From Acidobacteriota bacterium (GTDB taxonomy: Bacteria > Acidobacteriota > Terriglobia > Acidiferrales > UBA7541): 47,228 nt of DNA. The notes under the pieces are model-generated. The model was not told where the DNA came from. It saw nothing but the letters and a program-made list of their open reading frames with translations, and did no database searches. The position numbers were made by a program, and so were the translations under genes. This document shows, piece after piece, positions 1 to 47,228 of the stretch (positions are counted from its first letter, which is position 1; each line of letters opens with the position of its first letter). The stretch spans positions 1 to 47,228 of the forward strand of contig QHYR01000252.1 of NCBI GenBank assembly GCA_003223315.1, in the 5' to 3' direction.

Positions 1-1
1 T

Positions 2-433
2 GGCGGTCACGTTGGTTTTGTCATTCCGTGGGTTACTCACGCAGGCGGCCAAACAACAACCATCGCGGACCGGTTTCAGATTGGCTTCCCAATCGGGGTG
101 ACCTTCAAGGGGCAAGGCCGCCTGGCGTTGGATTTGGAGATGGTTCCGTCGATCGCAGGCAGCCCACAAACCGTTAGCCTCACCGTTGATCCAGGAGTTG
201 TTTGGGGCTTGTCTCACGGCTTTGCGATAGGGATGCGGATGGCGTTCGACGTCAATTCTTCTCAATTTGGATTCATCCCCCTCGTGAATAAGAGCTGGGA
301 CTTCAAAGAGCCGAAAGGCATTTTCAAGCGATACTTCGTTGAAGTAGACCTGCCATTTAAGTTCAATCGTCCGGCCGGCGGGCCCGGCACCAATCCGTTT
401 ACCTTCGCCACGCACTTTGGCCTCGGCTTCTGA
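2..433 (+). CDS. C-terminal part of a probable outer-membrane/secreted beta-rich protein (5'-truncated by window edge)
   Basis: Frame open from base 2 (GGHVGFVIPWVTHAGG...); alternating polar/hydrophobic residues, ends ...THFGLGF* with terminal Phe as in outer-membrane barrels. Confidence 0.5.
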   Translation, partial: GGHVGFVIPWVTHAGGQTTTIADRFQIGFPIGVTFKGQGRLALDLEMVPSIAGSPQTVSLTVDPGVVWGLSHGFAIGMRMAFDVNSSQFGFIPLVNKSWDFKEPKGIFKRYFVEVDLPFKFNRPAGGPGTNPFTFATHFGLGF

Positions 434-501
434 GTTAGGAGGCTTTCGCCGCAAGAGGCAGCCTTTTCGCGGAAGGGGGTTTCGCCGCAGGGCGTCGCGA
501 G

Positions 502-527
502 ATTGACGACCCGCTCGGGTCGTCAAT
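502..527. terminator. Perfect 12-bp-stem palindrome between convergent genes, overlapping the stop codon of the minus-strand gene
   Basis: ATTGACGACCCG-CT-CGGGTCGTCAAT; TCA at 523-525 is the TGA stop of the inositol-phosphate synthase gene; no U-tract. Confidence 0.5.
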
Positions 528-1836
528 CGTAGTATTCGGAGCCCAGGTGCGTGATCAACTCTTCGCCCATCATCCAGCGCAGCGTGTTTTTCAGTTTCAT
601 GAGCTGGATGAATAAGTCGTGCTCGGGATAGAGCTGCGGCGCGCACATGGGCGATTTGAAATAGAAGCTCAGCCATTCCTGAATGCCGTGCATGCCGGCG
701 CGCTGCGCCAGATCGAGGAAGAGCACCAGATCGAGCACGATGGGCGCGGCGAGAATGGAATCGCGGCAGAGGAAATCCACCTTGATCTGCATGGGGTAGT
801 TGAGCCAGCCGAAGATATCAATATTGTCCCAGCCTTCTTTGTTGTCGCCGCGCGGCGGGTAATAGTTGATGCGGACTTTGTGGCAGATATTGCCGTAGAG
901 CTTGGGATAAAGCTTGGGCTGGAGAATATATTCGAGGACCCCGAGCTTCGATTCTTCCTTGGTTTTGAAGGAGTCGGGATCGTCGAGAACTTCGCCGTCG
1001 CGATTGCCGAGGATATTGGTGGAAAACCAGCCGTTCAGGCCGAGCATGCGCGCCTTGAAGCCGGGCGCGAGGATGGTTTTGAGCAGCGTCTGGCCGGTCT
1101 TGAAGTCTTTGCCGCAGATGGGCACGTTGTGTTCGCGCGCGAACTGCTGCATGGCGGGAATATCCACGGTGAGATTGGGCGCGCCATTGGCGAAGGGCAC
1201 GCCCGAAGTGATGGCCGCCCAGGCGTACAGCATGGAGGGAGCTATGGCGGGATGATTTTTCTTCATGGCCGCCTCGAATTTGGCGGGTGTGGAATGAACT
1301 TCCTGCGGCGTGAGGAAAATTTCCGTCGACCCGCACCAGATCACCACCAGGCGCGCGGCTTTGGACTGTTTGCGGAAGCGGGCGATGTCCTCTTTGATCT
1401 GCAGCGCCAGCTCGTATTTGTTCTTAGCTTTTTTTATGTGCGGCCCGTCCAGGCGCTTGACGTAATCGCGATTGAAGGCGGCCTTCATGGGCCGAATGGT
1501 GGAAAGAAATTTTTTGGCCTGCATGAGGTCTTCGGGCGAGAGCACGGCCGCATTGGCGGCGGCATCGTAGGCGGAATCGGGGAAGAGGTCCCAGCCACCA
1601 AAGGCCAGATCGTCGAGCGCCGCAAGCGGAACGAATTCCTTGATTAGCGGTGAGCGGTGCTCGGTGCGCTTGCCCAGGCGGATCGTGCCAAGCTGCGTAA
1701 CCGATCCGACGGGCTGCGCGCCATTCGAGCGAATCAGATCCACGCCGGCCATGAAGGTGGTGGCCACCGCGCCCATGCCACAAGTGAGCACGCCGAGTTT
1801 TCCTTGTGGCGGTGCAATGGTCGTGGGCCGGCGCAT
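523..1836 (-). CDS. ino1: myo-inositol-1-phosphate synthase family protein
   Basis: 437 aa; GMGAVATTFMAGV nucleotide-binding start, NGAPNLTVDIPA, CGKDFKTGQTLLKT, GWFSTNILGNRDG, VDFLCRDSILAAPIVLDL are MIPS motifs. Confidence 0.9.
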   Translation of the reverse strand: MRRPTTIAPPQGKLGVLTCGMGAVATTFMAGVDLIRSNGAQPVGSVTQLGTIRLGKRTEHRSPLIKEFVPLAALDDLAFGGWDLFPDSAYDAAANAAVLSPEDLMQAKKFLSTIRPMKAAFNRDYVKRLDGPHIKKAKNKYELALQIKEDIARFRKQSKAARLVVIWCGSTEIFLTPQEVHSTPAKFEAAMKKNHPAIAPSMLYAWAAITSGVPFANGAPNLTVDIPAMQQFAREHNVPICGKDFKTGQTLLKTILAPGFKARMLGLNGWFSTNILGNRDGEVLDDPDSFKTKEESKLGVLEYILQPKLYPKLYGNICHKVRINYYPPRGDNKEGWDNIDIFGWLNYPMQIKVDFLCRDSILAAPIVLDLVLFLDLAQRAGMHGIQEWLSFYFKSPMCAPQLYPEHDLFIQLMKLKNTLRWMMGEELITHLGSEYYD

Positions 1837-2071
1837 GAATTCGTTTCCCCCTAGTCTTACCGTCGTAATTGCCGCGAGAGATCGGCCCCGACAGATTAAC
1901 GAAGGTGCGAGGTCTCAGCCGGGCCGGCGTTCCCCTGGAAGCGGCGGCGTGCGGGCAAAGATGAATATCATGCGGAAAGCGCGCCAGAATTGCAAATGAC
2001 AGGCGGCGCTTTTCTACTTCTCGCAGTGGGCGTGGCCACTCAGCTTATAATCACGACGATTTTTTGTGAGT

Positions 2072-3853
2072 TCAGGAGTGGGGCGCGGCCACGGCTTTTT
2101 TCGAGGCGGCGCCGCTGGGTTTGGGGCGCAGCGCAGCCAGCATTTGCTCCAGCGGCAGCGCGTTCAGCACATCTTTTTTCTCGATCCAGCCGCGGCGGGC
2201 CATCTGCACGCCGTAGCGCATGAGCTGGAGATTGGCGATCGAATGCGCGTCGGTCGATATCACCACGCGCACGCCGCGCTCTTTGGCCATGCGCAGGTAG
2301 GCGTCTTTCAAATCGAGGCGATCGGGCGCCGCGTTGCACTCCATGGCCACTCCGCGGCGGCGTGCGGCATCCAGGATGCGCTCCATGTCGTAGGCCATGG
2401 CGTCACGCCGCAGCAGGATGCGCCCGGTGGGATGCCCGATGATCTGCACGTAGGGATTCTCGATGGCCGCAAGCATACGCTCGGTGATGGCGGCGCGGTC
2501 GAGATTCATGAAGGAGTGAATCGACGCGACCACGATATCGAGTTCGGCGAGGACCTCGTCCGGCAGATCGAGGCGGCCATCTTTGAGGATATCGACCTCG
2601 ATACCCGCGAGGACGCGAATGCCATCCACCTTGGCAGTGCGAATTTCCCGCATGTGCTCGCGCGTGCGCGCTTCGTCCATGCCATTGGCGACGGTCACGG
2701 CTTTGCTGTGATCGGTGATGGCGATGTATTCGTATCCCATCTTGCGCGCGGCCCGCGCCATCTCCTCGATGGAATGCCGGCCGTCGCTGGCGGTAGTGTG
2801 CATTTGCAAATCGCCGTGGAGATCGCTTTGCTCGATGAGCCTGGGCAAGCGATGTTGTTCGGCGGCTTCGATCTCGCCGCAATTTTCGCGCAGCTCCGGC
2901 GGAATGAAGTCGAGCTTGAGTTTCGCGTAGACCTCTTCCTCGCTGGCGCCGGCGACGCGGCGCTCCTCCTTCAGCGTGGCCAGGGCGTATTCGTTCAGCG
3001 TGTAACCCATCTTGATGGCGCGGCCGCGCAGTGAGACGTTGTGTTCCTTGGAGCCGGTGAAATAGATCAGCGCCGCACCGTAATTTTCGGGCTGCAACAG
3101 ACGCACATCCACCTGCAATCCTTTGGCAACTCGGAAACTGACTTTGTTCTCGCCGCGAGCGAGCACTTGTTCGAGCTCGCCATAGCCGAGGATGTGTTCC
3201 TTGATGGCTTCCAGTTCCTTGGGCTGCGTTTCCGGCGAGAGCGTGAGCAGCAGGTCGAGATCTCCGATCGTTTCCTTCCAGCGTCGCAGCGAACCCGCCG
3301 GAGTAATCGAGGCGATCGGTCTGCCGTAGCGCTGGATATAGGCGATGAGTTTGGCGGTCTCCTGCTCGGCGACGGGAATGAGGAACCGGCCGGAAATCTT
3401 CTTGTAAACCTCGATGGCTTTGAGGATATTCTGTTCGGTTTTCTCGCCGAAGCCGGCGAGGTCGCGCAGTTTGCCTTCGCGCGCGAGTTGTTCGAGCTGT
3501 TCGACGGTGCAGCATTTGAATTCGCGCCAAAGAATCAGCGCCTTCTTGGGGCCCAGCGATTGCAGCGTAAGCAGCTCGAGCATGGTCAGCGGATATTTCT
3601 TGAGCAGCTTTTTGCGCAGCGCGTAGTCGCCGGTGGAGAGAATTTCGCGGATGTGCTCGGCCATGCGTTCGCCGATGCCCGGAAGTTCCTCGAGCTTTTC
3701 CGGATCGCGGGCGATGGCTTCGATCGATTCGGCCAGGCTGGCGATCAGTTCGGCGGCTTTCTCATAACTGCGGTAGCGGCCGATGATGGCACCGTCGATC
3801 TCCAGCAGTTGCGCGGTCTCACGCAAAACGCGCGCGACCTCCCGATTTTCCAT
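2072..3853 (-). CDS. polX: DNA polymerase/3'-5' exonuclease PolX
   Basis: 593 aa; HhH region (LPGIGERMAEHI), PolX palm (GSLRRWKETIGDLDLLLT), C-terminal PHP domain (DLQMHTTASDG...ITDHSKA). Confidence 0.93.
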   Translation of the reverse strand: MENREVARVLRETAQLLEIDGAIIGRYRSYEKAAELIASLAESIEAIARDPEKLEELPGIGERMAEHIREILSTGDYALRKKLLKKYPLTMLELLTLQSLGPKKALILWREFKCCTVEQLEQLAREGKLRDLAGFGEKTEQNILKAIEVYKKISGRFLIPVAEQETAKLIAYIQRYGRPIASITPAGSLRRWKETIGDLDLLLTLSPETQPKELEAIKEHILGYGELEQVLARGENKVSFRVAKGLQVDVRLLQPENYGAALIYFTGSKEHNVSLRGRAIKMGYTLNEYALATLKEERRVAGASEEEVYAKLKLDFIPPELRENCGEIEAAEQHRLPRLIEQSDLHGDLQMHTTASDGRHSIEEMARAARKMGYEYIAITDHSKAVTVANGMDEARTREHMREIRTAKVDGIRVLAGIEVDILKDGRLDLPDEVLAELDIVVASIHSFMNLDRAAITERMLAAIENPYVQIIGHPTGRILLRRDAMAYDMERILDAARRRGVAMECNAAPDRLDLKDAYLRMAKERGVRVVISTDAHSIANLQLMRYGVQMARRGWIEKKDVLNALPLEQMLAALRPKPSGAASKKAVAAPHS

Positions 3854-3867
3854 GGAAGCCTCCGCCT

Positions 3868-4833
3868 CTATTCGCCGAGGACGTAGGCGAAAACGAGCGG
3901 CGCCACAATTGAGGCGTCGGACTCGATGACGAATCGCGGCGTATGGCGGTCCAGCTTGCCCCAGGTGATTTTTTCGTTGGGCACGGCGCCGCTATAGGAG
4001 CCGTAGGAAGTGGTGCTGTCTGAAATTTGGCAGAAATAGCCCCACAGGCGGCATTTCTCGCGCAAATCCTGCATGATCAGCGGCACCACGCAGATGGGGA
4101 AATCGCCCGCGATGCCGCCGCCGATCTGGAAAAATCCGATGGATTGATCTTTGCTGTTCTGCCGGTACCACTCGATCAACGCGGCCATCTGTTCCAGACC
4201 CGATTTCACGACGTGAATATTGCCCACGTCCCCGCGCACCACGTTGGCCACAAAAATATTTCCCAGCGTGGAATCCTCCCAGCCCGGGGTGAAGATGGGC
4301 AGATTTTTCTGGCAGGCGGCATAGACCCAGGAGTCTTTCGGATCGATCTCGTAGAACTCCCGGATATTGCAATTGCGGATGAGCTGGTACATGTATTCGT
4401 AGGGGAAACGGCGCTGGCCTTGGCGGTCGGCCTCCTGCCAGTACTTCAGCACTTGGCGCTCGATGCGCCGCATGGCTTCTTCTTCGGGAATGCACGTATC
4501 GGTCACGCGATTGAGGCCGCGCTCGCGCAGCGCCAGCTCTTCGTCGTCGGTCAGATTGCGATAGCTGGGAACCCGGCGGTAATGATTGTGCGCGACAAGA
4601 TTGAAAATATCCTCTTCCAGATTGGCGCCGGTGGTGCAAATGGCGTGCACTTTTTCCTGACGGATCATCTCTGCAAGCGACAATCCAAGTTCCGCGGTGC
4701 TCATCGCGCCGGCCATGGCCAGCAGCATTTTTCCTCCCTGCTCCAAGTGGCGGCGATAAGCTTCGGCGGCATCGACGAGGACGGCGGCGTTGAAGTGCCG
4801 GAAATGGCGCTTGATGAACTCTGGCACGCTCAT
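3868..4833 (-). CDS. Deoxyhypusine synthase-like protein
   Basis: 321 aa; TTGANLEED, FFQIGGGIAGDFPICVVPL, DSTTSYGSYSGAVPNEKITWGKL with the Lys-containing WGK motif of DHS. Confidence 0.88.
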   Translation of the reverse strand: MSVPEFIKRHFRHFNAAVLVDAAEAYRRHLEQGGKMLLAMAGAMSTAELGLSLAEMIRQEKVHAICTTGANLEEDIFNLVAHNHYRRVPSYRNLTDDEELALRERGLNRVTDTCIPEEEAMRRIERQVLKYWQEADRQGQRRFPYEYMYQLIRNCNIREFYEIDPKDSWVYAACQKNLPIFTPGWEDSTLGNIFVANVVRGDVGNIHVVKSGLEQMAALIEWYRQNSKDQSIGFFQIGGGIAGDFPICVVPLIMQDLREKCRLWGYFCQISDSTTSYGSYSGAVPNEKITWGKLDRHTPRFVIESDASIVAPLVFAYVLGE

Positions 4834-4968
4834 CTTCGCGGATTGTGTTTTCAGTCAATCACCTCCGAGTATGATTTTCCTGAATCGTAGACTACCCAAG
4901 AGCGAGTTGCAAGCAACTATCGCGTCCTTGGACGCGTTCAACGGTGGCTCCGCAGGCCCGCCGGGAAT

Positions 4969-5505
4969 TCATTTCTGAAAGCGCGAATGAAAGAGAATCG
5001 CTGCGACGGATTTCGCGTCGTGCAGAGATCCCCGGCGGATCATCTTTTCCAGAGCGCCGAGCGAAAATTTTCTGCAGCGGATGCGCTCGTCCTCTTCCGG
5101 CTGCGCCAGGCCGCGCTGCAATCCCGTGGCGGCGAAGACCCACATGCGCTCGGTGACAAATCCCGGAGAAGGGAAGAGTTCCAGAATTTGGTGCACGCGG
5201 CGCGCGGTGTAGCCGGTTTCCTCGATGAGTTCGCGGCGCGCCGCCGCGGGCCGCGATTCTCCCGCTTCCACGCGGCCGGCCACCAGTTCCCAGAGAGAGG
5301 TGCCGAGGGCATGCCGGTACTGGCGCACCAGAAGGATCGAGCCATCCGGGAAAATCGGCAGAAGTACGACCGAACCGCGATGCACCACGATATCACGCGT
5401 GACCACAATGCCGCCGGGCTCGGCGATGCGATCCTGACGCACGCTGAACACACTGCCTTCATAAAGCGTCTTGGTGTGGAGAACTCGTGCGCGACGATTA
5501 GGCAT
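4969..5505 (-). CDS. NUDIX hydrolase (ADP-ribose pyrophosphatase-like)
   Basis: NUDIX box GRVEAGESRPAAARRELIEETGY; alternative upstream start at 5553. Confidence 0.9.
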   Translation of the reverse strand: MPNRRARVLHTKTLYEGSVFSVRQDRIAEPGGIVVTRDIVVHRGSVVLLPIFPDGSILLVRQYRHALGTSLWELVAGRVEAGESRPAAARRELIEETGYTARRVHQILELFPSPGFVTERMWVFAATGLQRGLAQPEEDERIRCRKFSLGALEKMIRRGSLHDAKSVAAILFHSRFQK

Positions 5506-5654
5506 GCTCGTTCCCGATTTTTGACGCGGTGAAACCTCAAAGAGGCCGCCCACCGATCCTCAGAGCGTTGCGCGATGAAGGCTAAGAGAGGTCCCTTGCT
5601 CTCCGCTCTCGGCGGATCGCTCGGGAATGACGGCCCTTTGTCGGGTCATCAATT

Positions 5655-6092
5655 TTACGGAGTGGAGGAAGGAAATACCAGACGGCAAAGATCAGCTTCG
5701 CCCAGAGCGGATGCTCCGATCAGCCAGCCGCCATCCTCGGGTCGCAGCCAGGCGAGCTGAAACAGCAGTTGTGAGGTTCCCTCGGGAAGCGAAGTGCCCC
5801 CCGGCACGGCGCGCAAGGCCAGCGCGGAATCGGTCTGCGGACGGGTACGAAGACGCAAGCAGCAGCCGGTGCGGCTGACGTTGACGGTGGAGCAAAGCTC
5901 GACGAAAAATCTGCCGCTCGAGGTGAGACCACATACAGCGAAGGTAAGCTCGGCAGGAGATCGCGGCTCGCGGCGCGTGGAGCGGAAGGGCTCGGCCCCG
6001 GACGTCTGATCGGCAGCCTGCGGCACCAGGTTCGTTGCCCGCGCTGGACGACTCACCGTGCCCTCCTGCCTTCGGGTTTCCTGATCAGTCAT
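5655..6092 (-). CDS. PilZ domain protein
   Basis: RREPR (RxxxR) and NVSRTG (NxSxxG) c-di-GMP-binding motifs; start chosen at MTDQETRRQ. Confidence 0.65.
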   Translation of the reverse strand: MTDQETRRQEGTVSRPARATNLVPQAADQTSGAEPFRSTRREPRSPAELTFAVCGLTSSGRFFVELCSTVNVSRTGCCLRLRTRPQTDSALALRAVPGGTSLPEGTSQLLFQLAWLRPEDGGWLIGASALGEADLCRLVFPSSTP

Positions 6093-6435
6093 TACTTTAA
6101 CGCAAAACGGGGGCCGTAGTTGCACGAAAATTGTGCAATTTCCGATCTCGTTACGCCAGAGTGGGTTAGCAAGACGCGCGCCCGTAGCCACTCCCTACGA
6201 GGAACACCGTTGCTATGCATTTTCTATGCAGGACCAGCAGTTTTGACTTATCGATCTGTCCAACGTAACAGAATACGGCCAGGTCGTTTTTATCAGTCGC
6301 CTATGGGCGCTTTTATCCGGTTTTAGCTCATCCCCCCGGCGGCAGCGCGGATCCCACACGGCCATCAAAAGGGGAGTTGGCCGGCCTTGAAGAGCAACGT
6401 ATACTCGGCTGGGGCCGATTGGGGGGCGAATTGGA

Positions 6436-6489
6436 ATGCAGATGAACACGCAGATGAATACCCACATGAATACCCACATGAATACTTTG
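6436..6489 (+). repeat. 12-bp tandem repeat spanning the translation start of the LytTR regulator
   Basis: ATGAACACGCAG ATGAATACCCAC ATGAATACCCAC ATGAATACTTTG; in-frame ATGs at 6436, 6442, 6454, 6466, 6478. Confidence 0.9.
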
Positions 6490-7242
6490 ATCGTTGATGA
6501 CGAGAAGCCCGCGCGGGACGAACTGGCTTTTCTGTTGAAGAGCTTTCCGGAAGTAAGTGTCGTCGGGCAGGGAAAGAACGGGCTCGAGGCCGTGTCGCTG
6601 ATCAAGGAGCACAATCCCGACCTGGTTTTTCTGGATGTGCAGATGCCCGGCTTGGATGGGTTCGGAGTGATTCAGAGACTGATGGACCGCAAGCTGCGCC
6701 TGCCGCACATCGTTTTTGCCACCGCCTACGAATCCTACGCGGTGCAGGCCTTCGAGGTGAGTGCGGTGGACTACATTTTGAAGCCCTTCGATAAGCAACG
6801 GCTGGCGCGCGCGGTCCAGCGGGCGCGGCGCGCAGTGGGCGCGGAGTCTTCCCCGGCAGAGCGGCTGGAGATGCTGGTGAACCAGCTGGGCAGCCGCAAC
6901 GGCCAGCTCGTCAAGCTGCTGGTGAAATCGCAGGGTCGGCTTCTGCTGGTGGACGCGGCGGACATGGTGTGTGCCTCGATCGAGGACGGCACCATCACCA
7001 TCTGCACGCGCGATCTCGAGGGCACCTCGAACTATCGCACCATCGAAGAATTGGCCGAGACCCTCGATTCCGAGCGGTTTTGGCGGGCGCACCGTTCGCA
7101 TCTGGTGAACATCAACCACATCAAGGAAGTGATGCCCTGGTTCAAATCGAGCTACATGCTGAAAATGAACGATAAGCGGCAGTCGGAAGTTCCGGTGAGC
7201 CGCGCGCAAACCAAGCGCCTCCGCGAATTGCTCAAGATGTAG
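6436..7242 (+). CDS. LytTR-family response regulator
   Basis: Receiver TLIVDDEKPARDEL...VFLDVQMPGLDG...ILKPFDKQRL; C-terminal LytTR (FWRAHRSHLVNINHIKEV). Confidence 0.92.
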   Translation: MQMNTQMNTHMNTHMNTLIVDDEKPARDELAFLLKSFPEVSVVGQGKNGLEAVSLIKEHNPDLVFLDVQMPGLDGFGVIQRLMDRKLRLPHIVFATAYESYAVQAFEVSAVDYILKPFDKQRLARAVQRARRAVGAESSPAERLEMLVNQLGSRNGQLVKLLVKSQGRLLLVDAADMVCASIEDGTITICTRDLEGTSNYRTIEELAETLDSERFWRAHRSHLVNINHIKEVMPWFKSSYMLKMNDKRQSEVPVSRAQTKRLRELLKM

Positions 7243-7286
7243 CGGACCCTACCTAGTGTCATTGAAGTAATACGTGACTTGCCCTA

Positions 7287-7500
7287 AGCCCCGATAGGGG
7301 CGACACAACGTAGCCCAGGGCGGAACCGGGGTCCCCGGCATGCACCGCATTTGTGCATGCGGGGTAGGCAAGCCCTGGGACAGCGTAGGGGTGAGAAGGC
7401 ATTGAGCCCCGTAGCGCCCGGCATGCCGTCTCACGCATGTCGGGCGGCGCGAGGGGCGACACAACGACCGCCAGTGCACGTCATCCGGCAAGCCCCAATC
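7287..7500. repeat. Composite REP-like intergenic element with several palindromes
   Basis: AGGGGCGACACAACG twice (7296-7310, 7452-7466); GCATGCAC/GTGCATGC hairpin; CCCAGGGC/GCCCTGGG; CCCGGCATGC/GCATGTCGGG. Confidence 0.65.
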
Positions 7501-7553
7501 TTTTCTCCGTGTCCTCTGTGCCTCTGTGTACTTTGTGTTAATGTTTTGTCTTC

Positions 7554-8801
7554 ATGGATTTCTCGCTCACCGACGACCAGCGCCTGATTCGAGAGAATGT
7601 GCGGCGGTTCATGGAGACGGAAGTGCGCCCCGTGATTCGCCGCTACGACCGCGAGGAAAAATTCGCCGGCGCGGAGATCCGGCGCCTCGGGGAACTCGGC
7701 TGCTGCGGGATGCTGATTCCGGAAGAGTGGGGCGGCGCCGGGCTCGACACCATCTCCTACGTGCTGATGCTCGAAGAAGTCGCGCGCGTGGATGCGTCCA
7801 TGGCCGTGGCGCTGAGCGTGGCCAATTCCGTCGTGGCTTGGCCGCTCTGGCGCCATGGCAATGATGAGCAGCGGCGAAAATATCTGCCGCGGCTCGCGCA
7901 TGGCGAAATGTTGGGCGCCTTTTGCCTGACCGAGCCGCAGGCCGGTTCGGATGCCGCCGCCATCGAGACACGCGCCGTTCGCAGCGGCAAGAACTACCGC
8001 CTGAATGGGACCAAAAGTTGGGTCACCAACGGAGGCGAAAGCGGCGTCTATCTCGTTTTTGCCAAAACGGCGCCCGCCGCCGGTGCCCCAGGGGTTACTA
8101 AAAACGTGATAACCGCTTTTATCGTTGAGCCGGGCTTCTCCGGCTTTCGCGTGAGCCGCTACGAAGATAAAATGGGCTTGCGATCTTCGCGTTCGGCGGA
8201 AATTCTTTTTGCCGATTGCCAAGTGCCGCAGGAAAATCGCCTGGGCCAGGAAGGCCAGGGGCTGAAGATCGCGCTCGAAGCGCTGGACAGCGGCCGCGTG
8301 GGCATCGCCGCGCAGGCCGTGGGCCTCGCGCAGGGCGCGCTCGAAGCTGCGGCGCGTTACGCGAGAGAGCGGCGCGCCTTCGGCAAAACCATCGGCGAAT
8401 TTCAGGCCATCCAGTTTATGCTCGCGGATATGCAAACGGAGATCGAGGCGGCGCGCTTCCTGGTCTGGCAGGCGGCCTGGCTGCGAGACACGACGCGCGA
8501 CGCGGGCCCTGAAACGGGATTGACCCGCCTCGGCGCTTATGCTTCGCGCGCCAAACTTTTTGCCGCCGAGATGGCCAACCGCGTGGCCTCTAAGGCCGTG
8601 CAGATTCACGGCAGCATGGGCTATTCGCGCGAGAGCGACGTGGAACGCATGTATCGCGACGCTCGCGCGCTCTCCATTTATGAAGGCACCAGCGAGATTC
8701 AGCGCATGATCATCGCCAGAGACCTGCTCGGCGCCGGGGTGCGCGGCGCCGATGCCAACGCGCCGGTTGCAACGGAAACCCGTGGCCGAGGGGCTCATTA
8801 G
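7554..8801 (+). CDS. Acyl-CoA dehydrogenase
   Basis: 415 aa; CLTEPQAGSDAAAI, GTKSWVTNGGES, QIHGSMGYSRESDVERMYRDARALSIYEGTSEIQRMIIARDLL. Confidence 0.95.
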   Translation: MDFSLTDDQRLIRENVRRFMETEVRPVIRRYDREEKFAGAEIRRLGELGCCGMLIPEEWGGAGLDTISYVLMLEEVARVDASMAVALSVANSVVAWPLWRHGNDEQRRKYLPRLAHGEMLGAFCLTEPQAGSDAAAIETRAVRSGKNYRLNGTKSWVTNGGESGVYLVFAKTAPAAGAPGVTKNVITAFIVEPGFSGFRVSRYEDKMGLRSSRSAEILFADCQVPQENRLGQEGQGLKIALEALDSGRVGIAAQAVGLAQGALEAAARYARERRAFGKTIGEFQAIQFMLADMQTEIEAARFLVWQAAWLRDTTRDAGPETGLTRLGAYASRAKLFAAEMANRVASKAVQIHGSMGYSRESDVERMYRDARALSIYEGTSEIQRMIIARDLLGAGVRGADANAPVATETRGRGAH

Positions 8802-8802
8802 A

Positions 8803-10131
8803 GTGCCGCCAAGCGCAGAAAATGCCCAGGAGAAGAGAAAGCGCGTCCTGAGCGGCATGCGTCCCACTGGGCGGCTGCACATCGGACATTATTTTGGCGC
8901 GCTCCAGAATTGGATTCGCTTACAAAATGACCCACAGTACGAATGTTTTTATTTCATCGCCGATTGGCACGCCCTGACCACCGATTACGCCGATACGTCC
9001 TTCGTCGCGCAGAACACCATCGAGATTGGCACCGACTGGCTGGCGGCGGGACTCGATCCGGATAAGTGCACGTTATTTGTGCAGTCGGCGGTGCCCGAGC
9101 ACGCCGAGCTGAATCTGCTGCTGTCCATGATTACGCCGCTTGGCTGGCTCGAGCGTGTGCCCACCTATAAGGAAGCGCTCGAAAACATCAAGGACAAAGA
9201 CCTGCACACCTACGGTTTCCTCGGCTACCCCGTCCTGCAGACGGCGGACATCGTCCTGTACGGGGAACCGGATGCGGGCTTGATCGTCCCTGTCGGCGAA
9301 GATCAGGTCTCGCACGTGGAGCTGTCTAGGGAAATCGTGGGCCGTTTTACGTCCCTGTATGATCGGGAGGCACTATGGATAGATCCGTCTGTTGTGTCGG
9401 ATGCCGCGAAAGTAAAGGCACTTTTGGCCGAGACTATCCTTCCCGAGGCAGACCAGACGAGAATTTTGCGTTCAGTTTTATCAGGTGACCCGTCAGAGTT
9501 TATCGGTTACTTGCGTAAGTTGACAGAAGACGAAACCGGCTGGGAGGACTTATGTAGCCGTGTTCCAGGCTGCACCACATACCTTTCATATCGCCCAATT
9601 CTAAGACACCCTCACGTGATGCTCACGCATACGCCGCGGATTCCCGGGCTCGATGGGCGCAAAATGTCCAAAAGCTATGGCAACGCCATCATGCTCAGCG
9701 AATCCGACGACGACATTCGCAAAAAAACCAAAGTGATGGTCACCGATCCGGCGCGCAAGCGCCGCCAGGACCCCGGCAATCCAAACATTTGTCCCGTCTT
9801 CGACTGGCACAAGCTGTTTTCGCCGAAGGACGTCCAAGATTGGTCGGCGCACGGCTGCCGCACCGCCGGAATCGGCTGCATCGAGTGCAAAAAGGCCATG
9901 GCCGACAATCTGATCAAATGGATTGAGCCGGTGCGGCAGCGCCGGCAGGATTACGAACAGCAGCCGCAGCAAGTGCTCGAGTATCTGGATACAGGCTCCA
10001 AGCGGGCGCGCATGGTGGCGCAGCAAACCATGGATCGCGTGCGCGAAGCCGTCTTTCACTGGGACGAGAAGCGCAGCGAGATTCGCGGGCCACGGCGCGA
10101 AGCGAAGAATGCACCGGCGGGACGAGGGTGA
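8803..10131 (+). CDS. trpS: Tryptophanyl-tRNA synthetase, [4Fe-4S]-motif type, with anomalous internal segment
   Basis: SGMRPTGRLHIGHYFGALQNW, VPVGEDQVSHVELSREI, GRKMSKSYGN; C-terminal C-x21-C-x6-C-x2-C; probable GTG start at 8803 just after the upstream stop (ORF track starts 8752). Confidence 0.92.
   Translation: MPPSAENAQEKRKRVLSGMRPTGRLHIGHYFGALQNWIRLQNDPQYECFYFIADWHALTTDYADTSFVAQNTIEIGTDWLAAGLDPDKCTLFVQSAVPEHAELNLLLSMITPLGWLERVPTYKEALENIKDKDLHTYGFLGYPVLQTADIVLYGEPDAGLIVPVGEDQVSHVELSREIVGRFTSLYDREALWIDPSVVSDAAKVKALLAETILPEADQTRILRSVLSGDPSEFIGYLRKLTEDETGWEDLCSRVPGCTTYLSYRPILRHPHVMLTHTPRIPGLDGRKMSKSYGNAIMLSESDDDIRKKTKVMVTDPARKRRQDPGNPNICPVFDWHKLFSPKDVQDWSAHGCRTAGIGCIECKKAMADNLIKWIEPVRQRRQDYEQQPQQVLEYLDTGSKRARMVAQQTMDRVREAVFHWDEKRSEIRGPRREAKNAPAGRG
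9325..9621 (+). other. In-frame compositionally foreign segment within trpS (~99 codons, ~77 residues longer than expected here)
   Basis: Hand-counted GC3 50/99 versus 23/28 in the 28 codons upstream; CTA, ATA, AGG, AGA, TTA, TCA codons cluster here; minus-strand shadow ORFs break at 9315 and resume at 9601. Confidence 0.8.
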
Positions 10132-10132
10132 C

Positions 10133-10921
10133 GTGGCGACTCCATACAAAATTCATCTCGATACTTACGACGGGCCGCTCGACCTGCTGCTGGATTTGAT
10201 TCGCAAGCAGGAGATGGATATCCACGACATCCCCATCGCCAAGATCACCGGCCAATACCTCGAATACCTGCACAAGCTCGAGAAGCTAGATATCGATGTC
10301 TCCGCCGATTTCATCTACATGGCCGCCACGCTGATCCTCATCAAGTCCAAGATGCTTTTGCCTCCGGACCCGCTTGCGGGTCCGGACGAACCAATTGACC
10401 CGCGCGCCGAGCTGGTGCATCGCCTGGTGGAGCACGAGCAATTCAAGAGCGCGGCGCAATTGCTCTATCAGAAGCAGCAACTCGAGGCGCACGTCTGGTC
10501 CAAGCCGGACCGCTCGCTTTACGAAGGCGAAGACGTGCAGGGCGAGCTGGTGGTGTCGCTGGTGGATCTGGTGCGCGTTTTTCAGCAGGTGCTGGAGCGG
10601 CGCAAAGAAGTCGTCAAGATCGAATTGCACCACGATACATTTACCGTGGAGCAGATGATGCAGCTGCTGCGCGGGCAATTGCTCGCTGCGGAAGAGGGTA
10701 TCGAGCTGGCGGCGTTTTTCGTGTCCTGCCCTTCGCGTTCGGCCATGATCTGTGCGCTGCTGGCCGTGTTGGAACTCGTGCGGCTGCAGGCCATCGTGCT
10801 CGCGCAGACGGAGATTTTTGGCGCCATTCGCGTGCGCAAGCATAAGATGTTCGATATGGTCTTTGCCGGCGGCGCGACTCCGGCGCTGGAAGATGCGCCT
10901 CGCAGCATCGGCGAGCAATAA
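10133..10921 (+). CDS. scpA: Segregation and condensation protein A
   Basis: YKIHLDTYDGPLDLLLDLIRKQEMDIHDIPIAKITGQYLEYL; start GTG 10133 or ATG 10109 within ORF 9923-10921. Confidence 0.93.
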   Translation: MATPYKIHLDTYDGPLDLLLDLIRKQEMDIHDIPIAKITGQYLEYLHKLEKLDIDVSADFIYMAATLILIKSKMLLPPDPLAGPDEPIDPRAELVHRLVEHEQFKSAAQLLYQKQQLEAHVWSKPDRSLYEGEDVQGELVVSLVDLVRVFQQVLERRKEVVKIELHHDTFTVEQMMQLLRGQLLAAEEGIELAAFFVSCPSRSAMICALLAVLELVRLQAIVLAQTEIFGAIRVRKHKMFDMVFAGGATPALEDAPRSIGEQ

Positions 10922-10945
10922 TCATGACCATGACGACTTTTTTGA

Positions 10946-10981
10946 CGCGCGAAAGCTCCTGATCGCCATGACTTTCGCGCG
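10946..10981 (+). other. Inverted repeat in the scpA-scpB junction
   Basis: CGCGCGAAAG (10946-10955) / CTTTCGCGCG (10972-10981), 16-nt spacer. Confidence 0.6.
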
Positions 10982-11003
10982 GGAGGCAAGGTTAGCAAGA
11001 CTC

Positions 11004-11768
11004 ATGACGATGACCTCAATCGAACTGAAAAGCGCGCTCGAAGCGATTATCTATGCGGCGGACGAGCCCGCCACGCTCGAACAGCTCGCGAGCATTCTGG
11101 GCGAGGAGAAACACGCCGTGCGTGCGGCGCTCGATGAGCTGGTGGCCAGCTACGCGAGCGACGAGCGCGGCGTGGAGATTCGCGCCGTGGCCGGCGGCTA
11201 TCGCGTTTACACCAAGCCGCAGCACCACGATCTGGTCCGCAGATTCATCAAGAGCCTGCGGCCGCCGCTGCGGCTGACCATGCCGGCTCTGGAAACGCTG
11301 GCGGTGATCGCCTACAAGCAGCCGGTGACGCAGCCGGAAATGCAGGAGATTCGCGGCGTGAATTGCGCCGGGGTGATCGAAACATTGCTGGAAAAGCGAT
11401 TGATCACCACGGCGGGGCGCAAACAGGTGATCGGCCGGCCGATCCTCTATCGCACCTCGAAAGATTTTCTGATGCGCTTCGGGCTCGGCGATCTCGACGA
11501 ATTGCCGAGCCTGAAGGAGTTCGAGGCACTGGTGCGCGAAGCCCTGGGCGCAGACGACGGCATCGCCGCCGAAGCGCCCGCAGAAGAGACGGCCGCGGAA
11601 AGCGGCGAGCAAGCTCCGCCGGAATCAGCATCACCATCGACGCCGGATGCGAGCGCTGTGCGTGAAGGTTCCGGCGAATCGCCGACGGCTGACTCGGACG
11701 TCGCGGGAGAGGGGCCCGGCGAGTCTGCTGGCCGCGCGGCCAAGCAGGCCGCCCCGGGTTCGCAGTAG
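11004..11768 (+). CDS. scpB: Segregation and condensation protein B
   Basis: LKSALEAIIYAADEPATLEQLASIL...LETLAVIAYKQPVTQPEMQEIRGVNCAGVIETLLEKRLI; acidic Ala/Glu-rich tail. Confidence 0.93.
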   Translation: MTMTSIELKSALEAIIYAADEPATLEQLASILGEEKHAVRAALDELVASYASDERGVEIRAVAGGYRVYTKPQHHDLVRRFIKSLRPPLRLTMPALETLAVIAYKQPVTQPEMQEIRGVNCAGVIETLLEKRLITTAGRKQVIGRPILYRTSKDFLMRFGLGDLDELPSLKEFEALVREALGADDGIAAEAPAEETAAESGEQAPPESASPSTPDASAVREGSGESPTADSDVAGEGPGESAGRAAKQAAPGSQ

Positions 11769-11809
11769 TTTTCAGCGGGCTCGGAAATCACGCGCCCTAT
11801 GGACTATCT

Positions 11810-11891
11810 TGTCATTCTGAGCGTAGTGGCCGCCCGTTTTGATCAGCGCGCTCTGCGCGCTGGCGGCCACGGAGTCGAAGAATCTGTCTGA
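11810..11891. repeat. TGTCATTCTGAGCG...CGAAGAATCT dispersed element containing a nested palindrome
   Basis: GTGGCCGCC(11826-11834)/GGCGGCCAC(11862-11870) outside AGCGCGC(11845-11851)/GCGCGCT(11855-11861). Confidence 0.65.
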
Positions 11892-11914
11892 AATCTTTGG
11901 GGTGAAACGGTTCC

Positions 11915-12760
11915 ATGCTCGAACGGCTGCAAAAAATCATCGCGCGAGCGGGCATCGCCTCCCGGCGCCATGCCGAGGAATTGATCCGCAGCGGGCAGGT
12001 GCGCGTCAATGGCGTGGTCGTTACCGAGTTGGGCGCGAAGGCCGATCCCCAGCGCGACCGCGTGGAAGCCGCAGGCCGCATCGCCGAGCGGCCCAGCGAG
12101 CCCAGTTACTTTCTGCTCCACAAGCCGGTTCATGTGGTTTCCACCATGTCTGACCCCGAGGGCCGGGCGACCTTGCGCCATGTGCTGCGCGGCCTTTCCG
12201 GCGGAATTTTCCCCGTGGGAAGGCTTGATTATGCGGCTTCGGGATTGATGCTGCTCACGAGCGACGGCCAACTTGCCGACCGCATCTTCAAAAAGTCCTC
12301 GCGCATGCCGCAGGTGTATTGGCTGAAAGTGGCGGGCCGGTTAAGCGATGACGAAATGCAACAGATTCGGCGCCAGGCGCATGCGCGCATGCGCCGGTTG
12401 CGCGCTCCGGGCGCCGCGGGTTCCGAGCCGGCGAATCCGTGGTACGAGGTGGAACTGAGCGATGCGCGGCGGGACTTGCTGCGGCGCGCCCTTTTCGCGC
12501 TCGGTCACCCGGTGGAAAAAATGAAGCGCGTGAAGCTGGGGCCGCTCGAGTTGGGCGATCTGGCGGAGGGTCGTTACCGGCCTATGGAACCTCGCGAAGT
12601 TGCGCAATTGCGCAGATTCATCGAGAAGGCCGTCCTTCGCAACGAGCGCGAAGTATGGCGCAGCGGGCAGGCGGAAGGCGCCGCGCCGGCGCGGCAAGAA
12701 AAACGCGCGGACCGCCATAAGCGTCATCCAGGCCGAAAATCGAGGCGTCCGGCGCGATGA
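11915..12760 (+). CDS. rRNA pseudouridine synthase (RsuA/RluB family)
   Basis: S4 domain LERLQKIIARAGIASRRHAEELI; PVGRLDYAASGLMLLTSDG catalytic motif. Confidence 0.93.
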   Translation: MLERLQKIIARAGIASRRHAEELIRSGQVRVNGVVVTELGAKADPQRDRVEAAGRIAERPSEPSYFLLHKPVHVVSTMSDPEGRATLRHVLRGLSGGIFPVGRLDYAASGLMLLTSDGQLADRIFKKSSRMPQVYWLKVAGRLSDDEMQQIRRQAHARMRRLRAPGAAGSEPANPWYEVELSDARRDLLRRALFALGHPVEKMKRVKLGPLELGDLAEGRYRPMEPREVAQLRRFIEKAVLRNEREVWRSGQAEGAAPARQEKRADRHKRHPGRKSRRPAR

Positions 12761-13185
12761 ACCCTTCCAGCCAGGAGCTCACGCCTTCCGATCAGCAGAT
12801 CAAGGACCTTCTGCGCGGCGCGCATACGATCGCGGTGGTGGGCCTTTCTTCGAGCCGCTTGCGGGCGAGTTATGGCGTCGCGCAGTATATGCAGTCCGCC
12901 GGTTATCGCATCATCCCGGTGAACCCAAACGAGCAGCAAGTGCTGGGCGAAAAAGCCTACGCGCGCCTCGAGGATGTTCCCGAAAAGATTGATGTCGTGG
13001 ACGTCTTCCGCAGATCGGAATTTGTGCCGGCCGTCGTGGATTCCGCCATAAGCATCGGCGCTCGCGCCATTTGGATGCAGGAAGGAGTGGCGGACGAAGC
13101 GGCGGCGCAACGCGCGCGCGCCGCCGGTCTCTTCGTCGTGATGGACACCTGCATTTTGAAAGAACACCGGCGACTGCTGCGGTGA
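12757..13185 (+). CDS. CoA-binding domain protein (CoA_binding_2/YccU-like)
   Basis: IAVVGLSSSRLRASYGVAQYMQSAGYRIIPVNPN...IWMQEGV; 4-nt overlap with upstream gene. Confidence 0.9.
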   Translation: MNPSSQELTPSDQQIKDLLRGAHTIAVVGLSSSRLRASYGVAQYMQSAGYRIIPVNPNEQQVLGEKAYARLEDVPEKIDVVDVFRRSEFVPAVVDSAISIGARAIWMQEGVADEAAAQRARAAGLFVVMDTCILKEHRRLLR

Positions 13186-13223
13186 CGGTTCCGATGTATT
13201 CCTCTAATTGACTGGAGCAAAGA

Positions 13224-13658
13224 TCAGCTGGCTTGGGCTTTTGCCGCCAGCTCGTAAGCGCCTTCCCAGCTAGCGTCGATTTCCGTGGGCGAAGCCAGCC
13301 TGGTTCGGAAGGTGCCACTGGCGGAAAGGCCATGGAATTTTCCCGTGCCTCGCGTACACACCCATGTGCCTTCCACAATCACCTGGCCGTTGACAATGGA
13401 AACTTTGCCCTCGTAAGTGCCGTACTCAAGACCGCCTTCGCCGTGGTCATTGGAGTAAACGCCACGCTGCGTGCCGGCATTACCGGTGATTTCCGCAATG
13501 GCCCAGTAAGTGCACGTGGCGTTGTTCCAATTCGCATCCGAGGACTTCTGGATGCCTGTAACCTCGCCAATGCTGATGGAATGATTGGGCTGGTCCGGAA
13601 TGGAAATAGCTGATTGTACGCGGATGGTTCCTCTGAAAGACCCAGAAACAGAGACCAT
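13224..13658 (-). CDS. Hypothetical beta-rich protein
   Basis: 144 aa; AGGAGG Shine-Dalgarno 6-7 nt before ATG; no family confidently recognised. Confidence 0.75.
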   Translation of the reverse strand: MVSVSGSFRGTIRVQSAISIPDQPNHSISIGEVTGIQKSSDANWNNATCTYWAIAEITGNAGTQRGVYSNDHGEGGLEYGTYEGKVSIVNGQVIVEGTWVCTRGTGKFHGLSASGTFRTRLASPTEIDASWEGAYELAAKAQAS

Positions 13659-13842
13659 AGGTTAGCCTCCTAGGTGAAGTGCCGGTGGGGAAGAGGATGC
13701 ACATTCTCTTCGCCGCAAAACGAAATGTCAAGTTTTGACCGGACCGTCCTAATGAGCACATCGGCGCCGCGGAATGACACTGCGCGTCTCGCTCAGAATG
13801 ACAATGACGCAGCGCTTCGAAGTAAGCGTAGGAACCGGGAAC

Positions 13843-15207
13843 TCACGTTTTGGCCAGGTCGGAGGCGGGGCGCGATTTGATTCCGCGAATCTCTTCCATG
13901 CGCTCGCGCAACCGCTGCTCGAACCCTTCTTCGCCGGGCTGGTAATAGCGGCGGTCCGCGAGACTGGGCGGCAGGCATTCCATATCGGCTACTTTGTCGG
14001 AAACATCGTGCGCGTACTGATAACCGCGGCCATAGCCTTCGTGCCGCATGAGGCCGGTCACGGCGTTGCGCAGATGCAGAGGCACCGGCTCCGCTGCGGT
14101 ATTTTGCAAATCTTTTTGCGCTTCGTCGTAGCCCGTATAAAGCGCATTGGACTTAGGTGCGAGTGCCAGATAGACGGCGGCTTGCGCCAGCGCCAGATTG
14201 CCTTCGGGTACGCCGACAAAATCGGCGGCCTGCATGGCGGCGACGGCGATTCCCAGGGCCGCGGGATCGGCAAGCCCGATATCTTCGCTGGCCATGCGCA
14301 CCAGGCGCCGTGCGATGTAAAGCGGATCCTCGCCGGATTCGAGCATGCGCGCGAGCCAGTAGAGCGCCGCATCGGCATCGGAATTTCGCACCGACTTGTG
14401 CAGCGCCGAAATCAGGTTGTAGTGCTCTTCGCCGGATTTATCGTAGAGGAGAAACTTGCGCTGCAACGCGGCGGAAAGCAGTTCCTCGGTAAACACGCGA
14501 GCGCCATCGGCGCCGGGAGCGGCCGCCCGCACCAGGGCTTCGAGCGTGTTGTACGCCGCGCGGGCATCGCCATTGGCAAAGGTGGCGATGCGCTCGAGGA
14601 CGCCTTCGCGCGCCTCGATTTTTTCGGCACCGTAACCGCGTTCTCTGTCGGAGAGCGCTCGGCGCAGCAGCCCGATGAGCTCGGGGTTCGTCAGCGCCTG
14701 CAAAGTGTAGACGCGCGTGCGCGAGAGCAGCGGCGCGATGACTTCAAACGAGGGATTCTCGGTGGTGGCGCCGATGAAGATGATGTTTCCCGCCTCCACG
14801 TGCGGGAGAAAAGCATCCTGCTGGGCCTTGTTGAAGCGATGCACTTCGTCCACAAAGACGATCGTGCGGCGGCCGGAGCGGCGGCTGTGTTCGGCGGCGG
14901 CCATGACGTCCTTGATTTCGCGAATGCCGGTGAGCACGGCGCTGAAGGAGACAAATTCGGAGTTCGTGCGGCGCGCAATCAGGCGCGCGAGGGTGGTCTT
15001 CCCGCAGCCCGGCGGTCCCCAAAGGATCATCGAGCCGAAGTCGTCGGTTTCGATGGCCACGCGCAGCGGCTTTCCGGGGCCGAGGAGCGCCTGCTGTCCG
15101 GCAAACTCCTCGAGCGAGCGCGGGCGCATGCGTTCGGCGAGCGGCGCGCTGGCCGCGATGGTTTCGGCCTCGACTTTGGCGAAAAGGCTCATGCCGGCTT
15201 TGCTCAT
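13843..15207 (-). CDS. rarA: Replication-associated recombination protein A
   Basis: [32 protein letters not shown] Walker [22 protein letters not shown] Walker B. Confidence 0.94.
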
Positions 15208-15245
15208 GACAGTAAGGATAACCGTTCCGCGGCGATTCCGCTCGC

Positions 15246-16211
15246 TTAGCCCAGGCCGCGCTGGCGGGCGGCCTCATATAAGAGGATGCTTCCGGCAACG
15301 GCCGCGTTCAGCGATTCGCTGCGCGAATCTTCCTGATGCGCCGCGTTGGCATGCGGCGCGTGCGGAATTTGCACGATGGCGTCGGCCGAGTGCACGACGT
15401 CGGCGGGCAGGCCCGCGCCTTCGTTGCCGACCAGCAGGGCCGCGGGCGCGCGCCAATCGATCTCCCAGGGCGCCAGCGGTTTCCTTGCGCCGTCGCCTGA
15501 ACCGCTATCGGCAACATCCTCCGGGCAACCTGCATAGACGCGCACTCCGGCAATCCTCAGTTGCGCGAGAAGCACGGGCACGGAGATTCCCCGCACGATG
15601 GGCAGGCGCAAAGCCGATCCGGCCGACGCCCGCAGCGCCTTTGGCGCAAAGGGATTGGCGGTGCCGATAGCACCCGCGGCGCACGCGGCGATTCCGCTAG
15701 CGCCGAAGGCCTCCGCCGTGCGCACCAGGGTCCCGACGTTTCCGGGATCCTGCACTCCTGCGAGCACCAGCACCAATGGGATGCCGCTAATGAGGTCGTC
15801 GAATGTTCCCACGCGCGGGCGCACCAGCGCGGCAATGCCTTGCGGTGTTTCGGTTCCGCTCGCTGACGCGAAGAGGCGATCGGTGGTGCGGAGCAGGCGC
15901 GCTTCGGTGGGAATCCAAGGCCCGAGCCTGCCGATGTGCCTTGCTCCGCTCTCGCTGAAAAGGACGGCAAGAATCTCGACGCCGGAACGCAAGGCCGCCT
16001 CGACCAGGCGGGCGCCCTCCACGCCGGCAATTTCGCCCTGGAGCTGAAAAGAGTCGCGGCCGCGAAGCGGCTCGCCGGCCCGTTCGCCCGCGCGTTCACC
16101 CGAAAGGCCGGCGCGAAAGCGTTTCAGCCAGCGATTCTCGCGGCTCTCGATGGTTTCGGAAAGCCGCGGCGACGCCGCGCGGCCGGAGCGCATTTCGGCC
16201 ATGCGCTTCAT
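15246..16211 (-). CDS. SpoU/TrmH-family RNA methyltransferase
   Basis: [23 protein letters not shown]...[10 protein letters not shown]...[32 protein letters not shown]; start chosen at [10 protein letters not shown]. Confidence 0.92.
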
Positions 16212-16381
16212 GCAGCGAGAGTAGCAAAGCGATGTCCGGCGGTAAAGGCGACGATCCGATTGGGATCGGCGTCCCGAGCGAGCATCGCGAGAGAGGGACC
16301 TCTGAGCGCTTTTGGCGCTCAGCAAAATCGAGCGCGAACAAGGCATGTCTGCACTTTGCAAGGGATGATCCGAGAGCCCGC

Positions 16382-16984
16382 TTACGAGAACAAGCGCGCG
16401 CGAAGCCCGGTCCAGGCCAAATGCCCTGCGGGCGAATCGGCCAGCCCTTTGAGGCCAAAAATCAGCGCAATCACCAGGCAGTGCAGTTCGGCGCGGACCG
16501 CCTTCGGCGAAAACTCATTCCAGAAGGCGATGCGCCTGAGTCCATTGACGCGCGGGAACCAGCGCGGCACTTCCTTCAGATAGTGCTCGTAGGGCCCATC
16601 CCAAAGTTGCAGCAGCCAGCCTTCTTCATAGCGGACGACAACGGAGTAGACGGCGAAGCACCACAACAAGATGAAAGGAGCCAGCCAGGGAAGCCGCGCG
16701 AAGAAGGTGGCGCTCGCGCAGATAAACGCGTTGCCAATATAAAGAGGATTGCGTACCAGTTGGTAGGGCCCGCCGATCGTCAATTCCAGCGGCACTTTCA
16801 GCCGATGGTGAATATAGGACTGCGCCCAGACCCGCAGCGCCATTCCGGCGAACAATAAAGCGAGTCCCGCGCCCCACATCAGCGCGGCGTTGCTGATTTC
16901 GCCTCGCCTCCAGAAGAGCACCAGAAGCAGAGGCGCGTGCGCGATCACTCCGCGATGCCGAAAGACCCATTTCCCAGAAAACAT
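16382..16984 (-). CDS. Isoprenylcysteine carboxyl methyltransferase-like membrane protein
   Basis: IGGPYQLVRNPLYIGNAFI and RYEEGWLLQLWDGPYEHYLKEVPRWFP motifs with multiple TM segments. Confidence 0.85.
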   Translation of the reverse strand: MFSGKWVFRHRGVIAHAPLLLVLFWRRGEISNAALMWGAGLALLFAGMALRVWAQSYIHHRLKVPLELTIGGPYQLVRNPLYIGNAFICASATFFARLPWLAPFILLWCFAVYSVVVRYEEGWLLQLWDGPYEHYLKEVPRWFPRVNGLRRIAFWNEFSPKAVRAELHCLVIALIFGLKGLADSPAGHLAWTGLRARLFS

Positions 16985-17013
16985 GCGCTCAGTTTAGATC
17001 AGTGCAGGGTCGC

Positions 17014-17139
17014 ATGAAACAAAAACCCAGCGATTTCGTCCTGATCAAGAACTGCACCAAGAACTTGACGAATGACGTGCTCGGCCTGCCGATGAGGAGT
17101 GGCGGGCAATCTGCGCCTCGGTCTCGGCGCGCGGTCTAA
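17014..17139 (+). CDS. Candidate small ORF (41 aa)
   Basis: ATG...TAA: MKQKPSDFVLIKNCTKNLTNDVLGLPMRSGGQSAPRSRRAV; weak ribosome site; below ORF-track cutoff. Confidence 0.25.
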   Translation: MKQKPSDFVLIKNCTKNLTNDVLGLPMRSGGQSAPRSRRAV

Positions 17140-17203
17140 GTTTTGAGGAACCTCTCCCCTTGTGCCTTTGCACTCATGCGCGCCGCCGACTGCTTCCGAA
17201 AAG

Positions 17204-17617
17204 CTAATCTCCGTTGAGCAGGCGCTTCAGGGCGGGAATCAATTCGGTTCCGGCAGAGGATTTGCTCACAAAACCGTGCGCGCCCAACAAGCGCACGGCC
17301 GCTTCGGCCTCCGGCGTGCATTCCTGCACGGTGAAAAACAGAATTTTCGTCTCGGGAGCGATGCGGCGAATCTCGAAAGCCGCCTGGATGCCATTCATGA
17401 CCGGCATATTGATGTCCAGGAGCACCAGGTCGGGTCTTAGCGTCTCAACCTGGTCGAGGGCCTGCCGCCCATCTGCCGCTTCGCCGCAGACGGATATGGC
17501 GTTTGCGTCCAGGAGTTCGCGCACGGTGTTCCGCGCGATGTGGTGATCGTCAACGAGCAGGATTCCGGCCGTAAGTCACCCCCACAATTGAGGATTGCCG
17601 TCTCCAGACGTGCCCAT
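17204..17617 (-). pseudogene. Single-domain response regulator with in-frame TGA (17576-17578) after 13 codons from its best ATG
   Basis: GGGAGGACG-ATG at 17617: MGTSGDGNPQLWG*LTAGILLVDDHHIARNTVRELL...LLDINMPVMNG...FVSKSS; same frame as ORF 17204-17524. Confidence 0.75.
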
Positions 17618-17640
17618 CGTCCTCCCTGGGAACATCCAAT

Positions 17641-17670
17641 TCTATACAGCGATGACTGTAGGGTGTTCAA
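17641..17670 (-). promoter_or_regulatory. Candidate promoter for the TGA-interrupted response regulator
   Basis: Minus strand TTGAAC (17670-17665) - 18 nt - TATAGA (17646-17641); dyad GTTCA-AAAC-TGAAC at 17665-17678 overlaps the -35. Confidence 0.4.
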
Positions 17671-17910
17671 AACTGAACCTTGCTTTGTTTTGGAGCGTAT
17701 TTCTTTCCGGGTTAGACTAACGCGCACCCACCTTAATTGACTTATGCCTGAATTCTCCGACGCGGAAGCTGTGATCCCCGCCGGCGCCTCCGGCAGTTCC
17801 GCGCAACGCCCCGACTGATTGCTCAGGCGCGCCTTGCCGGGGTCCCCAGCGCGCGCCGCCCGGGCGCGAAGCGCCACGCAAGAAAAAAGGCCGTGCGTTG
17901 GGGTGGCAGA

Positions 17911-18933
17911 TTACCGCCGGAAGCGGCCAAAGCCTCGGAACCTAGGCCCGAATCCCCACACTCCCACGCCCCAACCAATGTAGGGACCAAAATAAGGACC
18001 CGGATAGCAGTCCCATCCCCAGGGGCCGCAGTATCCGTAGTAGTAGGGCGGCGGATAGCCGGGGCCTGGAGCGCCGCGGCGGCGAGAGGCATTGGCGTAG
18101 GCATCCTGATCCTTATAGTCGCCCTGCGTGACCGGCTGGAACGCCACCTGGCCCTTTTCCGTGGAGATCGCGACCGGCGATTGCATGCGGAAGCTCAGCA
18201 GCGTTTCCGGAGCCACCGCGGTGGGCCGCCCGCGTGTATACAGCACGGCAGCTAGTCCTGCTGTCGCTCCCAGGCCCGCGCCAATCGCGGCGCCTTGCCC
18301 GCCGCCCACCGCGGCTCCCACAATTGTGCCGAGCACAGTGGTGGTGCCCACGGTGGCTACGTTACGTTCCGCGGATCGCTCTGCAGCAGGCGAGCGTGGA
18401 GCCTGCTGCATTTCCGTGCTCACGGGAACCTGCTCTCCATCCACCAGCGTGAGCTCCGTGATTTCGAGTCCCAACCTCGAGACGCCCTTGCCTTGGCTGG
18501 CTTTTTGCGCCACGTCCACCCGGCCCATCACCGTCTGGCCACGCCGGGCCACCACCCAGCCATGCACCACGATCGGCTGATCCAGAACTGCGCTGAAGGT
18601 GTCGCCCGGATGATTCCGGTCGCTCGAAAGCCACTGATTGATGCGCACTGGAATGAGCGTGCCGGCGGGCACAGTCAGCGTCGGCGGCACGGTGTGAGGG
18701 GATGGCGCAGGAGCGCCTTCAGGTCCTTGCTGTGACGGCTCGGCAGGTGTGGCATCGGGTTTTTCCTGCTGTGGCTGCTGCTGGTCCTGTTGCTGCACTG
18801 GCGCGGGCTGGCCGGAAGCTGTGGGTTGATTCGCAGGCCCCGAAGGAGAAGAAGTCTGATTCTGCCCGGCCCAGGCCGGCAGCGCAGCCGCACAAAACGC
18901 CAACAGGAAAACGCCAAACGCTTTCATGCGCAT
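17911..18933 (-). CDS. Secreted protein with Pro/Gln-rich linker, glycine-zipper-like segment and Gly/Tyr/Trp-rich tail
   Basis: Signal peptide MRMKAFGVFLLAFCAAALPAWAGQ; TLTVPAGTLIPVRINQWLSS; GTIVGAAVGGGQGAAIGAGLGATAG; tail GPGYPPPYYYGYCGPWGWDCYPGPYFGPYIGWGVGVWGFGPRFRGF. Confidence 0.8.
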   Translation of the reverse strand: MRMKAFGVFLLAFCAAALPAWAGQNQTSSPSGPANQPTASGQPAPVQQQDQQQPQQEKPDATPAEPSQQGPEGAPAPSPHTVPPTLTVPAGTLIPVRINQWLSSDRNHPGDTFSAVLDQPIVVHGWVVARRGQTVMGRVDVAQKASQGKGVSRLGLEITELTLVDGEQVPVSTEMQQAPRSPAAERSAERNVATVGTTTVLGTIVGAAVGGGQGAAIGAGLGATAGLAAVLYTRGRPTAVAPETLLSFRMQSPVAISTEKGQVAFQPVTQGDYKDQDAYANASRRRGAPGPGYPPPYYYGYCGPWGWDCYPGPYFGPYIGWGVGVWGFGPRFRGFGRFRR

Positions 18934-19152
18934 CGCCCTTCCCCCATAGACTGCTTTCGCTATAGCCGCTAACTTACCGATGATTGTTCGACTATTGTGA
19001 GTTGCCTGCGGTACAGATCGCTCGTTCACGTTGGACTTTGTGAAGCGGCGAAAGCTCGACGTTGTTGCCCGCGAAAAGCGCATCCTGTGGGTGGCCTTTT
19101 CGCGGAAGAAGGTGACTTTCGCCGCCAGACGGGACGATGATCTCCGCTTTCG

Positions 19153-19179
19153 GGAGTCCGGTGGACTCCACCGGAGTCC
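19153..19179. terminator. Long palindrome downstream of the minus-strand small membrane protein gene
   Basis: GGAGTCC-GGTGGA-C-TCCACC-GGAGTCC, extendable outward with TTTCG/CGAAA plus a bulge. Confidence 0.45.
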
Positions 19180-19199
19180 GAAAACCGGACCTGCCCGGA

Positions 19200-19466
19200 T
19201 CAGCGCTTCTCTCTGGCCAGTTTGCGGTAGTAGCGGCTGGGAATCGCGCCTGCCAGCGCCGCCACGATGACGGAGCCGAGAAATGCTTCGGCCGGCGGAT
19301 GCTCCAGGACGTCGAGCAGCAGATAAGCCGTGCCCAGGTAGATGGCTTCCATCACCACGATGCGGCAAATGGTGACGCGTCTCGATTGCGCGCGAGGCCG
19401 CATCATGAGAAGCAGCAGCACAATCACTGCCGCCGCAAACAGCAGCGGTATCCATTCCGGCGACAT
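19200..19466 (-). CDS. Small membrane protein, hypothetical
   Basis: 88 aa with hydrophobic segments (WIPLLFAAAVIVLLLLMM; AFLGSVIVAALAGAI). Confidence 0.6.
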   Translation of the reverse strand: MSPEWIPLLFAAAVIVLLLLMMRPRAQSRRVTICRIVVMEAIYLGTAYLLLDVLEHPPAEAFLGSVIVAALAGAIPSRYYRKLAREKR

Positions 19467-19653
19467 AATTTTCTTAGTTTGTCCTCATAAAAAGGCACAA
19501 AACTGCGCCCCAATCCTTACCACTACACCGCCCCTACGGTATGTCCCCTATTGAACAGCCGGACGCCGCTCTAGTATTTGACCCTAGGCCCCTTTTTTCA
19601 GGTCCCCGAAGAGCCAACAGAAGCCCCTTCATCGCCAAAGGTAACGTGCTCGA

Positions 19654-20520
19654 TTGACCGAAAACAAGAGCGCTCGATCCGAAGCCACCTCCGGCGCGCG
19701 CGAGGCGGGAGAGCGTGCCCGTATTCTCTTCGTCGACGACGAAGATAATATTCGGCTGACGCTGCCGTTCCTTCTGGAGCGGCATGGCTTCGACGTTACT
19801 TCCGTCGCCTCCGTGACGGATGCGCTGATACAAATCAGCGCCATCAGCTTCGATGTGCTCGTGACGGACTTGAATATCGATCTCGAAGGCGACGGGTTTC
19901 TGGTCATCACGGCCATCCGCCGCGCGCAGCCACGCTGCAAAAACTTCGTCCTCACCGGCTATCCCAGCCTCGAAAGCGCCATCCGCGCGATTCAGAATCA
20001 GGTGGACGACTACTTTACCAAGCCCGCGGACATCGAGGAGCTCGTCTCCAAGATCAAGGCCCGGCTGGCCGCGCCGGCCATGATGCCCGTGAGGCTGGCG
20101 GCTGTGTTCATGGAGCACGAACGCGAGATCACCGCCAAAATTCTCGACGCGATCAAGCGCGACGCCATCCTTCGCAAAGCGCGCATCGACGATCCCGAGC
20201 GGGTCGATCATCTTCCTTCGATCTTCCAGGCTGTCATCGCCCGCCTGATGCACGAGAACCGCCCGCTCAAGGCGAGCGAGTTGCAATTCGCGGCGCGTCA
20301 CGGAAGACGGCGCAAGAAAGATGGCTATACGCCCGCGATGCTCGTGCGCGAATTCCAGCTTATCGGAGAAACCATCTATGATCTGCTCGGCAGTGATATC
20401 CTGCCGCTTGGCGTGGTGGAACTCACTTCCGATCTGAAATTGTTGACGCAAACCGTCAATACGTTCACGCTCGCTTCTTTCGAGGCTTACTCTCGCGTTC
20501 CGCGAGCAGCTACCGCTTGA
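19654..20520 (+). CDS. Response regulator with C-terminal helical (possibly RsbR N-terminal-like) domain
   Basis: RILFVDDEDNIRLTL...VLVTDLNID...VDDYFTKPADIEEL; C-terminal half FQAVIARLMHENRPL...GRRRKKDGYTPAMLVREFQLI; TTG start. Confidence 0.8.
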   Translation: MTENKSARSEATSGAREAGERARILFVDDEDNIRLTLPFLLERHGFDVTSVASVTDALIQISAISFDVLVTDLNIDLEGDGFLVITAIRRAQPRCKNFVLTGYPSLESAIRAIQNQVDDYFTKPADIEELVSKIKARLAAPAMMPVRLAAVFMEHEREITAKILDAIKRDAILRKARIDDPERVDHLPSIFQAVIARLMHENRPLKASELQFAARHGRRRKKDGYTPAMLVREFQLIGETIYDLLGSDILPLGVVELTSDLKLLTQTVNTFTLASFEAYSRVPRAATA

Positions 20521-20631
20521 CAAATTCGCACGGGGAATGACCGGCTGCGTAAGGGCGAAGGCGACCCCGAGCAGTTGATTAGGGCAGTGGCGCAGCTGCT
20601 GAGCCGCAACCGCCCGAAGCTGTGACGCTCG

Positions 20632-21015
20632 CTAAAAGCTGGAAACGAGATTCTGAATAGTGGAAATGAGAACGCGGGCGGGAGACGACTTGGACACCAG
20701 GGCGGAGACGCCCAGCAATTTCGCCGCGGTGGAAGCTTCCGGAGAATCGTCAACGGTAAAGAATATGATCTTTGCGTAAGGCGCCATGCGCCGGATTTCG
20801 TAAGCGGCCTGCACGCCGTTCATTTCCGGCATCCCTATATCCAGCAGCACGATGTCGGGTTCGAGGCTCCGTACTTTTTCCACGGCTTGTTTGCCGTTTT
20901 CGGCTTCCCCGCACACCACGGCCACGCTCATGCCCATATCCGCCAGAAGGGCGCGTACCGTTCTCCGGGCGGCCGGGTGATCGTCTACCAGCAAGACTCG
21001 GGCTGGCGTATGCAA
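20632..21015 (-). CDS. Single-domain response regulator
   Basis: ARVLLVDDHPAARRTVRALL...DIVLLDIGMPEMNGVQAAYEIRR...LVSKSS; paralogue of the 17204-17617 gene. Confidence 0.85.
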   Translation of the reverse strand: MHTPARVLLVDDHPAARRTVRALLADMGMSVAVVCGEAENGKQAVEKVRSLEPDIVLLDIGMPEMNGVQAAYEIRRMAPYAKIIFFTVDDSPEASTAAKLLGVSALVSKSSPARVLISTIQNLVSSF

Positions 21016-21297
21016 AGCGGTGCCCCCTTACGGGGCGGCTAGCGAGGGGCTACCCAAGGGGTGGGTTTTTGGGGAAGCAGCTCTTTCGCCCAGTCAACTA
21101 TGGAGCTAGCAATCCGTCAGCACAATACGGGACATACCTGAAAACTGGTAGCGGACCTGACGTGCCTGTGGGAAAGGTTCGGCATCGCGCTACAGTAATG
21201 CACCCTGGAAATCCGCCCGCACTGCCCGAACTGGTTGCCCGGCGAACACGTGTCCTTTCTCCTAAGCTGCTAGAATGCTGCGGCAGGAGGACCTCAT

Positions 21298-21609
21298 ATG
21301 GCCACGGTCGCCGGTGCGGGCGACGGCTCTCTCCAGCCGACATTCAAGCGCGCGGCAAGAATCTGGTGGGCGTGGGTTTGGCGATCGTTGGTTTTTGGCG
21401 GCGCCGCGGGATTTTTCGCCAGCCTGGTATTGAATCTGAGCGGTATCTTGAACCGGATTTCGGAAAAGGCGGGGCAATACCTGGGCGCGGCAGTGGGCGT
21501 AGCGCTGGCCGTGCCCGTGGGGATCTGGGTGTTCCAGATGGTCCTGGAGAAAGACTTCGGCGAATTTCGCATTCGCCTGGTGCCCAAGGCTCCGGCAGAT
21601 CCGACCTGA
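21298..21609 (+). CDS. Small membrane protein, hypothetical
   Basis: 103 aa, two hydrophobic segments; AGGAGG ribosome-binding site upstream. Confidence 0.65.
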   Translation: MATVAGAGDGSLQPTFKRAARIWWAWVWRSLVFGGAAGFFASLVLNLSGILNRISEKAGQYLGAAVGVALAVPVGIWVFQMVLEKDFGEFRIRLVPKAPADPT

Positions 21610-21677
21610 GAAACAAGCTCAGAGTTGCAGCCGGCGGCATGTGGCGCTATGCTGCGCCGAATTCAGGAGGAACGTCG

Positions 21678-21962
21678 ATGCCAAAATATCTGATTGAACG
21701 CGAAATTCCCGGCGCCGGGCAGATGTCGCCGCAACAATTACAGGCCGTGGCGGAGAAATCGTGTTCCGTGCTGCGCAATTTGGGGCCACAGATACAGTGG
21801 GTGCATAGCTACGTCACGCAGGACAAAATTTATTGCGTCTACATCGCGCCGAACGAACAAATGATACGCGAGCACGCGCGTCAGGGCGGCTTTCCCGCCG
21901 ATCGCGTGTCGCAGATCGGCGCCGTGATCGATCCGACCACGTCGGAAAACCGCCCACGGTGA
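21678..21962 (+). CDS. DUF4242-like small protein
   Basis: MPKYLIEREIPGAGQMSPQQLQAVAEKSCSVLRNLGPQIQWVHSYVTQDKIYCVYIAPNEQMIREHARQGGFPADRV; GGAGGA upstream. Confidence 0.8.
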   Translation: MPKYLIEREIPGAGQMSPQQLQAVAEKSCSVLRNLGPQIQWVHSYVTQDKIYCVYIAPNEQMIREHARQGGFPADRVSQIGAVIDPTTSENRPR

Positions 21963-22093
21963 TCACAGTGCAGATTTAGAGCGCGCGGGTGCAGCCGCAC
22001 AAAACCCCAGGCGGGTGGTCGCGCTCAGAATGACACTATCGCGGTCAGACGCGCGGGCCGGCGATGTAGAATAGACAAAGGACTCCGCCGCCC

Positions 22094-22822
22094 ATGCGCG
22101 TTCTCCTGGTGGAAGACGATCCCCGAATCGCCAATTTCGTGGCCAAAGGGCTGCGCGAGCAGGCCTACGCCGTGGACCTGGCCGCCAGCGGTGAGGACGC
22201 GCTGTACCAGGCCTCCATCAACATCTACGATCTCGCCATTCTCGACGTGATGATTCCCGCGCCGGATGGCTTCGAGGTTTGCCGGCGGTTGCGCCAGTCG
22301 GGTTTGCGCTTTCCCATCCTGATGCTCACGGCGCGCGATGCCACCGACGACCGCGTGCAGGGCCTCGATACCGGCGCCGACGATTATCTGACCAAGCCCT
22401 TCGAGTTTCGCGAGCTCCTGGCGCGGCTACGCGCGCTGTTGCGGCGTTCGGGCGAATTGCGGCCCAGTCGAATCGCGGTGGACGATCTGGTACTGGACAC
22501 CGCGGCACAGACTGCGACCCGCGGCGGAAAGCAAATTCCGCTCACGACGAAAGAGTACGCGCTGCTCGAATATCTGGCGCGCCATGCGGGCCGCGTGATT
22601 GGGCGCGAGGAAATTTCCGAACATGTGTGGGACGAAACCTTCGATCCTTTCACCAATACCATCGAAGTGTATGTAAACCGATTGCGGCGCAAAATCGATG
22701 AGCGCGCGGCCCATCCGCTGATCCACACGCGGCGCGGCGCCGGATACATGCTCGGCGGCACGCAGGCAAGTGCGATGAAACTGGCAGCAGAACCGCGCGC
22801 AGCAGGAAAGAAGCATGTTTGA
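22094..22822 (+). CDS. OmpR-family response regulator
   Basis: RVLLVEDDPRIANFVAKGL...LDVMIPAPDG...DYLTKPFEFRELLARL; winged helix TTKEYALLEYLARHAGRVIGREEISEHVW. Confidence 0.95.
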   Translation: MRVLLVEDDPRIANFVAKGLREQAYAVDLAASGEDALYQASINIYDLAILDVMIPAPDGFEVCRRLRQSGLRFPILMLTARDATDDRVQGLDTGADDYLTKPFEFRELLARLRALLRRSGELRPSRIAVDDLVLDTAAQTATRGGKQIPLTTKEYALLEYLARHAGRVIGREEISEHVWDETFDPFTNTIEVYVNRLRRKIDERAAHPLIHTRRGAGYMLGGTQASAMKLAAEPRAAGKKHV

Positions 22823-24428
22823 TTCGGTGCGTGTTCGTCTGACGCTGTGGTACACGGGCGTGCTCGCGCTCGTACTGATTGGCCTCTCTGCGGGAACGTA
22901 TTGGTTGGTCGCGCGCACCACCGAGCGGCGCACGTTTATTTCGCTGGCGGAAATTTCTCAGGGCTTCCTCACGACGCTGCAATCGGAATACAAAGACCAG
23001 CTCAAAGAGAGAGCGGGACTCGAGGCTCTGCACGCTGCGGCCCAGGAATCCGTGGACGAGTTTCGGTTGCGTGATCATCGCTTTGCCGTGCTCGATTCCG
23101 CCGGCAACGTGCTGGCGGAAAACCAGGCGCTGCCTGCGCCACGCGAGCCGACCGGAGCCGCTTCGCAGCGGGAAATCCCGGGCGAAGTTCTGCGCAATCT
23201 GGTCGCGGGCACCGCCGGAGCGCCGCGCCTGTTGCAAGACCTCACGCTGGGAGACGAGCATTTTCGCGCGCGCGTAACTCAGGCCGAAGTGGGCCCATCG
23301 CCAGTCACCGTCGTGACCATGCAGTCGCTCGAACGCGAGCGCGAGTTGTTGGAAGATATCCGCACGACGTTGCTGTGGGTGATTCCCATTACACTGGTGA
23401 TCGCCAGCGCCGGGGGCTATTTTCTGGCGCGCAAGAGCCTCGCTCCCGTCGTGGCCATGAGCGAGAAAGCGGCGCTCATCGGCGCGCAGAACCTGCACGA
23501 GCGCCTGCCCGTGCTGAATCCGAACGATGAACTGGGCTATCTCGCCAACACGTTCAACGGCCTGCTCGAACGGCTGGACCGTTACTTCGAGCAGCAGCGG
23601 CGCTTCATGGCCGACGCTTCGCACGAGCTGCGCTCGCCCGTGGCCATCATTCGCGGCGAAGCGGAAGTGGCGCTTTCGCAGCCGCGCCCGCCGGAGGAGT
23701 ATCGCGAATCGCTGGCCATCGCGCTCGACGAAGCCAGGCGGCTCTCGCAGATCGTGGACGATCTTTTCACGCTCGCCCGGGCCGATGCGGGCGAATACCC
23801 GCTGCGGCCGCGCGATTTCTATCTTGAGGAACTCGCCGCCGATTGCGTGCGCGCGGCGCGCACCATGGCAGCGGCGCGCGGAATCATGCTCAGCTACGAG
23901 CCCGATGGCGAGATGCCCATCCATGCCGACGAGGCGCTGCTCCGACGGCTGGTGATGAACCTGCTCGACAATGCCATCAAGTTCACCCCTGAAGGAGGGA
24001 AGATCAGCGTCGCCTGCCGGCGTGCGGTCGCCGAATATTCGCTGACCGTTCGGGATAGCGGTCCGGGTATTCCTGCCGAAGCGCGGGAGAAGATTTTCGA
24101 GCGATTTTTTCGCCTCGATCCGGCACGCTCGCCGGCTGCTCGGGGGAGTTCGAATCCAGCGGACTCCGGGGGCGGCGATTCCGGCGCGCCAAAGACGACG
24201 CCGGAATCGGCTGGCGGCGGAACAGCGGGCGCGGGTCTGGGCCTGGCCATCGCCCGCTGGATTGCTGAAGCACATCAAGGCCGGCTGACGCTCGTACAGT
24301 CGGACGCTTCCGGCAGCACGTTCACCGCAATTCTGCCCGCGAACAGCGCGCGCGGCGCAGCGGCCCTGTCGCCCAATGGCGCTGGCGAGGCGAAAGCAGC
24401 GCCCGCAAACCGCAAATCCGCGAGCTGA
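22815..24428 (+). CDS. HAMP-containing sensor histidine kinase
   Basis: H-box FMADASHELRSPVAIIRGE, N-box LLDNAIKF, DSGPGIP, GAGLGLAIARWIAEAH; overlaps upstream regulator gene by 8 nt. Confidence 0.95.
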   Translation: MFDSVRVRLTLWYTGVLALVLIGLSAGTYWLVARTTERRTFISLAEISQGFLTTLQSEYKDQLKERAGLEALHAAAQESVDEFRLRDHRFAVLDSAGNVLAENQALPAPREPTGAASQREIPGEVLRNLVAGTAGAPRLLQDLTLGDEHFRARVTQAEVGPSPVTVVTMQSLERERELLEDIRTTLLWVIPITLVIASAGGYFLARKSLAPVVAMSEKAALIGAQNLHERLPVLNPNDELGYLANTFNGLLERLDRYFEQQRRFMADASHELRSPVAIIRGEAEVALSQPRPPEEYRESLAIALDEARRLSQIVDDLFTLARADAGEYPLRPRDFYLEELAADCVRAARTMAAARGIMLSYEPDGEMPIHADEALLRRLVMNLLDNAIKFTPEGGKISVACRRAVAEYSLTVRDSGPGIPAEAREKIFERFFRLDPARSPAARGSSNPADSGGGDSGAPKTTPESAGGGTAGAGLGLAIARWIAEAHQGRLTLVQSDASGSTFTAILPANSARGAAALSPNGAGEAKAAPANRKSAS

Positions 24429-24533
24429 ATCCGCGAGAGGCGTTGTGTCCATTGCATCCGTTCCTCCGCCTGTTAATCGTGCGTTTATCTCGGCCTCTGT
24501 ACTCTCGCCCCAGAACGCAGGCTAGATCGAAAT

Positions 24534-24637
24534 GGCTGACGCTCCGGTGGGGGGCCGATTGCAGGAGCGGCCCGCTCTTCGCCGCGAACGTCACCTACAG
24601 GATGAGCTTCGCGGCGTAAAAAAAGGGAGCGTCAGCC
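24534..24637 (+). ncRNA. Candidate structured 5'-UTR element or MITE-like palindromic element upstream of the PepSY gene
   Basis: Outer IR GGCTGACGCTCC (24534-24545)/GGAGCGTCAGCC (24626-24637); inner GAGCG-GCC-CGCTC (24565-24577) and CGCCGCGAA (24580-24588)/TTCGCGGCG (24608-24616). Confidence 0.55.
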
Positions 24638-24654
24638 AAAAAAGGAGAGAGTCC

Positions 24655-25026
24655 ATGAAGCGAGCCAAGATATTCGCCGCGGTGATTTACGCAATGCTGG
24701 TTATGGGGACGATGACGTTTGTGCATTTTCCAGAATTGCAGGCCGACGAGGCGCAAGCGAAAATCGGGGCGGAGCAGGCGCGTGCCACGGCGCTGCAGGC
24801 GGTTCCCGGCACGGTAAAGGACAGCGAGCTCGAAAGCGAGCACGGCCGGTTGGTGTATTCATTCGAGATCACGCGGCCGGGGCAGCGCGGCATCACCGAA
24901 GTCAACGTGAGCGCGATGGACGGCTCGATTGTGGACGTGCACCGCGAGCACGCTGGCAAATATCGGAAAGCGGAGCAGTGCCAAAACGTCGGCTCCCAAT
25001 CCTCATCCCATCGGGACCTGCTGTGA
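24655..25026 (+). CDS. PepSY-domain protein
   Basis: Signal-anchor MKRAKIFAAVIYAMLVMGTMTF; AKIGAEQARATALQAVPGTVKDSELESEHGRLVYSFEI...VNVSAMDGSIVDV; AAAGGAGAGA upstream. Confidence 0.85.
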   Translation: MKRAKIFAAVIYAMLVMGTMTFVHFPELQADEAQAKIGAEQARATALQAVPGTVKDSELESEHGRLVYSFEITRPGQRGITEVNVSAMDGSIVDVHREHAGKYRKAEQCQNVGSQSSSHRDLL

Positions 25027-25096
25027 CAATTCCAGCACGCGCGATTTTTTTACCGCGGGAGTGCTCGCGATCGAGAGGCGCGCGCCGGGTTGCGGG

Positions 25097-25669
25097 CTAG
25101 CTCTGGCCCTTACTTTCCTTCGGCCGCTGCCCGTGCCCGATGGCAACGTAGGTGACCGTATCCCAGGCATTGTGAATCCCCACGAACAGCAGCAGGAGCG
25201 TGGTCCCAGCGATCACGAACAGAGACCACGTTCGATACCACGCGAGCAGGATCGCTCCGCCTAACAACGTTGCGTACGCAACCAGCGGAAGCACCGCATA
25301 CCAAACCCAGTCCTCGGCATCCGGTTTATAACCGGTCTGCCGCCTCACGTGCCTGATGAACATCATCGCGTAGACCACCCCCGCCGCCCCGCTGGCCCCC
25401 AGCGCAAGCCCGGCGCCGGAGAGCGCGGGCCAGGGCGCGCTCAGGATCGCCGAAATGAGCAGCGCCGCAGAGAAGTGCACCACCGTTGGGGTACCGAACG
25501 CGCGAACCTCCAGCATGCCGCTCAACGCTTCCACTTCCGCGATCAGGGCGATCACCACGAACTGCAGTCCCGTTAGTGCTCCGGCCGACGAGCCGACGAT
25601 GACATAGAAATTCTCCCACTGCGCGAGCAGCGGGCGTGTGGCTTCTGCTAGGACCACGACCTCCTCCAT
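25097..25669 (-). CDS. Hypothetical multi-pass membrane protein
   Basis: NFYVIVGSSAGALTGLQFVVIALIAEVE...; start chosen at MEEVVVLAEATR (ORF extends to 25996). Confidence 0.75.
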   Translation of the reverse strand: MEEVVVLAEATRPLLAQWENFYVIVGSSAGALTGLQFVVIALIAEVEALSGMLEVRAFGTPTVVHFSAALLISAILSAPWPALSGAGLALGASGAAGVVYAMMFIRHVRRQTGYKPDAEDWVWYAVLPLVAYATLLGGAILLAWYRTWSLFVIAGTTLLLLFVGIHNAWDTVTYVAIGHGQRPKESKGQS

Positions 25670-25763
25670 TCTCTCGGGTGCAGAAACAGTACCATGGGCT
25701 GATCCCGTCGCTTCCTTGAGCTGGCTCTTGACGGAAGCCGATGTGTCGGTTTGTGTCGGTTTG

Positions 25764-25793
25764 TTGACATCGGCAAGCGTCGGGGGATAGACT
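25764..25793 (+). promoter_or_regulatory. Candidate sigma70-type promoter for the amidohydrolase gene
   Basis: TTGACA (25764-25769) - 18 nt - TAGACT (25788-25793); preceded by TGTCGGTTTG x2 (25744-25763). Confidence 0.4.
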
Positions 25794-25835
25794 CCGCGCC
25801 GGATTGGGCCCGAGCGGCTTGATCGTGAGGGAGCG

Positions 25836-27323
25836 ATGATGAACAACATCAATCGGAACGGAAGAGCACAGGGAACGGCGCATAAATCTGTGCGGGCGGG
25901 AGCACGCACGATTTCGGAAGCAGCGGCGCCAGGGCCGCAGCGCGGACTAATGGTCTTGTTTATGCTGGCGGCATGCATGGTGTTGCTGGCGGCCATGACG
26001 GTGGGCGCGCAGGTTCAGCCGCCCCCGGCCCCGTGGCGCGGGGCGGGACCCACGCCGTGCGTCGGTTCTGACGGCGGCATCTACAAATGCCCTCCGGCGC
26101 CGCAAACGATTGCGGTGCGCGCCGGCCGCTTGTTTGACAGCAAGAACGGCACGATGCTGACGAAACAAATGATCGTTCTCCAAGGCGAGCGAATTACCGA
26201 GGTGGGACCCGAGGGTCAGGTGAAGATCCCCGCCGGAGCACAGGTGATTGACCTGAGCCAGGCGACGGTCCTGCCCGGTTTGATCGACGGCCATACGCAC
26301 ATGTTCGACGCGCGCAAACCAAATGGCTCGGCGGAAAATTCCATGGTGCTCGCCATTTCAAACGTGCAGGCCAATCTGCGAGCGGGCTTCACCGCGGCGC
26401 GCGACATGAGCAGCCACGGGAATGGATACGGCGATATTGCCATCCGCGACGCCATCAACCAAGGCCGCATCGACGGGCCCCGGTACCAGGTTTCGACCCT
26501 CGGCATCGTCTGGGGCGCCAAACCCCCGAACCCGGCCGCGCCGGACAATCCCTTGGCCAGCACGGTGGTCCGTTCGGTGGAGGACGCGCGAGCAGCCGTG
26601 CGCGAGCAGATCAAGCATGGCGCGGATTGGATCAAGCTCTTTCCGGCGGGGGCCTATTCGTTCACGCCCACCGGCCCGGCGCAATACGAAGTGACCTATC
26701 CGATGCCCGTCTTGCAGGCGCTGATTGATGAAACGCATCGCCTGGGCAAAAAGACGGGTTGCCACGTCTACGGTGGCGAGGGGCTGAAGAACTCCATCAT
26801 CGCCGGGTGCGACACGATCGAGCACGGCTTCGGCTTGGATCAGGACGAAATCAATATGATGCTGGCCAAGAAACTGTATTACGAGCCGACGTTCCAACGC
26901 TACATCGAGCCGTATATGGATGATAACGACGCGAAAAATACCGGCGGCAAGTATCGCATGATCCCCATTTTCGAGAAGGCCGTGTCCATGGCCGTAAACA
27001 CGAAGGGACTGAAAATCATGGTGGGCAGCGGAGCGGATGGCTCAACCTTCGCGCATGGCACGCAGGCACTCGAATTCGAGATGCTGGTGAAGCATGCCGG
27101 CCTGACTCCGGCGCGGGCCATTCAGAGCGGAACCATGGTGAACGCGGAAGCGCTGGGATGGCAGAACCAGATTGGATCCGTCGAGAAGGGCAAGTACGCA
27201 GACCTGATCGCCGTCTCCGGCGACCCGCTCGCGGACATCACCGAACTTCAGCGGGTGAAATTTGTGATGAAGGGCGGCAAAGTCATCAAGAATGATCTGG
27301 CCGCCACGAACCCTGGAACGTAA
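25836..27323 (+). CDS. Secreted/membrane-anchored metal-dependent amidohydrolase
   Basis: TVLPGLIDGHTHMFDAR, GCHVYGGEGLKNSIIAGCDTIEHGFGLD, IGSVEKGKYADLIAVSGDPLADI. Confidence 0.9.
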   Translation: MMNNINRNGRAQGTAHKSVRAGARTISEAAAPGPQRGLMVLFMLAACMVLLAAMTVGAQVQPPPAPWRGAGPTPCVGSDGGIYKCPPAPQTIAVRAGRLFDSKNGTMLTKQMIVLQGERITEVGPEGQVKIPAGAQVIDLSQATVLPGLIDGHTHMFDARKPNGSAENSMVLAISNVQANLRAGFTAARDMSSHGNGYGDIAIRDAINQGRIDGPRYQVSTLGIVWGAKPPNPAAPDNPLASTVVRSVEDARAAVREQIKHGADWIKLFPAGAYSFTPTGPAQYEVTYPMPVLQALIDETHRLGKKTGCHVYGGEGLKNSIIAGCDTIEHGFGLDQDEINMMLAKKLYYEPTFQRYIEPYMDDNDAKNTGGKYRMIPIFEKAVSMAVNTKGLKIMVGSGADGSTFAHGTQALEFEMLVKHAGLTPARAIQSGTMVNAEALGWQNQIGSVEKGKYADLIAVSGDPLADITELQRVKFVMKGGKVIKNDLAATNPGT

Positions 27324-27445
27324 GCCGATTGGCTTGCGCCTTTAGGCCGACTTTTCGGCTGCTATCGCTCTTGCTATATCAGCACTCTGCTCCCAGAATA
27401 ACTTCCGGGTGGGCCGGAGAACCTTTCTGAGGCGGTGCGGGTAAT

Positions 27446-28441
27446 TTGCCGCCGCCCGGCCCACAAACCACCATGGAAATCGCAAGATCCCCTCTACGCA
27501 CGCGGGGTTTACGAAGCCTTGGTGTCTTGCTGATCGCCATGAGCGGGTACTTTTTCCCCTTCCCCCTTCCGGCGCAAGACCAAGGCCAGGAGGCCATTCG
27601 CGTGGACGTGAACCTGGTCATGATTGACACGACCGTCAAGAACAAGAGCGGGCAAATCATGGCCGATCTGAAAAAAAACGACTTCGAGGTTCGCGAAGAT
27701 GGCGCGGCGCAAAAGCTAACCGTCTTTAGCCGCGACGAATTTCCTCTCAATGTGGCGCTGGTGCTGGATCTGAGCGATTCCATTGGCCCGTTCCTGGTCC
27801 CCTTGCGTGACGCCGCGAGCACGGCTCTGGCAGCTCTCAAGAGCGAAGACGAGGTGGCGCTGTTTACGTTTTCCAACGAAGCCCAATTGAGCGCGCCCTT
27901 CACGAAGGACAAGGCCAAGATTGCCGAGCAGATCAATACGTTCCAGGCGAGCGGCGCCACCAATATCAACGACGGCATCTTCGACGCCGCCAAGTATTTT
28001 CTGGAGACCATGCCGCAGGGACGCCGGGTGGTCCTTTTGATCAGCGATGACGTGGGCACCGACGCCGGCGGAGAAGGCACGCGCGACATCGTCACGGAAA
28101 TGATCGCGGCAGACGCCACGCTCTATAATTTGAAGGTGCCGGGCAATAACCCGCCGGCCATGCGCTTCGCCGCGGGGCTGATTAAGGGGTTGGTGGACAT
28201 TCACAAAGTAACGGAAGAGACGGGAGGCGAGATCTTCGACGTGCAGAACATGGCCTCTCTCGATTCCACCTTCCGCGCGCTGATCGAGCGGATCAAGACG
28301 CGCTACACGCTGGGATACTACACGTCCGCCAATGGAGCCGAGGGCAAACCACACAAGCTGGACGTTCGCCTGGCGGCGTCGTTCGGGAAGAAGGGACGCG
28401 ATTACGCCATTTTGGCCAAGCGCGGCTATTTCATTCCCTGA
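27446..28441 (+). CDS. VWA-domain protein (VWFA-related Acidobacterial domain type)
   Basis: VNLVMIDTTVKNKSGQIMADLKKNDFEVREDGAAQKLTVFSRDEFPLNVALVLDLSDSIGP...RIKTRYTLGYYTSANGAEGKPHKLDVRL. Confidence 0.9.
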   Translation: MPPPGPQTTMEIARSPLRTRGLRSLGVLLIAMSGYFFPFPLPAQDQGQEAIRVDVNLVMIDTTVKNKSGQIMADLKKNDFEVREDGAAQKLTVFSRDEFPLNVALVLDLSDSIGPFLVPLRDAASTALAALKSEDEVALFTFSNEAQLSAPFTKDKAKIAEQINTFQASGATNINDGIFDAAKYFLETMPQGRRVVLLISDDVGTDAGGEGTRDIVTEMIAADATLYNLKVPGNNPPAMRFAAGLIKGLVDIHKVTEETGGEIFDVQNMASLDSTFRALIERIKTRYTLGYYTSANGAEGKPHKLDVRLAASFGKKGRDYAILAKRGYFIP

Positions 28442-28538
28442 TTCCGCCGCTCCGCCTTAAGCCCGGTTTGCTGCGCATCTGGCGCCGCGTATGCGGGTCG
28501 CGGCAATGAATTGCACTTGGACTTGCCGTTAACCCGAG

Positions 28539-29105
28539 TTATCCGGCTTTGACTTCAGCGAGGGTGCTCGAGTTCTCTGACTTCCCTAGGCGTTCCAGCA
28601 AGCGCTGTCGCAACTTGCCCAGGCTTCGGTTCAACGGATTGCTGCGCTCGAGAAACGGCAGGACCGGTAAGCACCGTTGTCCAAGTTTGCCACGCATTTG
28701 CTTTATGCGAGCATCGAATGCGCAGTATCTGGAGGCGGCATCAAGTGTCTCAACAGCATCCCTGCGCCGCGCGGCAGACATATAGACTTCAGCCAGGTTC
28801 AGGTATAGCTGCGGCTCGTTGCGCTTCATGCCGATGGCTTTTCTGCAAAGTTCCACGGGAGCCGGCCACTTCTGGAGGGCACGGGCCATGGACACTCCCA
28901 GAAACGAAAGGTAATAGGGGTTTTGTTGCTTCAATTCGACGGCGTGCTGCAAATATTCAACAGCCTCGGCTGAATACCCCTTTCGCAAAAGCGCGATCCC
29001 CTGTTTGAATTCGACAAGACCAGAATCGTCCGCCATGGTTTCTTGGAGTCCTTTCTTCGGCTGGGATGAGAGGCAACTTGACGAAAGTCGACCCTGGTGG
29101 GCCAA
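28539..29105 (-). CDS. Tetratricopeptide-repeat protein
   Basis: GYSAEAVEYLQHAVELKQQNPYYLSFLGVSMAR... TPR periodicity. Confidence 0.75.
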   Translation of the reverse strand: MAHQGRLSSSCLSSQPKKGLQETMADDSGLVEFKQGIALLRKGYSAEAVEYLQHAVELKQQNPYYLSFLGVSMARALQKWPAPVELCRKAIGMKRNEPQLYLNLAEVYMSAARRRDAVETLDAASRYCAFDARIKQMRGKLGQRCLPVLPFLERSNPLNRSLGKLRQRLLERLGKSENSSTLAEVKAG

Positions 29106-29217
29106 TTTAGAGCCTGCTTCACGGCAAATCTACTGTTCTAAGGAACAGTTCAGAGACAGGGGATCTGCCCCGGCCAATTAGCGAGCCTCATTGCTCCTGG
29201 GACACGCTGGCGTTCAA

Positions 29218-29251
29218 TAGACTGAGGTCAGATGTAGACTGAGGTCAGATG
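29218..29251. repeat. 17-bp perfect tandem duplication
   Basis: TAGACTGAGGTCAGATG x2. Confidence 0.95.
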
Positions 29252-29279
29252 TGATGCAGCGCCGGCCCCAATACGCGGC

Positions 29280-29690
29280 TCATTTCGCAGCGGTGATCGA
29301 GTCAGCCTGGATGGTCTTGGTCTTGGCGTCCAGCGTGCCGATGACCTTGACTTTTTGTCCCGCGAATTTTTCCGGCGTGCGCTGGTCGTTTAGGGTGTAC
29401 GTGTTTTTGCCGTCATACAGAACGTACGCGGCGCCATGAACACTGACGCAGGCCATGGTGCACGCGGCGTCGGTCGGCCCCATTTGCATCTGGGAATGAT
29501 CCGCTTTGGCGCACATGCTGTCCGTGATTGTGCCGGTGAAGGTTTGCTTGGGCGGAGCTGCCCGCAGTGCCGCAACGGCGAGAAGACTCAAGGCAAGACT
29601 GCCGCGGACCCCGATCCTTATGAAACACATCGTTATGAGGCGCATCGCTCCCCCTCTCGTCATTCCCAGCCCGCGGGCTTCTCGCGCCAA
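29280..29690 (-). CDS. Small secreted protein, Cys-containing (DUF5818-like)
   Basis: Hydrophobic leader then TFTGTITDSMCAKADHSQM...DAACTMACVSVHGAAYVLYDGKNTYTL. Confidence 0.7.
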   Translation of the reverse strand: MAREARGLGMTRGGAMRLITMCFIRIGVRGSLALSLLAVAALRAAPPKQTFTGTITDSMCAKADHSQMQMGPTDAACTMACVSVHGAAYVLYDGKNTYTLNDQRTPEKFAGQKVKVIGTLDAKTKTIQADSITAAK

Positions 29691-29855
29691 AGTCCCCGCT
29701 CCTCGCCGCGAGTGTGTTCCTTACCGCGAAAAGTGCTTAACAAAGTCCGCTGTTCGCGCCCGAGTACTCCCGCGGCGGGCGAGGAAGCTCGCCTAAGCGC
29801 CCGCCCGTTTGCCGACGGGCCGGTTAGAAGCCCGCCACTTTCCCGACGGAGTCTT

Positions 29856-30395
29856 CTACTCGCCCGGAGTCATGAGGTGCGCGGTCGACGTTCCCGCATT
29901 CATAATCCACACGCCCTGTCCGGCTTTGTCGGGCAGTCCGGTGGATTGCGTCGTGGCGCCCGGCACGGCGATGGTCATGTGCATGCGCGCGTGCTCCTGG
30001 TCAGCGCCCATGAAGTGGTACCACACCGACCCGTATTGGGGCTTCAAGCGCGTCCCATCCTTTTCCGCGGCATCGAGCAAGTCCTTGGTCTTGTCGCCCT
30101 GGGCCTCAAACTTGAGGTTCTGAGCGACGCGGTCCAGGTTGGCCATGGTGGTGCACTCCACGGTAAACGGCGGATGTTTCGGCATGCCCGACAGGTCGTA
30201 GCAGGCCAGGTTGTTTGTGCCTTTCTTTAATGTGTCGTAGGTGAAGTCCGGCTTCCACTTGATCACGCCGGCCGCTTCGCGGAGATTGGCGGGCAGGGCG
30301 AGCACGGCCTTCGCCGCGGCGTCGTCCGGCGCCTGCGCCAACGCGCTGATCGAAACCGCGATTACTCCGAGGGCCAACAAGGCAAGGCGTTTCAT
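29856..30395 (-). CDS. Secreted hypothetical protein
   Basis: Signal peptide MKRLALLALGVIAVSISALAQA; 179 aa. Confidence 0.75.
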   Translation of the reverse strand: MKRLALLALGVIAVSISALAQAPDDAAAKAVLALPANLREAAGVIKWKPDFTYDTLKKGTNNLACYDLSGMPKHPPFTVECTTMANLDRVAQNLKFEAQGDKTKDLLDAAEKDGTRLKPQYGSVWYHFMGADQEHARMHMTIAVPGATTQSTGLPDKAGQGVWIMNAGTSTAHLMTPGE

Positions 30396-30523
30396 TCGAA
30401 ACCTCCAATTGATATGCGCAAATTTAAGCGTCGAGCGCCGCAGTATAACACGTCAAGATAGCCGTTTGGCGATGCAGAACTAATCGGCTCCGCGGCCGTG
30501 CGGTTCCAAATACGCGCCTCCGC

Positions 30524-30529
30524 TATAAT
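30524..30529 (+). promoter_or_regulatory. TATAAT -10 candidate upstream of the 98-aa gene
   Basis: CGCTATAATGCG in an intergenic region; weak -35 (TTCCAA). Confidence 0.35.
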
Positions 30530-30601
30530 GCGACTGCCAGACCCGGGCACTGAGAGCCCGCTACAACAGGCTCCGCGTGGCAAGGCGCAAAGGGAGGAGC
30601 G

Positions 30602-30898
30602 ATGATCGTCGTGCGAGACGTCTTCCAGATCGAACCCGAAAAGATGAAGCAGGCTAAAGACGAAATCAAGCAGCACCGCCAGCTCACCGCGCCGCTGGGT
30701 TATCGCCTGACGCGCGTAATGACCGATCTGAGCGGCGACTTCTACACCCTTGTGTTTGAAAGCGAATTTGCCAGTCTGGCCGACTACGAAAAGGCGCTCA
30801 AAAATATTCTTGCCGACAAAAGCTGGCAGGCGTCCTACGGGCGGCTGCGGAAGATGATTCGCAGCGGCCGCCGCGAAATCTATACCGTCGTGGATTAG
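30602..30898 (+). CDS. Dimeric alpha/beta-barrel-like small protein (NIPSNAP-like)
   Basis: 98 aa MIVVRDVFQIEPEKMKQAKDEIKQHRQL...FYTLVFESEFASLADYEKALKNILADKSW; GGGAGGAGCG ribosome site. Confidence 0.7.
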   Translation: MIVVRDVFQIEPEKMKQAKDEIKQHRQLTAPLGYRLTRVMTDLSGDFYTLVFESEFASLADYEKALKNILADKSWQASYGRLRKMIRSGRREIYTVVD

Positions 30899-30976
30899 CG
30901 CGTGGCGCGCGCTTAAGGCCGATTCGAGCCAGGATTCGAGAGCACGCGTTCATTCGGAGATGAAGGGCTAAGGTCA

Positions 30977-32146
30977 ATGGGCCAGGCAAAACCGAGGTTT
31001 GCGCCCCAGGTTGCAATAGTCGGCGCGGGCATCGGCGGGCTGACCGCCGCGTCCACGCTGCGCCGCATCGGCATGGACGTGCAGATCTACGAACAAGCGG
31101 CGCGCTTTGCGCGGGTCGGCGCGGGCATCCAGATGATGCCCAATTCGATGAAAGTGCTGCGTAAGATCGGCGTGGAAGAGCGCATGCGCCGCACGGCCTT
31201 CCAGCCTTATTCGCATCTGAACCGCGAATGGAACACCGGCAAAATCATGCGCGAGCTGCCCATGCCGGAAAGCCTCTTCGGCGCGCCGTATCTCTGCATG
31301 CATCGCGCCGACCTGCACGACGCGCTCGTTTCCGTTCTGCCGCCGGAGATTTTTCATCTGGGCAAGAAACTTGCCGGCCTCGAGGAGCTCGGCTCGGGCC
31401 GCGTGGCGCTCGCTTTTGCCGACGGCACGCGCGCCGAGGCTGATGCAGTCATTGGCGCGGACGGCGTGCATTCGCTGGTGCGCGAAATCATCGTGGGTCC
31501 CGATGAGCCGCTGCACAAGGGCCGCATCGCCTATCGCGCCGTTTTCTCTTCGGCGCTGCTCGATGGCTTCGATATCGGCCGTTCGCGCACCAAGTGGTGG
31601 GGTCCCGACCGGCACATCGTGATCTATTACGTCACCGCCACGCGCAGCGAGCTTTATTTCGTTACCAGCGTGCCGGAACCGGCGGGCTGGGTGACCCGCG
31701 AATCCTGGTCGGCCACCGGCGACGTACGCGAACTGCGCAAGTCCTACGAGGGATTTCATCCCGACGTGAGGCGCGTGCTCGAAGCCTGCCCCGATTGCCA
31801 CAAATGGGCCATCCTCGAACGCGAGCCGCTGCCGCGCTGGGCGAGCGGCCGCGTGGTGCTGCTCGGCGACGCCTGCCACCCCATGACGCCGTACATGGCG
31901 CAGGGCGGCGCGACCGCCATCGAGGACGCGGCCATTCTGGCGCGCTGCCTCCAGGAAGTGGAGGGCGACGATATCGCGGGCGCCTTCCGGCGCTACGAAG
32001 CGCACCGCAAGCCACGCACTTCGCGCATTCAGGCCATTTCCAGCGCCAATACTTGGATGAAGGGCGGCAACGACGACACCACTTGGCTCTACGGCTACGA
32101 CGCCTGGAACGTGCCGCTTTCGCCGTCGGAAGCGATTGCGGTGTGA
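30977..32146 (+). CDS. FAD-dependent monooxygenase (salicylate/6-hydroxynicotinate monooxygenase-like)
   Basis: VAIVGAGIGGLTAASTLRRIG GxGxxG; DAVIGADGVHS; VLLGDACHPMTPYMAQGGATAIEDA. Confidence 0.93.
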   Translation: MGQAKPRFAPQVAIVGAGIGGLTAASTLRRIGMDVQIYEQAARFARVGAGIQMMPNSMKVLRKIGVEERMRRTAFQPYSHLNREWNTGKIMRELPMPESLFGAPYLCMHRADLHDALVSVLPPEIFHLGKKLAGLEELGSGRVALAFADGTRAEADAVIGADGVHSLVREIIVGPDEPLHKGRIAYRAVFSSALLDGFDIGRSRTKWWGPDRHIVIYYVTATRSELYFVTSVPEPAGWVTRESWSATGDVRELRKSYEGFHPDVRRVLEACPDCHKWAILEREPLPRWASGRVVLLGDACHPMTPYMAQGGATAIEDAAILARCLQEVEGDDIAGAFRRYEAHRKPRTSRIQAISSANTWMKGGNDDTTWLYGYDAWNVPLSPSEAIAV

Positions 32147-32296
32147 ACTACAGGGCGCGCGTCGCAGAACATGAATCCAAAATTCGTGGGCAGAGTTCCA
32201 GAAAATCGTCCTGTATCCGAGCCGGAGCGACAGCTTCTTGAGTGGTTGATTGCGAACGGCGCGCTGATCCCCAGAAATTTGCTCCGCAGCTTGATG

Positions 32297-32974
32297 TCAC
32301 GCCGGTATGAGCCGCAGCAGGAAATCCTGCAGGCGGGTGCTTTCGCCCATCGACAGGCCGTCGAATTGAATCCCCATCTGATTGTCGCTCACGGTACGCA
32401 TCACCAACCCATGGCCCACCACCGGCTGCATCGGCGCGAGAAATAAATTAATTTTCACAGGCGATCCGCGCGGGAAAATGCGTTGCGCGCGAAGCAGTGC
32501 GCCGTTGAGGCTCAGGTCGATGGTCGCGGCCTCGACCTCGTCGTCACCGCTTTTGATGAGCGCTTTCACCTCCACGGCCACCCGGCGGAAGCGGCGTATG
32601 TCATTTTCGACGGCTCCTTGCATGACGCGCACCAGGCGCAGCAGGCGTATGCGATCGATCGGCTTATAGACCAGGAAGCTGGCTCCGGCTTCGAATCCTT
32701 CGGTGAGAAAGCCCGCGTATTTCGGCGTGGTGATCATCACAATGGGCGTTCGGCGGTTATATCCCGAGCCGCGAATTTTTCGCGTCAGCTCGATGCCGTC
32801 CGAAACCGGCGAGCTCGAATCGACGAAAACCACATCGAATTTTTGCGCATGCGCGTAATCGGCGGCCTCCGCTCCGCTCGCCAACGTCACCGCCTCCATG
32901 CCCTCGGACTTCAGGATGTCCTGGAGGAGCTCGCAGATCGGGGGCTCGCTATCGACTAACAGAGCGGACTTCAT
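32297..32974 (-). CDS. Response regulator-PilZ fusion
   Basis: Receiver SALLVDSEPPICELL...VVFVDSSSPVSDG...FLVYKPIDRIRLL; PilZ RRFRR and DLSLNG. Confidence 0.85.
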   Translation of the reverse strand: MKSALLVDSEPPICELLQDILKSEGMEAVTLASGAEAADYAHAQKFDVVFVDSSSPVSDGIELTRKIRGSGYNRRTPIVMITTPKYAGFLTEGFEAGASFLVYKPIDRIRLLRLVRVMQGAVENDIRRFRRVAVEVKALIKSGDDEVEAATIDLSLNGALLRAQRIFPRGSPVKINLFLAPMQPVVGHGLVMRTVSDNQMGIQFDGLSMGESTRLQDFLLRLIPA

Positions 32975-33345
32975 GAGCGCGCCATCAGGGCGGCTGCCCC
33001 GACTTCGGCAATCAAGCGGCCGCGATGAGGCGCCGTAGCTTCGTAATAGTGAAACTGCACGCCCACGCCATACTTGCCCGGTTCGACGCTAGCCTCCACG
33101 TGCACGACGTGCCCGGTGATGCGCCATTCCGGCACGCGCCAGCCCATGATCATTTCCGGCAGGCGCAGCCGCACCACCAGAATGGCGCCAATTCGCGGCG
33201 GGGCATCCGTTTCCATGCACATGCCGCGCGAGGAGATGTCCAGCGTCTCGGCGGCGCATTCAGGTTCGGTTGATTTCGTAAATTGAAAATGCAGTGGGAC
33301 GCTGATGCGGAAACGCGGAGCCCCGCGACGATCGGATGATGGCAT
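32971..33345 (-). CDS. PilZ domain protein
   Basis: DRRGAPRFRISVPL (RxxxR), DISSRG (DxSxxG); 4-nt overlap with downstream RR-PilZ gene. Confidence 0.85.
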   Translation of the reverse strand: MPSSDRRGAPRFRISVPLHFQFTKSTEPECAAETLDISSRGMCMETDAPPRIGAILVVRLRLPEMIMGWRVPEWRITGHVVHVEASVEPGKYGVGVQFHYYEATAPHRGRLIAEVGAAALMARS

Positions 33346-33655
33346 GGAACTTCCCCCTCGGTATGAACGTCCGGAAGGGGGCGATACAGGAATCCTGTAG
33401 GAAGGGATTTTAATCCTACCACACTTCGCGCCCAGGGCGAGCACGATTTTGATGCAGTTTTAGTATCGAAGTCGTTAACACGGCGCGCGCCGCGCGGCTG
33501 GCGCGCAAGCTGAAAAAAATGGCCGCCCCAAGCGCGGCACTTCCGCGAGGGGCAAGTCCAGCGCGGTTGTGTGACCCAGCGCACATCAGCAGGTGCCATC
33601 ATTCACTGAGCATCTCCCTGCCCGGAAAGAGAATCTCTTCTACAGGGGAGGCATC

Positions 33656-33853
33656 ATGACCAGCACACCGGTTTTACGGCAGAGCACTCCAAAGGAGCCC
33701 GAGATCCGCGTCGCCGCCCCGCGCGGCATATCGCCCAGAATAACGGCCAGAATAACGGTAGGATGGGGTGTCTTGTGGATCGTAGGAGCCGCTGCGGCCT
33801 GGACTGTCGTCGTGGTCCTGTTTCATAACTTTATGGCTCGATTGCTTTCGTAG
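33656..33853 (+). CDS. Small single-TM protein, hypothetical
   Basis: 65 aa MTSTPVLRQSTPKEPEIRV...GWGVLWIVGAAAAWTVVVVLFHNFMARLLS*; GGGGAGG upstream. Confidence 0.55.
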   Translation: MTSTPVLRQSTPKEPEIRVAAPRGISPRITARITVGWGVLWIVGAAAAWTVVVVLFHNFMARLLS

Positions 33854-33888
33854 CGATATGATGGCTCAATTGTTTTCGTAGAAATATG
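33833..33888 (+). repeat. 28-bp imperfect tandem duplication spanning a stop/start junction
   Basis: ATGGCTCGATTGCTTTCGTAGCGATATG / ATGGCTCAATTGTTTTCGTAGAAATATG (24/28 identical). Confidence 0.9.
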
Positions 33889-35136
33889 CGCAGTCGTTCA
33901 CTTCTTATTGCGGCTAGCTTGGCGTTGTGCATCGCCGTGTCGGTGCTTGCAGCGGAATATGCACGGTCCTCCCCAGACACCTCCGCACCACTGCGGATCG
34001 AGCCTTTGGCATCTCCTGCAGGCGCAAACAGCTCCGAGCCTCAGCTTACTTCACAGGGGGACCGTGTAATTTTGAGCTGGCTCGAAGTCAGCGGCGAACG
34101 TGCCACGCTGAAATTCGCCGAGCGCACGCCATCGGGCTGGTCCAATGCACAGACCGTTGCCTCCGGGACTCGTTTCTTCATCAACTCCTTCGATGTTCCC
34201 TCCGTGCACGCGCTCGCGGATGGAACGCTCGCGGCGCACTGGGAGGAAAGGCTCGGAGCCGACGAGGATTCCGACGCCTCCAAGGTGATGCTGTCATGGT
34301 CCAAGGATCAAGGGCGCACGTGGTCGCGCCCGGTGACTCCACATCACGATGGAACTAACACTGAACACGGATTTGCGTCCCTATTCCAGGCTCCGGGAGC
34401 CGGGCTCGGCCTGGTATGGATCGACGGCCGCGCCACCAATCCTGAGACTGAGTCCGGAGACATGAGTCTCCGCGCCTCTGTATACGATGCTGCCGGCAAG
34501 CCGCTTCGCGAAATGACGGTGGCTCCGCGCGTGTGCGAATGCTGTTCGACTTCCGCGGCGGAAACATCGGACGGCGTAATTGTGGCTTTCCGAGGCCGCA
34601 GCGCCACGGAAGTGCGGGACATTTATGTGTCACGCTTTGCCGAGGGCCGCTGGAGCGCGCCCGCCATCGTTCATGCAGACGGCTGGAGGATCGACGCCTG
34701 CCCGATCAATGGCCCCTCAGTAAGCGCCAGAGGGCGCGACGTCGCCGTTGCCTGGTTCATGGCCAAGAATGACCAGGGCCGCGCGTTCGTCGCCTTCTCT
34801 CATGATGCCGGCCGTACATTCGGCGTGCCGGTTCGCGTCGACGACGCCGGCTCGCTCGGCCGCCTCGGCGTGCAGTTGCTCGACGATGGATCAGCCGCGG
34901 TGATATGGATCGAAAGGGCCAACCAGCGTTCCCAATTGCGCGTGCGCGTCATTACGCCGGCGGGAATGCGCTCCGCCCCAGTGACCATAGCCGATACCGA
35001 AGGCAGCCGTTATCCGCGGATTATTCGCGATCGCGGCGAGCTTTTGTTCTCCTGGACGGACACCGACAAGGGGCCATCTCAGGTGCGCACCGCGCGCGCC
35101 AGCATGGCCCAGCAGGCCGCCGCCTCGCCCCGCTAG
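33886..35136 (+). CDS. Secreted BNR/sialidase-like beta-propeller protein
   Basis: Signal peptide; repeated SWSKDQGRTWSRPV, FSHDAGRTFGVPV BNR (SxDxGxTW) motifs; VCECC cluster. Confidence 0.8.
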   Translation: MRSRSLLIAASLALCIAVSVLAAEYARSSPDTSAPLRIEPLASPAGANSSEPQLTSQGDRVILSWLEVSGERATLKFAERTPSGWSNAQTVASGTRFFINSFDVPSVHALADGTLAAHWEERLGADEDSDASKVMLSWSKDQGRTWSRPVTPHHDGTNTEHGFASLFQAPGAGLGLVWIDGRATNPETESGDMSLRASVYDAAGKPLREMTVAPRVCECCSTSAAETSDGVIVAFRGRSATEVRDIYVSRFAEGRWSAPAIVHADGWRIDACPINGPSVSARGRDVAVAWFMAKNDQGRAFVAFSHDAGRTFGVPVRVDDAGSLGRLGVQLLDDGSAAVIWIERANQRSQLRVRVITPAGMRSAPVTIADTEGSRYPRIIRDRGELLFSWTDTDKGPSQVRTARASMAQQAAASPR

Positions 35137-35287
35137 TCTTTTCCGCTGCGAAGCATGGCCCCGATGCGCGGACTTGATATATAAAGGCCATCCGGGCTAG
35201 CCATGAACGGGGGTCGGCCCGCCCGGGCGATGGTTTGAAATCCGAATCGAGTCCGAAGTCAGCATCCCGTAACTTGGAGGAGGAATC

Positions 35288-36052
35288 TTGAAACATCTAC
35301 TTTCATCACTTGCGGTCGTGGCCCTTGCGTTGGGCATTTCGTCGGCGGCGCGCGCGCAGGGTGAGATCAATCTGCTGGCGCCAGGCCCCATCAAAGAACC
35401 GCTCGATAAGTTGCTGGCCAATTTTGAGAGCAAGACGGGCACGCACGTCAAGGTGACCTATGCCGGAGGCGTACCCAGCAGACAGCAGGTTGCCGCCGGC
35501 AAGGGTTTGGACGTCGACATTCTGTTCGCCCCTTTCCCGGACGTGCTTAAGACCGGGAATATCGACCCCAAGAGTGCGACCGTGGTGGCGAGAGTGCGGC
35601 TGGCGCTGGCGGTTAAGAAGGGCGCGCCCAAGCCGGACATCTCCACACCAGCGGCGGTTAAAAAGACGCTGCTCAACGCCAAGTCGATTGCCTCCGTGGA
35701 CCCCGCTGTGGGCAGCGTCGGCGGCATTGCGCAGGCGGCGCTCGATAAGCTGGGCATCGCCGAACAGGTGAAGCCGAAGCTCCAGTGGGTTAAAACTGGC
35801 GGAATCGTGCAGGACCAAGTCGCCAAAGGCGAGACCGAGATCGCCTTGGGCCCGTATGTGAGCGACATGAACAATCCGGGCGTCGACGTTGTCGGGCCAC
35901 TGCCGCCCGGCGCCTCGACTCCGGTCGATATTACTGGCTTCCTGTCCAATAGCCTGAAGGACACAAAAGCCGCCAAGGCGCTCCTGGCCTATCTCAGATC
36001 AAGCCAAGCAGCCTCTACTTGGGAAGAAGCCAAGGTATTCCCAGTTCGCTGA
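35288..36052 (+). CDS. Periplasmic substrate-binding protein, molybdate-binding (ModA)-like
   Basis: Signal peptide; INLLAPGPIKEPLDKLLANFESKTGTHVKVTYAG...DVDILFAPFPDVLKTG; GGAGGAGG-like site upstream. Confidence 0.8.
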   Translation: MKHLLSSLAVVALALGISSAARAQGEINLLAPGPIKEPLDKLLANFESKTGTHVKVTYAGGVPSRQQVAAGKGLDVDILFAPFPDVLKTGNIDPKSATVVARVRLALAVKKGAPKPDISTPAAVKKTLLNAKSIASVDPAVGSVGGIAQAALDKLGIAEQVKPKLQWVKTGGIVQDQVAKGETEIALGPYVSDMNNPGVDVVGPLPPGASTPVDITGFLSNSLKDTKAAKALLAYLRSSQAASTWEEAKVFPVR

Positions 36053-36252
36053 GCCGTTTGCGGTTCACTGAGTATCGCCGCGGTTATTGGGGCGGGTTTC
36101 CGCCCAACGTCGTCGTCCGCCTGCGACGATCCGAGTGGCCCCTCAGCCGGGAAATCTAGGCTAGGGAATCTAGGCTTGACGAAGGTGATCAATTGCTGTA
36201 CTGAATTGCTTATCTCGGCTCCCCTCTTATCAATCACGCGGAGGTCTCAACC

Positions 36253-36693
36253 ATGAGGAAGCTGCACGGTATTCTGGTGCTGGCTTTTGCCTTGCTCATT
36301 GCGGTAGTACCCGCCCTGGCGCATCACTCTTTTGCGGCGGAATTCGATGGTCACAAGCTGGTGACCTACACAGGCGTCCTGACGAAGCTAGACTGGGGGA
36401 ATCCTCACGGCTTTTTTTACCTGGATGTGAAGGATGAGAACGGCAACGTAAGCAAGTGGGCATTCGAGATCGCTTCTCCGAACATCTTGCGCCGCTCAGA
36501 CGAGGCCACACGGACCTACTTCCTCGCCAACATGGGGAAAACCATGATCACCACGGCATGTCCAGCCAAGAACGGAATAAATCGTGCGGCGACGCAGTAC
36601 GTTAGGTTCGCGGACGGGCGCATCGCACCGATGGGCCCCAAGACCTATCAAGGGGATTTGGACTCAGAGCAGATGTTGCGAAACTTGAAGTGA
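36253..36693 (+). CDS. Secreted hypothetical (DUF6152-like)
   Basis: LAHHSFAAEFDGHKLVTYTGVLTKLDWGNPHGFFYLDVKDENG. Confidence 0.75.
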   Translation: MRKLHGILVLAFALLIAVVPALAHHSFAAEFDGHKLVTYTGVLTKLDWGNPHGFFYLDVKDENGNVSKWAFEIASPNILRRSDEATRTYFLANMGKTMITTACPAKNGINRAATQYVRFADGRIAPMGPKTYQGDLDSEQMLRNLK

Positions 36694-36780
36694 CGATTTG
36701 GCCGCGGAGAGCTCGAACCCCTGGAACCGGGCAGCTTCATCGCAGCCGAACAGCGCCCAATCACGGGAGGAACGTTGCAA

Positions 36781-37680
36781 ATGAAAAATCGGTACATTCT
36801 CACCGTGGTTATTTTGGCAGCAGCTTCGTGCACGATTTTGGCCGTTGCCCGAGCTCAAAAGGCTCCGCCGGCCCAGAACAGCCCGAAAAAGAGCGAGCCA
36901 ACACCTCGGCTGCCGGATGGGCGACCGGACTTTTCGGGCGTCTGGTACCCCGGCGTGATTAAAGATATCGATCACATCCCCCCGAATGAAAATCACCGCG
37001 GATATGACCCGAAAGTGACGCCGCAAGAGAAGCCTTCGTTTCAACCTTGGGCCGCGGCCAAAATCAAGTTAATGGGAGCCACTAGCGGAGACCATCTGGA
37101 ACTTTTAGTGCCTAATCTGGAGTGCATGCCGCGTGGCGCCTTGAGCTACTTCATCGGATCGGGATATGCAATTCAGTTCGTTCAGAACGCCCATGAGCTG
37201 GCGCTGCTTACCGAAAGCGATACCACTTGGCGGTACATACCCACCGACGGGCGCCCCCATCCGAAGTATATGGACCCGCAATGGAATGGGAATTCTGTTG
37301 GCCATTGGGAGGGCGATACGCTGGTCGTGGATACGGTCAGTCTCGATACGCGCGCCTGGATTGGATATCCGGACTACCTGGGATGGTTTCCGAGCGACGA
37401 GGTGCACTATACCGAGCGCCTCAGCCGTCCCGATGCGAACACCTTCATCTATCAGGCTACCGTGGAAGACCCCAAAGTGCTTACCAAACCGTGGGTCTCG
37501 GTTCCCCGGACGTTCACGTGGGCCCGCGGAAAGACGATTAATGAACGATACAACTGTACGAACATGTCGGACTACCAGCAGCTCTCACCCGATAAGAAGC
37601 CGCTCACAGCCGAGGGGAACGATGAGCGCTTCTTCGATGCGCAAGAGTACGCGCGGCTGCGCAAGCAATACAATAAGTGA
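36781..37680 (+). CDS. Secreted hypothetical protein of a type common in acidobacteria
   Basis: Signal peptide; PRLPDGRPDFSGVWYPG, GHWEGDTLVVDTVSLD, HYTERLSRPDANTFIYQATVEDPKVLTKPW. Confidence 0.8.
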   Translation: MKNRYILTVVILAAASCTILAVARAQKAPPAQNSPKKSEPTPRLPDGRPDFSGVWYPGVIKDIDHIPPNENHRGYDPKVTPQEKPSFQPWAAAKIKLMGATSGDHLELLVPNLECMPRGALSYFIGSGYAIQFVQNAHELALLTESDTTWRYIPTDGRPHPKYMDPQWNGNSVGHWEGDTLVVDTVSLDTRAWIGYPDYLGWFPSDEVHYTERLSRPDANTFIYQATVEDPKVLTKPWVSVPRTFTWARGKTINERYNCTNMSDYQQLSPDKKPLTAEGNDERFFDAQEYARLRKQYNK

Positions 37681-37866
37681 CCACTCCTTCTCTCGTAGAT
37701 TCGCAGGAATTCTCGCCCATCCGGAATTTATTTTTCGAGCCTACCCCTGTATCGCAAGCGCGATACCAGCGCATAAGTGCCCTTCTCGGAAGCGCCCGAA
37801 CCGCTTAGCCCCGCTTGCGGTAGAATGTCAGCCTGTTTTTGCGACTTCCGGAGTTGTAATGCGGCC

Positions 37867-39504
37867 ATGAAGGGAACCATGATGCCGTTCCCGCTCACGC
37901 TCGCCTCTCTGCTGGAGCGAGCCGGCAAACTATTCCCCGCCGTGGAAGTTGTCTCCAGCCGGCCGGACAACTCCATCCACCGATACGACTACCGCGAAAT
38001 GCATCGCAGGGCTCGCGCACTGGCAGCGGCGTTGCAGGATCTGGGTCTGCAGCGCGGCGACCGTGTAGCAACCCTTATGTGGAATCACCACGTTCACCTG
38101 GAAACCTATTTCGGTATCCCCAGTGTAGGAGGCGTTCTGCATACGCTTAATCTGCGGCTGCACCCTGATGAATTGGCCTACATTGTCAATCACGCCGCCG
38201 ATCGCTGGCTGATTGTGGATGATGTGCTGCTCCCGCTTTACGAAAAAATACGGGAAAAGGTGCGCATCGAACGCGCCTATGTCGTGCCCTTCAGCGGCCA
38301 TCCCGTGCCTTCCGGGTACGAGGATTACGAGGCCCTCCTGCAAAGCAGCAGTGGCCATCCGGCTTATCCCGACCTCGACGAAAATGATGCTGCCGGCATG
38401 TGCTACACCTCCGGCACTACCGGAACGCCAAAAGGCGTGGTCTATTCGCACCGTGCCATCGCGCTCCATTCTTACTCCATCTCCTTGCCCGATAACTTTT
38501 CGATTTCGCGCTGCGATTGCCTGCTGCCGGCCATGTCCATGTTTCATGCCAATGCCTGGGGATTGCCGTACGCAGCCGTCATGAACGGCAGCAAGGTGGT
38601 GCTGCCTGGACCGAACCTCCAGCCCGAGCGCCTGCTTGACCTGCTCTCGGCGGAGCAAGTCACGCTCACCGGCGCTGTGCCCACCATCTGGCTGGGCGTG
38701 ATGGATGCTCTTGAAAGACAGCCCAAGCGCTGGCAGCTCGCGCCCGGTTTGCGCATCGTCATCGCGGGATCGGCGGCGCCGGAAAGCCTGTTCCGGCGCT
38801 TCGAGAAGTTCGGCGTGCGCGTAATCCAGGCGTGGGGCATGACCGAAACGACCCCGATCGTCACCGTCGGCACTTTGAAGCCCCACCTGGAGAACTGCCC
38901 CGATGACCGCAAATTTCAAGTCCGCGCCCGCCAGGGATTGCCTTCCCCATTTGCCGATGTCCGCGCCATTGGCGACCACGGCGAAGTTCCGTGGAACGAC
39001 CAGACTCCCGGCGAACTGGAAGTCCGCGGCCCTTTCATCGCCGCCAGTTATTACAACCTTCCCGAAGAGCGCAACCGCTGGTCTGCGGACGGCTGGCTGC
39101 GAACCGGCGACGTGGTCACCATCGATCCCGAAGGCTACGTGAAGATCACCGACCGCACCAAGGACCTCATCAAGTCCGGCGGAGAATGGATCAGTTCGGT
39201 GGACCTGGAAAACGCGCTGGTCGGTCATCCCGCAGTGAAGGAGGCCGCCGTGGTGGCGGTCCCCGATTCCAAATGGGTGGAACGGCCGCTAGCCGTAGTC
39301 GTTGTCAAAGAAGATGCCCGGGTTACTCCCGAGGAGCTGCGCTGCTTTCTCGCTGAGAAGTTCGCCAAATGGCAATTGCCCGACGACTTTATATTCGTGC
39401 CTGAGTTGCCCCACACTTCCACCGGCAAACTCCTCAAGTCCCAGCTGCGAAAGCAGTTCAAGGACTGGCCCCGGCTCTCGGTCAAAGCCGAGGGGACGAC
39501 TTGA
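37867..39504 (+). CDS. AMP-dependent (fatty) acyl-CoA synthetase
   Basis: CYTSGTTGTPKGVVYSHRA, QAWGMTETTP, GWLRTGDVVTIDPEGYVKITDRTKDLIKSGGEWISS. Confidence 0.95.
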   Translation: MKGTMMPFPLTLASLLERAGKLFPAVEVVSSRPDNSIHRYDYREMHRRARALAAALQDLGLQRGDRVATLMWNHHVHLETYFGIPSVGGVLHTLNLRLHPDELAYIVNHAADRWLIVDDVLLPLYEKIREKVRIERAYVVPFSGHPVPSGYEDYEALLQSSSGHPAYPDLDENDAAGMCYTSGTTGTPKGVVYSHRAIALHSYSISLPDNFSISRCDCLLPAMSMFHANAWGLPYAAVMNGSKVVLPGPNLQPERLLDLLSAEQVTLTGAVPTIWLGVMDALERQPKRWQLAPGLRIVIAGSAAPESLFRRFEKFGVRVIQAWGMTETTPIVTVGTLKPHLENCPDDRKFQVRARQGLPSPFADVRAIGDHGEVPWNDQTPGELEVRGPFIAASYYNLPEERNRWSADGWLRTGDVVTIDPEGYVKITDRTKDLIKSGGEWISSVDLENALVGHPAVKEAAVVAVPDSKWVERPLAVVVVKEDARVTPEELRCFLAEKFAKWQLPDDFIFVPELPHTSTGKLLKSQLRKQFKDWPRLSVKAEGTT

Positions 39505-39738
39505 TCTCTTGATGTCCGGCCCGCAGCAATGCCGGTATAGTGCGCGGCGTCGGCCTGAGGTTTTGTTCTACGAATTAGACTCATCGCGAGCCAGGGATCT
39601 CTCCGGAGCTTGTCCCGCAACGAAGCCGAGAGCGAGCCGGGGCGGCCGGAGCCAGGGGGTGAGGCACTCATGGGCACCGCCGGCAGGGAAGCGTGCTAGA
39701 ATGCGCGGCAACCGGGGACCACTCCCAGGAGGCGGAAA

Positions 39739-40923
39739 ATGAAAAAGCGGATTCGCATCGGGCGGGAGACCATATTTCTGCTCGTCGGTGGAGTTCTTTG
39801 TATAACGTTGCTCGCCAGCGGCCTGAGCCTATTTTTCGGAGGATCGCTCGCGCAAGCGCAAAAGACGCAGAGCGCATCGCGAAGCCAGGTAGGCGGCGAA
39901 GATGAGACTGGCCCTTACGATGTAGCGTCCGGCTGGCCGCAGCCGCTCGGGCATCCCGGATGGACCTGGGGCTCGCAAGGCGGCGTTTTTGCCGAGACAC
40001 CCAATCGCATTTACATCGCCAACCGCGGCGAGCTTCCCATTCCGGAAAAAGCGCCGGAAGGCTACACGGGAGGTTACGGCGCCTTCGGACAACCGGCCAC
40101 CAGTGGCAAGCCGCGGATGCAGAATTGCATTCTCGTGGTGGACGCCAACGGCAAGCTGCTGGAGGACTGGACGCAGTGGGATCATCTTTTTGAGGGCGGC
40201 CGCGGCCCGCACCACGTGAAAATCAGTCCTTACGACCCGGAAAAGCACGTCTGGGTGGTGGACGACATGGTGCAGCAGGTCTTCGAGTTCACCCACGACG
40301 GCAAGCAGTTGGTGATGACGCTCGGCGAGCGCCTGGTGAAGGGCGAGGACGACAAGCACTTTGGCCGGCCCACGGATATCGCCTGGCTGCCCGACGGAAC
40401 TTTCTTTATCAGCGACGGCTACATCAATACACGCGTGGTGAAGTTCGATAAGAACGGCAAGTTCCTGATGACCTGGGGCACGAAAGGGAAGGGGCCGGGC
40501 CAGTTCGACCTGCCGCATTCAATTGATATTGATGCACAGCGCCGCGTCTACGTGGCCGACCGCTCCAACAGCCGCATCCAGATCTTCGATGAAAACGGCA
40601 AGTATCTCAGCGAGTGGGATAACATCCGCCAGCCCTACCACATCATGATTACCGCCGACCAGCACCTCTGGGTGGCCGACGGCGTCACCAACAAATTCCT
40701 CAAATATGATCTGAACGGCAAGCGCCTCTACTCCTGGGGAACCTATGGTTCGTTCCCCGGCGCGTTCTGGGGCGTGCACCAATTCTCCATTGATCCGGCG
40801 GGAAATCTTTACGCCGCAGAGACCTTCGGCGGGCGCACCCAAAAATTCACGCCGAAGCCCGGCGCCGATCCGGCGACGTTGATCGGCCAGCCGGTGAAGA
40901 TCACGCAAATCTCTTCCCGGTAA
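39739..40923 (+). CDS. NHL-repeat beta-propeller protein (peptidyl-amidating-lyase-like)
   Basis: N-terminal TM; repeats WVVDDMVQQVFEFTHDGK, FISDGYINTRVVKFDKNGKFLMTWGTKG, VYVADRSNSRIQIFDENGKYL. Confidence 0.85.
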   Translation: MKKRIRIGRETIFLLVGGVLCITLLASGLSLFFGGSLAQAQKTQSASRSQVGGEDETGPYDVASGWPQPLGHPGWTWGSQGGVFAETPNRIYIANRGELPIPEKAPEGYTGGYGAFGQPATSGKPRMQNCILVVDANGKLLEDWTQWDHLFEGGRGPHHVKISPYDPEKHVWVVDDMVQQVFEFTHDGKQLVMTLGERLVKGEDDKHFGRPTDIAWLPDGTFFISDGYINTRVVKFDKNGKFLMTWGTKGKGPGQFDLPHSIDIDAQRRVYVADRSNSRIQIFDENGKYLSEWDNIRQPYHIMITADQHLWVADGVTNKFLKYDLNGKRLYSWGTYGSFPGAFWGVHQFSIDPAGNLYAAETFGGRTQKFTPKPGADPATLIGQPVKITQISSR

Positions 40924-40941
40924 CGCGAAAGATTTCTAAAA

Positions 40942-40956
40942 GCGGAAGGCTTCCGC
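40942..40956. terminator. Palindrome between convergent genes
   Basis: GCGGAAG-G-CTTCCGC. Confidence 0.4.
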
Positions 40957-40985
40957 GCGTTCGTCGGGGCGATCACCGGAAAGGC

Positions 40986-42149
40986 TCAGGGGTTGGCTTG
41001 CGCGCCGGCGGAAGAATCGCTGGTGGGAGCGGCCTGGCTATTTTGCAATCTCTGCTGCAGCCGATCCCGTTGCTGGCGGACCCGCTCGGCGAAGGAGCCA
41101 TTGGGCGCGAGCTTGAGATAGGTATTCAGGTCATCGAGCAACGCCGGACCGTTGCCCAATGAGATGTGAACGTCGGCGAGCAGCAGATGCAGGATGGGAT
41201 TATCGGGCTGAAGCTTAACGGCGGCCTGGGCGTATTGTTCGGCGTCATCGGCGCGCTTGAGCCCAAGCAGGGCCTGCGCCAGTTCCGATTGTGCATGCCA
41301 GGAATTGGGATTGAGCTCCACGGCTTTGCGTGCCAGCGGTTCGGCATCGGCGAAGCGTTGCGCGCTGGTGAAAAATGCCGCCAGCAAAAAAAGCGCGTCG
41401 GGGTAATGTTCCTGGCTGAGTTCGACTGATTTGCGCAGGGCCTGTTCGGAATCGCCCGCGTCCTTCATGCGCATATAGGCCAAGCCCATTTGGGCATAAG
41501 CTTCATAGTAACCGGGGTACGCTTGGATGGCGCGCTGGAATTGCTTGATGCTACCGGCATTATCGGATTTCTGGTAGAGGAGGCTCATGCCCTTGCCCAT
41601 GGCGTCGCGCGCTTTCTGCGGTATAGAAAGCTCGCGCACGGAGACGGTGGGGCCGCTGGGAGCCCCGGGTCCCCCTCCGTTTAACCTTCTGAGCTCGATG
41701 GTGACTCCGAAAACAGGGCCGTCGACGTCGAGGCGTTCACGGCGATCTTCGTAGCCGGGCTCGTCAAAGATAAGCTCGTAGTTTCCCGAGCGGACGTTGT
41801 TGAACTGAAAGTTTCCGTTACCGCCGGTGAACGCGGTGGCCAAAATGCCGCCGGCGATGGCTTGCAAGTCCACCCGAACACCGCTCATGGCCACCCGGGA
41901 TTCGGCATCCGCGACCGTGCCGTTGACGCTGAACGAGCGCGGCCGCGTCGAGCCCAGGCCTTCGTCCGTATCGGGGAAGGTTGAGGGAGAGGGCATTGAC
42001 CGCCTCTGAGCCGCAAGAGTGGAGCAAAACAAAGAGGCAGCCAGAGAAAGTGCGGTTGCGAGTGTAAGAAGGGGCTTCGAGGCCCGGCGCATAGCCCACC
42101 TATTTGACTGGGTCATTCTGAGTCTACGCTCGGCCGAGTTCAGGAGCAA
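40986..42149 (-). CDS. TPR protein with carboxypeptidase-regulatory-like domain
   Basis: FSVNGTVADAESRVAMSGVRVDLQAIAGG...FQFNNVRSGNYELIFDEPGYEDR; downstream TPRs. Confidence 0.85.
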   Translation of the reverse strand: MLLNSAERRLRMTQSNRWAMRRASKPLLTLATALSLAASLFCSTLAAQRRSMPSPSTFPDTDEGLGSTRPRSFSVNGTVADAESRVAMSGVRVDLQAIAGGILATAFTGGNGNFQFNNVRSGNYELIFDEPGYEDRRERLDVDGPVFGVTIELRRLNGGGPGAPSGPTVSVRELSIPQKARDAMGKGMSLLYQKSDNAGSIKQFQRAIQAYPGYYEAYAQMGLAYMRMKDAGDSEQALRKSVELSQEHYPDALFLLAAFFTSAQRFADAEPLARKAVELNPNSWHAQSELAQALLGLKRADDAEQYAQAAVKLQPDNPILHLLLADVHISLGNGPALLDDLNTYLKLAPNGSFAERVRQQRDRLQQRLQNSQAAPTSDSSAGAQANP

Positions 42150-42261
42150 TCGGAGAAATCCTCCGAGTTCTGGTCAAAAACGATGTAGCTTGCGTCCTGC
42201 CCGAAGGAAGTGGGAATGCATTCGGTGAATCCAGAATTTCTTGGAGAATTCGGTCGCGAAA

Positions 42262-42293
42262 ATGGGAAAAGGGGAGGACAAGTCTCCCCTTTG
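42262..42293 (-). terminator. Rho-independent terminator of the pilin gene
   Basis: Minus strand AAAGGGGAG-ACTTGTC-CTCCCCTTTT, downstream of the pilin stop at 42314. Confidence 0.75.
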
Positions 42294-42313
42294 CTTTTCC
42301 GGCTTGCAGGAAT

Positions 42314-42778
42314 TTAGCCGATCGGGGTGCTGGCGGAGCTTGCACCCGAACCGGAGGTATCCGTGCGGATCACGCCCGATTGATCGGTGTAATACATATT
42401 CTGTCCGGTCGTGGCCGCGGTAATGGGGGTAGCCGTAATCGAGTAAGACTGGTTTAGCGAGCCAGCCGTGTACGCAAACGTGTAGCCGCTCTTGGTCCCA
42501 GCCGCGAGCACAGAGTCAATCAAGTCTGCCGAGGTGGAACTGGCTGTGCCGCCAGAACCCATCGGCCCCAGATTCGAAAGCGCTGATGGAAATTGGTTAT
42601 AGCTGGTGGAATAGGCAATGCACGCTGTATTCAAGGTGCGCAGCGAGCCCACCGCCGAAGCCTGATTTGCAGCGATTTTCGACCGCAAGAGGTTGGGGAT
42701 GGCGATGGCGGCGATAATCAGAATAATCGCCACCACGATCAAGAGCTCAATTAACGAGAAACCTTTTTGTTTACGCAT
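42314..42778 (-). CDS. Type IV major pilin-like protein
   Basis: MRKQKGFSLIELLIVVAIILIIAAIAIPNLLRSK prepilin peptidase site and N-terminal helix. Confidence 0.93.
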   Translation of the reverse strand: MRKQKGFSLIELLIVVAIILIIAAIAIPNLLRSKIAANQASAVGSLRTLNTACIAYSTSYNQFPSALSNLGPMGSGGTASSTSADLIDSVLAAGTKSGYTFAYTAGSLNQSYSITATPITAATTGQNMYYTDQSGVIRTDTSGSGASSASTPIG

Positions 42779-42807
42779 GATTACCTCATCTTATTTATGT
42801 GCACGCC

Positions 42808-42824
42808 GGCCCCCATTGGGGGCC
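42808..42824 (-). promoter_or_regulatory. GC-rich hairpin in the pilin 5' leader
   Basis: GGCCCCC-ATT-GGGGGCC about 30 nt before the pilin ATG; adjacent CCAC-GGG-TGG. Confidence 0.5.
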
Positions 42825-43197
42825 CCCACGGGTGGCGTATTCGTCACATGTGGTGGAGGCCTCTTCGTTTCAGCACATTAGGAGCACGCTGGAGTGCATT
42901 CCATGAATGCCTCCTTAAGCCAGAAGGAACCGCGAATGATGAGGAATGTCATAAAAGACGCCACAAAATGTCGCGAGACGATCCATTTGAGTCGTTCCCT
43001 GATATATCGACAGTTGCTCCTCTCGGGCGTGCTGCTGTCCCACATCGACGCGGTGGTGTCAATAAAGGATCAAATTAGACGCAGCCACTGCGAAATGGCG
43101 CGGTCTTGCTGGGAATTGTGCCGCTATGGTACCTTGCTAAATTACAGAGAAGCAGGCGCTTCGGACGCGATCCGCGACTGCAGAGGCACACATAACC

Positions 43198-43842
43198 TTG
43201 CCGGCTGAGCTGCTGAAAGTTTCAGCGGGAGCCCCAGACAGCACCGCCATTCGTTATGCCGCCGAGTTCATCAAACGGGGTCGGGTGGTGGGTGTGCCTA
43301 CCGACACCTTTTACGGCCTGGCGGCCGATCCTTTCAATTTGGCGGCCGTCGAAGAGATCTATCGGGTGAAAGGGCGGCCGGAAAACCGCGCGCTTCCGAT
43401 CCTGGTGAATTCCATCGAGCAGGCGGCCATCTTGAGCCGCGATCTGCCCCTCAATTTCCTCAAGCTGACAGAAAAGCTCTGGCCCGGCCCCTTGACCATC
43501 GTGGTCGAGGCGTCGCACAGCCTGCCGCTGAAAGTTACGGCGAATAAGGGCCGTGTGGCTCTGCGCTGGCCGAATTCGCGCGTGGCCTGCGCGATCATCG
43601 AGCAGGTCGGTTCGCCGATTACCGGGACCAGCGCCAACCTTTCCGGATTTCCCTCGTGCTCGAATGCGCAGGAACTCGTCAAACAACTTGGGGAGCGCCT
43701 GCCTCTGATCCTGGATAGCGGGGACACCGGCGCCACGCTTTCGTCCACCATTGTGAATTTGAATGGCGAGGACTGGACGATCGTTCGCCAAGGACAAGTG
43801 TCCGAGCGAGAGATCGAGAAGGCGCTGGAGGATTCGGACTGA
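43198..43842 (+). CDS. tsaC: L-threonylcarbamoyladenylate synthase (TsaC/Sua5/YrdC)
   Basis: GRVVGVPTDTFYGLAADPFN, KGRPENRALPILV, LWPGPLTIV, PITGTSANLSGFPS. Confidence 0.93.
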   Translation: MPAELLKVSAGAPDSTAIRYAAEFIKRGRVVGVPTDTFYGLAADPFNLAAVEEIYRVKGRPENRALPILVNSIEQAAILSRDLPLNFLKLTEKLWPGPLTIVVEASHSLPLKVTANKGRVALRWPNSRVACAIIEQVGSPITGTSANLSGFPSCSNAQELVKQLGERLPLILDSGDTGATLSSTIVNLNGEDWTIVRQGQVSEREIEKALEDSD

Positions 43843-43847
43843 CAGGA

Positions 43848-44333
43848 TTGTCGCGAGTGACGTGTATGGCGCTGGAAGGGTTCGGCTCAAAGCAGGAACG
43901 GCTACGGCTGGCACAGTTCTATGCGGCGCTCTCCGACGGGGAATTGCAGGAACTCTTTGGCGAGTCCGGATCGCTCACCGAGGAGGCTAGGACCGCGCTG
44001 GCTTCGGAGATGTCGCGCCGCAATTTGCCGATGGAGTCGCCGGCCGAGGCGGAGGATTCGGCGGCGCCGGGCAGGCGCCCCGAATTGCGCGACCTCCTGA
44101 CCATTCGTCAATTCCGCGATTTGCCGGAAGCGCTGCTGGCGAAAAGCGTACTCGATTCCGCCGGGATCGAATGCTTTCTGGGCGACGACAACCTCATCCG
44201 CATGGATTGGCTGTGGTCCAACCTGCTCGGCGGCATCAAACTGCGCGTGCGGCAAGAGGACGCCCTGGTCGCCTCGCGCTTGCTCGAAGGCGGCGGAGCG
44301 CCTGAATCCGACGGGGAAAACTCCCCCAAATAA
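43848..44333 (+). CDS. DUF2007-like putative signal-transducing protein
   Basis: C-terminal FRDLPEALLAKSVLDSAGIECFLGDDNLIRMDWLWSNLLGGIKLRVRQEDA. Confidence 0.8.
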   Translation: MSRVTCMALEGFGSKQERLRLAQFYAALSDGELQELFGESGSLTEEARTALASEMSRRNLPMESPAEAEDSAAPGRRPELRDLLTIRQFRDLPEALLAKSVLDSAGIECFLGDDNLIRMDWLWSNLLGGIKLRVRQEDALVASRLLEGGGAPESDGENSPK

Positions 44334-44568
44334 TCTGTGCCGCGGAAAGCCGCACGGACGTTGAGCGGCGTGCCGCCCTGAAGGGCAGCGCTACAGGAAA
44401 ATCCCCAGGCCGCGCGCCTTCTTTATCGCTGTAAACACAAGGATTTGTCCCCCAGTGAGAAATTTCTCCTGAAGTGCATTACGGTGCGTTACCTGCGGCG
44501 TTTACACTGTTAACTTTTGCCGCGACTCCGGCGTTATAGCCACAGAAGGAACGAGGGAGGAACACAAC

Positions 44569-45168
44569 ATGATCGGAGCAATCGTTACGGCAAACGCTAT
44601 GGCGCTCTGGCAGGCGGTGTCGCCGGATTTACAGCAAGCCATTCAAGAGGAAGTGCAGGAGGAACTCAGGCGGGGACGATTTCGTTTCGGCGCTGGCGCT
44701 GCGCCATGGAATTCTGGGCCGGCGATCCTGGGCACGCTGATCCCGTTCGCATTTTTCGCCATGATTGTGCTGATCGTCTGGCTTTTCGCGCGGAACCGGC
44801 AGGCGCAACTGCGCGCGCGGGCGGAATTTCAGAAGCAGATCCTCGACAAATTTGGTTCCGGGAAAGAATTTGCGGAGTTCCTGGGAACCGAAGCGAGCCA
44901 GCGTTTTTTGGCGGCATTGTCGACGCAAAGCATGGGGCCGCGTTACCGAGTGTTGCGGGGAATGCGGGGCGGCATAATCCTGGCGGTGCTGGGAATCGGT
45001 TTTCTGCTCCTGACGGCATTGAGGCACGGTTTTGTTGTGCCGGGCGTTCTGCTATTGGCGCTGGGAGCCGGGCTGTTGATGTCCGCCGCAGCGTCGTATC
45101 ATTTCTCCAAGAAATGGGGCGGCGGCGGCCCGGCAACTCCGGGACAGCCGCCGCTGTCGCAGAGCTAG
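44569..45168 (+). CDS. Membrane protein, DUF6249-like
   Basis: 199 aa with central and C-terminal TM segments; precedes sigma/anti-sigma pair. Confidence 0.7.
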   Translation: MIGAIVTANAMALWQAVSPDLQQAIQEEVQEELRRGRFRFGAGAAPWNSGPAILGTLIPFAFFAMIVLIVWLFARNRQAQLRARAEFQKQILDKFGSGKEFAEFLGTEASQRFLAALSTQSMGPRYRVLRGMRGGIILAVLGIGFLLLTALRHGFVVPGVLLLALGAGLLMSAAASYHFSKKWGGGGPATPGQPPLSQS

Positions 45169-45188
45169 GAGAAGCGTAGAGAATCGCC

Positions 45189-45827
45189 ATGCGGCTGAGC
45201 GCGAGCCTTGATTTCGCAGCGGCCGGAGACGATTGGGCCGCACGTGATGAGACCGCGACGGTTGCGCCGCGGTTGGCTCAGCGGATGGACGCTGCTGCGT
45301 TTCAGGTTTTTTATGCGAAGACGGCGCCGGGGCTGCGGGCTTATATCCGGCGCGCCTCCGGCAATGAAGCGCTGGCCGACGATATTTTGCAGGAGGCTTT
45401 TCTGCGCTTTCTACGGGCCGATCTTCTTCCATTCAACGACGCTCGATTCAACGACGCTCGATTCAACCACGTTACACCCGCAGATGCGCCGCTCAAGGCC
45501 TATCTTTACAAGATCGCGGCGTCGCTGCTCGCCGACCATTGGCGGCGCTTGAAGCGAGAACGCCGCTGGAGTCTCTGGAATTTTCTGGGCGCCGAGCCGG
45601 TTACAAATCCCCGGGGCGACAGCGATGCGCTGCGTTTTTTTCGCCAGCTCAAACCGCAGGAGCAACTTCTGCTCTGGCTCGCTTACGTGGAGGGCTTCGA
45701 GCATCGCGAGATCGCGGAGGCGTTGCGCGTGAAAGAAAAAAGCGTGCGCGTGCTGCTCTTCCGCGCGCGCAAGAAACTGGCGCGCACTCTGGAGAGTGCG
45801 GGCCTCGGCCGCAAGGAGGTAGGATGA
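45189..45827 (+). CDS. ECF RNA polymerase sigma factor
   Basis: Region 2 ALADDILQEAFLRFLRA...LKAYLYKIAASLLADHWRR; region 4 LKPQEQLLLWLAYVEGFEHREIAEALRVKEKSVRVLLFRARKKL. Confidence 0.9.
   Translation: MRLSASLDFAAAGDDWAARDETATVAPRLAQRMDAAAFQVFYAKTAPGLRAYIRRASGNEALADDILQEAFLRFLRADLLPFNDARFNDARFNHVTPADAPLKAYLYKIAASLLADHWRRLKRERRWSLWNFLGAEPVTNPRGDSDALRFFRQLKPQEQLLLWLAYVEGFEHREIAEALRVKEKSVRVLLFRARKKLARTLESAGLGRKEVG
45431..45470 (+). repeat. 15-bp in-frame tandem repeat in the ECF sigma gene
   Basis: ATTCAACGACGCTCG x2 + ATTCAACCAC (encodes FNDARFNDARFNH). Confidence 0.95.
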
Positions 45828-46339
45828 GCCAAACGAGCTGTTCTCAGGAGAGCGCCGTCGCCCGTGCCGTTCGCACCGGCGAGTGGAACGAAACTCTCGA
45901 GGTGCATCTGCGCGAGTGCGCGATCTGCCGCGGCGTGCAGGAGGCGGCGCGCTGGATGCAGGCGCTGGCGCCCGCGGCCCAACGATCAGCGCAATCGCAA
46001 AACGACCTGCCAGACCCGCAGATTTTGTGGTTGCGGGCTCAATTGTCCGAGAGACAGGCGGCCGCCGAACGCGCGCAGAAGGTCTTGCGATGGGTGGAGG
46101 TTGCGTGCGTCATGGCGGCTTGCGCGGGCTTGAGTATTTGGCTGGCATGGAACTGGAATGGAATCGGCGGCGAAATCGCCGATCGCCTTGGCTGGGCGCT
46201 ATTCGACGCATGGCCGGCGTTCTGGGCTAATCTTTACGCGTACGGCCCGGTGAACTCGCCGATTCTGTTTTCATCCGCGCTGGCGGTGATTTCGTTCGTG
46301 GCGATTGGCGTCGCTTATCCTTTGCTCGCGCGAGAGTAA
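45824..46339 (+). CDS. Putative membrane anti-sigma factor
   Basis: Overlaps sigma stop (ATGA); zinc-binding-like HLRECAIC (Hx3Cx2C), two C-terminal TM segments. Confidence 0.75.
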   Translation: MSQTSCSQESAVARAVRTGEWNETLEVHLRECAICRGVQEAARWMQALAPAAQRSAQSQNDLPDPQILWLRAQLSERQAAAERAQKVLRWVEVACVMAACAGLSIWLAWNWNGIGGEIADRLGWALFDAWPAFWANLYAYGPVNSPILFSSALAVISFVAIGVAYPLLARE

Positions 46340-46411
46340 AGATTCTTCGGGGGTACGGCGCAAACCCGCTCAGAATGACAACGGTTTAGAGGAGAACCAC
46401 GCGGAGAAGCA

Positions 46412-46458
46412 AAGCCCCAGGGCCGCTCGCAGAGGGTGCGAGCGCGCCCTGGGCTACA
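46412..46458. repeat. 16-bp-stem palindromic element
   Basis: CCCAGGGC CGCTCGCA -GAGGG- TGCGAGCG (c) GCCCTGGG; shares CGCCCTGGGCTAC with 7309-7321 (reverse complement). Confidence 0.7.
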
Positions 46459-46477
46459 AAAGGGGCTCTGCCCCCGA

Positions 46478-46828
46478 TTACGTTTTCGGTTCGGGCGCGG
46501 GCGGCGCGAAGGGGCCGCAGCGGCCTTGCATGCCGGCGCGGAATTTCTCGCGTTCCTCCGGCGTCATTTGCGCCCATCGCTCCATCATACGGCTCCGCCA
46601 ATGCATGCCTCCGCCCCAGCGGCCGCGGAATCCTCCCAAGAGCAATCTGCTGAGCACCAGCAGGCCCAGCGCCTGCCAGAAGGTGATCAGGTGCAGCCCA
46701 AACACCGGCGGCATGAGCCAATTCCATAGGTGCATGGCTACGAAGCTCAGCACGAGCGCCGCGACCAAGGCAAATAAAATGAATCTCGCTGCTCGTGTAA
46801 ATCGATTTCGTCTCATTTTCAGCCTCAC
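46478..46828 (-). CDS. Small membrane protein
   Basis: TM segments FILFALVAALVLSFVAMHL and LGLLVLSRLLLGGF; ERWAQMTPEEREKFRAGMQGRCG; 4-nt overlap with upstream sigma gene. Confidence 0.7.
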   Translation of the reverse strand: MRLKMRRNRFTRAARFILFALVAALVLSFVAMHLWNWLMPPVFGLHLITFWQALGLLVLSRLLLGGFRGRWGGGMHWRSRMMERWAQMTPEEREKFRAGMQGRCGPFAPPAPEPKT

Positions 46829-47228
46829 TCTCCTAGAAATTCATCGCGAATGGCTTGCAGCCTGCGCCGCAGGTAGAGCACGGCATGGTGTTTGCGCAGC
46901 ACCATGGCGTTGACGCTGACGCCGGCTTCGGCAGCCAGTTCTTTGAAGCTGCGGCCTTCGAATTCGTGCCCCACGAAGGCGGCGCGCTGATCCGCAGGCA
47001 ATTCGTCGAGCGCGGCCTCGATTTCGTCGAGCAGCACGCCGTTTGCGTACGCCGCTTCTGGCCCGGCATCGGGCGACGGCAGCAACTCCTCGAGGCGCAG
47101 CGGCGCGCCGCCTTCTTCTGTCCCCGCGGACGGGCCCCTTATCGCTTCGGGCAAAGCTTCCGGCTTCGTCTTGCGGAAAAAGTCGGTGATGCGGTTCCGC
47201 GCCACGCGAAAGAGCCACGCACCCGCTT
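46825..47228 (-). CDS. ECF-type RNA polymerase sigma factor (5' part outside window)
   Basis: Open to the edge: AGAWLFRVARNRITDFFRK region 2.4; LPADQRAAFVGHEFEGRSFKELAAEAGVSVNAMVLRKHHAVLYLRRRL region 4. Confidence 0.85.
   Translation of the reverse strand, partial: AGAWLFRVARNRITDFFRKTKPEALPEAIRGPSAGTEEGGAPLRLEELLPSPDAGPEAAYANGVLLDEIEAALDELPADQRAAFVGHEFEGRSFKELAAEAGVSVNAMVLRKHHAVLYLRRRLQAIRDEFLGE

Follow-up and report, generated by a model that had tools for sequence, protein, structure and literature searches.

Aminoacyl-tRNA synthetases are essential, conserved and cytoplasmic enzymes, and they are often used as vertical markers. Variation has been described in the form of synthetase homeoalleles, divergent forms with a patchy distribution that are replaced by transfer or by recombination in place (PMC3191353, PMC3436685). 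Tryptophanyl-tRNA synthetases (TrpRS) of the Fe-S type carry the signature C-x(21-24)-C-x6-C-x2-C in their anticodon-binding domain, and the TrpRS topology has the strand order 32145, followed by a hinge and then by the KMSKS motif (PMC2954223). Synthetases can also be targets of toxins, as HipA/HipT kinases inactivate TrpRS, GltX and LysS: HipT phosphorylates TrpRS at the KMSKS motif (S197), and kinases of the HipA family hit GltX, LysS and TrpS (PMC6581861, PMC8262856). Nothing relevant to hypervariable inserts in synthetases was found in the open-access literature.

The trpS gene and its insert

The window, which is the whole stretch of 47,228 nucleotides that was analysed, contains an acidobacterial trpS gene with a long insert. 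The features of the locus are:

7554..8801, + strand: upstream neighbour, acyl-CoA dehydrogenase (Pfam; conserved synteny)
8752..10131, + strand: trpS, tryptophanyl-tRNA synthetase of the Fe-S (C-x21-C-x6-C-x2-C) type, start approximate (PF00579, TIGR00233, 2g36)
8878..8889, + strand: HIGH motif, residues 43-46 (sequence)
9325..9621, + strand: replaced stretch, in sequence and codon use unlike same-genus relatives (DNA identity profile against L003 and L004; blastn gaps against L172-L174)
9367..9630, + strand: extra residues 206-293, the hypervariable insert (absent from 2g36 and from insert-less relatives of the class)
9373..9591, + strand: predicted strand-clamped helical subdomain, residues 208-280 (AlphaFold2, pLDDT about 67-90 over most of it)
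9661..9675, + strand: KMSKS motif, residues 304-308 (sequence)
9790..9888, + strand: region with the four Fe-S cysteines C347, C369, C376 and C379 (motif of PMC2954223)
10142..10921, + strand: downstream neighbour scpA, start approximate (PF02616; synteny)
10986..11768, + strand: scpB, start approximate (PF04079; synteny)

The open reading frame of 459 residues is a tryptophanyl-tRNA synthetase by two profiles, both above their cut-offs (PF00579, E 2.2e-59 and 201.6 bits against 21.1; TIGR00233, 5e-78 and 262.7 bits against 176.75), and by its HIGH and KMSKS motifs, and among solved structures the closest to it is that of the Fe-S TrpRS from Thermotoga maritima (2g36). A preliminary description of this DNA had assigned it to the Fe-S type, and the spacing C347-x21-C369-x6-C376-x2-C379, with cysteines invariant in the alignments, fits that signature; an Fe-S cluster is predicted. 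The same description had pointed out that 88 residues are added ahead of the KMSKS loop, at a place where Thermotoga-type enzymes have few, and both points hold on the solved structure: the alignment to 2g36 stops at residue 205 and picks up at residue 285, with few residues between in 2g36, and the Pfam and TIGR00233 matches are split into two stretches around the gap. The borders given for the unusual segment, 9325-9621, were also right, as the DNA identity to two syntenic loci of the same genus drops after ~9334 and is back to 0.96 at 9622, the 3' border being sharp and the 5' border gradual. The abrupt codon shift was found again (GC3 0.505 in the insert and 0.762 in the flanks), the minus-strand shadow ORFs do break off at 9315 and begin again at 9601, and the idea that a homologous stretch was replaced and a domain added is supported. 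Two residues inside the conserved R-R-F-N motif, G197 and T200, are unlike those of the relatives.

Neither a Pfam search of the insert segment nor PADLOC gave a match, nor did a scan of the genome contigs with the insert alone as query, and the insert profile had no significant match among solved structures, the best one being a designed helical protein (E 0.027). An intein was rejected, in line with the preliminary description: the segment matches no Pfam family, it has neither C, S or T as first residue nor a terminal HN, and there are many sites of variable length. A target of a diversity-generating retroelement is unlikely, because the inserts differ as wholes and in length, and the gene is flanked by those for acyl-CoA dehydrogenase, ScpA and ScpB. 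A phage source was also set aside, as the ten viral TrpRS loci compared, taken at the level of the enzyme and not of the insert, reach identities of only 35-41%.

The structure prediction that had been proposed as a check yields a helical subdomain held in a clamp of two short strands: in the AlphaFold2 model the clamp strands 208-210 and 278-280 lie between helix 183-207 and strand 288-291, and for an insert of a second class (L033) a similar clamp with fewer helices is predicted. The insert sits in the loop that leads from a helix to the last Rossmann strand, and from the published topology (PMC2954223) a helix-to-strand loop should lie on the face opposite the active site.

Occurrence and hypervariability in the family

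An insert is present at the same site in every measurable TrpRS of the acidobacterial (Gp2) family, for which 73 sequences including that of the window were collected, one of them not measurable; all genomes compared here are one per species and mostly MAGs. The whole window protein has close matches in relatives of the same family, two genomes of the same genus having been labelled Acidobacteria gp2 by their depositors, and relatives without the insert occur in the class and order (e.g. L028, L029, L031). The acidobacterial inserts are built on a common skeleton: a shoulder with R-R-F-N, a G..NF motif and, ahead of the return to MLT, L.EP. In 69 of 70 family genes the insert has a lower GC3 than the flanks (means 0.591 and 0.748, p 5e-13), and as this shift is clade-wide, it does not indicate that the window copy came recently from a foreign source. 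The preliminary description would have given up its reading if most close relatives carried the same segment with matching codon usage: the insert of the relatives does have matching codon usage and is comparable in length, but the segment itself is not the same.

Sister genomes have almost wholly different inserts, and the class of the window insert is common to another genus. The TrpRS flanks of the window, G001 and G003 are 92-94% identical, the inserts 14-27%, and among the 33 pairs with flank identities of at least 0.90 the median insert identity is 0.26, which equals the median of pairs with flanks at 0.60-0.70. For proteobacterial TrpRS that have an insert at this site, the median insert identity is 0.92 (five pairs with flanks of at least 0.90) and still 0.80 at flanks of 0.85-0.90 (nine pairs). 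In the acidobacterial family the insert region ranges from 44 to 116 aa.

Further peculiarities were seen in single genomes. The TrpRS of G002 (L011, G002:C376) is 87% identical to that of the window in its N-terminal half and 65% in its C-terminal half, as if it were also recombinant. In addition to the insert-bearing gene, two family genomes have a second TrpRS-like one; both are MAGs, where contamination is possible (G023:C122:1189-2151 and L171, G089:C194). Some g6 genomes (L166-L170) have a second long helix-to-strand loop in TrpRS, between the HIGH helix and the CFYF strand, with a HIGH-to-WHAL distance of 44-63 instead of the usual 24-26.

Insert classes and their exchange

The TrpRS inserts group into classes, defined from the insert sequences only, that span genera. 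The window insert aligns with that of L126 (genus g5) with a score of 84 (null maximum 44 in 3000 shuffles) and with the insert of its nearest flank relative with a score of only 24; its class recurs only in G101, a genome of another genus, and 399 genomes of the class gave no further strong match. On the flank tree, 11 genera fit with 10 changes, whereas 16 insert classes need 28, which lies between the possible minimum of 15 and the 34-43 of shuffles and thus speaks for both inheritance and switching. Each of the four classes tested was rejected as a flank clade (p-AU 1.6e-6 to 1.3e-4).

Within alignable pairs of the same class, selection is mostly purifying, with dN/dS of 0.02-0.44 where computable and 0.56 in one shallow pair; dS is saturated in about half of the same-class pairs. 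Same-class pairs keep 63-96% identity at a synonymous divergence near or above 1, as in the inserts of L012 and L013 (96% identity, dN/dS 0.02, dS 1.14). In many same-class inserts dS is saturated or above that of the flanks, and long-lived alleles as well as a raised local mutation rate fit this. As the classes extend across genera, the four tested are rejected as flank clades and selection within classes is mostly purifying, the insert is swapped and not drifting. Between genera, inserts of one class resemble each other less than their flanks do, so either the exchanges are old or the classes long-lived, and no recent transfer was caught among them. In a search for silent or free copies, a profile of 61 inserts found only the TrpRS copy in the genus and a weak match in G002 (E 0.135).

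HisRS and other synthetases

Histidyl-tRNA synthetase (HisRS) is a class II enzyme with a fold unrelated to that of TrpRS. In the acidobacterial family it has an insert of ~100 extra residues (~80-126 aa) between EMY.FED and LRPEATA, and in three genomes of the same genus these inserts are almost wholly different between closely aligned flanks. Sisters with HisRS flanks at 0.95 have inserts that share nothing (score 24), and L358 (g5) and L374 (g6) have an insert in common, with 48% identity at flanks of 0.70. The insert is missing in at least 17 genomes of the family (at most 9 nt between the matched halves), one genome without it being G101. The best score between HisRS and TrpRS inserts, 54, is close to the null maximum of 52 and no homology is claimed; HisRS is an independent parallel to the pattern in TrpRS. 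The synthetases concerned, besides TrpRS, are:

L313:697-2256 (G000:C89), L355-L384: HisRS with hypervariable insert
L229:1381-2610 (G000:C153), L240-L262: TyrRS with divergent C-terminal S4-type domain
L307:8804-10993 (G000:C327): PheT with a ~40-residue variable stretch between conserved flanks (G000 against G001)

A survey for such cassettes covered 191 orthologue pairs of G000 and G001, a sample enriched for synthetase neighbourhoods. Four pairs passed the filter for an internal cliff in identity, and closer inspection left only TrpRS and HisRS as cassette-like: the variable stretch of PheT is only moderate, and a lipoprotein turned out to have a deletion. In the raw filter, synthetases passed in 3 of ~15 cases and other genes in 1 of ~176 (p 0.0015, or 0.015 without TrpRS), an enrichment that is suggestive only, as the sample favours synthetase neighbourhoods and the ~15 synthetases are an estimate. 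In TyrRS, the C-terminal S4-type domain has 35-52% identity within the genus against 94-96% elsewhere in the protein, which looks like a domain replacement.

Possible explanations

With a probability of about one half, the insert is an exchangeable hypervariable helical subdomain whose classes are kept by diversifying selection from an agent that binds the synthetase. The segment in the window would then be one genome's allele of a subdomain that is found throughout the acidobacterial family, and whole inserts would be moved between lineages by short homologous recombination through the conserved flanks. The many classes might be kept by diversifying or frequency-dependent selection, and the insert may be the surface at which an antagonist recognises the synthetase, candidates being a phage protein, a toxin or a HipA/HipT-like kinase; a swap would alter this surface and leave catalysis untouched. 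That TrpRS, HisRS and perhaps TyrRS of this lineage all carry antigen-like modules, exchanged between genera and diverse through an arms race within translation against phage-, toxin- or competitor-borne proteins that recognise synthetases, is a wider and doubtful idea.

It is unlikely that the insert instead docks a normal cellular partner (a complex, a regulator or a tRNA-handling protein) that covaries with it, with no antagonist involved. The conserved scaffold, the purifying selection within classes and their long persistence would fit such a partner, but a class switch between sister species would require that the partner be switched too, the inserts of TrpRS and HisRS are unrelated, and G101, which shares the TrpRS insert class of the window, is without a HisRS insert.

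Non-adaptive mosaicism, in which any loop that is tolerated would be exchanged through high recombination in these populations, whether or not the mutation rate is locally raised as well, is rather improbable, since more genes would be expected to be affected than the two cassette-like ones among the pairs surveyed, in a sample enriched for synthetase neighbourhoods; for it speak the low GC3 of the insert, its dS that is often higher than in the flanks, and the likewise divergent C-terminal domain of TyrRS within the genus. We consider it quite unlikely that a loosely constrained surface loop simply drifts fast and that the apparent classes are leftovers of common ancestry. The surface location, the lengths of 44-116 aa, the absence of a catalytic motif and the weaker codon bias are as expected of such a loop, but same-class pairs keep their 63-96% identity at high synonymous divergence while sisters with 94% identical flanks share only 14%, and the classes cut across the flank tree. 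A recent foreign insertion, an assembly chimera or an edit in the window genome, as the preliminary description had considered from the abrupt change in codons and identity, can practically be dismissed, because an insert in the same site and frame is found in every measurable TrpRS of the family, with the codon shift in all but one of the genes compared and across dozens of separate assemblies, the C-terminal end of the window insert fits the family skeleton, and G101 has an insert of the same class.

A many-allele polymorphism of a domain inside an essential synthetase, repeated in a second, unrelated one, is unexpected, and wholesale exchange with the rest of the enzyme nearly unchanged would suit surface antigens, whereas a housekeeping enzyme is not expected to show it. 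The novelty is the modular exchange and its repeat in HisRS, not the single copy in the window. Such a polymorphism would point to an agent that acts on synthetases, and for phylogenetics there is the caution that such genes can be mosaic.

Comparison with known systems

The Fe-S TrpRS of T. maritima (2g36) has the same fold and cysteine motif as the window enzyme, but is without an insert between the helix and the last strand. Nearer in layout is the PRK12283-type TrpRS of Beta- and Gammaproteobacteria (NF008922, ~400 aa), whose insert has about the same length and sits at the same site, and NF008922 is the best full-length profile match of the window TrpRS. At 480.3 bits this match stays below the curated cut-off of 572, and the PRK12283 insert is conserved in sequence and length, whereas the acidobacterial insert is not and has no detectable profile similarity to it (hhalign probability 0.5%); on neither count does the window TrpRS fall into that type. 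HipA/HipT kinases are known to inactivate synthetases, and for the insert they are candidate antagonists only. Bacterial antigenic variation and hypervariable surface proteins likewise combine a conserved scaffold with an exchanged variable module and low identity between close relatives, but TrpRS is a cytoplasmic essential enzyme with no silent cassettes found in the genus and no known immune target. The closest concept is that of the homeoalleles, which are likewise patchy, divergent forms of one synthetase. Their unit, however, is the whole gene, in two or three forms, whereas in the acidobacterial TrpRS it is an internal domain in many classes, and the flanks follow the genera while only the insert is patchy.
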